A stretch of 64,000 nt of DNA, taken from positions 62,001 to 126,000 of the forward strand of contig JAIRWF010000010.1 in the NCBI GenBank assembly GCA_031253335.1, written 5' to 3'. The position numbers were made by a program, and so were the translations under genes. Numbering within the stretch: position 1 is the first letter of the stretch; each line of letters opens with the position of its first letter. Below the pieces are notes generated by a model, which did no database searches, was not told the DNA's origin, and saw nothing but the letters and a program-made list of their open reading frames with translations. This DNA is from Streptococcaceae bacterium. GTDB lineage: Bacteria; Bacillota; Bacilli; Lactobacillales; Streptococcaceae. Shown here in pieces: positions 1-64,000 of this stretch.

Positions 1-1
1 G

Positions 2-340
2 TGTCCGACACCCGCTTATTGCTACACTCTGGGGCGTGCTGAGGGTGCAAGCCATAAACGCCGCCCGCAATTTATCTTGGATGCGGCAACTATCTGCGCG
101 AAATTGCTAAGAGATTGCCCTGATAAACGCGTGGCAGATGATCTCATCGTGAGCTATGGCATGCGCGAGCTCCGCTTTTGCAAACCAGAGGCTGGGTTTT
201 TCAACTATCTCGCAGCTTCACCATTAAAACAGGCTCTCTCACAGGTTCGCTTCTTCAAACTCCCTTGGGGACGTAAATTGCAGTATCTTACACGCCGAAT
301 TCCACTTACGGCTTATGTTTATTATCGACTGAATCAATGA
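2..340 (+). CDS. C-terminal part of a truncated CDS, probably glycosyltransferase-cluster protein
   Basis: Frame 2 is open from the window edge (CPTPAYCYTLGRAEGASHKRRPQFILDAATICAK...) to a stop at 340; the ORF track start (77, TTG) is internal. Confidence 0.6.
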   Translation, partial: CPTPAYCYTLGRAEGASHKRRPQFILDAATICAKLLRDCPDKRVADDLIVSYGMRELRFCKPEAGFFNYLAASPLKQALSQVRFFKLPWGRKLQYLTRRIPLTAYVYYRLNQ

Positions 341-1215
341 AACTTTTAACACAACTTGCTAAAATCATTCTCTTTTGGAATGTCCGCCGTGCACGCGAAG
401 AAAAAGACTCCAAGACACTGATTGCACAAATGGCCGCAACGAATCCACCGCAACCTCTTGTGAGCGTTCTCGTTCCGGTTTTTAATGTCGCACCTTATCT
501 TGAAGCGTGCCTTGAAAGCCTCTTAGCGCAAGATTATCCCAATCTTGAGATCGTTTGCGTAGATGATGCGTCAACAGATGGCAGTCGCGAGATTCTCTCG
601 CGTTTTTCGGATCGCCTCACCATCCTCACAAAGTCTGTCAATGAAGGCCTCCCGCAAGCACGAAAAACCGCACTCGAACAGGCGAAGGGCGACTTCATCC
701 TCAATGTGGATGCAGACGACACACTTGTACCAAGTGCTGTGAGTGATATGGTGCTTACCGCACAGGCATCTCACGCAGATGTGGTCGTGTGTGATTACGA
801 AAAATCAGGCGAAATCATCCGTCAGCCCAAAATCCCCGAAACAGGAAGTTTTAGGCGTGTTCAAACAAGAAGCTTTGCCTATGGTAACACGATTTGGAAT
901 CGTTTGATTTTGCGCTCACTTGCGTTAGAACTTGATTTTCCATATGCAAATGCGGGTGAAGACATTGTGCTAAATACCGGACTTTATCTCAAAGCCAAAA
1001 AAATTGTGCATTGCCACAAGGCGCTTTATCACTGGCGCAAGACGACAGGCTCCATGACCAATACTGTGCGTGAGGAAACTTACAAGGAGTTAGACAAAAA
1101 TTACGCACGCGTGTGGGCGCTTTGCGAGGCGGCTTTTAATGCGAATGAATTAGCAAAAATCCGTCCGCTCTACAAGGCACGCCAAAAACGGATTCAAAAA
1201 CGAGGCTGGAGTTAA
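337..1215 (+). CDS. Family 2 glycosyltransferase
   Basis: PLVSVLVPVFNVAPYLEACLESLLAQDYPNLEIVCVDDASTDGS GT-A signature. Confidence 0.92.
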   Translation: MKLLTQLAKIILFWNVRRAREEKDSKTLIAQMAATNPPQPLVSVLVPVFNVAPYLEACLESLLAQDYPNLEIVCVDDASTDGSREILSRFSDRLTILTKSVNEGLPQARKTALEQAKGDFILNVDADDTLVPSAVSDMVLTAQASHADVVVCDYEKSGEIIRQPKIPETGSFRRVQTRSFAYGNTIWNRLILRSLALELDFPYANAGEDIVLNTGLYLKAKKIVHCHKALYHWRKTTGSMTNTVREETYKELDKNYARVWALCEAAFNANELAKIRPLYKARQKRIQKRGWS

Positions 1216-1216
1216 T

Positions 1217-2164
1217 ATGGAGCCGTTAATTAGTGTCATCATTCCAATCTATAACGTTGAGGCCTATCTCAAGGAATGTCTTGAGAGTGTTTTGGCGCAG
1301 ACGTATGCCTACCTTGAAATCATCCTCATAGATGATGGCTCGACAGATGGTTCAAAGACTATTGCGGAGGCGTATCAAGCAAAAGACAGTCGCGTTCACC
1401 TGATTCAGCAGGAAAATCTTGGTCTCTCGGGTGCAAGAAATACAGGGCTTGACGCGGCTAAGGGAGACTATTTCTTGTTTGTTGATAGCGATGATGTCAT
1501 CTCCCCTCGGCATATCGAAGATCTCTATGCGGCGGTGATAGCTAGCGACGCAGACAGTGCGCAGTGCCTTTATACGCGGGATATCGTGCAACTCAAAGAT
1601 GTTAAAAATCCGAAAACGACGCTTATCACGGGGGACTATATGATGCGTGTTAAAAGTCTTGCAGCGTCAAATCATTCGTTTAAGTATGCTTGGGGACGCT
1701 TGATGAAACGTTCTGTAGCTGGGCGTATTCGCTTTGAAGTCGGTATGATTTTAGAAGATGGGCCTTATTTTTATGAGACGTTAGATGAGACGTCGCGTGT
1801 GGTATTGCTAGATAGTCCGAGCTATTTTTATCGGAAACGGCCTGACTCTATTCTAAACGCACCTGCAAATCCCAGACATTTTGATCAGTTCAAAAAAAAT
1901 CAGCTCTTAGAAAGCTATTTTGAAAAAAAGCACCCTGAGGGGCTAGATTATAGTCGTGCGCAGTCATTTTCGGGGAATGATGCACTCGTTAAGCGCTACG
2001 TGGGCGAGGACACAGCCATAGCACGCGAACTCCTGGCGCGTCTCTACACAGAAAACCATACTTTGCTCGAAAAGCGGTCTCACAAGAATTTTTGGTATCG
2101 TTCGACGTCGCATTATGCGCTTTATCTGCGTCTGCTAAGACTTGTTCACCGCATCAAAAGATGA
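1217..2164 (+). CDS. Family 2 glycosyltransferase
   Basis: PLISVIIPIYNVEAYLKECLESVLAQTY...DDGSTDGS signature. Confidence 0.93.
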   Translation: MEPLISVIIPIYNVEAYLKECLESVLAQTYAYLEIILIDDGSTDGSKTIAEAYQAKDSRVHLIQQENLGLSGARNTGLDAAKGDYFLFVDSDDVISPRHIEDLYAAVIASDADSAQCLYTRDIVQLKDVKNPKTTLITGDYMMRVKSLAASNHSFKYAWGRLMKRSVAGRIRFEVGMILEDGPYFYETLDETSRVVLLDSPSYFYRKRPDSILNAPANPRHFDQFKKNQLLESYFEKKHPEGLDYSRAQSFSGNDALVKRYVGEDTAIARELLARLYTENHTLLEKRSHKNFWYRSTSHYALYLRLLRLVHRIKR

Positions 2165-2176
2165 GCTTGGAACGGC

Positions 2177-3421
2177 TCATTTTTCTCCAACTAAACGGCT
2201 GCTGCGCCACCAGGTAAAGTAGCTAAAGAGAACAATCAGGCCAAAGAGGACGGCACAGATGGCAAAGGCGGGGTAGTAGGTCCCGTGGTGCCAGCTAAAG
2301 AGCCAGTCGGTCTGAAAGAAGAAGACTTTTGCTGGGACTTCTTTGAGGGAAATCCAGTAATAGGCGAAAAAGAGCGTCCCGTTGTAGAAGAGGAAGTTAA
2401 GAAGTGAGAGAAACCCAGGGTCTAAGAGAACATAAATAAGGGTAAAAAGTGTTGCTGTTGCGATATAGGTCTCATGCTGTGCGGGCAGCCACCACCAAAA
2501 AAGTCCTGCTGAAATCACTGGATAAAGGCCATAGAGAATGGCTTTTTCTTTTTCGGGGCGCGTGAAACGTGCGATGAGAAGACCTGTCAGAATTAGGAGA
2601 AGGACGACCATCGTGAGAGAAAAAATCTTAATCCACAGAGGCGTTGTCCCAAGCCCCATCCCATAGACAAGCGCCCAGAGTGAAAAGCCGCCATCAAAAA
2701 CGTGACCACCCGTGCGCTCCAAAATAGAACCTAAGATGCCGTCAAAGAAATTACCGCCCGCAAGGACATTTGGCAGGGAGGCAAGACTAATCGCAAAGGC
2801 GCCTCCGATGAGTGGGGCGAGACGCTCTTTTAAGGAGGCTTTTTTGAAATCCCGAAAATAAAGATAGATATAAAGGGGGGCAACATAAATGGCCATGACC
2901 TTGAAAGTGGCGCCGAACGCTAAGAAAAACCACATGCGTCCTTTTTTGTCTTTTAAGAGCATGAGAAAAGATAAGAGGACGAAAAAGAGATAGCTTGCGT
3001 CAGACAGGTTTGACTTCATGATGTCCATGGAAAAAGCGGGTAAAAAAAGAGTCAATACGGCACAAAAAGTAGGGAGATACATGCTTTTAGGGCGCAAGCG
3101 TCGCGTGATGAAGTACATCGTCACGGCAGATAAAATAGAAAAGAAAAGGCCAATGAGCTTGAGACAATAGGCCACGCCAAGGTAAGCGTAAAGACCTGTT
3201 TTGATGAAGAGGCTATAAATTAAGAAATACCAAATGGTCGTGTAGTTAGCCACTTTATTATTGATGGTCGCAATGCCATGGAAACCGTGTGTGGCAAGGT
3301 AAGTCCACCACTCTTTTTGTGTGACGGTATCAAAGGTGAAGGTATAGCGCATGTGCCACATGAGGGCGGCATAGAGCACAAGACCGATGAGAACAATGGC
3401 AGGATTAATGAGCTTTTTCAT
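2177..3421 (-). CDS. Polytopic membrane protein, GT-C-like glycosyltransferase candidate
   Basis: Many hydrophobic segments; paralog of the adjacent ORF 3405..4592 (shared SLPNVLAGG/SLPNVFAGG, YLYFRDFKK/YFYSRDFKK, LPAQH motifs). Confidence 0.7.
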   Translation of the reverse strand: MKKLINPAIVLIGLVLYAALMWHMRYTFTFDTVTQKEWWTYLATHGFHGIATINNKVANYTTIWYFLIYSLFIKTGLYAYLGVAYCLKLIGLFFSILSAVTMYFITRRLRPKSMYLPTFCAVLTLFLPAFSMDIMKSNLSDASYLFFVLLSFLMLLKDKKGRMWFFLAFGATFKVMAIYVAPLYIYLYFRDFKKASLKERLAPLIGGAFAISLASLPNVLAGGNFFDGILGSILERTGGHVFDGGFSLWALVYGMGLGTTPLWIKIFSLTMVVLLLILTGLLIARFTRPEKEKAILYGLYPVISAGLFWWWLPAQHETYIATATLFTLIYVLLDPGFLSLLNFLFYNGTLFFAYYWISLKEVPAKVFFFQTDWLFSWHHGTYYPAFAICAVLFGLIVLFSYFTWWRSSRLVGEK

Positions 3422-4592
3422 GAGCTAGCCTTTCTTTAAACATAAGAGAATAGCATAAAATAAGGATGAAAAGGAAAATGAGCGAAATCAGGCGGCTGTC
3501 ATTCCAAATGAAAGCAAAAGGGTTGGCAAATTGATTGGCGTAAAGACTGGCTAGAAGAAGATTGAGGAGGACAGCAAGGAAGATATAGGTTTTTTTAGGG
3601 CGCGCAAGAAGCGTGAGAAGAGCGAAAATGCTGGCCAGTGCGAAGTAATTGCCGTGCTGCGCGGGTAGGAGATAAGTTGATAAAAGGGTTGAGAGGACTG
3701 GTAAAAAGGTCCATAGAAAGGCATTGTCTGTGATGGGGCGGATGAGAAACGCCGTGAATACAAGAACGAGTGCCAACAGCACGAAGGAGAAAAGTCTGAA
3801 AGCGTTGGGATTGATGGGTGAGAGTGCCCAAAGAGAGTCTGAGAGCCATTGCATGGAGCTTGAGCTGCGCCCAAGGAGCGGCGTAACAATTCCATCGAGT
3901 AACTTCCCACCTGCGAAGACATTTGGAAGGGAGGCAAAAAGGATGGCCAGAAAGCCTGCAAGAGGCGCGAGCTTTTGAGTGAGCTTAACTTTTTTGAAAT
4001 CACGGCTGTAAAAATAAAGATAAGTAGGAAGTAGAAAAATCGCCATGAGCTTGAAAGAAAGGGCGAGACCTAGGAGGAAAGCAGCGAGAAACCAGTACTT
4101 TTTAATAAAAGCGAGAAAGGAAGCAAGTGCCAGCGCAAGATAGATACTGTCGGGAAGGTTTGTTTTGAGAAGGTCACCTAAAAAAGCAGGTAAATAAAGT
4201 GTGAGAACAGCAAAAAGTGAAGAAAGATGGCGCAAATCTGGGCGAAGCTGACTCGTGATGACGTCAATCAGGATACCTGAGGCAAGCGACCCGATGAGAC
4301 TTGCGACTTTGATGCTCAGTGCTAGGCCAAAATGGCTATAAAAGCCCGTGTGGATAAAAATAAGAATGAGAGCGTACCAAATGGTCGTGTAGTTGCCACT
4401 GTAGGTAAAATGCTGAAAGTTGAGTGTGGCAATGCCTGAAATATCATGCGTTGCGAGATAGTGCCACCAGGTTGCTTGAAAGGTGCTCGTATCAAGGGAT
4501 GCGATTTGTCGCGTGTTCCAGAAAATAACGAGATAGCCTAAAAAAGCGACGAGGGTAAGAAGAGAAAGGAGACTGCGTTTTGTGTGGGTCAT
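3405..4592 (-). CDS. Polytopic membrane protein, GT-C-like glycosyltransferase candidate (paralog of the previous ORF)
   Basis: As above; overlaps the neighbouring ORF by 17 bp. Confidence 0.7.
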   Translation of the reverse strand: MTHTKRSLLSLLTLVAFLGYLVIFWNTRQIASLDTSTFQATWWHYLATHDISGIATLNFQHFTYSGNYTTIWYALILIFIHTGFYSHFGLALSIKVASLIGSLASGILIDVITSQLRPDLRHLSSLFAVLTLYLPAFLGDLLKTNLPDSIYLALALASFLAFIKKYWFLAAFLLGLALSFKLMAIFLLPTYLYFYSRDFKKVKLTQKLAPLAGFLAILFASLPNVFAGGKLLDGIVTPLLGRSSSSMQWLSDSLWALSPINPNAFRLFSFVLLALVLVFTAFLIRPITDNAFLWTFLPVLSTLLSTYLLPAQHGNYFALASIFALLTLLARPKKTYIFLAVLLNLLLASLYANQFANPFAFIWNDSRLISLIFLFILILCYSLMFKERLAHEKAH

Positions 4593-5539
4593 GGGTGCAC
4601 GTTCTCGCTTTCTTTGGAGTTGGTATCAAAGCGGGCGATGATTTGGTTCGCGTAGGTTGGGTCGTTTGGTGCGTCAATCTTGCGGCCATTTCTGCCGTCG
4701 CCAATTTCGTTGATGAACTTGCCGGGAACGGGAACTTTTGTTGTGGCTTGCATCTGGAGCCATTCGTACTCGATGTCTATGTGACCAAGATCAAGCGCTT
4801 GAAGGTCCTTGCGGGCTAAGCGACGTGCGAGGACGGTGGCTGTGGGACCGAGAGCTAGAATAATCAGGGTGTCCTTTGTCGCCACAGTCGTGATGGCTGT
4901 TTCTAGCGTATCAATGCAATCATAGGCATGACGCGTGGGTGCGATGATGCGGCGGATTGTCTTGGCATTTGCAAAGAGAGAATTGCCCACACCGAGGCGG
5001 GAGAGCGCCCCTTCGACAAAGAGAATATCACGGTCTTGCCAGATCTGCTGGAGTTTTTGGACGTAGGTAGCTGCTTGCGACTTGTCTCGTCGGGTGATAT
5101 AAAAGCGCGTGAGGAGGGCGTCGCCGTAAAAAGGATTGGTAAAGTATTTTTTCCAATAGGCGCCATAAGGTGCGTAGGCAGTCTTCTCATCCCAGAAACG
5201 CACAGTATCGGGAATGTAAAGTTCGGCATTGTGCGTCGCATCAAAGACGTCGGGAATAGCAACCAAGAGACGCGCGTCATGCTCTGATGCGGTGGCTTTT
5301 AACTCACGTGTGAGAGCGGGGTCTTTGTGCTGGTAATAGATATCACGGTAGCCTGAGAGAAGCCCCAACTCACCGTCGCCAAAGCGGGCAAGAGATAGGT
5401 GTTGCGAGAGAAGTAAATCGAGTGTTTGGTCGCTTGATAAGACTTTGGGATAAGGCTTTTTGCGGGTGAAAAAAGCGGCAAGGTGGAGGTAGCGCGCAAA
5501 GAGCTGACGCCGAATTTTTTCGGAAAGTGTGTTAGGCAT
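4589..5539 (-). CDS. GT-D fold glycosyltransferase (DUF1792-like)
   Basis: LSLARFGDGELGLLSG (DxE-type motif) and LIILALGPTATVLARRL; start trimmed to MPNTLSEKIRRQ. Confidence 0.8.
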   Translation of the reverse strand: MPNTLSEKIRRQLFARYLHLAAFFTRKKPYPKVLSSDQTLDLLLSQHLSLARFGDGELGLLSGYRDIYYQHKDPALTRELKATASEHDARLLVAIPDVFDATHNAELYIPDTVRFWDEKTAYAPYGAYWKKYFTNPFYGDALLTRFYITRRDKSQAATYVQKLQQIWQDRDILFVEGALSRLGVGNSLFANAKTIRRIIAPTRHAYDCIDTLETAITTVATKDTLIILALGPTATVLARRLARKDLQALDLGHIDIEYEWLQMQATTKVPVPGKFINEIGDGRNGRKIDAPNDPTYANQIIARFDTNSKESENVHP

Positions 5540-6491
5540 GGGACCTCCTTTTGGCGAGTTTTCGTGCAGCAAGAAAAGTGTGCAAGAATTGATAAGCCTT
5601 GCGGGGACTGGGACTGTGTGTCATACCATATAGAAGTTCACGAATGAAGTGCTTTTGGAGCTTGTCAAATTTGACAGCGACTTCAGATGTCAGAAAATTG
5701 TGAGAAACGGCTTCGCGATAGACAGCCGCAAGACCTGAAGTCTGGCTAATGCGATTATAAGCTTGAAGACGGGAGCTAAAAGATGAGGTAAGCTCGGAGA
5801 CTTGGGCTTGCGCATCGAGGAGTGTCAGAAACTTGGCATCCAACTGACGGGTCGCGCGCCCTGGCGTGTAGTGATAGCTTGGCTGATTGAGGCAGGTGAC
5901 ATGAGCGTCAGGAGCAAGTGCGTGTGCGCTAACGAGAAATTCGGTGATAAAGAGGGTATCCTCGGAGTAAAAAATGTCTTCGTCAAATTTGACAGCGGTT
6001 TGTTGCAATAAATCACGTCGGAAGGCTTTGTTAAATGGCCAACCTTGGTACTTGGTGGCAGACAAAATGAGTTCAAGTGCTTCAGCGACTGGGACGTGCG
6101 TTTTTTGACAGCCATAAGAGAGCGTTTCAAGGCTTTTGTCAGATTTGACAAAAAAACTATTGAAGATACAAAGAGGCATGTCAGATTTGACAGCTTCTGC
6201 AAGGAGAGCTAAATGCTCGGGGCTGACCCAATCGTCTGCGTCAATGAAAACGATGTAGTCTCCCACAGCAGCTTCAAGACCCAAGTTGCGCGCAGCAGAG
6301 ACGCCTTTGTGAGGCTGCGTGAAAACATGCACAAAAGGAAAGACGGAGGCGCGTTCTTTTGTCTGATCCCGTGATCCGTCATCAATCACGAGAACTTCAA
6401 AATCTGTGTAAGACTGCGCAGCAAGGCTTTCGAGACATTTTTCAATCGTTTTTTCCGCGTTGAAGGCCGGAATAATTACTGAAAATTTCAT
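5532..6491 (-). CDS. Family 2 glycosyltransferase
   Basis: MKFSVIIPAFNAEKTIEKCLESLAAQSYTDFEVLVIDDGSRDQT. Confidence 0.93.
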   Translation of the reverse strand: MKFSVIIPAFNAEKTIEKCLESLAAQSYTDFEVLVIDDGSRDQTKERASVFPFVHVFTQPHKGVSAARNLGLEAAVGDYIVFIDADDWVSPEHLALLAEAVKSDMPLCIFNSFFVKSDKSLETLSYGCQKTHVPVAEALELILSATKYQGWPFNKAFRRDLLQQTAVKFDEDIFYSEDTLFITEFLVSAHALAPDAHVTCLNQPSYHYTPGRATRQLDAKFLTLLDAQAQVSELTSSFSSRLQAYNRISQTSGLAAVYREAVSHNFLTSEVAVKFDKLQKHFIRELLYGMTHSPSPRKAYQFLHTFLAARKLAKRRSHA

Positions 6492-8011
6492 TGGGTTCTC
6501 CTTATGGCGCTTAGGAGTAGGCCTTTATAGTAATGAAACTCTGAACGCCTAGAAAAGAGCAAAATAAGTAGAAGATTTGGGAAAATGAGCCCCAGCGCGA
6601 TTGCAAAAGCAAAAAGTGCCCAATGCCCAGAAATCCCATGTCCCAAAAAGAAGATGAGCGCTGAAAGTGCGAGCATGGCAAGAAAAAGCACAAGCCAGCG
6701 GAGCTGTTCAATGACATAGTCACGGTTTGGCCGCTTGAACGTCGGCTGATAGAGGTATTTCGGGAAGCTATAGCCGTAGAGAATCATCGTCGAAAGAAGA
6801 GTTCCGATCAACACGCCCTCAAGGCCCAGAAAATGCACCAAGATGAGCGATGCTACTAGGTTAATAAGGGACTCAAGAATGGGAACATGCCTGTTTTCAT
6901 AAAAAATGCCTGCTGCAGACTGGAAAATCTGAATAGGGCGCCGCATACCGGTCACATAAAAGTTAAGCACGATGCAAAAAAGGACTGAGATAGATAGGAG
7001 AAAACTCTTGCCCAGCCAGAGCGTAATAAAGGGCTGCATAACAAGGAAAATCGCAATCGCAGCCCAACTCTCGAGCCAGAAGTTCAAAAAGCTCATCTTT
7101 TGATAGATGTCAAAGGCAGCATCAGGATCATTTTCAGTCAGGAGATCCCCCACAGAAGCTGTCACGCCGCTGATGAGAGTGCCCAAAAGGGTGGAGGCAG
7201 CATTTGTCACGAGCAGATAATTGGCGTAGCGCCCCATTGTGCCAAGTCCCAGGAAGGCAGTGATAATAAGACTGTCCGTGCCGAAAACGACAAAGGTGCC
7301 GATGTTATGGAAGAACATGCCGTAGATCTGCTTGCGAAAAGCGTGAAGGATATCGCGTGGAAGTGGAGAGATAGGCTTCTCACGGAGCCATGGGTAGCGC
7401 TTATTTGCAAAATATGCAATATAAAAGTTCTCAAGAAGTGTTGTGACAAGGCTTGCCAAGAGAAAAAGGATGAAACTGTGCGTCTGAAGGAGAATCACGA
7501 GCTGCAAGATGTCAAGAATCAGTGTCTGAAGCGTGTCAAACAGACTCAGCCAGTAGTTTTTCTGGTCGGCATAAAGAATAGAGCGCTTGTAGCTAAAGAG
7601 ATAGCCCGCGACGGTCGAGGCGAGAAACAAGAGAAAAACGAGGATGACGTTGTCATGGATACCAGGGTAGTGACTGAACAGATGCAAAAAAGGCAGCAGA
7701 AGAAGACCAATCGCTGTCACCACAAGTGCGACAACCCGGTAGCAGTTGCGATAGAAGCGCATGAGACTTTTTAAGGTCTCGGTATCGCCAGCTGCAAGTG
7801 GCTGATACATGTTAAAGATAATCGCTGTCCCAATCCCAAGCTCGGCAATCGAGAGCATGCCAATGATGCTCGTGAAAAGACTGTTGAGCCCTTGGTAATC
7901 CACGCCAAGTGTGCGAATGAAGACTGTGCGCACAAGAAAGGTAAATAAGGTCGTGACAAGCATTTGCCCGACGCTCATGGCGCTATTTTTGAGTGAGTTG
8001 AGAAGGCGCAT
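6488..8011 (-). CDS. Oligosaccharide flippase (Wzx/MATE-like)
   Basis: 507 aa polytopic; RTVFIRTLGVDYQGLNSLFTSIIGMLSIAELGIGTAIIFNMY. Confidence 0.9.
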   Translation of the reverse strand: MRLLNSLKNSAMSVGQMLVTTLFTFLVRTVFIRTLGVDYQGLNSLFTSIIGMLSIAELGIGTAIIFNMYQPLAAGDTETLKSLMRFYRNCYRVVALVVTAIGLLLLPFLHLFSHYPGIHDNVILVFLLFLASTVAGYLFSYKRSILYADQKNYWLSLFDTLQTLILDILQLVILLQTHSFILFLLASLVTTLLENFYIAYFANKRYPWLREKPISPLPRDILHAFRKQIYGMFFHNIGTFVVFGTDSLIITAFLGLGTMGRYANYLLVTNAASTLLGTLISGVTASVGDLLTENDPDAAFDIYQKMSFLNFWLESWAAIAIFLVMQPFITLWLGKSFLLSISVLFCIVLNFYVTGMRRPIQIFQSAAGIFYENRHVPILESLINLVASLILVHFLGLEGVLIGTLLSTMILYGYSFPKYLYQPTFKRPNRDYVIEQLRWLVLFLAMLALSALIFFLGHGISGHWALFAFAIALGLIFPNLLLILLFSRRSEFHYYKGLLLSAIRRTQ

Positions 8012-8847
8012 TAGACCTCCTCTTTCCGCCAGAAATAGCGGTAGTAGCTGTGATTGTGCTGTTCGTGTGGCTTTGGTGTGCGTTTGTAATCGCCATAAAG
8101 CTCAGTGAGGTAGGCGTCGTAGTCTGTGAGGCGACGCAAAGTCAAGCCCTCAAAGGGGCAATCTTCATAGCGTTCAAAAAGGGACTTTGGAAAATTGCCT
8201 GATTTGCCGCGTGGATTATAGACGTAGTTGCAATAATCGCTATCTGGTAGTGTGTTGTGCGCCTGCATGGTGAGATCGGCTTCTTCAGCAAGCTCCTGCC
8301 AGTTGCCACGATTGCGCCGATGACTCGGTGCCCAGAGGATAAGCTTTGCCAGAGCGTAGTACCAATGCTCAGAGCTCGCATAGGCAAGTCCGTGGTCGCA
8401 GGATGTGATCAGGTTTGTCACGGCGTACTGAATCGAGGATTTGAAATGCTTTCTGATGGCAGGGTCATTTGGCAAGCTATCTATCGGGAAAATGTCGATA
8501 AAGACGCCACGCACGGGATTGAGATGGTCGAGTCGGCTTTTGTAGGTGGTTCTTGCGTCGTAGAGCTTTGCAAAAGGAAGATAGGTCTCGCAAGCCTTGT
8601 AATAGCTGAGCTGATAGACGTCGGGAAGATCTGTCATAAGTGCTTTCATGAGCTTTTCATAGTTGGGGCGCGTCAACATGATGTCGATGTCGTCGTCCCA
8701 AGGGATGTAACCCTGGTACTTGATGCTACCCAAAAGACTCCCTGCGGCGAGGGAGTAGTCAATGCCAGCATCTCGACAGATGCCATCAATGTAGGACACC
8801 ATGTCAAGCTGCAGTGCACGTACTTTTTCAGTCGAAATCGGAATCAT
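8011..8847 (-). CDS. LicD family phosphotransferase
   Basis: DYSLAAGSLLGSIKYQGYIPWDDDIDIMLTRPNYEKL; start trimmed to MIPISTEKV. Confidence 0.93.
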   Translation of the reverse strand: MIPISTEKVRALQLDMVSYIDGICRDAGIDYSLAAGSLLGSIKYQGYIPWDDDIDIMLTRPNYEKLMKALMTDLPDVYQLSYYKACETYLPFAKLYDARTTYKSRLDHLNPVRGVFIDIFPIDSLPNDPAIRKHFKSSIQYAVTNLITSCDHGLAYASSEHWYYALAKLILWAPSHRRNRGNWQELAEEADLTMQAHNTLPDSDYCNYVYNPRGKSGNFPKSLFERYEDCPFEGLTLRRLTDYDAYLTELYGDYKRTPKPHEQHNHSYYRYFWRKEEV

Positions 8848-8848
8848 A

Positions 8849-10024
8849 TCAATCACGCCCGTATAAATCACGGGAAAATACTTTCTCAGCATAAGGACGA
8901 AGCTCAGGAGACATGCGGTTCGCAACAATCAGCGCACTCTTTTGCGCGAAGGTTTCGAGATTGTTTTCAAGTGGGATACCTTGGAAGTCAGTTGTAACAA
9001 GGCTTGGCTCATAGATAGTCAGTGGAATACCGCTTGTTCTCAAGATGTTTAAGATGTCCAAAATGGAAGAGTAGCGGAAATTGTCAGAGTTGGCCTTCAT
9101 AGTCAAGCGATAAATCCCGATGGATGCGGGTTTTTTGGCGAGTATTGCATCAGCGATGAAGGCTTTTCGCGTTTTGTTGGCAGCGACAACCGCGGAAATC
9201 AAGTCTTGTGGGACATTCGCGTATTCGCTTTCGATTTCTTTGGTGTCCTTAGGCAAGCAATAGCCACCATAGCCAAAGCTTGGATTGTTGTAAAAGTCGC
9301 CTATTCTAGGGTCTTGCGCCATGCCGGCGATGATTTTGCGACTGTCTAGGCCGTTTGCAAGGGCGTAACTGTCGATTTCATTGAAGTAGGCGACACGCAA
9401 GGCAAGGTAGGTGTTGGAAAAGAGCTTCGTGGCTTCGGCTTCGAGCTCTCCCATGAGGAAAATGTGCGTACTGTCAAATTTGACAGCTGCATCTGCGTAT
9501 AGAATCGCAATTTGACGGGCACGCTCGCTTTCTTCGCCTATGATGATGCGGCTTGGGTGAAGATTGTCAAACAGGGCATGGCCTTCGCGCAAGAACTCTG
9601 GGGAAAAAAGAACTTGCTTGGGATGAAGTGCGGCGGGAAGTTTTGAGATATAGCCCAGGGGAATGGTGGATTTAATCAGAATTGTCTTGTCAAATTTGAC
9701 GGCGGAAAGTTGTGCGAGAACAGCTTCAATTGACGTCGTATCAAAAGCCTGTGTTGTCTCGTCAAAGTCTGTTGGCGTGGCAATGATGACTAAATCAGCA
9801 CCTGCGACGGCCTTATCAAATGAGGTTTCAAAGGAAATATGCAAATTGTCGCGCACGAGGAATGTCTCGATTTCAACGTCCTCCAAGGGAGAGAGACCCT
9901 TTTGAAGTTGTGTGATTTTCTTCTGGTTGATGTCAAAAGCGGTGACCTCATTGTGCTGCGCAAGGAGTAACGCATTTGACAAGCCCACATACCCCAAACC
10001 GATGACAGAAATATTCATATTCAT
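8849..10024 (-). CDS. ugd: UDP-glucose 6-dehydrogenase-type nucleotide-sugar dehydrogenase
   Basis: NISVIGLGYVGLSNALLLAQHNEVTAFDI; FSPEFLREG; GYGGYCLPKDTKE. Confidence 0.92.
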   Translation of the reverse strand: MNMNISVIGLGYVGLSNALLLAQHNEVTAFDINQKKITQLQKGLSPLEDVEIETFLVRDNLHISFETSFDKAVAGADLVIIATPTDFDETTQAFDTTSIEAVLAQLSAVKFDKTILIKSTIPLGYISKLPAALHPKQVLFSPEFLREGHALFDNLHPSRIIIGEESERARQIAILYADAAVKFDSTHIFLMGELEAEATKLFSNTYLALRVAYFNEIDSYALANGLDSRKIIAGMAQDPRIGDFYNNPSFGYGGYCLPKDTKEIESEYANVPQDLISAVVAANKTRKAFIADAILAKKPASIGIYRLTMKANSDNFRYSSILDILNILRTSGIPLTIYEPSLVTTDFQGIPLENNLETFAQKSALIVANRMSPELRPYAEKVFSRDLYGRD

Positions 10025-10083
10025 TTATTATAGCATAACTGAGACTTTTCAGGAGGCGAGAAATAGTGTATAATAGGCTTAAG

Positions 10084-10145
10084 CGTGTTTTCTATGCAAA
10101 ATTGAGTCTGTCAAATCTGACAGGTTGAATTTTGTAAAGAACACG
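10084..10145 (+). promoter_or_regulatory. Nested hairpin in the 5' leader of pnp
   Basis: CGTGTT(10084)/AACACG(10140), CAAAATT(10097)/AATTTTG(10128), CTGTCA(10108)/TGACAG(10118) all pair in nested order. Confidence 0.7.
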
Positions 10146-10194
10146 TGAAAATACAGAAAGGAACTGAGTTTACAAACTAAACTCACCTCTACAC

Positions 10195-12441
10195 ATGACC
10201 AAACAAACGTTCACACTCGATTTCCATGGCCGCACGCTCACCGTCGAGACCGGCCAAGTCGCAAAACAAGCCAATGGTGCTGTCGTTACGCGTTACAATG
10301 ACACGACCGTCCTCACAGCAGCTACCATGGGAAAACTTGCCACAGGCGATTTCTTCCCCTTGCAAGTCAATTTCGACGAGAAATACTACGCCGCAGGGCG
10401 TTTCCCGGGTGGCTTCATGAAGCGTGAAGCGCGTCCTAGCACAGACGCGACCTTGACCGCGCGCCTCATTGATCGGCCGATTCGCCCTATGTTTGCCGAG
10501 GGCTTCCGCAACGAGGTCCAGATCATCAACACAGTTTTATCTTACGACCCAGATGCAGCGCCTCGTCTTGCAGGGATGTTTGGCTCATCACTCGCTTTGG
10601 CGATTTCGGATATTCCATTTGACGGGCCGATTGCAGGCGTTGAAGTCGGTGTAATTGACGGCGAAATCATCATCAACCCAAGTAAAGCCCAAAAAGAAGA
10701 ATCCAAGCTCGATTTGATTGTCGCAGGTAACCGCAATGCCATCAATATGGTCGAGTCTGGCGCCAAAGAACTCGACGAAGATACCATGCTCCAAGCGCTC
10801 CTTGCTGGTCACACTGCAGTGAAAGAACTCATTGCTTTCCAAGACGAGATTGTGGCAGCTGTCGGTAAACCAAAAGCAGAGGTTGAACTCATTCAGCCAG
10901 ACGCTGATTTGCGTAGCGAGGTCGTTGCCAACTATAATACCGAGCTCCAGACCGCTGTGAAAAATGGCGACAAACTCGCTCGCGAAGCTGAAACTCAAGC
11001 CGTCAAGGACAAAGCGATTGCCGAATACACCGCCCTTTGGGAAAATGACGAAGAGCTCGACGTCAAAATGCGTGACCTTGAGACGATTCTTGAAGACATG
11101 GAACATGCCGAAGTGCGTCGCCTCATCATCGAAGAAAAAGTCCGTCCTGATGGACGTGCGATTGATGAAATTAGGCCGCTTGATGCGGAAATCGACTTTT
11201 TGCCACGCTCCAAAACCCATGGCTCTGGCCTCTTCACGCGCGGACAAACGCAAGCTCTTTCAACGCTGACCCTTGGTCCCATGCGCGACACACAGATTAT
11301 TGATGGCCTCGACCCTGAGTACCGCAAGCGATTCTTGCATCACTACAACTTCCCACAATATTCAGTCGGTGAAACAGGCCGCTATGGCGCACCAGGCCGT
11401 CGTGAGATTGGTCACGGTGCCCTAGGTGAACGCGCTTTGGCACAGGTCTTGCCGAGCTTTGAAGAATTCCCTTATGCCATTCGCCTCGTTGCAGAAGTCC
11501 TTGAGTCGAACGGTTCATCTTCGCAAGCCTCAATTTGTGCGGGAACACTTGCCCTCATGGCAGGTGGTGTGCCGATTAAAGCGCCAGTAGCTGGGATTGC
11601 AATGGGTCTTATTTCGGACGGTGCACAATACACGATTTTGACCGATATTCAAGGTCTTGAAGACCACTTTGGCGACATGGATTTCAAGGTGGCAGGGACA
11701 CGTGACGGGATTACGGCGCTTCAGATGGACATCAAAGTCCAGGGAATTGATGCGAAGATTTTAGCAGAAGCCTTAGCTCAAGCGAAAAAAGCTCGCATGC
11801 AGATTTTGGACGTCATTCAAGGCGCGATTGCTGAGCCACGCAAAGAATTGGCGCCTTCGGCACCGAAGATTGACACGATTGATGTGCCTTACGACAAGAT
11901 CAAGATTGTCATCGGTAAAGGTGGCGAGACGATTGATAGCATCATTAATGAGACAGGCGTCTCGATTGACATCAATGACGACGGGCTCTGCTCGATTTAC
12001 AGCAATGATTTGGATGCCATTCAGCGTGCGAAAGAGATTATCACAGAGCTCATCCGCGAGGCGAAGGTCGGCGAAGTCTATGAACACGCCAAGGTCGTGC
12101 GGATTGAGAGCTTTGGCGCCTTTGTGAATCTCTTTGGCAATACAGATGCCATGGTGCACATCTCTGAGATGGCTTGGGAACGTACCGCAAAAGTCGAAGA
12201 CCGCGTGCACATGGGCGATGAAGTCGCAGTCAAAATTACGAAAATAGATGATAAAGGCCGCATTGATGCCAGTATGCGTGAACTGACACCTAAACCAGAG
12301 GGTTATGTTGAACCTGAAAAACGCGAACGACACGGTGGACGGGATAATCATGGCCATCGCGACCATCACGATAATCGCAAACCCTTCAAAATGAAAGATC
12401 GCGACGAATTCAGCGAGCTTTCCTCGAAAAAACCGGAGTAA
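10195..12441 (+). CDS. pnp: Polyribonucleotide nucleotidyltransferase (PNPase)
   Basis: Two RNase PH domains, KH ([12 protein letters not shown]) and S1 ([18 protein letters not shown]) domains. Confidence 0.98.
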
Positions 12442-12442
12442 T

Positions 12443-13252
12443 ATGGCACAAGAACCTCTACAAATGGACGCTGCACTTGACGCCGCCTTTCGGAGCTGGC
12501 TTCCTCAGCGTTTTGACTTTGAACAAAGCCTAGCGATGATTAGTGCGTTCTCGCACTATGCAATCCTCGCACCGTCACAGATTTTTACGGTTTCAATGGG
12601 CAATCTCCATGTCCTGCCTGTGTTTACGACGCAGAGCGCCTGGAATACCTTCATGGCCAAGCTCCCCGACGTTCAAAGCCATCTCGAGTGGCAGATGATG
12701 TCTTTTTTCGAGCTGGTGACTTTTGTGGATAGCAACGGGATTGCCCTTGACGCCTATGGCTTCAATCTCCATACCTCGACGGATCCTGAGATTGGAAATA
12801 TGGCGATTCTTGAAAAAAGCGAGGTCGGACAACTCACAATCCTTGGCAATGTGGTGATTACAGCCAGTTCGCAAGACAATTTGGCTAAAGAACCACGCGA
12901 ACGTCTTTATCTTGTGCCTTGCTATCAGGCGCCTGAGGAGAATGGCCAGATGAAGCGCGTCTTTTCGACCATGCGTGCGAGTGATGATCGCATTTGGATT
13001 CCTGCCTTTGACTCCGTCGAAAATCTCGGCGGCTGGTTTACCACGCCAGGCTTTGGCGATACTTTCAGGCAAAATCATGGGATTATTTTGGGAATGACTC
13101 TTGAAGACATCCAGCATCCAACGGTTGCCCTCCATGTGCTCAAAGGGATCAGCGGCATTGCCGTCAATGCGCTCAATTTTGCACAGAATCTGCTCGAGTT
13201 TGATAAACCAAAGACGCTTGATGACTTGCGCAATTTCAATCGCGAAGCCTGA
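12443..13252 (+). CDS. SseB-like protein
   Basis: SseB-like arrangement following pnp; weak family assignment from sequence alone. Confidence 0.55.
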   Translation: MAQEPLQMDAALDAAFRSWLPQRFDFEQSLAMISAFSHYAILAPSQIFTVSMGNLHVLPVFTTQSAWNTFMAKLPDVQSHLEWQMMSFFELVTFVDSNGIALDAYGFNLHTSTDPEIGNMAILEKSEVGQLTILGNVVITASSQDNLAKEPRERLYLVPCYQAPEENGQMKRVFSTMRASDDRIWIPAFDSVENLGGWFTTPGFGDTFRQNHGIILGMTLEDIQHPTVALHVLKGISGIAVNALNFAQNLLEFDKPKTLDDLRNFNREA

Positions 13253-13297
13253 GAAAATGACTTGTACATTTCGTTGATTTGAGGTATAATAAACACT

Positions 13298-13513
13298 ATG
13301 GATGAAGAATACGAAAATGATGCTTCTGGACGTTACGTCTCCGCGCGTGAACGCAAGGCTGCTGCCAAACAACAGCTGAGAAATGCTCCTAAGAAAAAAT
13401 ACAAAAAGAAAAAAACTCCTTGGTTGCAATTTGTCAACATTGTCGTCATTGTGATGTTTTTAATCATGCTGATTTTCACGTTAGCTGGCATGATTGGTCC
13501 TTTATTGCATTAA
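13298..13513 (+). CDS. Small basic single-pass membrane protein
   Basis: 71 aa; KKKYKKKKTPWLQFVNIVVIVMFLIMLIFTLAGMIG. Confidence 0.6.
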   Translation: MDEEYENDASGRYVSARERKAAAKQQLRNAPKKKYKKKKTPWLQFVNIVVIVMFLIMLIFTLAGMIGPLLH

Positions 13514-13544
13514 AGGTATACTGTCAGATTTGACAAAGCGATAA

Positions 13545-13575
13545 AATAAGGTCTGTCAAATTTGACAGACTTTTT
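13545..13575 (+). terminator. Intrinsic terminator built from the TGTCAAATTTGACA palindrome
   Basis: GTCTGTCAAATTTGACAGAC followed by TTTTTTT. Confidence 0.75.
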
Positions 13576-13614
13576 TTCATTGTCTTTTCGTCTTAAAACT
13601 GCTATAATAAGCCC

Positions 13615-14145
13615 ATGAATACTTCGATTATCGTGAGCCTTATCGTCGGTATGGCGCTTGGTGCCTTGCTCTTCATCTTGGGTCTTTATCTTTTTATGCG
13701 CTATGATGAGAATCGCTTCAAAAAGCAACTCGCTGTTGAAAAGCTGCATAAGGAGATTGATGTGCGGCGCAATCTCAACGCCAAAGTCATCGAAATCCTC
13801 AATCGTCCTGTTTCTGAGAGTGATTGGGAGCTTATTGACCCACGTGCAGATGTCAAAGTGGCTTTTGCTGATTATCAGTTTTTGAAAAACTTCACGAGTC
13901 TCCATACCCTCTATATTCCTGGCTATTTCATGGATCAATTTTTTACGAGCTTGTCCAATCATCTGGCGATTTTCGATGATGATGGCGACCTCAAAAACGG
14001 TGGCTACATCTTCAAAGAAAGCCGCCCAATATTTGAGGACTTCTCTGTGACCATCACAGAAGAGATGGAAGCCAAAAAAGCAGAGCTTGATAAAACCAAA
14101 AACCTTTACCCTGCTCTCCTGAAACGTCAAAATTTCAATCTCTAA
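13615..14145 (+). CDS. Membrane-anchored hypothetical protein
   Basis: N-terminal TM segment then soluble domain; ATG after a TATAATAAG-like box. Confidence 0.6.
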   Translation: MNTSIIVSLIVGMALGALLFILGLYLFMRYDENRFKKQLAVEKLHKEIDVRRNLNAKVIEILNRPVSESDWELIDPRADVKVAFADYQFLKNFTSLHTLYIPGYFMDQFFTSLSNHLAIFDDDGDLKNGGYIFKESRPIFEDFSVTITEEMEAKKAELDKTKNLYPALLKRQNFNL

Positions 14146-14146
14146 G

Positions 14147-14177
14147 CAACAAAAAACGCCCGCGGGCGTTTTTAATT
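14147..14177. terminator. Bidirectional terminator between convergent genes
   Basis: AAAAAACGCCCGCGGGCGTTTTTAATT. Confidence 0.85.
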
Positions 14178-14181
14178 TCGA

Positions 14182-14625
14182 TTAGTCACGTACAATCAAG
14201 GTATCGCACGGTGCCCGATTGATGATGTACTGTGCAACGGAGCCAATAAACATCCGCTCAATATAGGAAAGACCTGTCGCACCAAGCACAATCAAATCTG
14301 CTTTTTCCTCAGTTGGAATCGTCGTCCCAAGCATTGTCTTAGGCGAGCCAAAGTCCACTCGCGTCCGGACATTGTGAAGACCCGCAGCCTTTGCCTCATC
14401 GGCATAGTCCTTCACGAGCGCTTCCGCCCCTTTTTGCGTGTCGTCTGCAAGTACCGTCCCGCCGTAAGCAGAAAGTGACTGATAAGCCCGCAAGTCAATG
14501 ACATTCACAAGCACAAGCTCTGCATCATTGATTTGCGCAATCGCAACGGCCTTATCAAAAGCTTTTGTTGCTTCAACAGACCCGTCGATACCGACAATGA
14601 CCTTCTTATAACCATCAACAACCAT
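14182..14625 (-). CDS. Universal stress protein UspA family
   Basis: KVIVGIDGSVEATKAFDKAVAIA ... LIVLGATGLSYIERMFIGSVAQYI. Confidence 0.93.
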   Translation of the reverse strand: MVVDGYKKVIVGIDGSVEATKAFDKAVAIAQINDAELVLVNVIDLRAYQSLSAYGGTVLADDTQKGAEALVKDYADEAKAAGLHNVRTRVDFGSPKTMLGTTIPTEEKADLIVLGATGLSYIERMFIGSVAQYIINRAPCDTLIVRD

Positions 14626-14734
14626 GATAACCTCCTTTGGTATCTAATGATAAATTTATTTTACCATATTTTTGAGCGTTCGGCAAAATCTATCTTAACG
14701 TGATGAGACAAACGCTTTGTGATAAAATAAAGCC

Positions 14735-15871
14735 ATGATTTATTTTGACAATGCAGCAACAACAGCTCCTTACCCTGAGGTTTTAAAGACCTATACAGAT
14801 ACAGCAACCCGAATCATGGGAAATCCCAGCTCCTTGCACAATCTTGGAACGACAGCAACCAGACTTCTGTCAGCTTCCAGACGGCAATTTGCAGAGCTTT
14901 TAGGCGTTTCTTCTGAGGAAATTTTCTTTACAAGTGGTGGTACAGAAGGCGACAACTGGGTTGTCAAGGGTGTCGCTTGGGAGAAAGCCGAACGAGGGCG
15001 GCATATTATTCTCTCAGCGATTGAGCATCCTGCCGTGAAAAATACAGCTGCTTGGCTCAAAACCCAAGGCTTCGAGGTGGATTTAGCCCCGGTGACAGCA
15101 GATGGCTTTGTGGATATTTCTGCTTTTTCAGCGCTCTTGCGGAATGATACGATTTTGGTGTCCGTCATGGCCGTCAACAACGAGATTGGCAGTATTCAGC
15201 CCCTCACCGAAATTGCAGCCATCCTTGAGAATCGTCCAGGTGTGACTTTTCATGTGGATGCTGTCCAAGCGCTTGGTAAGCTTGCAGTTTCAGACTTTTT
15301 ATTGCCGCGTGTGGACTTTGCGACCTTCTCTGCACACAAGTTTCACGGGCCACGTGGGGTGGGTATAGTTTATGCAAAAGCTGGGAAACGCATCACACCG
15401 CTCTTGCATGGGGGTGGGCAAGAGGAAAACCTGCGCTCCACCACTGAAAACCTTGCAGGGATTGCAGCAAGCGCAAAAGCCCTGCGCTTAACCCTTGATA
15501 ACACCGACGTAAAGCGTCAGCACGTGCGCGAGATGAAGAGAATTATCCTAGATGAGCTCAAAAAACACGATCGAGTGCTTTTGTTTAGTGCCATAGATGA
15601 CTTTGCGCCGAATATTTTGACCTTTGGTTTAAAAGGCATTCGTGGCGAAGTGGTCGTACACGCTTTTGAGCAACATGAAATCTATCTTTCGACGACATCG
15701 GCCTGTGCCTCAAAGAAAAATGCAGCGGCTTCAACGCTCATGGCCATGCATGTCCCTGCTGAAGATGCGACGACTGCGGTAAGAATTAGCCTTGATGCGA
15801 TGAATACCATGACTGAAATCGAACAATTTTTAACTATTTTCCGAACAATCTATCAGAATTTAATCCGATAA
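14735..15871 (+). CDS. Cysteine desulfurase (NifS/IscS-like)
   Basis: MIYFDNAATTAPYPEVL; SAHKFHGPRGVG; TTSACASKK. Confidence 0.93.
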   Translation: MIYFDNAATTAPYPEVLKTYTDTATRIMGNPSSLHNLGTTATRLLSASRRQFAELLGVSSEEIFFTSGGTEGDNWVVKGVAWEKAERGRHIILSAIEHPAVKNTAAWLKTQGFEVDLAPVTADGFVDISAFSALLRNDTILVSVMAVNNEIGSIQPLTEIAAILENRPGVTFHVDAVQALGKLAVSDFLLPRVDFATFSAHKFHGPRGVGIVYAKAGKRITPLLHGGGQEENLRSTTENLAGIAASAKALRLTLDNTDVKRQHVREMKRIILDELKKHDRVLLFSAIDDFAPNILTFGLKGIRGEVVVHAFEQHEIYLSTTSACASKKNAAASTLMAMHVPAEDATTAVRISLDAMNTMTEIEQFLTIFRTIYQNLIR

Positions 15872-15943
15872 TTCGTATCTGAGACTTTACAAGCGCCTTA
15901 AAAAAGGCTATAATGGACTAAACCCTTTTTAGGAGCTTTATCC

Positions 15944-16996
15944 ATGGATAAAAAAAGAATGTTGAAAACGGCTGCTGTTGCGCTTGGCGCAGCAGGTGCG
16001 GTAGGACTTGGTGGCGTGACCGTCTCTGCCATGAGTGTGCAGCAAATAGCGCAAGCCGCTGTCCCTGTTGCCAATGCCAATGGGCTATATCCCTCGGTCA
16101 TGATTGCCCAGGCGATTTTGGAGTCTGGTGGGGGCAATAGCCAGCTCGCAAGTCAGTACAACAACTTTTTTGGCGTCAAATACATCTCAGGCGATGGCGT
16201 GTCCTTACCAACAACTGAGTACGTAGATGGCGTGCCCGAGACGGTCATGCAACGTTTTCAGACCTATGCCTCGCCAGAAGCATCGTTTCAAGCACAGGCT
16301 GCGCTCTTACGTTCTGACTTTTACTCAGGGACGTGGCGCAGCAATACGAGCTCTTACTTGGATGCCACCGAAGCGCTCCAAGGGCGCTATGCAACGGATC
16401 CTTCTTATGCGGCGCATCTCAATGCGATTATTTCTGAGTATGATTTAACAGCCTATGACGGGGGTGCCTATACAGCACCTGCCGCAGCTACAACCTCTAC
16501 GGGGGCGACAGCAAAGACTTATACGGTCGTTGCAGGAGATACATTGACAGGCATTGCCAGCTACTACGGCCTCTCAGTTTCCCAGCTTGCTGCACTAAAT
16601 GGGATTTCTTCAGCGAACAGTATCCACATTGGACAAGTCTTGACACTCACAGGAAGCGCTCCATCAAGCTCCGTGACAAATGCATCTGCAACAGGTATTT
16701 ACACCGTTCAGTCGGGCGATAGTCTCTGGTCCATTGCCCAGCATAACGGCCTAACAGCGACGCAACTCGCAGCAATGAATGGCATTTCGCCGGATGCGAT
16801 TTTACAAATCGGACAGCACTTAACCTTGACGGGAGATAGTGCGGCACCTTCTGCCAGCTCAGAATATACGGTGCGCGCGGGCGATAGTCTCTGGTCAATC
16901 GCTAAGGCCTATGGCACAAGTGTTTCACAACTCGCCGCGCAAAATGGCCTTTCTGCAACGAATAGCATTGCGGTTGGTCAAACGTTAATCGTCTAA
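15944..16996 (+). CDS. Glucosaminidase-type peptidoglycan hydrolase with three LysM domains
   Basis: PSVMIAQAILESGGGNSQLASQYNNFFGVK; three LysM repeats (YTVVAGDTLTGIA, YTVQSGDSLWSIA, YTVRAGDSLWSIA). Confidence 0.93.
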   Translation: MDKKRMLKTAAVALGAAGAVGLGGVTVSAMSVQQIAQAAVPVANANGLYPSVMIAQAILESGGGNSQLASQYNNFFGVKYISGDGVSLPTTEYVDGVPETVMQRFQTYASPEASFQAQAALLRSDFYSGTWRSNTSSYLDATEALQGRYATDPSYAAHLNAIISEYDLTAYDGGAYTAPAAATTSTGATAKTYTVVAGDTLTGIASYYGLSVSQLAALNGISSANSIHIGQVLTLTGSAPSSSVTNASATGIYTVQSGDSLWSIAQHNGLTATQLAAMNGISPDAILQIGQHLTLTGDSAAPSASSEYTVRAGDSLWSIAKAYGTSVSQLAAQNGLSATNSIAVGQTLIV

Positions 16997-16997
16997 C

Positions 16998-17030
16998 GAC
17001 GCTGTCAAATTTGACAGCGTTTTTTTGTTG
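16998..17030 (+). terminator. Intrinsic terminator built from the TGTCAAATTTGACA palindrome
   Basis: ACGCTGTCAAATTTGACAGCGTTTTTTTG. Confidence 0.8.
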
Positions 17031-17235
17031 CTTTATCAGCGGTAGCTAATGTCAGTCAAATCTGCGGCGCTTTTTTGTCCCTTGTCAAATTTGACAGAAG
17101 ATTGTAGCCACTATCAGATGCAGCACATAGATGAGAAAACGTTTTCCGTGTCAAATCTTTCGCCTTCTCGCCCATTTATGCTACAATTAACACATACTTG
17201 GCTAGCCCAAGTAAATACACACACTGGAGGTCATT

Positions 17236-18090
17236 ATGACACACACATCGCACAAACTACTCAAATCACTCGCTCTCTTCGTTGCCGTCATGTGTAGCGG
17301 CCTCCTGCTTACTGCCTGTGGTGCGAAGTCAAGTGCTAAGCAGCAAATTACGATTAATATCGCCTCAGATGGGGCAACCAAACCATTTGACTATACGGTT
17401 AATGGCTCAGAGACAGGCTATGACATCGAAGTCGCGAAAGCCGTCTTTGCAAAACTTCCCGAATACAAAGCCAACTTTGAAACTATGGATTTCAACACAA
17501 TTGCAGGTGCGATTGATTCAGGGCATGTCGATATAGGCGCTAATGACTTTGGTTGGAATAGCCAACGTGCGGCCAAATATTATTTCTCGAGCCCTCTTTC
17601 AAAGTCCAACAATGTTGTCGTCGTAAAATCAGGCACTTACAAAACACTGGCTGACTTAGCAGGAAAATCGACCGAATCTGAGCCAGCTTCTAACTATACG
17701 ACGCTTATCCAAGATTATAATAAGACAGTCTCAAGCAGCAAACAAATCAAAATCAACTTCGTTTCTGGCCAGACGCCGTTCACAAGCCGCCTCTCAGATA
17801 TCCAGACAGGCAAAATCGACTTTGTCCTCTATGACGCGATTTCTGCGAAATCAGCCATTAAAGACATGGGCTATAGCGACCTCAAGACGGAGAACATTGA
17901 GACACAAGCAGGAGATCCAACGCATGATGGCTACGAGTATTTCCTCTTTGCGAAAACAAGTGCTGGTAAGGCCCTCCAGACAAAGGTCAATAAAGTTCTA
18001 AAAGAACTTCAGGCAGATGGAACCCTCAAAAAACTCTCTGAAAAATACCTTGGTGGAGATTTCGTACCTGCAGCAAGCCTCTTTAGCTAA
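17236..18090 (+). CDS. Amino-acid ABC transporter substrate-binding lipoprotein
   Basis: Lipobox LLLTACG; SBP family 3 features (KPFDYTVNGSETGYDIEVAKAV). Confidence 0.92.
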   Translation: MTHTSHKLLKSLALFVAVMCSGLLLTACGAKSSAKQQITINIASDGATKPFDYTVNGSETGYDIEVAKAVFAKLPEYKANFETMDFNTIAGAIDSGHVDIGANDFGWNSQRAAKYYFSSPLSKSNNVVVVKSGTYKTLADLAGKSTESEPASNYTTLIQDYNKTVSSSKQIKINFVSGQTPFTSRLSDIQTGKIDFVLYDAISAKSAIKDMGYSDLKTENIETQAGDPTHDGYEYFLFAKTSAGKALQTKVNKVLKELQADGTLKKLSEKYLGGDFVPAASLFS

Positions 18091-18101
18091 GGCGGACAGC
18101 T

Positions 18102-19031
18102 ATGAAAAAACATCGTCCTTTACTCATTGGCTTAGGCGTGCTCGTTGTTATACTCCTTGCGCTGATCTTGCCATTTCTCATCATTCCAGGCAAATATAGT
18201 TTCAACCAGTTCTGGAATCTCTTTTTCACCAAAATCTTTAGCCTGCACTATTTCGGAAGCTTTTTCCTACCGATTGTCAAGGCCATTCCCATGACTTTCC
18301 TCTTGACCATTTTTTCAGGCTTCTTCGGGCTACTTTTAGGATTATTGCTAGCCTTGGTGCGGATCAATAAAATCCCTGTCCTAGACCCTTTGCGGGCGCT
18401 CTTTGTGAGTTTTATTCGTGGCACGCCGATTATCGTGCAGCTCCTCTTGACCTATACGGGGATTCCTTTGATTTTGCAGGCCATTAACCTCAACTACGGG
18501 ACCAACTGGAACATCAATGGCGTGCCCACCTGGTTTTTAGCGATTCTTGCTTTTTCGCTCAACGAAGCAGCCTACAACTCTGAGACCATTCGCGCTGCGA
18601 TCCAGTCCGTAGATACCGGCCAGATTGAAGCCGCAAAATCTCTTGGTATGACAGGCTTTCAGGTTTTCTTGCGCGTGACGCTCCCCGAAGCCGCCAGAGT
18701 AGCCACAGCCCCTTTGGGAAACTCGTTGATTGGTCTCTTAAAAGGCACCTCACTTGCCTTTTCAATCTCTGTCGTGGAGATGTATGCGACCGCACAAATC
18801 ATCGCGGGTCAGTCCTTCAGACAGTTTGAGGCTTATATCATGGTTGCGCTTGTTTATTGGGCGATTTGTATCGTCATGGAAAATCTCATTCGTTGGCTTG
18901 AGCGGGCTTTGGCCATTCCAGCCCCACCAAAAAGCACAGGGACACTTCTCAAAGAAAGTCTCGATCCCTTTGCCGCAAGTCAAACAAAATTGTCGCAAGA
19001 TAGCAATACATTAGGGAGGTTTCAGCCATGA
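18102..19031 (+). CDS. Amino-acid ABC transporter permease
   Basis: SFIRGTPIIVQLLLTYTGIP; EAAKSLGMTGFQVFLRVTLPEA. Confidence 0.95.
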   Translation: MKKHRPLLIGLGVLVVILLALILPFLIIPGKYSFNQFWNLFFTKIFSLHYFGSFFLPIVKAIPMTFLLTIFSGFFGLLLGLLLALVRINKIPVLDPLRALFVSFIRGTPIIVQLLLTYTGIPLILQAINLNYGTNWNINGVPTWFLAILAFSLNEAAYNSETIRAAIQSVDTGQIEAAKSLGMTGFQVFLRVTLPEAARVATAPLGNSLIGLLKGTSLAFSISVVEMYATAQIIAGQSFRQFEAYIMVALVYWAICIVMENLIRWLERALAIPAPPKSTGTLLKESLDPFAASQTKLSQDSNTLGRFQP

Positions 19032-19780
19032 TTACTGTTGAAAATCTTTCCAAAAATTTCAATGACAACGTTGTCTTGGACCATCTTAATCTTGAGATTG
19101 CCCCACAAGATGTGATTGCGCTCATTGGCAGCTCTGGCGCCGGCAAATCGACTTTCTTACGCTCGCTCAACTACCTCGAAGAACCTGATTCTGGCGCCAT
19201 CAAATTTGACGATACCCTTATCAAATTTGACAGCATTACGACCGAAGAAATTTTAAGCCTCAGACGTCGGACAGCCATGGTTTTTCAGCAGTTTAACCTC
19301 TTTGAACGCCTCACAGCCAAAGAAAACGTCATGGAAGGCCTCATCCAAGTCAAAAAACTTCCCAAAGAAGAAGCCGCCCGCTTAGCTGAAGAAGAGCTCA
19401 AAGTCGTAGGGCTCACAGACCGTATGGACTATTACCCGAAGTACCTCTCAGGCGGCCAAAAGCAGCGTGTGGGAATTGCCCGCGCCCTTGTTATGAAGCC
19501 TGAGTTATTACTTCTTGATGAGCCGACGTCCGCCCTTGACCCTGAGCTTGTGGGCGAAGTCCAGGCCTGCATTTTGCAAGCCGCAAAAGACGGCCAGACC
19601 ATGATACTCGTCAGCCATGAGATGGATTTTGTCTATAATGTCGCGACAAAAGTCCTCTTTTTGGAACACGGTCATATTCTTGAGTCTGGCACACCTGATG
19701 ATGTCTTTAACCATCCGAAAAACGCTCGTGTCAAGGAGTTCCTCTCACGACACACTGGCATTTTCGCAAGTCATTTATGA
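19028..19780 (+). CDS. Amino-acid ABC transporter ATP-binding protein
   Basis: Walker A GSSGAGKST; LSGGQKQRVGIARAL; Walker B LLLLDEPTSALD. Confidence 0.96.
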   Translation: MITVENLSKNFNDNVVLDHLNLEIAPQDVIALIGSSGAGKSTFLRSLNYLEEPDSGAIKFDDTLIKFDSITTEEILSLRRRTAMVFQQFNLFERLTAKENVMEGLIQVKKLPKEEAARLAEEELKVVGLTDRMDYYPKYLSGGQKQRVGIARALVMKPELLLLDEPTSALDPELVGEVQACILQAAKDGQTMILVSHEMDFVYNVATKVLFLEHGHILESGTPDDVFNHPKNARVKEFLSRHTGIFASHL

Positions 19781-20004
19781 TTACACTCATCCTCGAATTC
19801 TATTTTCCCGCCATCCTGATTGCCGCAGTCATCACGATTGGGACAACTTTTCTAGGCTTTCTCTACTGGATGGCACGAAAACCTGAGCGAAGGCGAATCA
19901 GTCAGCGCCAGTTTTTTCACGACGCACTCATCGCAAACCTCATTACCATTCCCGTCCTCTCTTTTGCAATATTGGCGCTCCTCGTCATCTTGCGCGCACG
20001 CTAA
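19777..20004 (+). CDS. DUF4059-like small membrane protein
   Basis: 75 aa between the ABC ATPase and trxB; family name from general knowledge, not searched. Confidence 0.6.
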   Translation: MITLILEFYFPAILIAAVITIGTTFLGFLYWMARKPERRRISQRQFFHDALIANLITIPVLSFAILALLVILRAR

Positions 20005-20024
20005 CCTCCCTTGAAAGGAAAACA

Positions 20025-20936
20025 ATGTACGATTTAATTATTATCGGTGCAGGCCCTGGTGGCATGACCGCAGCACTTTATGCAGCAAGAAGCAACCTCA
20101 AAGTTTTACTCCTTGAGCAAGGCGCCCCAGGCGGTCAGATGAATAACACCGCCGAAGTTGAAAACTACCCCGGATACGCGAGCATTCTGGGACCTGAACT
20201 TGCCATGAAGATGTATGAACCCTTGGAGCCTTTAGGCGTCGAAAACGCCTATGGCATCGTCCAAAAAGTCGAAGACCACGGCTCTAAAAAACTTATCCTC
20301 ACAGAAGATAAAACCTTTGAGACGAAGTCGGTCATCTTTGCGACAGGCGCCAACCATCGCAAATTGGACGTTCCAGGCGAGGACGAGTACGGTGCACGGG
20401 GCGTTTCCTATTGTGCCGTATGTGATGGCGCATTCTTCAAAGATCAAGAAATCATCGTTGTGGGCGGTGGCGACTCTGCGATTGAAGAAGCCATGTTCTT
20501 GACCCGCTTTGCAAGTAAAGTCACGATTGTCCATCGAAGGGATGAACTCCGCGCGCAGAAAATCATTCAAGAGCGTGCTTTTAAAGAACCCAAAATGGCC
20601 TTTATCTGGGACTCTGTCGTAACCGAAATCTTGGGCGATGATAAAAAAGTGACCGGCGTGAAAATCCAGAACGTTAAAACTGGCGAGGCCACTGAAAAAG
20701 CAGCTGGAGGTGTTTTTATCTACGTGGGACTTCTCCCACAGAGTGAAGCTGCACAGGGGCTTGGTATCACGACCGATGCAGGTTGGATAGTGACAGACGA
20801 CCACATGCACACTAAAATCCCAGGGATTTACGCGATTGGGGACGTGCGCGAAAAAGATTTCCGTCAGATTACAACGGCTGTAGGCGATGGTGCTGCAGCT
20901 GCACAAGAAGCCTATAAATACGTGACTGCCCTATAG
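20025..20936 (+). CDS. trxB: Thioredoxin reductase
   Basis: IIGAGPGGMTAALYAARSNLKVLLLEQGAPGGQM; CAVCDGAFF. Confidence 0.97.
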   Translation: MYDLIIIGAGPGGMTAALYAARSNLKVLLLEQGAPGGQMNNTAEVENYPGYASILGPELAMKMYEPLEPLGVENAYGIVQKVEDHGSKKLILTEDKTFETKSVIFATGANHRKLDVPGEDEYGARGVSYCAVCDGAFFKDQEIIVVGGGDSAIEEAMFLTRFASKVTIVHRRDELRAQKIIQERAFKEPKMAFIWDSVVTEILGDDKKVTGVKIQNVKTGEATEKAAGGVFIYVGLLPQSEAAQGLGITTDAGWIVTDDHMHTKIPGIYAIGDVREKDFRQITTAVGDGAAAAQEAYKYVTAL

Positions 20937-20937
20937 C

Positions 20938-20973
20938 ATGTAGAAGTCTTGCTAAATGCAGGACTTTTTGTTA
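20938..20973 (+). terminator. Intrinsic terminator downstream of trxB
   Basis: AAGTCTTGCTAAATGCAGGACTTTTTG. Confidence 0.75.
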
Positions 20974-20985
20974 TAATAAACACCT

Positions 20986-21240
20986 ATGGAGAAAACCATC
21001 TACAACGCGCTAATTGTGACCTTAATTGTTTTATCAGCGATTATCATCTTCTCAATTTTGCTTCAACCCTCACGTCAGGACGGGACGGCAGGCCTCTTCT
21101 CAGGTGGTGGCGGGAGTGATGATTTGTTTGAGCGTCATAAGGCACGTGGCTTTGAAGCTGTCATGCAGCGTTTCACTGCGATTATGATTGGCCTTTGGAT
21201 GTTGGTTGGTTTTGCGTTAGTTATATTATCTACAAAGTAA
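20986..21240 (+). CDS. secG: Preprotein translocase subunit SecG
   Basis: 84 aa, two TM segments, LLQPSRQDGTAGLFSGGG. Confidence 0.92.
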   Translation: MEKTIYNALIVTLIVLSAIIIFSILLQPSRQDGTAGLFSGGGGSDDLFERHKARGFEAVMQRFTAIMIGLWMLVGFALVILSTK

Positions 21241-21251
21241 ACAAGATGTGA

Positions 21252-21352
21252 AACGGTACGTTTCTGAGCTTGCGAACAGCGAAAGTCCTTGTTTATGTAC
21301 TCGAGCTAGCTCGAGCAAGGAATTGAGCAGTTGCGCAAGCGAAGGTTCCGTT
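21252..21352 (+). ncRNA. Candidate structured RNA/leader element between secG and rnr
   Basis: Four nested stems: AACGG/CCGTT, CTTGCG/CGCAAG, CCTTG/CAAGG, CTCGAGC/GCTCGAG. Confidence 0.5.
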
Positions 21353-21375
21353 GAACTCAATTAAGAAAGTGGAGA

Positions 21376-21398
21376 GGGCGGGTTTTCCGCCCTATTTT
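21376..21398 (+). promoter_or_regulatory. GC-rich hairpin directly upstream of the rnr start
   Basis: GGGCGGGTTTTCCGCCCTATTTTT then ATG; terminator-like or SD-presenting hairpin. Confidence 0.6.
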
Positions 21399-21399
21399 T

Positions 21400-23769
21400 A
21401 TGAGAGAAAAAATAGTAGACTTTTTAAAGAAAAATCACAAGCCCCTAGCGCCTGATGTTTTGGCACGTCGACTCGAGATGTCAGCGCCTGAAGACTACAA
21501 GGCCATGTACTCGGAGCTTTTAAAGCTCGAAAATGAGAAAAAAATTCAATTTCTAAAATCAGGCGAAGTCCGTTTGCGCAAGGAAGGACCACGTGTCGAA
21601 GGCGTTTTTCGGGCGAATTCGCGCGGTTTTGGCTTTGTGACGATTGATGATTCGGATGAGCCGGATGCTTTCATCCCGAATGGCAAGACCCGCTGGGCGC
21701 TGGATGGTGACCGTGTGCAGATTGAAATCACACGCAATGGCAACCCCTTGTCTGGGACGTCTGCCGAGGGCATTGTGAAGCACATCTTAGAGCGTGGCAC
21801 AAAGACACTAGTCGGGACCTTTACCGAGACCATGGATGATGGCTACATCGGCACGATTGCCTCACGCAACCGCAAACTCACCGCACCGATTCTCGTGCAA
21901 GCAGAAGGACTCCACCCCAAGACGGGAGACCTCGTGAAGCTCGATGTGACAGGTTATCCTCAAAATAAAGAAGGTTTTATCACAGGCCTCGTCACAAAAA
22001 TCATTGGATCTGAGGGCGACACGGGGATTGACGTCCTTGAAATCCTTGAATCCATGGATATTCGCTCGGAGTTTTCTGCGGAGGTCATGACGCAAGTGGA
22101 TAATATCACAGAAGAAATCACGGAAGCTGAACTTGCGGGACGCGAGGATTTCCGAAATGAAGTCATCTATACGATTGATGGTGCGGACTCAAAAGACCTC
22201 GATGACGCCATTCATGTGAAAGACTTAGGCAGTGGCCTTTATGAGCTCGGTGTTCATATCGCAGACGTCTCACACTATGTCACAGAAGGCTCTGCCTTGG
22301 ATGAAGAAGCTTTGGAGCGCGCCACTTCCGTCTATGTGACGGATCGGGTCGTTCCCATGCTCCCAGTCAAGCTCTCAAACGGCATTTGCTCGCTCAACCC
22401 GCAAGTGGATCGGCTCACGCAGTCTTGCGTCATGAAAATCGACGGACAAGGGCAAATTCTCGACTATCGCATCGTGCAGTCGGTCATCAAAACGACCTAT
22501 CGCATGACCTACGATGATGTGAATCTCATGATTGCGGGCGACGCAGAAGCTTTAGAAAAATTCCCAAAAATCGCCGATTCAGTGAAAACGGCCGTGAAAC
22601 TCCATGAAATTTTAGAAGCCATGCGTCTTCGCCGTGGCGCTCTGGAATTTGAGACGACGGAGTCCAAAATCGTCGTAGATAGCGCGGGCGTCCCCCAGAA
22701 AATTGTGAAACGCACGCGTGGGATTGCCGAGAAGATGATAGAAAGCTTCATGCTCGCGGCGAACGAGACGGTCGCTTTTAACTTTATGAAGCGTGAGCTC
22801 CCTGCGATTTACCGGATTCACGAAGAGCCTAAAGTTGAAAAGATTCGCTTGTTTGTTGATTTTGCAGCGGCTGCGGGTCTGCCTTTTCAGGGAGATGCCG
22901 CAAAGGTCAAAAATGCGGATTTGCAGAGTTTCATGCGCCGCGTGAAAGGCACGCCTTATGAGGCGGTGCTTGACATGATGCTCTTGCGGAGTATGCAGCA
23001 AGCCCGTTACAGTGAAAATAACGTGGGTCACTTTGGTCTTGCAGCGGAGAATTACACGCATTTCACGAGCCCGATACGCCGTTACCCAGACCTCCTTGTG
23101 CACCGTTTGATTGATAACTATATCTCAGGGCACGTCGCAGAAGACGTCAAGACGCATTTCCACGAAGTGATACCAGGGATTGCGCAGCAGTCAAGCTCAC
23201 GGGAACGTCGTGCGATTGATGCCGAGCGCGAAGTCACAAAAATCAAGTCCGCCGAATACATGGCGCAATTTGTGGGCGAGACGTTCGATGGGGTGATTTC
23301 TGGTGTGACGGGATTTGGCGCTTTTGTCCAGCTGGAAAATACCGTAGAAGGTTTGATTGCGACGCGGGAGTTGAAAGAACGCTTTAACTTCAACGACCGC
23401 AATTTGACCTTGCAAAATGAAAGTACCGGTCTGATTTTCAAAATCGGGGCGCCCGTACGCGTGAAGCTAACGGGAGCGGATAAAGCGACGGGGCAGATTG
23501 ACTTCCAATGGGTCAAGTCGGATCTTGATGTCTATGAAAAGGTCGTTAAGTCAGAACGTCCAGAACGGCGAGGAAATAGAGGAAGCTCATCGCTTCGCGC
23601 TGAGAACCGTGCTTCTAAAGATGCTAAAGCGTCAAGAAAACACGGTCCAGAAGAGCACCATGGTCATAAACCAGGCGACTACAAGAAAAATGACCAACGG
23701 CCCTTCTATAAGAAGGGGAAGAAATCTTTCGGGAAAGCTGGTGGAAAGTCCCAAGGAAAGAAGCGCTGA
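21400..23769 (+). CDS. rnr: Ribonuclease R
   Basis: RNB domain (DSKDLDDAIHV), C-terminal S1 domain and basic tail. Confidence 0.97.
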   Translation: MREKIVDFLKKNHKPLAPDVLARRLEMSAPEDYKAMYSELLKLENEKKIQFLKSGEVRLRKEGPRVEGVFRANSRGFGFVTIDDSDEPDAFIPNGKTRWALDGDRVQIEITRNGNPLSGTSAEGIVKHILERGTKTLVGTFTETMDDGYIGTIASRNRKLTAPILVQAEGLHPKTGDLVKLDVTGYPQNKEGFITGLVTKIIGSEGDTGIDVLEILESMDIRSEFSAEVMTQVDNITEEITEAELAGREDFRNEVIYTIDGADSKDLDDAIHVKDLGSGLYELGVHIADVSHYVTEGSALDEEALERATSVYVTDRVVPMLPVKLSNGICSLNPQVDRLTQSCVMKIDGQGQILDYRIVQSVIKTTYRMTYDDVNLMIAGDAEALEKFPKIADSVKTAVKLHEILEAMRLRRGALEFETTESKIVVDSAGVPQKIVKRTRGIAEKMIESFMLAANETVAFNFMKRELPAIYRIHEEPKVEKIRLFVDFAAAAGLPFQGDAAKVKNADLQSFMRRVKGTPYEAVLDMMLLRSMQQARYSENNVGHFGLAAENYTHFTSPIRRYPDLLVHRLIDNYISGHVAEDVKTHFHEVIPGIAQQSSSRERRAIDAEREVTKIKSAEYMAQFVGETFDGVISGVTGFGAFVQLENTVEGLIATRELKERFNFNDRNLTLQNESTGLIFKIGAPVRVKLTGADKATGQIDFQWVKSDLDVYEKVVKSERPERRGNRGSSSLRAENRASKDAKASRKHGPEEHHGHKPGDYKKNDQRPFYKKGKKSFGKAGGKSQGKKR

Positions 23770-23822
23770 GGCGCTTTTGTTTCGTCTGATTGTCCCGAAG
23801 AATTTGTTATAATAGGTTATAG

Positions 23823-24314
23823 ATGGCAAAAAAGAAAACTGAAGCGCCGCGGGGGACTTTTGATAATCCTGTGGCTTCAAATAAAAAGGCGTCGCACGAC
23901 TATCTGATTGGCGAGACGTTTGAGTGCGGGCTGGTGCTGACGGGGACGGAGATTAAGTCTATCAGGCGAGCGCACATTCAGCTGCGGGACGGCTTTGCGC
24001 GAGTGCGAGCTGGTGAAGTCTTTCTGTCGGGTGTGGTGATTGCGCACTTTGAAGAGGGAAATATCGCAAATGTCGATGAGGTGCGAGACAGGAAACTTTT
24101 GATGCACAAAAAGCAGATTGCCCAGGTCGAGCGGGCTTTACAAGACACTGGGATGACCTTTGTGCCGCTCAAGGTCTATTTCAAAAATGGCTTTGCGAAA
24201 GTCCTCATGGGGCTCGCCAAGGGGAAACATGACTATGACAAGCGCAATGCGATTCGGGAGAAAGACCAGAGTCGCGATATGGCACGGCAACTCAAAAACT
24301 ACCAGACACGGTAG
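23823..24314 (+). CDS. smpB: SsrA-binding protein
   Basis: [46 protein letters not shown]. Confidence 0.97.
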
Positions 24315-24470
24315 TTTTTTATTTACAAACGCTTGCGGCCGCCATTTACAAAGCATTGATGTACTATTTACAAAAGCTTTACATTGGGGGGGATTTTTTT
24401 GTGTTATCATTCCTGTGTCGGTTAAACAGGTCCGGCCAAAATAAAAATATACTGGAGAAAATTTCATAAA

Positions 24471-25355
24471 ATGAAAACGAAAAAAGTTTTAGTTGGTTTG
24501 GTTGCTGGTGCTGCTCTTATCGGGCTTGCAGCTTGCGGAAACAGTACAAGTTCTACAACTTCAAGCAGTGCAAACTTGTCTGGCAAGATTGTCGCAGGTG
24601 GTTCTACTGCCTTGCAGCCACTGGCACAAGCCGCTTCAACTGAATTTATGGCAAAAAATCCAAATGTGCAGATTACCGTTCAAGGCGGTGGTTCTGGGAC
24701 TGGCTTGACACAAGTATCTAGTGGAAGCTTCCAAATTGGGAACTCTGATATCTTTGCTGAGCAGAAGTCTGGGATTGATGCGTCTAAATTGACAGATAAT
24801 AAAGTTGCTGTTGTCGGCGATGCTGCGATTGTCAACAGCAAAAATGGTGTGTCAAATTTGACAAAAGCACAGTTGACGGATATCTTCACAGGTAAAGTCA
24901 CCAACTGGAGTCAGGTTGGCGGATCAAATGAAAAAATTACGGTTATCGGTCGTACAGCTGGCTCTGGCACACGTGTGACATTTGACAATACGGCTCTTGG
25001 CGGTGATAGCGAATTGTCAACGGAAGCAACGCAGGATGCCAGCGGATCTGTCACGAAGCTTGTTGCGCAAACACCTGGTGCAATCAGCTATGTGGCCTTC
25101 TCTTACACAAGCGACTCTGGTATCAAAGCCTTGAAGCTTGATGGCGTTGCACCAACTTATGCCAATGTTGAGACAAATGCTTACCCTGTATGGTCTTACG
25201 AGCACATGTACACACTTGCTTCAAAGACAACAGCAGCAGATAAAGCATTCATCAAGTTCTTGGCCTCTGACACAGCTGACCTCAAGAAGCTTGGCTACAT
25301 CCCTGTGACTGACATGAAAGTCACGATGGACAGCAACGGGAAAGTATCTAAATAA
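24471..25355 (+). CDS. pstS: Phosphate ABC transporter substrate-binding lipoprotein PstS
   Basis: Lipobox GLAACG; GGSTALQPL; TVIGRTAGSGTRVTFD. Confidence 0.95.
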   Translation: MKTKKVLVGLVAGAALIGLAACGNSTSSTTSSSANLSGKIVAGGSTALQPLAQAASTEFMAKNPNVQITVQGGGSGTGLTQVSSGSFQIGNSDIFAEQKSGIDASKLTDNKVAVVGDAAIVNSKNGVSNLTKAQLTDIFTGKVTNWSQVGGSNEKITVIGRTAGSGTRVTFDNTALGGDSELSTEATQDASGSVTKLVAQTPGAISYVAFSYTSDSGIKALKLDGVAPTYANVETNAYPVWSYEHMYTLASKTTAADKAFIKFLASDTADLKKLGYIPVTDMKVTMDSNGKVSK

Positions 25356-25397
25356 GTCCTAAAACACCGCGTTGTCAAATTTGACAGGAGGCTTGCC

Positions 25398-25520
25398 ATG
25401 AATTTCATTCAATTTATCAACTTGCAAGATGTGCAACTTGTCCTTGTGAGTAGCGATGGGCTTGCAGAGGTGATTCAGCTGCCCACAAGTTCTGTGCAAA
25501 ATTCCGACAAGCGCTTGTGA
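25398..25520 (+). CDS. Small ORF (40 aa) between the pstS paralogs
   Basis: AGGAGG 6 nt upstream of ATG; MNFIQFINLQDVQLVLVSSDGLAEVIQLPTSSVQNSDKRL, TGA stop. Below the ORF-track size cutoff. Confidence 0.4.
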   Translation: MNFIQFINLQDVQLVLVSSDGLAEVIQLPTSSVQNSDKRL

Positions 25521-25553
25521 AAATTTGCTATCAAATATGCTAAAATAAGAGCT

Positions 25554-26408
25554 ATGAAAAAGAAATTTCTCATAGCTCTTCTAGCGTTTACAGGGCTTGT
25601 GGCACTTACGGCCTGTGGCAACGGAAAGCAGCAAATCACAGCAGGTGGTTCAACCGCTCTGCAACCACTTGTAGAGCAGGCGTCGATTGACTACATGAAA
25701 CTTCATCCGTCTGAAATCATCATGGTGCAAGGCGGGGGATCTGGGGTTGGCCTTGCGCAAGTGGCTGCGGGGAGCTTCCAGATTGGAAATTCGGACATTT
25801 TCGCCGAAGAAAAACCAGGGATTGATGCAAGCAAGTTGATTGACAACAAAGTTGCGGTTGTTGGGATTGCACCGATTGTTAATAGTAAGCTAGGTCTGTC
25901 AAATTTGACACAGACGCAGCTGATTTCGATTTTCACAGGCAAAGTCACGAACTGGTCGCAAGTGGGCGGCCCCAACGAAGCAATCACCGTTATCGGACGT
26001 ACAGCAGGCTCTGGGACACGTGTCAATTTTGACAAATATGGCCTGAACGGATCGACCGAGCTCAATGGACCTACGCAAGACGCGAGCGGCTCCGTGGTGC
26101 AGCTCGTCAGCCAAACGCCAGGTGCTATCAGCTATGTTTCCTTTAGTTACAAGGATAAGCCAGGTGTCAAAGCGCTTGAGATTGACAATGTCGCGCCAAA
26201 TTATAAAAACGTCTCTGAAAACTACTGGAAAATCTGGGCTTACGAGCACATGTATCTCAATAAAGCCAAAGATAACACGACCGAACAAGATTTCATCAAT
26301 TTTATCAGTTCGGACAAAGCACATATTTTCGCAAAACTCGGCTATTTTAGCATCAATAATATGTACGTTGATCGCAACGCCCAAGGCAAAATCCGTCAAA
26401 TCAATTAA
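25554..26408 (+). CDS. pstS: Phosphate ABC transporter substrate-binding lipoprotein PstS (second paralog)
   Basis: Lipobox ALTACG; AGGSTALQPLVEQ; TVIGRTAGSGTRVNFD. Confidence 0.95.
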   Translation: MKKKFLIALLAFTGLVALTACGNGKQQITAGGSTALQPLVEQASIDYMKLHPSEIIMVQGGGSGVGLAQVAAGSFQIGNSDIFAEEKPGIDASKLIDNKVAVVGIAPIVNSKLGLSNLTQTQLISIFTGKVTNWSQVGGPNEAITVIGRTAGSGTRVNFDKYGLNGSTELNGPTQDASGSVVQLVSQTPGAISYVSFSYKDKPGVKALEIDNVAPNYKNVSENYWKIWAYEHMYLNKAKDNTTEQDFINFISSDKAHIFAKLGYFSINNMYVDRNAQGKIRQIN

Positions 26409-26409
26409 A

Positions 26410-26500
26410 GGTTACCTCTATCTCCGCGCTTTGCGCTGCGCTGTCCATGCTCGCTAAGCAAGCAAGCTTGCAAGTCGCATGGCAACTCCCTGCTTTCTCG
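26410..26500. repeat. Structured intergenic repeat, copy 1
   Basis: GGTTACCTCTATCTCCGCGCTTTGCGCTGCGCTGTCCATGCTCGCTAAG...GCATGGCAACTCCCTGCTTTCTCG, near-identical to 32622..32713. Confidence 0.85.
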
Positions 26501-26813
26501 TCTGGCTTCGCCACAGCGCTTGCTTGACGCAACGCGTCAAGGTAGCAAATCAAGAAACGAAGTTTCCTCATTCGTCGCCGAATAAATGAACGCACAACTA
26601 GCGTTTTTGGGCGACACAAGCTTCACATGTTTCATCCGCTACCTCGACGCAGGCTGGGACTTGTTTCACAAGTCTTTATCTACCACCTTGGACGAGTCGT
26701 CCAAGCGAGCAAAAGCAAAACGGTTTTTAGACACGCCCTATTGTAGCAAAAAATCTGACTTTTGTCAGATTTATCTGGTGTATCCCGCAAACTTTGAGGG
26801 TGAGGTTGTAGGG

Positions 26814-27410
26814 CTAGCTTTGATTTTTGAAGACCCAGCGGGCTTGGTAAAAATAGTCGATGCCGCTGTATATGGTAAAAAACAGACAGATGTAGAGAAG
26901 GGCCGTGCCGATGAAGAAGAAATTGCCGATGAGCAGGAAAATAATGCCGGTCATTTGTGTGGCTGTCTTGATTTTCCCCGGCATGGCGGCCGCATGGACG
27001 GTACCTGATTGCTCCACGATAAGGAGGCGAAGGCCTGTCACTGCGAGCTCTCGGCAGACAATGATCGCAACGACCCAAGCGGGGGCAAGGCCTACAAATA
27101 CCAAGTAGATGAATGCTACCATAGTGAGCATTTTGTCAGCCAAAGGATCTGCAAATTTGCCGAAATTTGAGACAACGTGCCATTTGCGCGCAAGGTGGCC
27201 ATCGAGAAAATCGGTCGTTGAGGCGACGGCAAAGACGATGGCTGCGATAATCGTAAGTGTGTAGATGGGGACAGACGTGTGATTCCAAGGAGAAGGGTTC
27301 GCAATCAAAAGTCCTGGGCCACTTTGAGGAATTTGCAAAAGGATGATGAAGACGGGAATCAGGATGATGCGCATGATGGTGATGGCGTTAGGGATTTGTT
27401 CTTTTTTCAT
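26814..27410 (-). CDS. pgsA: CDP-diacylglycerol-glycerol-3-phosphate 3-phosphatidyltransferase
   Basis: TDFLDGHLARKWHVVSNFGKFADPLADK motif. Confidence 0.95.
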   Translation of the reverse strand: MKKEQIPNAITIMRIILIPVFIILLQIPQSGPGLLIANPSPWNHTSVPIYTLTIIAAIVFAVASTTDFLDGHLARKWHVVSNFGKFADPLADKMLTMVAFIYLVFVGLAPAWVVAIIVCRELAVTGLRLLIVEQSGTVHAAAMPGKIKTATQMTGIIFLLIGNFFFIGTALLYICLFFTIYSGIDYFYQARWVFKNQS

Positions 27411-28306
27411 GGGGTCGTGCTACTCGTTTCTGTGGTGGTTGGGGTGTTTCCCGTGTAGTTCATCTGGAGGACAATGAGATAGGCGCTTGCCATGGTGCCT
27501 GTGAGCGTCAGAGGCTGACCATTTATTGTAATGGTAGTGGTGCCAACTTTGCCTAAGGTAATGGTAGCTGTGGTTGCGCTCGTGTTAAGGGTGGCTTCGG
27601 CGGTCGGGTTGGCACTTGAGAGGGTAGCTGCCTGGACGTTCGCATTGGTGAGGCTAAATGAGGTTGTGGCAGCACCTGTATTCAACGAAAAGTCAATGAC
27701 AACAGGATTTTTACTGGTATTGACGGTTGCGGTGACGGTCGCACCATTTTGCGCAAGGCTGATGGTAGTTGCGGGTGTGGATGAACTTGAAGGTGTCTCA
27801 GAGCTTGTGGAAGTGGCAGTGGCTACGGTGTAGTTTTTGAGTGTAATGTCATTACCTGACTGGCGGTTAAGAAAAACAATGGTTAAGACTGCGGCGAGGA
27901 TCAGGACGGCAACGACTGAAAGGAGGACGATGGGAGCGTAGTGTCTTCGGGTCTCGGCGGCTTCTTCGGCGACTTCTTCTTCAGTTTTGGGGCGCTCGGG
28001 GATGCGTTGGTCTGGGCGTACGAAGCGGTAATTGCCTGTGTCTTCGAGGTAATCATCATCGACTTCAACGTCGGTGTGGGAATCGTATGCCTCAAGAATG
28101 GCATCTATATCTAGGTCGAGCTTGGTCGCATACTGTTTGAGGTAGGCACGGACGTAAAATTCACCTGGGAGAGCCTCGTAGTTGCCCGTTTCAAGCGCAC
28201 TGATGTAGATTTTCTTGATATTGGTTTGGCGTTCTGCCTTGTCGAGCGACCAGTCTATTTGTGTGCGGCGGTCTTTTAAGACCTGGCCGATGGGGTGTTT
28301 TGCCAC
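27407..28306 (-). CDS. RodZ-like helix-turn-helix membrane protein
   Basis: N-terminal HTH (GQVLKDRRTQIDWSLDKAERQTNIKKIYISALETGNYEALPG), one TM, Ser/Thr-rich extracellular domain. Confidence 0.88.
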   Translation of the reverse strand: MAKHPIGQVLKDRRTQIDWSLDKAERQTNIKKIYISALETGNYEALPGEFYVRAYLKQYATKLDLDIDAILEAYDSHTDVEVDDDYLEDTGNYRFVRPDQRIPERPKTEEEVAEEAAETRRHYAPIVLLSVVAVLILAAVLTIVFLNRQSGNDITLKNYTVATATSTSSETPSSSSTPATTISLAQNGATVTATVNTSKNPVVIDFSLNTGAATTSFSLTNANVQAATLSSANPTAEATLNTSATTATITLGKVGTTTITINGQPLTLTGTMASAYLIVLQMNYTGNTPTTTETSSTTP

Positions 28307-28351
28307 GCGGTCTCCTTTCTGTGAATTTGTGAAACGTGTTCGCCTGTGTTT

Positions 28352-29614
28352 TTAATCCTTGGGGGTTATGGTGTAGATGCTCTCTTGCGCGGTTTTCAGG
28401 AAGTTTTCTGAAATCTGCTGGATATCAGTCGCACTGAGGCTTTGGAGAATGTCTGGAAGGTCAAAGAGGGTCTCTTTTGCACCGAGTGGCATCGCTGCGA
28501 ATTCATTTGCGATAAACTCGAGGGAGTTGAGACTTGCCAAGTGACGCCCCAGCATCTGCTTTTTGATGAGGGCAAGGGCGTCCTCATCTATTGTATAATT
28601 TTTGAGGCGTTCTTGCAAGATATGGATGAAATGCTCTGGATTGTCTGTATCTGCACTAAAAATCAGGCAATGAAAGCGTCCTGCGCCATCCATTTCAAAC
28701 TCGGTAGAAAAGCTATCGTCAATATCGCCCGCATGGTAGTGTGTCTCGTACCAATCGCTCGTCGCACCAAAAGTAAGAGCTGTAAAAAGCTGAAGGGAAA
28801 GGCGGAAGCGATAGGGATTTTTTATTGTTTCGGTGCCTCTGATGCCTAGGGCAACCTTGGGTTGGGCAACGTCGAGTGTTTCCTGGGCTTCTGGAACGGC
28901 TGGTGCTGGTGCAAAAGAGGCACGTTTGGGAAGGGGAGGGAGTTTTGAGAAGTCTTTTGTGGCTTGATTTTCGCGGACGAGGGCACTCATGTCTGAAACG
29001 TCGAAGGGACCCGTGAGAAAGAGGTTCATATTGGCAGGCTGGTAAAAGGCGAGGTGGTTCTCATAGAGCATCGAGGGGGTGATGGCGTGTATGGAGGATG
29101 GGGTACCTGCGATGTCGGCGGCAAGTGGGCTATCTGGGTAGAGACTTGCAAGAAGCCCTGCGTAGAGGCGCCAGTCAGGATCATCTTGGTACATCTGGAT
29201 TTCTTGGGTGATGATGCCTTGTTCTTTTGCGACATTTTCCTCTGTAAAATAGGGGGTCTGGACGAAGTCAAGGAGGAGTGTGATGTTGTCTTTTGCGCGC
29301 TCTGCGGTGTAGAAGAGGTAGGCGGTGCGGTTGAAACTCGTGAAGGCGTTGGTCTGGGCGCCGAGGCTTCCGAACTTGTACATGACGTCGCCATCAGCCT
29401 TTTCAAAGAGTTTGTGCTCCAGGAAGTGGGCGATGCCTTCTGGGTAAGTCGTGAGGGGCGTGCCGAAGCGGGTGTCGAGGCTCCCGAAGTTGGTTGTGAA
29501 GAGTCCAAAAGTCTTGTGATAGTCAGGCTTTGGGAGGTAATAGACGGTGAGGCCATTGGGGAGAATGTCGGTGTATAGGGTCTCGCCTAGGTTTTTATAG
29601 GTTTTTACGTTCAT
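28352..29614 (-). CDS. M16 family peptidase-like protein (YfmH type)
   Basis: EGIAHFLEHKLFEKADGDV (HFLEH motif). Confidence 0.9.
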   Translation of the reverse strand: MNVKTYKNLGETLYTDILPNGLTVYYLPKPDYHKTFGLFTTNFGSLDTRFGTPLTTYPEGIAHFLEHKLFEKADGDVMYKFGSLGAQTNAFTSFNRTAYLFYTAERAKDNITLLLDFVQTPYFTEENVAKEQGIITQEIQMYQDDPDWRLYAGLLASLYPDSPLAADIAGTPSSIHAITPSMLYENHLAFYQPANMNLFLTGPFDVSDMSALVRENQATKDFSKLPPLPKRASFAPAPAVPEAQETLDVAQPKVALGIRGTETIKNPYRFRLSLQLFTALTFGATSDWYETHYHAGDIDDSFSTEFEMDGAGRFHCLIFSADTDNPEHFIHILQERLKNYTIDEDALALIKKQMLGRHLASLNSLEFIANEFAAMPLGAKETLFDLPDILQSLSATDIQQISENFLKTAQESIYTITPKD

Positions 29615-29616
29615 GG

Positions 29617-30888
29617 TTAGACTCTTTCTTGGTGTGGTGCGGTCTCTGTGGTTGACGTGTCTGTGATGCCTTCTAAGAGATAGACGACTTGAAGTTGGAG
29701 CTTTCGGGCAACTTTTTGGACGTCTGCGGAGGTCACTGCAGCTAACTGTACTAGAAAGTCTGCCTTATCCAAGAAGCGCTCAGGAACTTGGCTTTGCGTG
29801 AACGCATGCTCAATGAGGGCGCCTGCATTGTCGAGGGACATGTAATAGCCGTTTTTCAGCATTTTTTTGGTGTCGGCGAGATCTGATTCATCGAAATCAC
29901 CGTCTGCCACCTGGGCGAGAAGTTCTAAGATGAGGGTGCGTGTGGCTTTGGCGTCTGCGGCATCAATTCCCGCCATCACGCGAAAGAGACCGGACCAGCT
30001 ATCAAAGGCGGATCCGATTTCATAGGCAAGGGATCGCTCTTCGCGGGCGATTTTGAAAAGTTTAGAGTGCGGCATGGCGCCAAATAGACCATTCATGACT
30101 TGAAGCGCCATGTAATCCTTGTCACCATACTGAATCGGCAGTTTCCAGGCCAGGGCAAGGACGGATTGATAGGCCTCTTTGTGCTCTGTGACCTCTGTCA
30201 AATTTGACAGCATGGGTTTTTGGGGTGTATCAAAGATGCTAAGTGTGGCAGGGGTGCGACTAGGCCATGTCCAGGTGGCAAGTGTTTCTGTTAAATCAGC
30301 TTCTTCGACGTTTCCAAGGATAAAAATATCTGTCAAATCTGACGCAAGCAGTCTTTCATAGGCGGAGCGAACGTCTTCGAGAGTTGTAGCTTCAACGCTT
30401 TCGAGATCTCCCTCAGCGGGAAGCCAAGTCCCATAAAAGAGCTCACGTAAGCGACGCCCTGCTACGTAGTCATTATCATCTTCTGAGGAGGCGAGGTAGT
30501 GCAAAAGATTCGTTTTTTCAATCGTAAAGAGTTCTTCGTCCCATAAGGGCTTGAAAATCACGGAATGGAGAAATTCAAGACCTTCAGAAAGGGTATCTTC
30601 AGCGACAAGCTTTGGATTGACAAGACTCATGATAAGAATCAGCTGATGCTGCGCGCCTTTGCGTACGACATCACTTGAAAAAGTCGCACCATACATGCTT
30701 GCTAGTCTCTCCTGAATTGCTTGCGGCGTTTTATAATCAGCATTTGCTGCTTCCATCAAATTTGACAAAAGGACGCGCGCCGCGATTTGACGGGGCTCAA
30801 AGGCTGTCAAAAAACGAAGCTGCACGCGAATCGTTTTAAATTTCGTTTCGTGAATCAGGTGCAAACGCACACCAGCTGGTAAGTTCAT
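29617..30888 (-). CDS. M16 family peptidase-like protein (YfmF type)
   Basis: Insulinase-like fold, adjacent to YfmH-like gene in the conserved pair. Confidence 0.88.
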   Translation of the reverse strand: MNLPAGVRLHLIHETKFKTIRVQLRFLTAFEPRQIAARVLLSNLMEAANADYKTPQAIQERLASMYGATFSSDVVRKGAQHQLILIMSLVNPKLVAEDTLSEGLEFLHSVIFKPLWDEELFTIEKTNLLHYLASSEDDNDYVAGRRLRELFYGTWLPAEGDLESVEATTLEDVRSAYERLLASDLTDIFILGNVEEADLTETLATWTWPSRTPATLSIFDTPQKPMLSNLTEVTEHKEAYQSVLALAWKLPIQYGDKDYMALQVMNGLFGAMPHSKLFKIAREERSLAYEIGSAFDSWSGLFRVMAGIDAADAKATRTLILELLAQVADGDFDESDLADTKKMLKNGYYMSLDNAGALIEHAFTQSQVPERFLDKADFLVQLAAVTSADVQKVARKLQLQVVYLLEGITDTSTTETAPHQERV

Positions 30889-31056
30889 GAGGCTTATTAT
30901 AGCACATTTTAAGGCACTTTGCCCCTGTCAAATTTGACAAGAAAAGTTATCTCGTCGTTTGATTTGACGCTTAAACTTCATCTTATTTATGTTATAATTT
31001 TCTAAGCGTCACACGTCAGCAACACACGACACGACGAAGCTAGAAAGGACAAGGCA

Positions 31057-31410
31057 ATGGCAACTCGGCATCCGCTTTTTAACGATTACATCACGCTTGG
31101 TCAATTTCTAAAAGAGGCAGGCCTCATTGCAACAGGCGGCGCCGCCAAATTCTATCTCGCTGAAACGGACGTTTTTCTAAATGGTGAACCCGAAAATCGC
31201 CGTGGCAAAAAGCTCTATGCGGATGATACCTTGGAAATCCCCCGTGAAAAGCTATCTGTCAAATTTGACCGCGCCTCAGCGGCCGAAATCAGCCATCATA
31301 GCGCACAGCTTGCTGAGAAAACCCAGCTCCAAAAAGCTGTCAAATCTGACAAAATCTCCCCAAAACACCCTGTCAAATCTGACAAGCCCAAAAGTCCCTT
31401 CCATCCATGA
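31057..31410 (+). CDS. yaaA: S4 domain protein YaaA with extended C-terminal tail
   Basis: TLGQFLKEAGLIATGGAAKFYLAETDVFLNGEPENRRGKKLYADD; directly upstream of recF. Confidence 0.88.
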   Translation: MATRHPLFNDYITLGQFLKEAGLIATGGAAKFYLAETDVFLNGEPENRRGKKLYADDTLEIPREKLSVKFDRASAAEISHHSAQLAEKTQLQKAVKSDKISPKHPVKSDKPKSPFHP

Positions 31411-32480
31411 TTTTATCTGACCTTCATCTTCAAAATGTCCGCAATTATATGCACCTAGATCTTGAACTGCACCCCCAGCTCAATCTTTTCGTTGGCCCCA
31501 ACGCCCAAGGTAAAACCAATATTTTAGAAGCCATCTATTTCCTTGCCACCACCCGCTCCCACCGCACGCGCACCGAGAAGGAGCTCATCCAATGGGGCGA
31601 GAAGTCCCTTACCATCACAGGAAATGTCCAAAAATCAACCACCACCGTCCCGCTCGAACTCTCGCTCGACGCTAAAGGCCGCCACGTCAAGGTCAACCAC
31701 CTCCCTGAAAATCGCCTCGCCGACTACATCGGTCAGCTCAAGGCCATCCTCTTTGCGCCCGAAAATCTCGAACTTGTAAAGGGTGCACCTGCTGTTCGCA
31801 GGCGATTTCTCGACATGGAAATCGGCCAAACGCATCCCACTTACATTTACGACCTCTTGCGTTACAATCACACGCTCCACGAGCGCAATGCCCTCTTAAA
31901 AAACGAGCAAGACAGCATTGACCCCGTCCTGCTCGATGTTTTAGACACCCAGCTCCTTGAGCATGGCACAAAAATCATCGCAACCCGCAAAGCCTTTCTT
32001 GCACAGCTCTCAGAGCTTGCCACTGCGATTCACAAAGAGCTCACGCATGACTCCGAAACGCTCAATCTCAACTACCTGCCTCGCGTCGAATCAGACTTTG
32101 CCCAAGAGCTAAAAGACCGACGTAAAGTCGATCTCATCCGCCACCAAACGACCATCGGCCCCCATCGAGATGACTTTAGCTTTATTAGCAACACCATCAA
32201 TCTCGCAGATTTTGGCTCCCAAGGCCAGCAGCGCACTGCAGCCCTCAGTATCAAGCTCGCGGAGATTGAGCTCATCCATAAAGAAAGTGGCGAATATCCC
32301 ATTCTCCTTCTTGACGATGTTCTCTCAGAGCTCGACAACACCCGCCAGCTCGACCTCTTAGCCACCGCTCTGAATAAAACCCAGACATTCCTGACTACGA
32401 CAACCCTCGAGCACCTTAAAAATCTCCCCAAGGCCCTCCAAATCTACAATGTCGCCTCTGGCAGCCTCACCCTCGCCTAG
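31407..32480 (+). CDS. recF: DNA replication and repair protein RecF
   Basis: LQNVRNYMHLDLELHPQLNLFVGPNAQGKTNILEAIYFLATTRSHR; ILLLDDVLSELD. Confidence 0.97.
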   Translation: MILSDLHLQNVRNYMHLDLELHPQLNLFVGPNAQGKTNILEAIYFLATTRSHRTRTEKELIQWGEKSLTITGNVQKSTTTVPLELSLDAKGRHVKVNHLPENRLADYIGQLKAILFAPENLELVKGAPAVRRRFLDMEIGQTHPTYIYDLLRYNHTLHERNALLKNEQDSIDPVLLDVLDTQLLEHGTKIIATRKAFLAQLSELATAIHKELTHDSETLNLNYLPRVESDFAQELKDRRKVDLIRHQTTIGPHRDDFSFISNTINLADFGSQGQQRTAALSIKLAEIELIHKESGEYPILLLDDVLSELDNTRQLDLLATALNKTQTFLTTTTLEHLKNLPKALQIYNVASGSLTLA

Positions 32481-32577
32481 TTTGCATATCAGTTGGTCAG
32501 ACTCTTAGTTCATGTTATACTATCTTAAATCCTCTTTTATTTTTTTAACACTCCCAGAACAAGCCATTTCTGGGTAG

Positions 32578-32613
32578 CAAAAAGGCCTTCCCAAGCGGAA
32601 AGGTCTTTTTGAT
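32578..32613 (+). terminator. Intrinsic terminator downstream of recF
   Basis: AAAAAGGCCTTCCCAAGCGGAAAGGTCTTTTTG. Confidence 0.75.
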
Positions 32614-32621
32614 TGTTTTTG

Positions 32622-32713
32622 GGTTACCTCTATCTCCGCGCTTTGCGCTGCGCTGTCCATGCTCGCTAAGCCAGCAAAGCTGGCAAGTCGCATGGCAACT
32701 CCCTGCTTTCTCG
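32622..32713. repeat. Structured intergenic repeat, copy 2
   Basis: Near-identical to 26410..26500 with a compensatory stem change. Confidence 0.85.
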
Positions 32714-32867
32714 CCTAGCTAAAGCATGTCCATTCGCTCTAAGGCGCGGTCTGCGCCGTAGCGAAGGACGTCTGTTGGTGCGGCCTGCACCTTACAGCGA
32801 TGCTAGTAGGGTTATCAGAGCGGACAGCCCGACACAAAGTGGCGCAGATAGACACGCCGTTTATTGT

Positions 32868-33647
32868 TTAATTCCAGCCCATGGCCTTTTTAATCTGCGT
32901 GACCTGCAATGCTGCATAAGCTGTAGGGTCAGACTTTGCAAGTGCCTCCGCCTGCAAGGCAGCCTCAGGGTTGGCCGCCATTTCAGCTTTTTCAGCTGCC
33001 GCCATCTCAGGTGCCTTCTTTTGCAAAGCCGTCATCTGATCCTGCGTCAAGACAAGCCAGGTCGTCTTTGGCACTTCAGCTGTGAAGGTCTCCTTTTTCA
33101 GTTCGCCCCCTTCACCGCCAACACTGAACAACCACTGTGCAAAGCCATTACTCCACGCATAGCGCGACGTTTTCGTCACAATCTGCGCTGTGTTGCCATC
33201 AACCAACTTAATAGACGATGATTTCTTTGACGTCTCCACAACATGATTCTTCAAAATGTTTGAAATCCAAGACTTCATACTGGAAGATGCATTTTTATCG
33301 CTCGTATCAAGCTTTTTCAGATTTCCCAGGAAGTTCACGGTCACATCCTTATCGTTCGCGTCGGACTTATACATGAAAATATAATTTCCCGAGTCCGTCC
33401 CGAAAGGCTCCTTGAGCATCACCCCATAAGCCGCTTGAGTGCCTGCGATTGAGTATATCTGCTTGGTGGTCGTCGTTGTCTCCGTCTTCATCCCCCAGTG
33501 TGCCGTATCGTGGTAGATTAGCCCCACCATTGAAATCAGCAAGAGAATCGTCGTAAGGCCGCCTACAATATTGCCCGCAGCGCCCTTCATGTAGAAGAAA
33601 CCGACAATCGCAAGGGCTGCAAAAATGATAATGAGTAAGATAATCAT
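32868..33647 (-). CDS. DUF4811-like membrane protein next to MFS transporter
   Basis: Two N-terminal TM segments; overlaps the MFS gene; family name from context. Confidence 0.6.
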   Translation of the reverse strand: MIILLIIIFAALAIVGFFYMKGAAGNIVGGLTTILLLISMVGLIYHDTAHWGMKTETTTTTKQIYSIAGTQAAYGVMLKEPFGTDSGNYIFMYKSDANDKDVTVNFLGNLKKLDTSDKNASSSMKSWISNILKNHVVETSKKSSSIKLVDGNTAQIVTKTSRYAWSNGFAQWLFSVGGEGGELKKETFTAEVPKTTWLVLTQDQMTALQKKAPEMAAAEKAEMAANPEAALQAEALAKSDPTAYAALQVTQIKKAMGWN

Positions 33648-35212
33648 GCTGCGTCACCTCCTTGAGCTGCTTCTTGTTTGGCTTTCGCCTCATTTCTTTC
33701 ACGGACAGGCTGCGGACCAGCTTTCCCTTTGTGCAAGAAGAGTGCTACAAAAATCCCTAATACCGAGAAACCAAAGGCAATCCCAAAGGACACGTGGAAG
33801 CCATTCAGTGAAGCATTAATCATCTTCTCCGCATATTGCAGCGGATTCGTTGTCTGCAAATGCGACGCTGGTTTCGAGGCATTGATGACGTTGGTCGTCA
33901 CAGAAGCTAAGATTGCGACGACAACGGACGAGGCTATCATACGCGCTGTGTTGTTCGACGCAGAGCCCTGTGCGGCTTTGTCACGTGGCAACGCGTTCAT
34001 ACCAGAGGTGATGAGTGGCATCATGATGAGCCCAATCGCTACAAAACGCACCCAATAAGTAATCGTGATGAAGGCTTCTGGGGTATTTGCCGTGAGGAAC
34101 ATATAAGGCAGTGTCCCGATAGACAGGAGAATGAAGCCAATGAGTGTCAACTTGCGGGCGCCGAATTTATCATAGATTTGCCCTGCGATAGGCGACATAA
34201 GCGCCATCATAATCGACCCTGGTAAAAGTAAGAGCCCTGATTGCAAAGCGGTCAAACCATGGACATTTTGGATATAAGTTGGGAGCATCATCTCCACACC
34301 CATCATCGCCATCGTGTTAATCGCTGCAGCAATCGTTGCAACCGTAAATTGACGGACTTTGAAGACCGAGAGATCGAGGAAAGGATCTTTCAAATGGAGC
34401 TGGCGGAAGATAAAGAAGGCGATGATAATGAGTCCTACAATAATAGGCAAGATAACGTTCTTGAAGTCGCCCCAGCCGTCGTTTCCGACATTTGTAAAGC
34501 CAAAGAGGAAGAGGCCAAAGCCTGCGAGAGATTCTAAGAGCGAGAGAATATCGAGCTTCATATCGCGGTTCGGTAGGACGTCCGCCATGAGAATCGGCGT
34601 GAGGATGGTCACTATCACAAGGATGACAAAGGGAACAGTGAACATCGTGCGCCAGTCGCCAAGCTGTAAAATCCCTAAAAATTTCGAGTGACCTGAGAGA
34701 ATGGCACCCCCGTAGGTAGGCCCGATGGCTGGTGCCAAGCCAATGACGAGACCACCCATTCCCATTGGCACCCCGATTTTATCAGGTGGGAAGATGTTCG
34801 TGATGACGGTCATCATGAGGGGCAATGAAATCCCTGCGCCCATCGCCATGACGACACGTCCTAAAAGGAAGATGTTGTAGTTTGATGTGGGAGCACTCAT
34901 TGCAATTCCTGTCCCAATCGCCGTGAAGCCGTAGGCAATCATAAAGAGCCAACGGGTCGGGATTTTCGTCGTCAAATAGGCGGAGACAGGCACCATGATG
35001 CCGTTTGCCAAGAGGTACCAAGTTGTGGCCCCTTGCGCCGTGGATAGGCTGATATTGAACTTATCCATGAGGGTCGGATAGGCTGTCGAGAGGAAGGTCT
35101 GTCCGAGCATCCCTGCGAAAGTCCCGATGAGGATCATCACAAACATGATGCCACGATGGAAGTGCTTTCCATGCGCATCAAGGGAATAATCTTTTTTGTC
35201 TAATTCTGGCAT
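33644..35212 (-). CDS. DHA2 family multidrug MFS transporter (EmrB/LmrB-like)
   Basis: 14-TM-type protein; LLGRVVMAMGAGISLPLMMTVI; GLVIGLAPAIGPTYGGAIL. Confidence 0.93.
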   Translation of the reverse strand: MPELDKKDYSLDAHGKHFHRGIMFVMILIGTFAGMLGQTFLSTAYPTLMDKFNISLSTAQGATTWYLLANGIMVPVSAYLTTKIPTRWLFMIAYGFTAIGTGIAMSAPTSNYNIFLLGRVVMAMGAGISLPLMMTVITNIFPPDKIGVPMGMGGLVIGLAPAIGPTYGGAILSGHSKFLGILQLGDWRTMFTVPFVILVIVTILTPILMADVLPNRDMKLDILSLLESLAGFGLFLFGFTNVGNDGWGDFKNVILPIIVGLIIIAFFIFRQLHLKDPFLDLSVFKVRQFTVATIAAAINTMAMMGVEMMLPTYIQNVHGLTALQSGLLLLPGSIMMALMSPIAGQIYDKFGARKLTLIGFILLSIGTLPYMFLTANTPEAFITITYWVRFVAIGLIMMPLITSGMNALPRDKAAQGSASNNTARMIASSVVVAILASVTTNVINASKPASHLQTTNPLQYAEKMINASLNGFHVSFGIAFGFSVLGIFVALFLHKGKAGPQPVRERNEAKAKQEAAQGGDAA

Positions 35213-35640
35213 TCATTTACCTCTTTCAATGTATCTAAAAATTTTTGGAAGGTTCTAAGGAAATCCTGCGTGTCACGTTCGCCCATTGCTTCAAGCGTTT
35301 TTTGGACACGCCCTTCCATGATCTCACGCTGCTGATTGAGCTTTGTGCGACCTTTACCTGTGAGTTTCACAATGATTTTTCGTCGATCGTGTTTGTCAAT
35401 CTCACGTTTCACAAGGCCGTGATCTTCAAGTCCCGCAAGGAGTGTCGCCACACGTGCTGAAGAAATCTGGCCGTCTTCAGCGAGGTCGCTTGGCGTCACA
35501 TCATCAGTCTCGTGATGTTTGAGATAGACAAGTATCGGAATCTCGCCGCGCCCCACTTTGTTTAAGTGCTGTACTTCTTCTGACTTGGTGGCTTGCTTTA
35601 CGATTTGCATCAAGTCAGAGGCAGCTTTTGAAAAGTCCAT
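35200..35640 (-). CDS. MarR family transcriptional regulator
   Basis: winged helix: SDLAEDGQISSARVATLLAGLEDHGLVKREIDKHDRRKIIVKLTGKG. Confidence 0.93.
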   Translation of the reverse strand: MDFSKAASDLMQIVKQATKSEEVQHLNKVGRGEIPILVYLKHHETDDVTPSDLAEDGQISSARVATLLAGLEDHGLVKREIDKHDRRKIIVKLTGKGRTKLNQQREIMEGRVQKTLEAMGERDTQDFLRTFQKFLDTLKEVNECQN

Positions 35641-35673
35641 ATAAGAACCTCGTAGTATTTTCTAGTTGTTATT

Positions 35674-35707
35674 ATCTAACAACATTAAGTATTTTACATC
35701 GTTAGAT
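35674..35707. promoter_or_regulatory. Candidate operator upstream of the marR gene
   Basis: ATCTAAC N20 GTTAGAT inverted repeat. Confidence 0.4.
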
Positions 35708-35716
35708 TTTAATTGT

Positions 35717-36135
35717 CAAGAAAAAAGACTTGAAAAACTGAAAATAGATTTTCAGAAATTTTCAAAAGTGCTTTCATGAGGCGGGACAGCTCCACGACTA
35801 CGCGAAGTCTTTTTCTCTTATCTCTTTACCTGAATGCTCCCAGGGTCGCATCCAGCAAGAAAAAAGACTTGAAAAACTGAAAATAGATTTTCAGAAATTT
35901 TCAAAAGTGCTTTCATGAGGCGGGACAGATCCACGACAACGCGAAGTCTTTTTTCTCTTATCTCTTTACCTGAATGCTCTCAGGGTCGCATCCAGCAAGA
36001 AAAAGACTTGAAAAACTGAAAATAGATTTTCAGAAATTTTCAAAAGTGCTTTCATGAGGCGGGACAGCTCCACGACTACGCGAAGTCTTTTTCTCTTATT
36101 CTTTTGCCTGAGTGTCCTCACAGCGTACAGTAGCA
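35717..36135. repeat. Three tandem ~140-bp structured repeats
   Basis: CAAGAAAAAAGACTTGAAAAACTGAAAATAGATTTTCAG... begins at about 35717, 35856 and 35996; few differences between copies. Confidence 0.9.
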
Positions 36136-36137
36136 AT

Positions 36138-36166
36138 AAAAAAACTGCCAACTGGCAGCTTCAATA
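36138..36166 (-). terminator. Terminator of hpf
   Basis: AAAAAAACTGCCAACTGGCAGCTTC; minus-strand hairpin plus T run. Confidence 0.75.
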
Positions 36167-36173
36167 GCTTGTC

Positions 36174-36719
36174 TTATTTTGTTTCCAAAATCCCGACTTG
36201 GCCGTCTTCGCGTTTATAGACAACACTTGGCGTGTTCGTATCGCCATCTGTAAAGAGGAAGAAATCGTGCCCCGACATTTCCATCTGCAGGACTGCCTCT
36301 TCAACGTGCATCGGCTTCAAATCTACGTGCTTTGTACGCACGACTTTGGTCTCCGCATAAGCAGCCTGGATTTCTTCTTGCAAATCTGCAAATTCTTCGA
36401 TTTCAGGGAGATTTCCATTGCCCTTTGCGTTAATCCGCGTTTTGTACTTACGAATTTGGCGAGCAAGCTTTTCTTGAACAGCATCTATCGAGCCGTAGAG
36501 ATCACGCGATTTGTCCTCTGCACGTAAAGTCAGGCGCTTTGCAGGAATGGTCACCTCAATCTTTGCCGATCCGTCTTTATAAGTCTTCAGCGAGACGTGG
36601 GCCGTCATCTCGTGCCCGTCGTTAAAGTATTTTTCGAGGTTGCTGATACGTTCCTCGACGTAGTCACGCAGGGCGTCTGTGACTTCAATGTTTTCGCCAC
36701 GAATGTTAAATTTAATCAT
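36174..36719 (-). CDS. hpf: Ribosome hibernation promoting factor (long form)
   Basis: MIKFNIRGENIEVTDALRDYVEERISNLEKYF; HDFFLFTDGDTNTPSVVYKREDGQVGILE. Confidence 0.95.
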   Translation of the reverse strand: MIKFNIRGENIEVTDALRDYVEERISNLEKYFNDGHEMTAHVSLKTYKDGSAKIEVTIPAKRLTLRAEDKSRDLYGSIDAVQEKLARQIRKYKTRINAKGNGNLPEIEEFADLQEEIQAAYAETKVVRTKHVDLKPMHVEEAVLQMEMSGHDFFLFTDGDTNTPSVVYKREDGQVGILETK

Positions 36720-36780
36720 GGTTGGTCCTCTTTTCTAATATTTCTCTAATTATAGCATAGTTCCCACAATTTTGCAAGTC

Positions 36781-39240
36781 TCATTTTTCAACTTTAAGAT
36801 TGAGTTTGTCGCCAGAAACACCGACGCTGACCGCATTCCCAGCTTGAAGTTCCTGCGTCAAAAGAAGTGTCGATAAAGGATCTTCGAGGTCACGTTCAAT
36901 CGCTTTGCGCAACGGCCTTGCACCGTATTCGGGATCAAAGCCAGACTTTGCCAAGCATTTCAGCGCTGCAAGACTCAACTTCAATGAGATTGTTTGCTTC
37001 TTGAGTCGGTTGATGACGTCTGCTGCAAGAAGTTTGACGATGTCAGTGAGTTCAGCCTCTGTGAGCGAGTGAAAGACGATGGTTTCATCAATTCGATTGA
37101 GAAACTCTGGGCGGTAAGTAGCCTTCAATTCTTTTAGAATGCGGGCTTTCATTGCCTCGTAATCCTGTGACCAATCAACCGCACCAAATCCCACCGTCTT
37201 GTCATCCCGCAGAGACGTCGCTCCAAGATTACTCGTCATGATGATAATCGTATTGCGAAAATCAATCCGACGTCCTTTCGTATCCGTCACATAGCCATCA
37301 TCCAAAATCTGCAACAAGACATTAAAGACGTCTGGGTGAGCTTTTTCAGCCTCATCAAGCAAGACAACACTATAAGGCTTATTCCGGACCTGCTCTGTGA
37401 GTTGGCCACCCTCTTCGTAGCCAATATAGCCTGGTGGGGCACCAATGAGACGCGAGGTCGAAAACTTCTCCATGTACTCGCTCATATCCACTCGAATCAT
37501 GGCCTCTTCTGAGCCAAAAACACTCTGTGCAAGTGCCTTTGCAAGCTCCGTCTTACCAACTCCCGTGGGGCCTAAAAACATGAAGCTTCCCATCGGGCGA
37601 CGCATATCTGCGACCCCAGAGCGTGCCCGGCGAATCGCGCGCGCCACTGCTTCAACAGCTTCGTCCTGGCCAATCACGCGCTTGTGAAGCTCTTTTTCAA
37701 GATTGACCAAGCGCTCGGCCTCAGACTTCGACATTTGTTGCGTTGGCACCCCTGTCAAATTTGACAGAACTGTATAAACATCATCCATCGTGACAGCCTT
37801 ACGTGTTGGGCTTGTTTTTTTGGCTTTGTCAGATTTGACCACGAGTTCATCAATTTCTGAGCGAATCGCCCGTGCGCGCTTGAGATCTAAGCTTGCCACA
37901 GCCTCTGGCAATTCGCCCCGCAATTCCGCCAATTCCTTGTCAAATTTGATAACTTTCGTGAGCCCATTTTTTTCAGCCACTTTGACACGCGCACAAGCCT
38001 CATCCAAAATATCCAGCGCCTTATCTGGCAGCCTACGCTCAGGAATATAGCGTACCGCGAGCTCCACTATTTTGGAAAGCGTCGCAGGGTCAATCGCCAC
38101 CTCGTGGTAATCCGCATACCGCGGCGCAAGCCCTTCTAAAATCTTTGTCGCCTCTTCCTCAGTTGGTTCATCCACCACAATGCGCGCAAACCGCCTCTCA
38201 AGCGCCTCATCCTTTTCAATATAACGCTGATATTCCTTGAACGTCGTTGCACCAATCAACTGAAAATCACCCCGCGCCAAGGCCGGCTTCAAAATATTCG
38301 ACGCATCCGCAGCCCCTTCGGCACCTGCATTTCCTCCCATAATGCTATGCAACTCATCTATAAATACAATCACATCAGGATCTTTTCGCACTTCGTTCAC
38401 AATCGCAACCATACGATCTTCAAACTCCCCACGTAGCGACGTTCCCGCGACGATATTAGCCATGTTGAGCGCCATCAAACGCACATTAGCAAGACTTGTC
38501 GGTACCTCGCCTGAGGCAATCCGCAGCGCAAGCCCCTCCACAATCGCAGTCTTACCTACCCCAGGATCTCCCACGAGTACAGGATTATTCTTCGTCCGCC
38601 GCGCAAGCACATGCACCATGCGCTCAATCTCTGTCTCCCGTCCAATCACAGGGTCAAAACCATCACGCCGTGCCAATGCCGTCATATCCGTCGCCACAGA
38701 GTCAAGCGTCGGCGTTGATGACTTTGCATCAGAACGTTGCCTTTGGCGCCCTCTTTGCGACATGGGTACAACTGCTTTAGGACTGCGCTTTTGCGGCACT
38801 TTAATACCATTATCCTCGACGATCTGTTTGTAGAGACTTTGCATATCAACAGACAAGCCATCAAGTATCTGCAAAGCAAAACAGTTATCCTCTGCGAGCA
38901 AAGCCGCAAAAATAAACTCCGTCCCTACCGTCTCAAAGCCATTAAACTGCGCGAGTTCAGCTGCCACACCGAGGATTTTATCCAATCGTGGACTCCATTC
39001 CATATCCGCCTTATTAAAGACATTTCCCGAGCTATAAGTCGAGATTTGCTCAATAATGGCATCATAGGTCACCCCACGATCCTGAAAATAGTTTTCCGCC
39101 ATCGTGTCCGATACCGCAACCAGCGCAGCCAAAAGATGCTCTGTTCCTACGACCTGATAATCAAAGTTATAAGCAATATCTAATGCACGCCGCAAAACCT
39201 TATAAGCCGCTGGCGTATAGACTTTTTTATCAATTTCCAT
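36781..39240 (-). CDS. clpC: ATP-dependent Clp protease ATP-binding subunit ClpC
   Basis: Clp N domain, GDPGVGKTAIVEGLA, GPTGVGKTELAKALA; start trimmed to MEIDKKVY. Confidence 0.95.
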   Translation of the reverse strand: MEIDKKVYTPAAYKVLRRALDIAYNFDYQVVGTEHLLAALVAVSDTMAENYFQDRGVTYDAIIEQISTYSSGNVFNKADMEWSPRLDKILGVAAELAQFNGFETVGTEFIFAALLAEDNCFALQILDGLSVDMQSLYKQIVEDNGIKVPQKRSPKAVVPMSQRGRQRQRSDAKSSTPTLDSVATDMTALARRDGFDPVIGRETEIERMVHVLARRTKNNPVLVGDPGVGKTAIVEGLALRIASGEVPTSLANVRLMALNMANIVAGTSLRGEFEDRMVAIVNEVRKDPDVIVFIDELHSIMGGNAGAEGAADASNILKPALARGDFQLIGATTFKEYQRYIEKDEALERRFARIVVDEPTEEEATKILEGLAPRYADYHEVAIDPATLSKIVELAVRYIPERRLPDKALDILDEACARVKVAEKNGLTKVIKFDKELAELRGELPEAVASLDLKRARAIRSEIDELVVKSDKAKKTSPTRKAVTMDDVYTVLSNLTGVPTQQMSKSEAERLVNLEKELHKRVIGQDEAVEAVARAIRRARSGVADMRRPMGSFMFLGPTGVGKTELAKALAQSVFGSEEAMIRVDMSEYMEKFSTSRLIGAPPGYIGYEEGGQLTEQVRNKPYSVVLLDEAEKAHPDVFNVLLQILDDGYVTDTKGRRIDFRNTIIIMTSNLGATSLRDDKTVGFGAVDWSQDYEAMKARILKELKATYRPEFLNRIDETIVFHSLTEAELTDIVKLLAADVINRLKKQTISLKLSLAALKCLAKSGFDPEYGARPLRKAIERDLEDPLSTLLLTQELQAGNAVSVGVSGDKLNLKVEK

Positions 39241-39691
39241 CTTCTTTATCCAATTTCTGTAAAAGCTTCGCCACAAGTCCTGAGCGCACATCTCCCGAGA
39301 GTTCCCCAGCCGTCAATACAGCCAACAAAAGATTCCCTTCATTTTCTGTCAACAAACCCTCATCAAAGAGTACCTGGAGAAAATCCTGCGCATCCTCTGC
39401 TGACAGCATGGCTGGTAGCCTTGAATACAACCCTTCCAAAAGCTCGTGCTTCGCACTATAGTGAAACTTCACAATCTTGATATAGCCGCCCCCACCACGC
39501 TTACTCTCCACATCATAGCCTTTGGTCGGATTAAATCGCGTTTTGATGACATAGTTAATCTGCGACGGCACAACCGCAAAGCGCTCTGCAAGCTCAGCTC
39601 GCTGAATCTCAATTTCTCTTGCCTCTGCATCCGCCAAAAGCTGCAGCAAATAACGCTCAATCATATCCGATGTATTTTGTGTGGACATCAC
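39230..39691 (-). CDS. ctsR: Transcriptional repressor CtsR
   Basis: NTSDMIERYLLQLLADAEAREIEIQRAELAERFAVVPSQINYVIKTRFNPTKGYDVESKRGGGGYIKI. Confidence 0.96.
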   Translation of the reverse strand: MMSTQNTSDMIERYLLQLLADAEAREIEIQRAELAERFAVVPSQINYVIKTRFNPTKGYDVESKRGGGGYIKIVKFHYSAKHELLEGLYSRLPAMLSAEDAQDFLQVLFDEGLLTENEGNLLLAVLTAGELSGDVRSGLVAKLLQKLDKEDGN

Positions 39692-39705
39692 GCCCTCCTC
39701 TTGAC

Positions 39706-39722
39706 TTTGACTAACTTTGACT
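39706..39722 (-). promoter_or_regulatory. CtsR operator
   Basis: Minus strand AGTCAAA-GTT-AGTCAAA matches the CtsR heptad direct repeat upstream of ctsR. Confidence 0.85.
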
Positions 39723-39769
39723 TTCTTTTATTATATCAAAATTTAGCCCGTTTTTCCCTCTCTACCCAT

Positions 39770-39800
39770 CAAAAAACCACCCCAAAGGGTGGTTATATGG
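39770..39800 (-). terminator. Terminator of the large surface-protein gene
   Basis: AAAAAACCACCCCAAAGGGTGGTT; minus strand ends in a T run. Confidence 0.8.
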
Positions 39801-39814
39801 TTAAGCATATGGAC

Positions 39815-42800
39815 TTAAGCGCCACGTTTTTTACGGCGGCGGAATGCAGCCATAGCCACAGCACCTGCAAGAGCTGCTTCGCCTGCTGCCATCATGATTT
39901 CAGCACTTGTGCTATCACCAGTTGATGGCAATGAACGCTGTTGTTGGGCAGAAGACGTTGAAGGCAAGCTGCCTGCTACTGCATAGCCAGCTGGCTCGTA
40001 GACAATGGTCGTGGTACCGTTCGTACCATTGGTTCCATTTGTACCGTTGGTTCCGTTTGTACCATTCGTACCGTTAGTGCCATTCGTGCCGTTAGTACCA
40101 TTTGTACCATCTTTACCGTCAGCACCTGGAGCACCTGGAGCACCTGGGGCACCTGGGGCACCTGGAGCACCTGGGGCACCTGGTTCGCCTGGAGCAGCGG
40201 AACTTGAGTCACTCGAGCTACTTGAAGAGCTACTTGAGTCACTTGAGCTACTTGAAGAACTGCTTGAGTCACTTGAGCTACTTGTGCTACTATCTTGAGG
40301 TGGGAAGAGCCAGTTAATGATGCCATTTGCAATGTCGTTAATCCATGTGCAAATGTCGCTGATGCAGTGATTTACCCAGTAAATCGCATCACTGATTGAA
40401 GCCTGAACATCCCCAAAGATTGTCTGTAAGTCGCTACCAATCGTGCCAAGTGCACCGCCAAGACCAGCAACTGCATCACCAATCCAGCTCCACACATCAG
40501 AGATAGCACCTTGAAGGTCGCCACCGATTGTACTTAAGATATTTCCAAGACCACTCCAAACATCGGACAACGCACCTTGAAGGTCTCCTTCGATTGTACC
40601 AACTACTGTCTCAATGTTCTTCCAAACATCAGAGATAGCGCCGTCAATCGCGTCATCAATCTCATCAATCTCGCCGCCAACCCAGCTAATCGCTGCTTGG
40701 AGGTCACTACCGATGGTTGTCGCAATCGTCTCAAGGCCCTTCCAAACATCAGAGATAGCGCCGTCAATCGCGTCATCAATCTCATCAATCTCGCCGCCAA
40801 TCCAGTTGACTGCGTCGCTAATCCAAGTCCCAATCGTTGATGCAATATCGCCAAGACCATTCCAAATACCGCTAAGCGCACCTTGAATATCTGCACCAAT
40901 CGTTGAGAGAATACTACCAAGACCATTCCAAATATCTGAAATACCAGAATAGATACCGCTAACTGCTTCACTAATCCAGTCGCAGATGTCGCTAATGCAG
41001 TGGTCAACCCACTTCGCAATACCGTCAAAGACAGATTGCAAGTCAGCGCCAATCGTTGAAAGAAGACTTCCAAGACCATTCACTGCATCTTGAATCCATG
41101 TCCAAACTTGATTAGCAACTGTCGAAATCGCACTACCGATTGCATTGACAATATCTGTCAACCAAACAGAGAGTTGATGTAAGCCATCCTCAATACCTGT
41201 AATCGCAGCACTGATAACACTAGAGATTCCATTCCAAAGCTCTGAGAGTGCATTTTCAATTGGATCAACAATATTTTTCATAATCCAATTCCATGCATCA
41301 GACAGAGCGCCAGTGATACCGTTCCAGAGGTCTGAAAGACCCGTCTCAATAGCGCTAACCAAGCTGCCAAGTTCATCCCATACCCATGTCAAGGCGTTCT
41401 TGATATCTGTTGCAAGGTCACCAAGTTGAGTGGTAATCCAATTCCATGCGTCTGAGAGACCTGTCTCAATATCCGACACAAGGTTACCAAGCTGATCCCA
41501 TACCCATGTCAAGGCATTCTTGATATCTGTTGCAAGGTCACCAAGTTGAGTGGTAATCCAGTTCCATGCGTCTGACAAAGCACCTGTGATACCATTCCAG
41601 AGGTCTGAAAGACCAGTCTCAATATCACTAACCAAACTTCCAAGTTGATCCCAAACCCATGTCAAAGCATTCTTAATATCAGTTGCAAGGTCGCCAAGCT
41701 GTGTGGTAATCCAGTTCCAGGCACCACTAAGTGCACCCGTAATACCGTTCCATAGGTTTGAAAGGCCAGTTTCGATATCCCCTACGATGCTACCAAGCCA
41801 GCTCCATACGTCTGACAAAGCGCCTGTGATACCATTCCAAAGATTTGAAAGACCAGTCTCGATATCGCCAATCAAGCTACTCAAGCCGCTGGTAATCCAG
41901 TTCCAGACACCGGAGAGGGCACCCGTAATACCGTTCCAAAGGTTTGAAAGGCCAGTTTCGATATCCCCTGCAATGCTTCCAAGCCAGCTCCATACGTCTG
42001 ACAAAGCGCCTGTAATACCATTCCAGAGATTCGAGAGTCCAGTTTCGATATCGCCAATCAAGCTACTCAAGCCGCTGGTAATCCAGTTCCAGACATCGGA
42101 GAGGGCACCCGTAATACCGTTCCAGAGGTTTGAAAGACCTGTTTCGATATCACCAATCAAGCCGCTCAAACCGCTGGTAATCCAGTTCCAAGCACCAGAG
42201 AGGGCACCCGTAATACCGTTCCAAAGATTTGAAAGAACAGTCTCGATATCGCCAATCAAGCCGCTCAAGCCGCTGGTAATCCAGTTCCAGGCACCGGATA
42301 GGGCTCCCGTAATACCGTTCCAGAGATTTGAAAGACCTGTTTCGATATCACCAATCAAGCCGCTCAAACCGCTGGTAATCCAGTTCCAAGCACCACTAAG
42401 TGCACCCGTAATACCGTTCCAAAGATTTGAAAGACCAGTCTCGATATCGCCAATCAAGCCGCTCAAACCGCTTGTAATCCAGTTCCAGGCACCACTAAGT
42501 GCACCCGTAATACCGTTCCAGAGGTTTGAAAGACCCGTTTCGATGTCTCCAACGAGGCTACCAAGGAAGCTACCCGCATCAGACAAAGCACCTGTGATGC
42601 CATTCCAGAGGTCAGAAAGGCCTGTTTCAATATCACTCACTAACCCACTGATAGCATTCTCAATAGGATCAATGATGTTTGACTGAATCCAGTTCCAAAT
42701 ATCGGAAAGACCATTTGCAATATCGCTAGGAAGTGAGGTAATTGCGTTCCAAGCACCGCTAAGCGCACCGGTAATCCCGTTCCAGAGGTTTGAAAGACCT

Positions 42801-45766
42801 GTTTCAATATCGCCAGCAAGGCTGCCTAGGAAGCTACCTGCATCAGACAATGCACCCGTAATTCCATTCCAAAGATTGGAGAGACCGTTCTCAACGTCTC
42901 CAACAAGACTACCAAGGAAGCTGCCTGCATCAGACAATGCACCTGTAATCCCATTCCATAGATTTGAAAGGCCATTTTCAACATCACCAACCAAGCTACT
43001 AAGGAAACTGCCTGCATCAGATAACGCTGTTGTTGCGTCATTAATTAAGTTACTAACTGCATTTTCGATGGGATCAACAACATTCGACTGAATCCAGTCC
43101 CAAATGTTAGAAAGTCCGTTTCCAATCTCGCTAGGAAGTGACGTAATAGCATTCCAAGCGTTTGAGAGAGCACCAGTTACATCTCCAACGAGGCTACCAA
43201 GGAAGCTACCTGCATCAGACAGAGCACCAGTAATTCCATTCCAGATGTTTGAAACTGCATTTGCGACGTCTGATGCCACGCTGCTCAAGAAGCTTGTTGC
43301 ATCGCCAATCGCGTTTGCAATATCTGATGGGATGCTTTCAACCGCACTGATGGCGTCGCTAATAATTGGCGTCACCGCATTACTGATTGCGTCATAAACA
43401 CTGCCTAAAGCATTTTCAACACCAGAAACGACGTTAGAAACTGCATTTGCGACGTCTGATGCCACGCTACTCAAGAAGCTTGTCGCATCGCCAATCGCGT
43501 TTGCAATATCTGATGGGATGCTTTCAACCGCACTGATGGCGTCGCTAATAATTGGCGTCACCGCATTACTTATATTTGAGACGATGTTAGAAACTGTGTT
43601 TGCCACATCACTTGCAACACTACTCAAGAAGCTTGTCGCATCGCCAATCGCATTTGCAATATCTGATGGAATGCTTTCAACCGCCGAAATCGCATCGCTA
43701 ATAATTGGCGTCACCGCATTACTGATAGTAGAAACAACATCACTTACAGCGTTTTGTACACCTGCAACGGCGTTCGATACAGCAGCAACTGCATTTGAAA
43801 CTGCGTTTGACGCTGCGTCATAAATGCCGCTCGCCACGTTGGAGACAGCGGCGATTGCATTTGATACAGCGTTCGATGCAGCGTCATAAATACCGTTTGC
43901 AACATTTGAAACGGCAGCAACTGCATTTGAAACTGCGTTTGACGCTGCGTCATAAATGCCGCTCGCCACGTTGGAGACAGCAGCGATTGCATTTGATACA
44001 GCGCTCGATGCGGCATCATAGATGCCATTTGCGACATTTGAAACGGCAGCAACAGCATTTGAAACTGCGTTTGACGCTGCGTCATAAATGCCGCTAGCCA
44101 CGTTGGAGACAGCAGCAACTGCATTCGAGACAGCATCTGAAGCTGCGTCATAAATACCACTCGCAACATTTGAAACGGCAGTGACTGCATTACTTACTGC
44201 TGTAGAAGCAGCATTATAAGCATCGCTAGCTAAGTTCTCTGCGCCACTAACGACGTTTGATACTGCAGTTGATGCTGTATTATAAACGTCGCTCGCCACA
44301 TTTGAAATGGCAGTGGTTGCGTTTGAAATAGCATTGGAAGCTGCAGTGACAGCATCTGAGACAGCGTTTGACGCTGCGTCATAGATACCAGTCGCAACAT
44401 TCGAAGCAGCGTTGACAACGTCAGAGACAGCAGTTGACGCTGCATCATAGGCTTGGCTCACAACATTTGTGACAGCTGTAACCGCATTACTCACAGCAGT
44501 TGATGCTGCGTCATATGCATCCCCAGCCAAGCTAGTCGCAGTCGTTACAGCATTACTCACTGCGTCGTAAGCTTGACTCGCGACATTAGAGACAGTTGTT
44601 ACAGCATCATTCACTGCGGTTGAAGCCGCATCATAGACTTGACTTGCAACGGTTGAGGCTGTTGTGATGGCATCACTGACAGCAGTTGAGGCTGCCGCAT
44701 AAGCCTGACTTGCGACACTTGATACTGCCGTTACAGCGCCGCTTACTGCATTAGTGGCTGCATCAACGACTTGACCCGCAACACTCGTTGCAGCTGACAC
44801 TGCCTGACTTGCTGCGTCATAGGCCTGACCAGCGACACTTGTGGCAGCCGACACGACATTGCTTACAGCATTAGACGCTGCGTCATAAACCTGACCAGCG
44901 ACACTACCCGCAGCAGATACTGCACCGCTCACTGCGTCATAAGCTTGAGAAGCCACGGCAGTGGCAGCTGAAATTGCCCCACTCACAGCATTAGAGGCAA
45001 GGGTATATACCGAGTTAAGTGCATCTTCAATAGTACTTAAAACATCCGTTGATCCAGAAGTCGTTGCCGCTGTACCATCGGTAGTATCAGCCAATGTCTT
45101 TGTCACTGGTGCTTCCAGTGTCATTGTGGCAGCAGCTTCACGGACTACGCCGTTGGTTGTTTGGCTGTCATTTGGATCAGCGACAACGGTCCCTGCGACG
45201 GTATTATTCGTCGCATTGGCCATACTACTATAGACACTATAAACCAGCGTCGTCAAGAATGGGTTTGACCCATAAGTGCTCGTCAAAGAAGCAATCACCG
45301 AGTCTAAGGCGCTGCTTGCGACGATATCTTGATTAGTAGCTGCATTCGATGGAGAGGTTATTGCGTTACTAGATGGCGCAGTAGATGTCGCTGTTGCATT
45401 ATTGGAAGATGCAACGGTACTTGAGACATTTGCTGCCAGCTTCGCCATCGTGTTGCCTGCAGACTGTGTGGTTGCACCAGAACTTGTTCCACTCAATGTG
45501 GCAGTCGATGATGCATCTGAAACGCTGCTCGTTGTGTCCGCAGAAGCTGATGTTGCGGTCGCCGATGCTGCATCGCTCGTACTGCTTTGTACAGCGGCAC
45601 TTGTGACCTGTGAAGCATCAACTGGTGTTGTTTCCGCCTGGGCTGTAGCTCCGCCTCCTACGAGAGCTACTGTCGCGGCAGCAGCAAAGAGCCAAGTCTT
45701 ACCCGACTTCCAAGTCCGGTAATCCTTGACTTCTTTGTTAAATTTACGCGTGTTAGCTAGTTTCAT
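39815..45766 (-). CDS. Giant LPxTG surface protein (1983 aa) with KxYKxGKxW signal, hendecad repeats and collagen-like stalk
   Basis: KEVKDYRTWKSGKTWLFAAAATVALVGG; Ala/Val/Ser and LWNGITGALS repeats; GAPGAPGAPG...GTNGTNG; LPSTGDS-TM-RRRKKRGA. Confidence 0.93.
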   Translation of the reverse strand: MKLANTRKFNKEVKDYRTWKSGKTWLFAAAATVALVGGGATAQAETTPVDASQVTSAAVQSSTSDAASATATSASADTTSSVSDASSTATLSGTSSGATTQSAGNTMAKLAANVSSTVASSNNATATSTAPSSNAITSPSNAATNQDIVASSALDSVIASLTSTYGSNPFLTTLVYSVYSSMANATNNTVAGTVVADPNDSQTTNGVVREAAATMTLEAPVTKTLADTTDGTAATTSGSTDVLSTIEDALNSVYTLASNAVSGAISAATAVASQAYDAVSGAVSAAGSVAGQVYDAASNAVSNVVSAATSVAGQAYDAASQAVSAATSVAGQVVDAATNAVSGAVTAVSSVASQAYAAASTAVSDAITTASTVASQVYDAASTAVNDAVTTVSNVASQAYDAVSNAVTTATSLAGDAYDAASTAVSNAVTAVTNVVSQAYDAASTAVSDVVNAASNVATGIYDAASNAVSDAVTAASNAISNATTAISNVASDVYNTASTAVSNVVSGAENLASDAYNAASTAVSNAVTAVSNVASGIYDAASDAVSNAVAAVSNVASGIYDAASNAVSNAVAAVSNVANGIYDAASSAVSNAIAAVSNVASGIYDAASNAVSNAVAAVSNVANGIYDAASNAVSNAIAAVSNVASGIYDAASNAVSNAVAAVSNAVAGVQNAVSDVVSTISNAVTPIISDAISAVESIPSDIANAIGDATSFLSSVASDVANTVSNIVSNISNAVTPIISDAISAVESIPSDIANAIGDATSFLSSVASDVANAVSNVVSGVENALGSVYDAISNAVTPIISDAISAVESIPSDIANAIGDATSFLSSVASDVANAVSNIWNGITGALSDAGSFLGSLVGDVTGALSNAWNAITSLPSEIGNGLSNIWDWIQSNVVDPIENAVSNLINDATTALSDAGSFLSSLVGDVENGLSNLWNGITGALSDAGSFLGSLVGDVENGLSNLWNGITGALSDAGSFLGSLAGDIETGLSNLWNGITGALSGAWNAITSLPSDIANGLSDIWNWIQSNIIDPIENAISGLVSDIETGLSDLWNGITGALSDAGSFLGSLVGDIETGLSNLWNGITGALSGAWNWITSGLSGLIGDIETGLSNLWNGITGALSGAWNWITSGLSGLIGDIETGLSNLWNGITGALSGAWNWITSGLSGLIGDIETVLSNLWNGITGALSGAWNWITSGLSGLIGDIETGLSNLWNGITGALSDVWNWITSGLSSLIGDIETGLSNLWNGITGALSDVWSWLGSIAGDIETGLSNLWNGITGALSGVWNWITSGLSSLIGDIETGLSNLWNGITGALSDVWSWLGSIVGDIETGLSNLWNGITGALSGAWNWITTQLGDLATDIKNALTWVWDQLGSLVSDIETGLSDLWNGITGALSDAWNWITTQLGDLATDIKNALTWVWDQLGNLVSDIETGLSDAWNWITTQLGDLATDIKNALTWVWDELGSLVSAIETGLSDLWNGITGALSDAWNWIMKNIVDPIENALSELWNGISSVISAAITGIEDGLHQLSVWLTDIVNAIGSAISTVANQVWTWIQDAVNGLGSLLSTIGADLQSVFDGIAKWVDHCISDICDWISEAVSGIYSGISDIWNGLGSILSTIGADIQGALSGIWNGLGDIASTIGTWISDAVNWIGGEIDEIDDAIDGAISDVWKGLETIATTIGSDLQAAISWVGGEIDEIDDAIDGAISDVWKNIETVVGTIEGDLQGALSDVWSGLGNILSTIGGDLQGAISDVWSWIGDAVAGLGGALGTIGSDLQTIFGDVQASISDAIYWVNHCISDICTWINDIANGIINWLFPPQDSSTSSSSDSSSSSSSSSDSSSSSSSSSDSSSAAPGEPGAPGAPGAPGAPGAPGAPGADGKDGTNGTNGTNGTNGTNGTNGTNGTNGTNGTNGTTTIVYEPAGYAVAGSLPSTSSAQQQRSLPSTGDSTSAEIMMAAGEAALAGAVAMAAFRRRKKRGA

Positions 45767-46070
45767 ATAGCTGGACTCCTTAGTTAGTAGTTTACGGAGT
45801 CTAGCTTACGCTCTATTTATATTTTTGTCAAGAAAAATACTGATTTTTTTGACATTTAATCTAAAACCAAGCAGAATGTTCGGCTTTTTTTCTAGAGATA
45901 ATTTTCGCCTTAAACCTTATTTTAACGCCAACAAATTATCCATTCGCTTCAAAATTAACTAACACAGAACTAAACGAATTAACACTAACTAAGTCATCTT
46001 TTTATATTACAACTAAAACATTTTTGTAATTTATGTAATACTCCTGTAATATATATATATATATAGTAGA

Positions 46071-49000
46071 TTATCTCTTTTTACTCCGACGGCGGAACTC
46101 GCTCAACGCTGTCGCAGCTGCTAATGTTGCAACTCCTGCCTCCATCATGAGACCGGCGCTTGTGCTATCACCCGTTGATGGGAGCGTAGATTGACTCGTA
46201 GCTTTTGGCGTTGCTGCTGTAGCTTGTGATGCAGTCTCATAGACTACCTTTGTCACACCATCTTGACCATTAGTACCGTTGGTACCATTCGTCCCATCAT
46301 TTCCGTTTGTACCGTCTGTGCCAGGAGTACCAGCAGGGCCTTGAGGTCCTGTTGCGCCTGGTGTACCATCTGTCGGATTAGCTTCGTAGTAGTAAGTTAC
46401 AACTGAGCCATCCGCAGAATAGACGCCAGATGCCTGGTAGCCATTGACGACATAGTAGCCAGCAACAGCTGCAGGCGTTGCAGACCAGGCATCACCGACA
46501 GCACCCGTAGAGGTTGTATCAGGTGCTACTGAAGTTGTGGTGCCATTGAGATAGTAATGAACCGTCAGAGTGCCCGATTCACTTGGTGTCTCAGAGGAAC
46601 CACCGCCATTATCATCACCTGTGATTGTATAAGTAACGACTTGATAGAGGAATTGCCCCCCTTGCATGATCCATTGGGCGATATAGGTATAGGTACCTGG
46701 CGCGGTTGGCACAGCTGTTGTCGAGGTAGCTTGTCCAGTGGTTGAGCCCGCTGGGACAAACTCTGCATCAATGATGACCGGTGTCTTCGCCTGCGGCAAA
46801 GTCGTCGTCAATGGGAAGAGAGACGCTGGCGCAACTGCTGTTGATGTTGTTGCTGAAAGTGAGCTTGTTGGCGTTGCCACTTCACTAGGTCCTGCTACAC
46901 CTGGCATATAAGTCGTACCAGATACTGTGTAAGTACTATCTGTCCAGTTGTAGTAGTAGTTCGATCCCACCGTACCTGCTGGATAATCTGAGGCTGTGGA
47001 TGGATCTTCGTTTGTATAGTTGTTGGCGATGACCGCATCTTTAGGATAGCTATAGAGGCCACCTGGTGTTGTGACCCATGTCACACCAGTTGATGTGGTT
47101 GGATTGTCCGTGCCAGATGAGTTGAGCGGTACTTCAATAGCACTTGCTGCTGCCGTCTCTGTGACTGCAAGGCTAGATGTTGCCAAAGTCATTGCTGCAG
47201 CTGTCGTTGTATCAACACTCATCGCTGCGGCTGCGCTTGCACCACCTGTATTTGCCAAATCTGGAACTGAGTAGAAGTAAGCGGTTGTCGTACCTGTCAC
47301 ACCATCGGCATCTGTGTAGCTGAAGATGACTGGAGTCTTAATCGTGCCGTTCGACTCTGTTGTAGGTGTCCCAAGCGTGAAGGTCACATTTGACACATCG
47401 CCTGTCGTCCCATCTGAGTTCGTTACGGCAAAGACCATATCAGCCTCGTCGAACTTCTGAGAAGTATAGCGATATTCATCAGTCACATCAATAACGACTT
47501 TACCTGCGTTTGGATTGACTGGTGTCGCTGTATAAGTATAGACGACTGTGATAGGACCTGCAACTGTATAAGTCGTGTCCCCACCATTTGTTCCCACGTA
47601 GGTATAGCCATCTAAGATACTATGAGCAGTTGTCCAGGATGACCCGATATTTTGTTCAGAGGTTTCTGTTGAAATGGTCGATACGACATTGCCTTTACTA
47701 TCGACTACCTGCGTGATGACAGTGACTGTTGCTTGCTGAACTTTCGAGTAGATGTTCGTCACAACTGTGTTCCCGTTTAGAACACCACTTGACGCGCCGA
47801 CTGTATCTTGATAGGTATAGCCTGAATAGCTCCCAGCAGATGTGCTATAAGCCGCCCCAGAGTTCATTGTTGAGACGCCTGATCCTAAGATCGTGCCATC
47901 TGTTGTTTCGTCAATGACGGTCAAGGTATATTTAGGGGTTGGATTGAGCCAGTTTTGGAGCCACTCAAGGAGTGAGTTCATCGCGGTTGAAATCCACGTG
48001 CAAATATCATTGATACAATGATTGACCCAGTAAACAATATCATTGAAGACAGTCTGCAAATCTGAGCCAATCGTCTCAAGCGTTGTCTGTAAATCATTGA
48101 AGAGGGTCTGGAGGTCTGAGCCAATCGTTGTCACAAAGCCTTGGATATCATTGATAATATCGTTGATAATCGTTGCACCAGCGTTTTCAAGCCATTTTAC
48201 AACGTCAGAGATATTATCAGCAATCTCACCGATGTAGTTGATGATGCCATTGATTACCGTTGCAATCGCGTTGCCGAGATAGTTGACTGCATCAGAGATC
48301 CATGTCCAAATCCAGTTGCCGATGTTGCCTAAGAAATTAACAATATCTGTGAACCATACAGAGAGCTGATGTAAACCATCTTCAATGCCTGTGATTGCTG
48401 ACTGAAGAAGATTTGAGATGCCATCCCAAATGGCTTTGATGGCATTTTCGATAGGCGTGATGATATTGTCATTGATCCAAGAAGCGATATTTGAAAGAGC
48501 TGATGTGATGTCGTTCCAAAGGGTTGACAAGCCACTTTCAATTCCTGAGATAATGCTTTGGATGGTTGACGTCAACCAGTTCCAAACAGTGCTCAGCGCA
48601 CTTTCAATCGCTGAAATCGCACTTGAGATGGCTGAAGTAATATCATTCCAAAGAGAAGACAAGGCACTTTCAATCCCTGAGATGATACTTTGGATGGCTG
48701 ATGTGATGTCATTCCAAAGCGAAGACAAAGCTGACTCAATAGAAGAAATTGCTGATTGAATCCAGCTTTCAATGGTCGAGATGGCGTTAGAGATGAGCGT
48801 CGGAATATTCTCAATTGCCGAAACAATGTCATTCCAGAGTGAGCCAAGTGCGCTTTCAATCCCAGAAATGACATTTTGAATACCTGAGACGATACCGTTC
48901 CAGATTGAGCTTAGTGTACTTTCAATGGATGAAATTAAAGAGTTAAACGCACTTTGAATGCCACTAATGAGGCTGTTGATTGCACTACTAATCGCGGATT

Positions 49001-49934
49001 CGATACTCGAGATAACATTGTTAATTGCGTCTTCAATACCACTTACCAGACCATTAATCAGATTCTCAACTGGATCAACTAATGAATTTAAAATACTTTC
49101 AATCGTTGACTCTGGGAGTAAATTACCAAGGCTAATCTTGATATCTGGTATTAGACCACCTGTAAGGCTTGATAATGGTATCGTAATGTTAATTGCAGAG
49201 ATAGCATTATAGATAGCTGTGGCAAGTGATGAGACAAGACCGCTTAAATCAATTCCAGCCAATGACTCTGAACTCAACGTCATTGAAGCTGCAGTTTGTG
49301 CAATCGCTGCAGTCAATGGTGTAGCAGTTGCCGAAGTCTGACTATCTTTTGGATCTGCAATCACGACGCCTGCTGCTGCATTATTCGCCGCAGAGACGAC
49401 GCTCGAGAGTGCTGAGTTGATCAGGTCAACGAGGCTTGAAGTCAAAACGTCGCTGCCGAGACTCGCTACGATAAGTGAATCTAGTGATGACTCTGCCGAA
49501 GCGAGCTGACTTGCAGTAACTGAGCTAGCCACTGAGCTCTTTGCGGCCGCTGAGCTTGAAGCTGCCGTGCTGACTTGCGAGCTTAAGTTGGTGAGTGTTG
49601 CACCAGCGCTGAGTGATGATGCAGAGCTACTAGCTGTCTCTGACGTTGCGGACGAAGCATCTGAAGCAGCCGATGTGCTCGCAGCTGAAGAAACTACGGC
49701 GTCTGACGATACTGTCGAAACAGTTGCAGCACTTGCTGTATCTGAAGCAGCACTACTTGGCGTTGTTGCAGTTGCTGAGCTTGATGTAGCCGTTGTGGCG
49801 CCTTCTGCCTGTGCAACAGCGCCCCCTCCGACGAGGGCTACAGTCGTAGCTGCAGCAAAGAGCCAGGTCTTACCCGATTTCCAGGAACGGTAATTTCTGA
49901 CTTCCTTTGTTAATTTTTTTGTTTTAGCTTTCAT
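46071..49934 (-). CDS. Large LPxTG surface protein (1287 aa), paralog of 39815..45766, with MucBP-like domains
   Basis: KEVRNYRSWKSGKTWLFAAATTVALVGG; ALSSLWNDITSAIQSIISGIES repeats; MucBP-like YTLTVIDETTDGTILGSG; GPQGPAGTPGTDGTNG; LPSTGDS-TM-RRRSKKR. Confidence 0.92.
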   Translation of the reverse strand: MKAKTKKLTKEVRNYRSWKSGKTWLFAAATTVALVGGGAVAQAEGATTATSSSATATTPSSAASDTASAATVSTVSSDAVVSSAASTSAASDASSATSETASSSASSLSAGATLTNLSSQVSTAASSSAAAKSSVASSVTASQLASAESSLDSLIVASLGSDVLTSSLVDLINSALSSVVSAANNAAAGVVIADPKDSQTSATATPLTAAIAQTAASMTLSSESLAGIDLSGLVSSLATAIYNAISAINITIPLSSLTGGLIPDIKISLGNLLPESTIESILNSLVDPVENLINGLVSGIEDAINNVISSIESAISSAINSLISGIQSAFNSLISSIESTLSSIWNGIVSGIQNVISGIESALGSLWNDIVSAIENIPTLISNAISTIESWIQSAISSIESALSSLWNDITSAIQSIISGIESALSSLWNDITSAISSAISAIESALSTVWNWLTSTIQSIISGIESGLSTLWNDITSALSNIASWINDNIITPIENAIKAIWDGISNLLQSAITGIEDGLHQLSVWFTDIVNFLGNIGNWIWTWISDAVNYLGNAIATVINGIINYIGEIADNISDVVKWLENAGATIINDIINDIQGFVTTIGSDLQTLFNDLQTTLETIGSDLQTVFNDIVYWVNHCINDICTWISTAMNSLLEWLQNWLNPTPKYTLTVIDETTDGTILGSGVSTMNSGAAYSTSAGSYSGYTYQDTVGASSGVLNGNTVVTNIYSKVQQATVTVITQVVDSKGNVVSTISTETSEQNIGSSWTTAHSILDGYTYVGTNGGDTTYTVAGPITVVYTYTATPVNPNAGKVVIDVTDEYRYTSQKFDEADMVFAVTNSDGTTGDVSNVTFTLGTPTTESNGTIKTPVIFSYTDADGVTGTTTAYFYSVPDLANTGGASAAAAMSVDTTTAAAMTLATSSLAVTETAAASAIEVPLNSSGTDNPTTSTGVTWVTTPGGLYSYPKDAVIANNYTNEDPSTASDYPAGTVGSNYYYNWTDSTYTVSGTTYMPGVAGPSEVATPTSSLSATTSTAVAPASLFPLTTTLPQAKTPVIIDAEFVPAGSTTGQATSTTAVPTAPGTYTYIAQWIMQGGQFLYQVVTYTITGDDNGGGSSETPSESGTLTVHYYLNGTTTSVAPDTTSTGAVGDAWSATPAAVAGYYVVNGYQASGVYSADGSVVTYYYEANPTDGTPGATGPQGPAGTPGTDGTNGNDGTNGTNGTNGQDGVTKVVYETASQATAATPKATSQSTLPSTGDSTSAGLMMEAGVATLAAATALSEFRRRSKKR

Positions 49935-50411
49935 TTAGCCAAACTCCCTCATTAAGTTGTATTTTAACTTTACTCTGCGATTTTACACCTTTTATTTTTG
50001 CTTGTCAAGCAAAAAACGTAATTTTTAACAAATTTTCCTCTTTTTACACACAGAGTTATTCACATTTGTATATTTTTTGTTTTCACTAAATCAGTATAGC
50101 TCTGTATTTATCAAGGGTTTACAGGAGGCCGATTTTTTCTTTCCACTTTTCTACTTTTTTCACTATTTTTCTCAAATTTCAAGCTCTTATTTTCTTCTTT
50201 TCCTCAATTTATTCCCAGGCTTATCCTCAAAATTTCTACACTTTTTATTGATAAAGCTTCTAGTTCCTTACTACATAAGGCTCTTTTAGTAATATTACTT
50301 GTGTATATCTTTGTTTCTTTTAGGTTACAATCTCATTAAAGTTTTATTTCAAAACAGTTTTGTATAAGTTTCAAAAAATGGGGTTCTTTTTTGAGTTAAG
50401 ATTTCAACCCA

Positions 50412-50442
50412 CAAAAAAAGACCTCTCGCGAGGTCTTAATTC
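50412..50442 (-). terminator. Terminator of greA
   Basis: AAAAAAAGACCTCTCGCGAGGTCTTAATT. Confidence 0.85.
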
Positions 50443-50459
50443 GTCATTCAGAGATCTTG

Positions 50460-50942
50460 TTACGCACTGGCGACTTTTGTAATCTGTACTTCAATCTCAA
50501 TGCCGTTTGGCAGCGGAACTTTGACAGCATCGCCCTTTTTGCGTCCAATAAGGGCTTGTGCAATGGGCGATTCATTTGAAATCTTCCCTTCGAAAGGATC
50601 AGCCTCTGCCGTACCCACAATGGTATAGGTCTCTTCGTCTTTTTCACCCTTTTCGACAAAAGTTACTTTTTTACCCAGTGCCACTTCGTTGGCTTTGACT
50701 TTTGAGTTGTCAACGATTTCTGCATTGCGAATCATGTTTTCGACAATTGTGATACGGTTTTCGATGAAGGCCTGCTCGTCTTTTGCGGCTTCATACTCTG
50801 AGTTTTCAGAGAGATCCCCATACTCGCGCGCGATTTTGATGCGTTCTACGACCTCGGGGCGTTTCACGAGTTTTAATTCTTCGAGCTCAGTCTCGAGCTT
50901 TTCTAACCCTTCTTGGGTCATTTGATATACTTTTTCAGCCAT
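50460..50942 (-). CDS. greA: Transcription elongation factor GreA
   Basis: [43 protein letters not shown]. Confidence 0.97.
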
Positions 50943-51022
50943 GTTCTATGATGAAAGTGCAGGTGCTCTCTGCGTTTGCACGAGTCGCCCGTCCGCTTTC
51001 ATTTCCTTTCTACTATATAAAT

Positions 51023-53503
51023 TTATTCATTCGGTGTGACATATTTTGCGATGTTCGCATTTTGTTCATCAAGTGTCGTTGCGAAGTAGAGTTGCCCTGT
51101 TTTTGGATTGGCACAGAAATACATATAGTCGTTTGTCGCGTGGTTGATGACACTGTCTATCGAAATCTGCGACGGACTATCTACTGGGCCTGGCGGGAGG
51201 GCGGTATTTGCGTAGTCGTTATAAGGCGAATTCATGCTGGTATCGACATTGGCATCATCTACTGCTGTTGAGTTTCCCAATTTTCCTTCGGCATAGAGGA
51301 GTGGAACGTTGGATGAGATGGGCATGTTTTGATTGAGGCGGTTGAGGAAGACCTCAGCGACTTGCTGACGGTCAGACTGACTGTTGGCCTCTTTTTCAAC
51401 GATGGAAGCTAAAGTCAATAAGTCATTGACCGATAGGCTCTTAGCCTTTAGCTGCGAATAATAAGGCTGCAAGACACTGTCTTCTTTTGCAATCATCTCC
51501 TCAATGATGTCTTTAGCGGTCGTTTGTGCGTTGTAGTCATAAGTCGCAGGGAAGAGATAGCCTTCTAGCTGGTATTTCACCCCAGACGTTGCGGATGGGA
51601 GCGAGGCAAAGAGGGTCGGATATTTTGCTTTCATCTGAGCGATGAAGGTCGGATCCTTGACAACTTTTAGAAACTCACTTGCGGTAAATGGGGACTTCGA
51701 GGCACTTGAACCGCTTGCAGCATTGATGGTAAAGGCTGTTGACATCTGGTCAATCGTGTAGCCCTCTGGAATCGTGATTTTCCCAACAGCGGGAGATGTT
51801 GCAGAGCCGCCACCACTGATGGTCTGTGCGATGGTTTTCGCATCCATAGCTTCATTCAGGCTGTAATAGCCTGACTTGAAATTGCCAATGCCCATGAGCT
51901 TTGCGTAATACTCAAAGATGAGGCTGTTATGGATGAGATGCTTACTTTGTAAGAGTGAGGAAATCTTGCCAGCTGTTGCACCCTGAGGGATATTGACGGT
52001 CTGCATGGTCTTGTTGGAGGGGTCAACCGCTTTGAGGCTGCCATTGACCACATAATAGCCACCTCCTCCAAGAGCCAGCAATAAAATAATGACGACGGCT
52101 GCAATAGGACGCCCCAATCCTCTTTGACGCGGATCTTTATGACTGCTTTCGCTTTGGCTTTGCCTTTGTTTTTTGCGCTTACGGTTGCTTGTATCACGGG
52201 TGACAATCTTGCCTTCGTAGCCTTTGGCTGCACGCGACATGGTTGTAGGTTTCTCGTCATCGTCTTTGCGGTCTCTTCCTGTACGCGGGAGACGCTTTGT
52301 TGCCTGACGTTCGTCTTCATCCTCATCACTTGCCGAAGGGCGTGGACGATAGTTAGAGAGCGGGTTGCGACGTGCCTCTTCAGCAGCTGTGCGACGTGCT
52401 TCATCAGGTGCTGGATTGACAAAGGCTTTATGCCTATCCTCAACGCTTTGTGAGGCAGGCTCGGCAGGAGTTACAGGGCTAACAGATTCAAGATTGGGCG
52501 CAAACTCAAAGCTTGGTCCACCTTGAGTGCCACCAATGCTCATTGTTTGTGACTGCTGGAATGTCTGCGTAAAAGTGCCATCAGGGTTTAGAGAGATGGA
52601 CGGACGTGGCTGAGGAGGTTCTGGCGCGCGCGAGCGCAGTGGCTGTTGAGGATTTACCTGCGGTGTTGCCTGTGCAGGTATGTCTGGATCGTCTTGTGCG
52701 AGACGCGCCATAATCTGGTCTTTGAAGCTTGTTTCACTTGCTACTGGGTCTGAAGACTCTGTCGCCATTGCGTTGAGATTGTTCAGCGCACGGTCACGGG
52801 CTTCATTGCGCACGGCAGCAACTTGCGCCGCTGGTGTTGTAGGCTGAGCGGGTTGTGCTTGCTGTATAGGTTGTGCGGGTTGGCCGAACTGAACGGACTG
52901 TGAGACCTGAGTTGGGTGTGCTGAAGGAGTAGTTGACTGTGGCTTGCCCGCTTCGGGTTTCCCATTTAGGAAGTTGATTGTATTGATTTTGAGCGAATGA
53001 TTATCCGCGTCGTAGTTTTTGAGTTCGTTGAGCTTTGTGAAATAATCCTGCATGCCTTGGCGCTTTTCGGTGCTCATGGCGGCAAGGTCATTTCCAGGTT
53101 GTGGACTTGGTGCTGCAGGCTTTGGCGTATCCGTATGTGCTGCTGCTGCATTGTTGCGTGCGGCAAGGCTTGCCAAGAAGTCTCTTGCAGAAGCATCATT
53201 TAAAGAGTCAGCACTTGGCGTTGTGCCTGTCTGCGGCAAGACTTGTGCTGGTTCTTGTTCAAAAGCTGAGAGATTTGGGAGATGATGCGGGGTTACGTCA
53301 AGGTTTTGTGGCGTTGTGATGCTTTGCTCATTTGAGGCTTCTGCAAAAGCAGTCAGAATGTCATCTGGTACATCACGGGCAGCGAAATTGACCGTCCCAA
53401 GCTGGGGCATTCCAAGTCCTGTCGCATCGTTTTCTGTTTGATTTGGAAAACCTGCTCCGAGGTCTCCAGGATGCAGGTTTTCGCTGTTATTTTCGTCTGT
53501 CAA
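51023..53503 (-). CDS. mltG: Endolytic transglycosylase MltG with long disordered N-terminus
   Basis: YLFPATYDY; LLTLASIVEKEANSQSDRQQVAEVFLNRL; SPYNDYANTALPPGPVDSPS. Confidence 0.95.
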   Translation of the reverse strand: MTDENNSENLHPGDLGAGFPNQTENDATGLGMPQLGTVNFAARDVPDDILTAFAEASNEQSITTPQNLDVTPHHLPNLSAFEQEPAQVLPQTGTTPSADSLNDASARDFLASLAARNNAAAAHTDTPKPAAPSPQPGNDLAAMSTEKRQGMQDYFTKLNELKNYDADNHSLKINTINFLNGKPEAGKPQSTTPSAHPTQVSQSVQFGQPAQPIQQAQPAQPTTPAAQVAAVRNEARDRALNNLNAMATESSDPVASETSFKDQIMARLAQDDPDIPAQATPQVNPQQPLRSRAPEPPQPRPSISLNPDGTFTQTFQQSQTMSIGGTQGGPSFEFAPNLESVSPVTPAEPASQSVEDRHKAFVNPAPDEARRTAAEEARRNPLSNYRPRPSASDEDEDERQATKRLPRTGRDRKDDDEKPTTMSRAAKGYEGKIVTRDTSNRKRKKQRQSQSESSHKDPRQRGLGRPIAAVVIILLLALGGGGYYVVNGSLKAVDPSNKTMQTVNIPQGATAGKISSLLQSKHLIHNSLIFEYYAKLMGIGNFKSGYYSLNEAMDAKTIAQTISGGGSATSPAVGKITIPEGYTIDQMSTAFTINAASGSSASKSPFTASEFLKVVKDPTFIAQMKAKYPTLFASLPSATSGVKYQLEGYLFPATYDYNAQTTAKDIIEEMIAKEDSVLQPYYSQLKAKSLSVNDLLTLASIVEKEANSQSDRQQVAEVFLNRLNQNMPISSNVPLLYAEGKLGNSTAVDDANVDTSMNSPYNDYANTALPPGPVDSPSQISIDSVINHATNDYMYFCANPKTGQLYFATTLDEQNANIAKYVTPNE

Positions 53504-53530
53504 AGGTTTCTCCTTTTTCAGGAATAGCGC

Positions 53531-54070
53531 TTAGTCGGCGTCTTCGTCGTCTTCGTCGTCGTCATCAGCCTCTTCAATGACCTCGCCTTCAGGAATTTCG
53601 GCATCTACATCAACCTCAGCGAGTTCTTCATCGTAAGAAACTGTGTCGTCATGCTCGTCGTCGGCATTTTCATCATAGACAATCTCTTCGACGACTTTGA
53701 CTTTGAAGTTCTCATCTGTCGTGTCTTCTTCGCCTTCGAGGAGGGTCGGATCTACGCTGTCGTCCACTGCGTCGTCTTCAAAGTAATCAAGTGAGATGGT
53801 CTCTTCATCTACGGAGTCAATGGCATACCAGCTACGCAGGCCCCATTTGTTGTCTCCGAGCGGGATGAAGCTACCATCTGTGTTTAAATCGGTATAGAAA
53901 CGAGCAATGACAGCTTTGATGTCATCATCAGACATTTTCAGGTAGGACTTGACCTCATTTAAGAGCGCAGTAAAAGTCATTTCCTTGTCTTTTTGTTCCA
54001 AGATAGCGTGTGCCACCTCAATCATGGAGAGCTCTTCTGTGATTTGTCCGTCAAGTGCTTTGATTTTCAT
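53531..54070 (-). CDS. rpoE: RNA polymerase delta subunit
   Basis: HARE-HTH N-terminus ([25 protein letters not shown]) and acidic D/E-rich tail. Confidence 0.93.
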
Positions 54071-54164
54071 AAGTACCTCTTATTTCGCTTACTATTGTAA
54101 CTGCAAAATTATAGCACAAAGAGCTTGAAAAGTCAAGCTCTAGCGTTTTGTGATGGGAGAAAGG

Positions 54165-54683
54165 TTAGAAGTGCATGAGCACCTTGTAATCGTAATGGCC
54201 AATTTTCTCACGGCCTTTGAGGTCGTCAAGCTCAATCAGGAAAGCAAGGCCTGCGACGATACCACCTAGCTTTTCGACAAGCTCTACGGTCGCTTGCATG
54301 GTACCTCCTGTCGCGAGTAAATCATCCACGATAAGGACGCGTTGCCCCGGCTTGATGGCATCGGCATGGAGGGTCAGGGTGTCTTTGCCGTATTCTTTTT
54401 CATAATCGGCAGTAACCACTTCGCGTGGGAGCTTGCCAGGCTTGCGGACAGGGGCAAAGCCTACACCTAAGGCGAATGCAACGGGACAGCCAATGATAAA
54501 TCCGCGTGCTTCGGGACCTACGACCATGTCGATTTCTTTATCTCTGGCATACTGGACAATCTCAGTCGCCGCATAATTGTAGGCATTGCCGTCCGCCATG
54601 AGAGGACTAATGTCTCTGAAAATAACGCCCTTTTGAGGGTAGTCAGGGATAGTTGCAATGTATTGGGTGAGGTCAATGGTCAT
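54165..54683 (-). CDS. apt: Adenine phosphoribosyltransferase
   Basis: [38 protein letters not shown]. Confidence 0.97.
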
Positions 54684-56944
54684 GGTTTTTCCTTTATGAG
54701 TGTTTGATAGATGTCTTTTACGGGGGCTAGTGCCCAGAATTTCTGGCTTTTTACGGTTGCTTCGAGTTCTTGATAAATGTGACTTTCAGAAATCTCATGG
54801 TGCGGGGCATCGGCTACTGCGGTCATAATACCATCTGAGATTGTCACAAAGCCTAGTTCTTCAAAGATTTGAATCATCTTGATAAGAAGCGGCACGGGGA
54901 GTTTCACGAAGTCTGCGAGAGTCTGAAGCTTGTTTCTAACGTCAAATTCTTTGTAGCTGCGAATGGTTTTGTAGAGGGTCGCGTATTGCTCTCTTGAGCC
55001 TGCACCTGTGAGGTAATAAGCAGGTGAAATCGCATTTTTGAAGATGATTTCTTGGAGGCTGTCATTTTTGACGGCTGCTTTGACGTACTCTGTCAAATTT
55101 GACAAACCTTCTGCAGTTGTGGGAGCCTCTTCGATAGTCAATACCTCAGACATTATAGCATTTTCAAGGTCATTTTTCAGGAATCGGGCGGCCTGTTGTG
55201 GAGCAGCGATATCACGGCTTCGTGCGTCCAAAAGCGCAATGCCCACGCTGCGTGCATCTTCTACCATGAGCTGCACCGTGGTTTCGCCGTTCCAACTATT
55301 GGTCGATAGAGTGACTGCAAGCTCTGTTGTAGCTTGCTCGAATTCGTCCGCCTCGGCACCATGTCCAAAATAGACGGCTTCGATTTGCGTTTTGTCTTGA
55401 GCGAGCTTGAGGCGTAGATGGCGATTGTCCTGACCCATACTACGGGCTTGTGTCACGGTGTAGTCTTGCACCAAGAAATGCGGTTTAGGATTAGCCATCC
55501 CATAAGGTGCAAGGCTCGCAAGGCTCTTGACAAGAGGGAGGGTAATGCTGTCAAATTTGATAGGGGGAAGTAGCTCCATCTCAGGCAGCTCTGTCATATC
55601 TAGGGCTTTGTCCGCAATGAAATCCAGCATGACTTGCTTGAGCTTAGGCGCATTTTCTTGCGTTAGCGTCATGCCACCTGCCTGCGCATGTCCCCCAAAA
55701 GCGATAAAGAGCTCTCGGTGGGCGTCTAAACAGTTAAATAAATTAAATGCTGCTGTGGAGCGGGCAGAGCCACGAAGGTCCCCATTTTTCTCAACAGAAA
55801 GCAGAACAAAAGGCTTGTGATATGTGTCCAGCAAACGCCCTGCGACAATCCCAAGAACTCCCTTGTGCCAATTTTCATGCCAGAGCACCTCAACGGCATC
55901 CCCCGTGAGCATCGTCTCCGCCTCCGCAAAGACCTGATCCGTCAAGGCACGACGTTCTGTATTTTTTCCTTCAATCAGATCTGCAATCTTCGCGGTTTCT
56001 TCCTCATCCCAGCCGCACAGCAGTTCAATCGCAGGGTTCGGGTCGTCTAGGCGCCCCAGGGCATTTAGCCGCGGCGCTATGCGAAAGCCAATATCTTCTT
56101 CTGTCAAATTTGACAAGGCTTCGTCCTCAATCCCTGCAAGGCGCATCAAATTTGACAAGCCCACGCGTTCCGTCTGGCGAAGCACTTTGAGACCTTCTGC
56201 CACCAAAATCCGATTTTCCCCGTCCAAACGAAGCGACACCATATCCGCCACTGTCCCAATCGCCACCAAATCAAGCATCTCACGTGGAACATACTCCAAA
56301 AGGGCACACGCAAGCTTAAAAGCAACACCTGCCCCGCACAAGTCATCAAAAGGATAAGCGCCTTCAGGATGCCTTGGGTGGACAATCGCACAAGCCGCCT
56401 CAGGCAAAAGCTCGGGCAAGCTATGGTGGTCGGTAATCACGACATCACAGCCATGTGACGCTGCCCATGCAATCTCCTTGCGCCCCGCCACGCCATTATC
56501 CACTGTGATGAGAAGCGTCACATCTTCTTTTTCAATAAAATACTGATAGACCTTAAGATTGGGTCCGTAGCCGTCGGTAAAACGATTCGGCAAATAGACC
56601 TGAACCTGCTCCTCATCGTAAATCTCATCCAACGCTGACTTCACGATGGACGCCGCCGTCATCCCATCCGCATCATAGTCCCCATAAATCAGAATCTTCT
56701 CCCCCGCCTCAATCGCCCTGCGAATCCGCGCGACCGCCTTGTCCATGTCGTGCAGCAAAAACGGATCGTGCAAGTCATCCAGCATCGGATGGAGCACTTT
56801 TTGCGCACTTTTTTCATCACGCACCCCACGGCTCCAAAGAAGCTCCGCTGCAAGATTATCCAGTTTCTCCTTTTTTGCCCAGGCTAAAAAGGCCTCATCA
56901 GGCCTTTCTTCAAGCAATTTCCAATCGTATTTTGGAGAAATCAT
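54680..56944 (-). CDS. recJ: Single-stranded-DNA-specific exonuclease RecJ
   Basis: [41 protein letters not shown]. Confidence 0.96.
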
Positions 56945-56987
56945 CTCTCAAATTATATCATAAAAGCCCTCACTCGAGGGCTTATTT

Positions 56988-58490
56988 TCAGGCAATCATC
57001 GCACCTAGCAAGAGACACATGAGAAGGCCTACCACAGAAATCAAGGTCTCAAGCACGGTCCAGGTCTTCAAGGTCTGTTTCACATCCAAATCAAAGAATT
57101 CCTTGAACATCCAGAAGCCTGCATCATTGACGTGACTAGCTGCAAGAGAGCCCGCCCCAATCGCTAACACGATAAATGGTACGAGTTTTGGATTGGCCGT
57201 TGCGACAATCGGCGCCACAATCCCTGCTGTTGTCATCCCAGCTACGGTCGCTGAGCCCACGGACACACGGATGATAACCGCCACCAGCCAAGCAAATAAA
57301 ATCGGACTCATATTTGAGTGCGAGAAGGCTGTTGCAATCGCCGTTGAAATCCCTCCAGCCGTCAAGATTCCCTTGAAAGCTGCGCCACCGCCGATGACAA
57401 AGAGCAAATTCGCAATCGACTTGACGGCATCGGTAATCGTCCCACCAATCTCAGCCATGGTCCGCTTCTGATGCAGACCCATGGACCAGATGGCAAAGAG
57501 AAGCGCAATAATCATCGCAATTGCAGGCGTTCCCAAGAAGGCCACGATCTTTTGGAGTTCTGTTGGATGAAGCAAGTAGCCGTGTTGTTGGGCAGGCGAC
57601 AAGGCGAGCCAGTTTGCATCCCCAATCACACCGCCATAGACGTTGTGCCCGCCATTCACAGTCAACGTCATGATTGTGGTCAACAGCAAGAAAATCACAG
57701 CCATAAGTGAAGTCAAGATAGAAAGGCCAAAGCTTGGCGTCTTCTCAAGCTCGAACTCTTTGACTTCGCCCAAGGCATCAAGCTTACGCGTAATCTTAAA
57801 GGCATCAGGTACGACACGACGAATCACCCGTGTAAAAATAGGTCCCGCAATTAGCATCGCAGGAATCGCCACGATAATCCCGTACATCAAGACGGTCCCG
57901 AGATTCGTTCCCAAGATATTTGTAACCGCCGTTGGACTTGGCTGTGGCGGCAAGAAGCCTTGTGCTGCCGACAAAGCCGCAGCCATCGGAATTCCCAAGA
58001 AGAGAAGGGGAACTTCTGCCTCAAGGGCAATCGTAAAGACGATTGGAATCATGACGACAAGCCCCACTTCAAATAAAAGCGAAATCCCAATGATAAAGCT
58101 TGCAAAGGCTACCGCCCACTGCAGTCCCTTTTTCCCAAAGACATTGATCAGGGTCCGTGCAATCCGGTAAGAACCACCGGCGTCCGAGAGCAAGCGCCCA
58201 ATCATCGAGCCCATCCCAAAGACGATGACAAGCTCGCCCAAGGTTCCGCCAATCCCTGTCTGAACCGCTGCACCTATCCCTGCAGGATTCATCCCGAGCG
58301 CGAGACCTACCAGGACCGATGTCACAATCAGTGTGATAAAGGTATTGACCTTAAATTTTAAGATCAAAACGAGTAAAAGTGCAATTCCCAACACCAGCAC
58401 GATAAATGGCCAAATGTTAAGATCCCCTGACATGAGCTGGAAAAGCCCTGTTTTTGGATCCGTCGTAAATCCAGTCAATGTAGATAGCAT
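56988..58490 (-). CDS. gntP: Gluconate:H+ symporter GntP family
   Basis: Polytopic; FGMGSMIGRLLSDAGGSYRIARTL; GFLPPQPSPTAV. Confidence 0.93.
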   Translation of the reverse strand: MLSTLTGFTTDPKTGLFQLMSGDLNIWPFIVLVLGIALLLVLILKFKVNTFITLIVTSVLVGLALGMNPAGIGAAVQTGIGGTLGELVIVFGMGSMIGRLLSDAGGSYRIARTLINVFGKKGLQWAVAFASFIIGISLLFEVGLVVMIPIVFTIALEAEVPLLFLGIPMAAALSAAQGFLPPQPSPTAVTNILGTNLGTVLMYGIIVAIPAMLIAGPIFTRVIRRVVPDAFKITRKLDALGEVKEFELEKTPSFGLSILTSLMAVIFLLLTTIMTLTVNGGHNVYGGVIGDANWLALSPAQQHGYLLHPTELQKIVAFLGTPAIAMIIALLFAIWSMGLHQKRTMAEIGGTITDAVKSIANLLFVIGGGAAFKGILTAGGISTAIATAFSHSNMSPILFAWLVAVIIRVSVGSATVAGMTTAGIVAPIVATANPKLVPFIVLAIGAGSLAASHVNDAGFWMFKEFFDLDVKQTLKTWTVLETLISVVGLLMCLLLGAMIA

Positions 58491-58505
58491 AAATCCTCCA
58501 CTAAT

Positions 58506-60005
58506 TTATTTTCGCTGAAAGTCAGCAATATTTTTATATTCTTCTTCAAATAGCCGCGTCAGTCGAATGTAAATCGGTGTCAACTCACGGTAAGTCGCAA
58601 AGGTCTCAACGTGCGATTGATAGGTATCACTCACACCCACCATCTCAGAAATCACATCAAGCGAGTCCACAAGGCCAAGTGCCTTTTGTGCCATGACCAC
58701 TGCTGCCAAACAGCCCGCCTCCCTGCTTTCTGGCACATTGATGGGCTGTTCAAAAATATCTGCCAAAATTTGTGTCCAGAGCTGAGAGTTCGTAAAGCCG
58801 CCCGTTGCTTGAATGCGCTGGAGTTTACCGGCGACTTCGGTTAGCGACAGGGCAACCATATAAAGATTCATCATGACGCCCTCAAGCACCGCACGCGCCA
58901 TCTCTGCACGTCCGTGCGTGTAGTTTAAGCCAAAGAAGCTCCCACGTGCATTCGCATCCCAGAGTGGTGCACGTTCTCCACCCAGATAGGGATGGAAAAT
59001 TAGGCCATTCGCCCCTGCAGGGACCTTTGCAGTCTCTGCGGTAATGGCATCGAAGTCAAGTTCTCCCGCATAGACATTGTCCCGTAGCCAGCGAAAGACG
59101 TCTCCCCCTGAGTTGACAGGACCGCCAACGACCCAATGATCCTCATCAAGCGCGTAAGTGAAAGTTCGGGCCTTAGGATCTACGCCAGGCTTGTCCGTCA
59201 CAACGCGAATCGCGCCAGACGTCCCAATGGTGATGGCTGCAACACCAGGTGCAATCGCATTAACGCCTAGATTGGAAAGTGGACCGTCCGCGGCTCCCCA
59301 GACAAATGGCGTGGACTCAGGAAGTCCCATTTGCTGCGCGATTTCAGGTTTTAGACCTCGCTCCATCTGATAAGGCGAGACCACTTCTGGAAGCTGAGAG
59401 AGCTTGACTTGCGTGGTGTCAAGCGCTCCTGTGTCCCATTTCTTTTCAAAAATATTGAAGAGACCAGTCCCTGTCGCGATGGAGAGGTCAATCTTATTGA
59501 CCCCAAAGAGTCGCCAGAAAAGGTAACCCTTCAAATCCAGATAATGACTAGCATCATCGAATATCACGGGCTGTTCATGACGCAACCACAAGAGCTTTGA
59601 GAGAGGAGCCATGGGGTGAATTGGCGTCCCCGTGCGGCTGTAGATTTCATGACCCAGTCCTGAGTTTTTGAGTTCTTCCGTGTATGCCACAGCTCGAGTG
59701 TCCGCCCAAGTAATGACACGCGTCAAGGGCTGCCAGAACTCATCAAAGGCAATCAAAGAGTGCATCTGTGAGCTAAAGGAAACCGCACAGACTTCATCAT
59801 CCGCACTGAGTTTTTCTGAAAGCTCATGGAGCGTTTCTATCAACGCCTGATAAATATCTTCCGGCGCCTCCTCGGCCATCCCTGTCCCATCACGGTGCAG
59901 CTCATAGCCTTTTGAGCTTTGTGCGACAATGTCGCCTTTCAGAGTGAATAGCACTGCTTTTGTCGCCGTTGTGCCCAAATCCACACCAATAAATAAGTTG
60001 TTCAT
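58506..60005 (-). CDS. gntK: Gluconokinase (FGGY family)
   Basis: FIGVDLGTTATKAVLF; GTSGAIRVV; ATGGFTNSQLWTQILADIF. Confidence 0.94.
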   Translation of the reverse strand: MNNLFIGVDLGTTATKAVLFTLKGDIVAQSSKGYELHRDGTGMAEEAPEDIYQALIETLHELSEKLSADDEVCAVSFSSQMHSLIAFDEFWQPLTRVITWADTRAVAYTEELKNSGLGHEIYSRTGTPIHPMAPLSKLLWLRHEQPVIFDDASHYLDLKGYLFWRLFGVNKIDLSIATGTGLFNIFEKKWDTGALDTTQVKLSQLPEVVSPYQMERGLKPEIAQQMGLPESTPFVWGAADGPLSNLGVNAIAPGVAAITIGTSGAIRVVTDKPGVDPKARTFTYALDEDHWVVGGPVNSGGDVFRWLRDNVYAGELDFDAITAETAKVPAGANGLIFHPYLGGERAPLWDANARGSFFGLNYTHGRAEMARAVLEGVMMNLYMVALSLTEVAGKLQRIQATGGFTNSQLWTQILADIFEQPINVPESREAGCLAAVVMAQKALGLVDSLDVISEMVGVSDTYQSHVETFATYRELTPIYIRLTRLFEEEYKNIADFQRK

Positions 60006-60060
60006 GCGTTTTTATTTACCAAAATTGTTGCTATTTCTAACTAAGAGACTTAAACTTTTT

Positions 60061-60100
60061 TATAATCGTATTTATTATAATCGTAATTATAATAATCGTA
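60061..60100. promoter_or_regulatory. Three iterated TATAATCGTA-type repeats upstream of gntK
   Basis: TATAATCGTA at 60061 and 60076, ATAATCGTA at 60092; spacing about 15-16 bp. Confidence 0.5.
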
Positions 60101-60112
60101 ATGATAGTAAAT

Positions 60113-61027
60113 TTATTTCGTATCCACCGCATGTCCGCCAAAGCCGTTGCGCAAAGCCGCAACAACTTTCCCAGTCATGGTGTCGTCTTGCATACTGCGC
60201 TGGCGCATGAGAAGAGACAGTGCAATGACAGGCGTTGGGACGTCCAAATCGAGCGCTTCTTCCACGGTCCACTTGCCTTCGCCAGAGGCATGCATACGGC
60301 CTTCAATCTTAGCTAATTTCGGATCTTTGGCAAACTGCTCTTCGGCGAGCTCCATGAGCCAGCCCCGGATGACTGAGCCATGATTCCAGAGCTTCGCAAC
60401 AGCTTCAAAGTCATACTCAAAATCGCTTGCATTCAAGACTTCAAAGCCTTCCGCAATCGCCTGCATCATGCCATACTCAATCCCATTATGAATCATCTTG
60501 AGATAATGCCCCGAGCCCAGACGTCCCGTGTAAAGATAGCCATCAGCTTGTGCCAAGGCCTTAAAAATCGGCTCAATCGTTGGCCATGTCTCTTTAGGGC
60601 CGCCCACCATGAAGTTTCCACCATTGCGAGCGCCTTCCATCCCGCCAGACGTCCCTGCATCAAAATAAGCAATCCCCTTTGCAGCAAGGACAGGCTCTTG
60701 CGCGAGGTTGTCCTTGTAGTTCGAGTTCCCACCGTCAATCACGATGTCGCCAGCAGCTAATTTTTCAGACAAGGTCGCAATTGTTGCATTCGTGATTTTC
60801 CCCGCAGGAAGCATCACCCAGACGATTTTAGGACTTGGCAAATTTGATAGTAGCTCATCAAGGCTCGCAACCCCTGTCAAATCTGACGAATAGGCATCTG
60901 CTTCTTTGACAGCCTCCGCGTTCACATCGAAGGCGACGACAGAAAGGCCATTATCAATCGCATTCTTTGCGAGATTGAGACCCATTTTCCCGAGGCCAAT
61001 CAGGCCAAAAGTTAATTTATTTTCCAT
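60113..61027 (-). CDS. gnd: 6-phosphogluconate dehydrogenase (decarboxylating, short form)
   Basis: FGLIGLGKMGLNLAKNAIDNGLSVVAFDVN; DAGTSGGMEGARNGGNFMVGG; KMIHNGIEYGMMQAIAEG. Confidence 0.95.
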   Translation of the reverse strand: MENKLTFGLIGLGKMGLNLAKNAIDNGLSVVAFDVNAEAVKEADAYSSDLTGVASLDELLSNLPSPKIVWVMLPAGKITNATIATLSEKLAAGDIVIDGGNSNYKDNLAQEPVLAAKGIAYFDAGTSGGMEGARNGGNFMVGGPKETWPTIEPIFKALAQADGYLYTGRLGSGHYLKMIHNGIEYGMMQAIAEGFEVLNASDFEYDFEAVAKLWNHGSVIRGWLMELAEEQFAKDPKLAKIEGRMHASGEGKWTVEEALDLDVPTPVIALSLLMRQRSMQDDTMTGKVVAALRNGFGGHAVDTK

Positions 61028-61068
61028 ATCTTGAGTGTATCAAATTTGACAGGTTTCAATTATCCAAA

Positions 61069-61088
61069 AAACGGATAATTATCCGTTT
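61069..61088. promoter_or_regulatory. Candidate operator for the RpiR-type regulator
   Basis: Perfect 20-bp palindrome AAACGGATAATTATCCGTTT between divergent gnd and rpiR-type gene. Confidence 0.6.
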
Positions 61089-61106
61089 CTGTGTTATACT
61101 CTTTTT

Positions 61107-61859
61107 ATGGGAAAAATTCTTGAAAAATTCGGAAACTTAGACTATCTCTCAACGAGCGAGCGTCAGATGCTGACGACGCTTGATGACCAACCTGAGCTCC
61201 TTTCGTCAAATTTGACAGAACTTGCTGTGACCCTTTTTTCATCCAATACTTCCATCATACGACTGGCCAAAAAGCTTGGTTACTCAGGCTTTTCTGAGTT
61301 CAAATTTGACCTCCTGCAAAGCCCCGTCAAATCTGATACTAATAGCCTGTCAAATTTGACAGACAACCTGACAAGCTTTACCAACTTGACGCAGCAAGCA
61401 GCCTTCAAAGATAAAATCAGCCAATTTGCCAAAAGTATCACCAAAGCAGACAATATCTACATCGCGGGCGTCGGAAGTTCCAAGACCCTTGCTGAGTATT
61501 TTGCCCACCGCCTCAATCAGCTGGATAAATCCGCCGTTTATGTCTATGACAATGCGCTGCTTGATCTCCTCCCCAATCTCACCTCGCAGGACCGCAAAAG
61601 TCTCGTGATTTATGTCTCCATCTCGGGTGAAACGCTGCGCCTTGTGAATTCAGCCAAGAAAGTCCACAATCTGGCTTGCCCGATTCTTGCTATCACAAAT
61701 GTCCGTACCACTTCGCTTGGACGCCTCGCAGACAGCACCATCGCAACCGATATGCCCATGACCGCCTACCACAACTACGACATCACGCCACGTACCTTTC
61801 AAATCGCCGTCATTGACCTCATCTTAGAAAATCTATTTCAGCAAAAAACCGCTCGCTAG
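61107..61859 (+). CDS. RpiR/MurR family transcriptional regulator (SIS domain)
   Basis: HTH (SNTSIIRLAKKLGYSGFSEFKFDL) plus SIS domain (IYIAGVGSSKTLAEYFAHRL; SISGETLRLV). Confidence 0.94.
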   Translation: MGKILEKFGNLDYLSTSERQMLTTLDDQPELLSSNLTELAVTLFSSNTSIIRLAKKLGYSGFSEFKFDLLQSPVKSDTNSLSNLTDNLTSFTNLTQQAAFKDKISQFAKSITKADNIYIAGVGSSKTLAEYFAHRLNQLDKSAVYVYDNALLDLLPNLTSQDRKSLVIYVSISGETLRLVNSAKKVHNLACPILAITNVRTTSLGRLADSTIATDMPMTAYHNYDITPRTFQIAVIDLILENLFQQKTAR

Positions 61860-61872
61860 CGGTTTTCTTACT
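61843..61872 (+). terminator. Terminator of the rpiR-type gene
   Basis: AAAAAACCGCTCGCTAGCGGTTTTCTT. Confidence 0.8.
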
Positions 61873-61897
61873 ATCTGCGCCTCATGAATCTCCCTGC

Positions 61898-62887
61898 TTA
61901 TTTTTCCTCCAACGGCTGCACCTGTGCCCCCATCGCAATCAAGGCTTCAATGCGCTTCGGCGTACTGGGGTGTGTTGAGAGATTAATCCCCGCAAACTCT
62001 GGATTGTAAAAAGCAACAGGTCCCACCGTATTCGCAAAATCTTTCGCCGTTTTTTGTGAGCCATAATGATCTGCCCCAGTCTCGAGTGCAATCAAAGCCT
62101 GCGCAATGCCTGTGGGGTTCCGTGTGAATTCCACCGCCGACGCATCCGCACGCGATTCTCTCTCGCGAGACATATAGGACTCCGCGACCTTGGCTAAAAG
62201 CGGCGCCACAATGAGGAAAATATAGCTCAAGACCACAATCACAAGCGCAATCGGGTTCGTCCCTTGATTATTATTATTGCGTCCGCGGTTGCCTCCACCA
62301 AACCAAAGCATGCGCCCGGCCATCGAGCCAATAATCGCCGTCGTTGACGTCAAGGCGACAAGACGCGTCATCGCTTGCGAATCTCCCGTCTTGATATGGC
62401 CGATTTCATGCGCCACGACGCCTTCTAGTTCCTCGCGGGTATTCAATAAATCAAGCAATTCCTGTGTCACAACGACCATGGAATTTCCAAAAGAATCCGC
62501 CGACGCATAAGCATTACAGACGCCAGAACCTCGCAAGACGTAGCATTTCGGCGTATGGGGCAAAGCCGCCGCAATCGCCATTTCTTCCACGATATTTTTG
62601 AGCTGCCCTTGCGTCACTTCAACCGAATCCCCCGCTGGTGCCGCAAGCAAAATCCGCTCCGCCGAGCTATTCACGACAAACATGACAATGAGCGCCACCA
62701 CGAAGCCAATCGCCGCAAAACCTCCCATATATTGTGCGAGTTGGGCATTTGTCACATGCGTCCCTAGGCCAAACACGACCCCAATCGCAATGACAAGAAT
62801 CCACAAAATCGCAAAATTAATTACCCAAGCCACGCGAATCCCACGGTGCAAGCGTTTAATTTCCGTTCTGAAATCTACTCTTTCCAT
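61898..62887 (-). CDS. htpX: Membrane metalloprotease HtpX
   Basis: LEGVVAHEIGHIKTGDSQAM (HEXXH). Confidence 0.95.
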   Translation of the reverse strand: MERVDFRTEIKRLHRGIRVAWVINFAILWILVIAIGVVFGLGTHVTNAQLAQYMGGFAAIGFVVALIVMFVVNSSAERILLAAPAGDSVEVTQGQLKNIVEEMAIAAALPHTPKCYVLRGSGVCNAYASADSFGNSMVVVTQELLDLLNTREELEGVVAHEIGHIKTGDSQAMTRLVALTSTTAIIGSMAGRMLWFGGGNRGRNNNNQGTNPIALVIVVLSYIFLIVAPLLAKVAESYMSRERESRADASAVEFTRNPTGIAQALIALETGADHYGSQKTAKDFANTVGPVAFYNPEFAGINLSTHPSTPKRIEALIAMGAQVQPLEEK

Positions 62888-62938
62888 AGCTTCCTTTCAA
62901 AAACGCTCGCAAAAAATGCGGGCGAATTCATCTGCTTC

Positions 62939-63517
62939 TTAAAATTGAACTTTCGGTGCTTCTTTCGCTGCATCATTCTCCAGCGTGAAGCTGTCTTTCT
63001 TGTGATAGCCAAACATCCCCGCAATCAAAACGGTTGGAAAGACCTGAATCCCGTTGTTGTAACTCATGACCGCATCATTAAAGGCTTGACGCGCAAAGCT
63101 GACCTTGTTTTCGGTCGAGGTCAATTCTTCTTGGAGTTGCAAGAAGTTCTGGTTGGCCTTCAAATCCGGATAGTTCTCGGCCACCGCATTAATCGCAAGT
63201 CGCGCCTGTCCCATGGCATCTTGAGCCGCTTGGACATCACTCGCAGAGCCCGATTGGATCGCTTTCCCTGCTGTCGCACGCGCCTCTGTCACCTTATCAA
63301 AAGTCGAAGACTCATGCGCCGCATAGCCTTTCACCGTCTCAACAAGATTTGGAATCAAGTCATAGCGCCGTTGCAGTTGGGTTGAAATCTGCGCAAACGC
63401 ATTATCCACACCGTTTGAGAGACGCACGAGATGGTTGCGCCCGCCGATGAAAAGCCAAAGCACGAAAATCACGATAATTGCGATGATAATCAGTAAAATA
63501 ATCATAAAAAATCTCAC
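62939..63517 (-). CDS. lemA: LemA family protein
   Basis: NGVDNAFAQISTQLQRRYDLIPNLVETVKGYAAHESSTFDKVTEARA. Confidence 0.95.
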   Translation of the reverse strand: MRFFMIILLIIIAIIVIFVLWLFIGGRNHLVRLSNGVDNAFAQISTQLQRRYDLIPNLVETVKGYAAHESSTFDKVTEARATAGKAIQSGSASDVQAAQDAMGQARLAINAVAENYPDLKANQNFLQLQEELTSTENKVSFARQAFNDAVMSYNNGIQVFPTVLIAGMFGYHKKDSFTLENDAAKEAPKVQF

Positions 63518-63566
63518 TTTCAGTTGATAGTGAGATTATAGCAGATTTAGCTTAAAATAGCCAGAT

Positions 63567-63974
63567 TTACTGATTTGACGCTGTATTTTTTGTTGGTAAC
63601 AGCGTAAAGATAGTGACAACAAGTCCTCCAAGATAGGGCACAAAGTTTAGAAAGACAAGACCCCACGGCAGCCCAGCATCCTTGATACGACGTGCTGTGA
63701 GTGCCCATTGAGGAATAATGATGGCAAGAATATAAAGGACACCAATTATAATCCAGACAACAGCTGCTGGGTTTATAGAACCATTTGAACTACCAAAAGC
63801 TGCCAGAATACCAAAAATAATCCCCCAAATGACCCCGATAATCGCCTGAACAAGAAAAACCCACCAGTATTTCGGACGTGTCGTCCCCTCTCCTACGAAA
63901 TCCACATAACGCTTCCAAAATTCTTTATAAGCTTCAATCATCATTTCTCTCCTAAATTTAAGTTTAACTCCCAC
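63567..63974 (-). CDS. DUF805-like membrane protein
   Basis: FWKRYVDFVGEGTTRPKYWWVFLVQ...ALTARRIKDAGLPW. Confidence 0.85.
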   Translation of the reverse strand: MGVKLKFRREMMIEAYKEFWKRYVDFVGEGTTRPKYWWVFLVQAIIGVIWGIIFGILAAFGSSNGSINPAAVVWIIIGVLYILAIIIPQWALTARRIKDAGLPWGLVFLNFVPYLGGLVVTIFTLLPTKNTASNQ

Positions 63975-64000
63975 TAAGCTTTATCTTATCAAAAAAACAA

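What the first reader, a model, noticed from the sequence alone, without database searches (positions are those of the whole stretch)
35717..36135. Three tandem ~140-bp repeats, each a closed structured unit
Each unit has a closing stem AAAAAGACTT/AAGTCTTTTT, an inner hairpin TTGAAAAACTGAAAATAGATTTTCAGAAATTTTCAA, a GC-richer segment (GAGGCGGGACAGCTCCACGAC), and the first two linkers carry CTGAATGC...GCATCCAG. A/T runs make terminator-like ends on both strands. They lie between hpf and the marR-efflux operon, so could be tandem small RNAs, stacked attenuators or a repeat-type regulator.
Basis: partly seen in the sequence, partly recalled or inferred. Interest (0 to 1): 0.65.

Follow-up and report, generated by a model that had tools for sequence, protein, structure and literature searches.

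The report
Tandem boxB-like mobile hairpin module array
The three repeats are an amplified insertion of a tiny hairpin-forming mobile DNA module, related to the pneumococcal boxB repeat, that is scattered through the streptococcal family, often cuts into tRNA genes while rebuilding them, and at many sites carries a short stretch matching its own insertion point, as if guided there.

Summary
The array is real: three units of about 139 bp at 35717-36134, between the hpf terminator and the marR -35 box. The informative part is the 'linker' (CTGAATGC...GCATCCAG), not the 140-bp unit. That linker recurs elsewhere in this genome (HAD gene, msrB, in-frame in trpG; looser copies in mutS and a tRNA-Thr gene) and in relatives. 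It is one hairpin of a two-hairpin module whose arms covary almost completely (94.6% of cells paired, 400 double changes, slid controls 27-51%). A model built without boxB finds pneumococcal boxB at the BLAST positions: 33 of 60 Streptococcaceae genomes hit, 0 of 40 from other families. Orthologous marR-efflux operons lack the array, so it is not a dedicated efflux regulator. At 23 loci (eight target classes, six of them tRNA isotypes) the 5' part of the target is repeated up to the start of the module, the target is rebuilt downstream, and 6-8 nt past hairpin 2 lies a 6-12 nt segment complementary to the target across the insertion point. An empty hisZ-hisG site supports insertion. I infer guide-directed insertion with target duplication; enzyme unknown. 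The window array is a divergent member: its 12-13 nt self-complement is out of the guide register.

The parts
35717..35855 (-). Unit C (marR-proximal): module plus tail/local part, ending ...CTTG at the marR -35 box
35856..35995 (-). Unit B (middle)
35996..36134 (-). Unit A (hpf-proximal), starting with a degenerate module
35830..35855 (-). Hairpin 1 of the boxB-like module, CTGGATGC-GACCCTGGGA-GCATTCAG
   Evidence: model R1 hit 35806-35855, 20.7 bits
35970..35995 (-). Hairpin 1, second copy
   Evidence: R1 hit 35945-35995, 16.2 bits
36107..36134 (-). Degenerate hairpin 1 (GCTACTGTACGCTGTGAGGACACTCAGG)
   Evidence: family D2 65%
35815..35830 (-). Linker GGTAAAGAGATAAGAG (cf. GGTAACGGATAAAG at msrB)
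35955..35970 (-). Linker, second copy
35791..35807 (-). Probable hairpin 2 (CTTCGCG-TAGT-CGTGGAG); further copies at 35930-35946 and 36069-36085
   Evidence: folds
35774..35797 (-). Alternative hairpin TCGTGGAGC-TGTCCC-GCCTCATGA; further copies at 35913-35936 and 36052-36075
   Evidence: folds
35805..35816 (-). 5' arm of the closing stem (AGAAAAAGACTT), antisense to the unit's own end AAGTCTTTTTTCT; further copies at 35944-35956 and 36083-36094
35738..35755 (-). Inner AT-rich hairpin CTGAAAATCTATTTTCAG; further copies at 35877-35894 and 36016-36033
36141..36162 (-). hpf intrinsic terminator, upstream border of the array
35691..35719 (-). marR promoter TTGACA-17-TAAAAT; the array ends inside its -35 box (TTG|ACA)
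35200..35640 (-). MarR-family regulator
   Evidence: Pfam MarR_2, MarR
33644..35212 (-). MFS transporter
   Evidence: Pfam MFS_1
32868..33647 (-). DUF4811 protein
36174..36719 (-). hpf, ribosome hibernation factor
   Evidence: Pfam Ribosomal_S30AE
26658..26704 (+). Second possible module in the window (weak)
   Evidence: R1 18.2 bits

Best explanation
The array is an insertion, later amplified in tandem, of a small structured mobile module belonging to a family spread over the Streptococcaceae whose best-known relative is the boxB module of pneumococcal BOX repeats. The module is hairpin 1, a conserved linker (GGTTGCGGATAA), then hairpin 2, read co-directionally with the downstream gene. At well-preserved loci it lies exactly after a 5' fragment of the target gene. 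It is followed by a tail whose first part (6-8 nt after hairpin 2) is complementary to the target across the insertion point, and then by a duplicate of the 5' fragment that rebuilds the intact target. Shown: the shared module, its covariation, the exact junction, the duplication and the junction-spanning complementarity. Inferred: that the complementary segment acts as a guide (RNA or single-stranded DNA) directing insertion, that the duplication comes from staggered nicking or repair, and that arrays with a period near 140 bp come from re-insertion into the rebuilt target or unequal recombination. In the window the array ends inside the marR -35 box and leaves the promoter intact. Its effect on marR is probably small or incidental, at most insulation from hpf read-through.
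For: Linker recurs at unrelated loci in the same genome. Compensatory arm changes: 94.6% of cells paired, 400 cells changed on both sides vs 139 in shuffles, slid controls 27-51%. R1 finds pneumococcal boxB at the BLAST positions; 33 of 60 family genomes hit, 0 of 40 outside the family. In best local alignments the upstream repeat ends exactly at hairpin 1 in about 20 modules; random up/down pairs reach anchored score 16 in 4 of 396. Junction-spanning complement of 6-12 nt at guide offset 6-8 in 23 of 24 loci; permuting targets among nine class representatives gives 0 of 5000. Covered targets: tRNA-Pro, Thr, Arg, Lys, Asn, Val, HAD and hisG. The hisZ-hisG junction is empty in seven other Lactococcus genomes and carries three modules plus a 26-nt duplication in L. 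cremoris. No array at orthologous marR operons.
Against: The window copies are weak matches to the model (20.7 and 16.2 bits, E 0.018 and 0.19), and the junction-spanning guide is not met there (3 nt). Its 12-13 nt self-complement lies before hairpin 2 and reaches -15..-3 only. Many modules elsewhere (in-frame in trpG and mutS, ribosome-binding-site insertions, CTGTCAG-flanked arrays) show no long duplication or guide. No mobilising enzyme was found. Several tRNA loci may be orthologous, so independent events are fewer than loci. The related D-arm targets also give 12 of 420 cross-class runs of 6 or more.
Confidence: 0.7

Rival explanations
1. Cis-acting regulatory RNA: the modules are leader elements in which the guide-like segment alternately pairs with the upstream fragment or with the intact downstream gene, tuning expression.
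For: Wobble pairs are biased to the gene strand (22 vs 5 loci, p = 0.0015); all tRNA-associated modules are co-directional and upstream; single window units fold better on the minus strand; some linkers can pair with the tail (permutation 11 of 2000).
Against: Insertions in coding sequence and inside tRNA genes, many unrelated targets, empty orthologous sites. In tRNAs the pairing would disrupt the D-arm/anticodon-arm side of the precursor.
Confidence: 0.15
2. Ordinary local tandem duplication: a 140-bp intergenic segment was duplicated by slippage, and the shared linker is an older dispersed palindrome inside it, without guided insertion.
For: The window units are nearly identical (92-97% in BLAST), which fits recent unequal recombination, and the guide register fails there.
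Against: The same junction geometry (5' fragment, hairpin 1, rebuilt target) recurs at many independent loci with different local sequence; hisG shows an inserted element with flanking duplication against an empty site.
Confidence: 0.12
3. Tandem small RNAs or stacked attenuators serving the marR-efflux operon, as proposed by the first reader.
For: Stable hairpins and T-runs; position upstream of marR.
Against: No Rfam match, no intrinsic terminator inside the units, an intact promoter downstream of the array, and absence from orthologous operons.
Confidence: 0.03

Closest known systems
boxB module of pneumococcal BOX elements (Croucher et al. 2011, PMC3049150)
   Same: Two hairpins joined by (C/T)TATCYRCAACC; tandem copies; dispersed intergenic repeats; R1 finds boxB without boxB in training.
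   Different: boxB is described between boxA and boxC, with a 45-bp period in the sequences fetched here. Here modules stand alone, hairpin 1 often has a 12-nt loop, arrays include target sequence (about 140-bp period), and a target complement follows hairpin 2.
Target-primed retroelements (non-LTR/SINE type)
   Same: One exact end, a variable other end, target duplications of variable length (about 22-47 nt), short structured non-coding element.
   Different: No reverse transcriptase linked, element only about 70-120 bp, a guide-like segment, prokaryotic host (comparison from general knowledge).
Mobile group II introns (EBS-IBS pairing) and IS110 bridge RNAs
   Same: A short segment of the element is complementary to the target across the insertion point.
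   Different: No intron ribozyme or recombinase; a target duplication rebuilds the gene (comparison from general knowledge).
IS200/IS605 elements with guide sequences
   Same: Hairpin next to the insertion point plus a guide that pairs with the flank.
   Different: Those guides are about 4 nt and no target duplication forms; here the pairing is 6-12 nt and the duplication is long (comparison from general knowledge).
REP/RAYT, MITEs and Rickettsia palindromic elements
   Same: Small palindromic, non-coding, sometimes in frame inside genes (trpG, mutS).
   Different: No terminal inverted repeats around the whole element at the tRNA loci, and no fixed-length duplication.

Membership tests
BOX element (boxA-boxBn-boxC) | boxB module: hairpin, TATCYRCAACC linker, hairpin | tested here: met
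   Family level: R1 hits boxB loci at 24-26 bits. Window copies are weaker (20.7 and 16.2 bits, linker diverged).
BOX element (boxA-boxBn-boxC) | boxA and boxC flanks | tested here: not met
   Flanks of the modules are locus-specific; no explicit boxA/boxC search was run, but the boxB-repeat BLAST query also fails in this genome.
BOX element (boxA-boxBn-boxC) | Tandem boxB copies with 45-bp period | tested here: not met
   Period 139-142 bp here; 60-61 bp or 140-157 bp in most other arrays examined.
Known riboswitch or RNA family (Rfam) | Match at the gathering score | tested here: not met
   0 matches in the window; only chance-level hits at E up to 10 in related loci.
Guide-bearing module class found here | 5' fragment of target ends exactly at hairpin 1; target rebuilt downstream | tested here: met
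   Window: units B and C begin right after ...CTTG and the last unit ends ...CTTG inside the intact marR -35 box; the original duplication length is ambiguous in T-rich sequence.
Guide-bearing module class found here | Junction-spanning complement 6-8 nt after hairpin 2 | tested here: not met
   Met at 23 of 24 tested loci but only 3 nt in the window.
Target-primed retroelement | Reverse transcriptase dependence | not testable with these tools
   Needs mobility assays; no enzyme search was done.
Intrinsic terminator or attenuator | GC-rich stem followed by a T-run inside the units | tested here: not met
   Only the hpf terminator was found.

The most novel reading that the evidence does not exclude
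boxB-like modules are the visible part of a nucleic-acid-guided insertion system of Streptococcaceae: a non-coding RNA (or single-stranded DNA) of roughly 120 nt or less carries a 6-12 nt guide complementary to its target across the insertion point, inserts exactly there, and duplicates the target's 5' part so that tRNA genes and operons stay intact.
Probability: 0.4. Interest if true: 0.92.

Novelty: new variant of a known kind. Interest (0 to 1): 0.7.

Why it matters
BOX repeats have been used for typing for decades, and how boxB spreads and multiplies is unexplained; Croucher et al. called BOX almost absent outside pneumococcus, S. mitis and S. suis. These data place boxB-like modules in several genera, show a structure conserved by compensatory change, and tie many of them to exact insertion points with a matching guide-like segment and a rebuilt target. 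That turns the mobility of small bacterial repeats into a testable question, and could mean a further class of guided insertion besides group II introns, bridge RNAs and CRISPR-linked transposons.

Tried and rejected
Rfam scan of the window and related loci: nothing. Plasmid and phage collections: no match, or only chance matches. Pattern scans of viral and genome contigs found only L. cremoris (L056); the other genome hits are single hits in scattered unrelated taxa and look like chance. Alignment A2 contained one row I had mistyped (G106); it was not used for the model or any conclusion. First idea that the ~110-bp units were simply local promoter DNA: rejected for tRNA-Pro, where the upstream neighbour is tRNA-Arg and the tail does not resemble it. 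A simple model with RNA in the BOX orientation priming on the displaced strand is disfavoured by the wobble bias to the other strand. Pairing of the linker with the tail is only modestly above chance. I thought boxA/boxC might show the same guide geometry, but it was not tested properly and is not claimed.

Full report
Observation. The window holds three direct repeats at 35717-36134 with a period of 139 bp. They lie on the minus strand between the hpf terminator (36162-36141) and the marR promoter, whose -35 box begins at 35719. The closing stem, inner hairpin, GC-richer segment and linker palindrome are as described. There is no intrinsic terminator within the units.

The linker is the element. 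The whole unit is unique to this place in the genome, but a weak search found the linker at other loci. Without the 2-nt deletion seen in the window it reads CCTGAATGCTCCCACTTGGTCGCATCCAGC. It occurs upstream of a HAD-hydrolase gene (two contigs both end inside that array), upstream of msrB and, with changed but complementary arms, in frame inside trpG (the empty protein in a congener reads AQYVGALTEVKVLRND). Pattern searches of relatives found it between hisZ and hisG of Lactococcus cremoris, in a Lactococcus ABC-permease gene and, as three 61-bp-spaced copies, before a polysaccharide deacetylase gene in a congener. Gene names outside the window other than the Pfam-tested ones were read from the translated sequence by eye.

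Structure and kin. Read with the downstream gene, the module is hairpin 1 (loop GACCAAGNGGGA in this subgroup), GGTTGCGGATAA, then hairpin 2. The reverse complement, hairpin-TATCYRCAACC-hairpin, is the layout of pneumococcal boxB. A covariance model from nine modules, without boxB, finds boxB at the places where BLAST finds it. It hits 33 of the 60 genomes of this family examined and none of 40 genomes from other families of the order. The family is Streptococcaceae because G049 carries the same contig coordinates as a Lactococcus cremoris record. Across 98 modules the two helices are 94.6% paired with 400 double changes; sliding the partners drops pairing to 27-51%. This alignment was fitted to the structure, so the counts lean towards it; the amount of double change is nevertheless far above every slid control. 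Wobble pairs fall mostly on the strand co-directional with the gene (22 vs 5 loci, p = 0.0015), so that strand's RNA or single-stranded DNA is probably the form under selection.

Insertion signature. Many modules sit inside tRNA genes just after the D-arm or inside its loop. A 5' fragment of the target ends exactly at hairpin 1, and the complete target follows downstream of a tail of about 23-84 nt. Random pairs of flanks rarely align this way (4 of 396). Six to eight nucleotides after hairpin 2, the tail carries a segment complementary to the rebuilt target across the insertion point, for example AGAG|TACTTG in tRNA-Pro, GAG|CAAC or GAG|CAGC in tRNA-Thr, CAGCTGG|ATAG in tRNA-Arg, TTGG|TAG in tRNA-Lys, GAG|CGTC in tRNA-Val, CCAAAGG|GCG in hisG and GG|CACG in the HAD gene. 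It is present at 23 of 24 loci tested, and permuting targets among classes never equals the observed sum (0 of 5000). The intact copies and junctions were named by hand from the repeat analysis, and related D-arm sequences make some cross-class matches. hisZ and hisG overlap or adjoin without insertion in seven other Lactococcus genomes, while L. cremoris has three modules and a 26-nt duplication starting at the hisG ATG.

Interpretation. The exact end at hairpin 1, variable tail, variable-length duplication and matching segment point to insertion directed by base pairing, with the target rebuilt. This is an inference; no enzyme is identified. Since the target is rebuilt it can be hit again, which together with unequal recombination would give arrays of about 140 bp. 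Modules without duplication or guide also exist (trpG, mutS, ribosome-binding sites, CTGTCAG-flanked arrays) and may be decayed, truncated or another class.

The window locus. It is a divergent member. Hairpin 1 is almost identical to the others, but the linker and hairpin 2 have drifted (20.7 and 16.2 bits). The array ends within TTG|ACA of the marR -35 box and leaves it intact. The guide register is not met (3 nt); instead a 12-13 nt arm antisense to the unit's own end makes the closing stem. Orthologous marR-MFS operons in congeners have the promoter without the array. A dedicated role in efflux control is therefore unlikely.

Literature. Croucher et al. 2011 (PMC3049150) describe BOX as boxA-boxBn-boxC parasitic repeats almost absent from other streptococci except S. 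suis. Searches of the held library found no description of stand-alone boxB-like modules, tRNA targets or guide complementarity; the library is incomplete, so this is not proof of novelty.

Noticed in passing
window 26600-26710: A weak second module (TTGGACGACTCGTCCAA, GGTGGTAGATAAA, GACTTGTGAAACAAGTC) next to another degenerate-looking copy, in a palindrome-rich stretch downstream of the gene at 25554-26408 (phosphate-binding-protein-like by eye).
   Followed up: partly
L049 1435-2088 (own genome, C22): trpG carries an in-frame module insertion of about 20 codons that a congener lacks.
   Followed up: yes
L159 719-774 (own genome, C6): Module apparently in frame inside mutS (identified by eye from the flanking sequence).
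   Followed up: partly
L183 734-887 (own genome, C10): Module in a tRNA-Thr(CGT) gene of the window's own genome, with a junction-spanning complement of 7 nt.
   Followed up: yes
L169-L174, L176, L179, L181: Lactococcus module arrays flanked by CTGTCAG with TTACTGAC inverted repeats, often at gene ends; a different class without guide or long duplication.
   Followed up: no
L123, L152, L197-L201: Genus g3 genomes carry many modules inside a larger common repeat containing GATCGTTAACAGGTTCTA.
   Followed up: no
L133, L153, L154: Modules inserted at ribosome-binding sites with only a 4-6 nt repeat (AAGG/GAGG) and almost no tail; possibly truncated insertions.
   Followed up: partly
window 39815-45766: Very large repetitive LPXTG-like surface protein (1983 aa) with KxYKxGKxW-type signal and collagen-like GAPGAP tail.
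   Followed up: no
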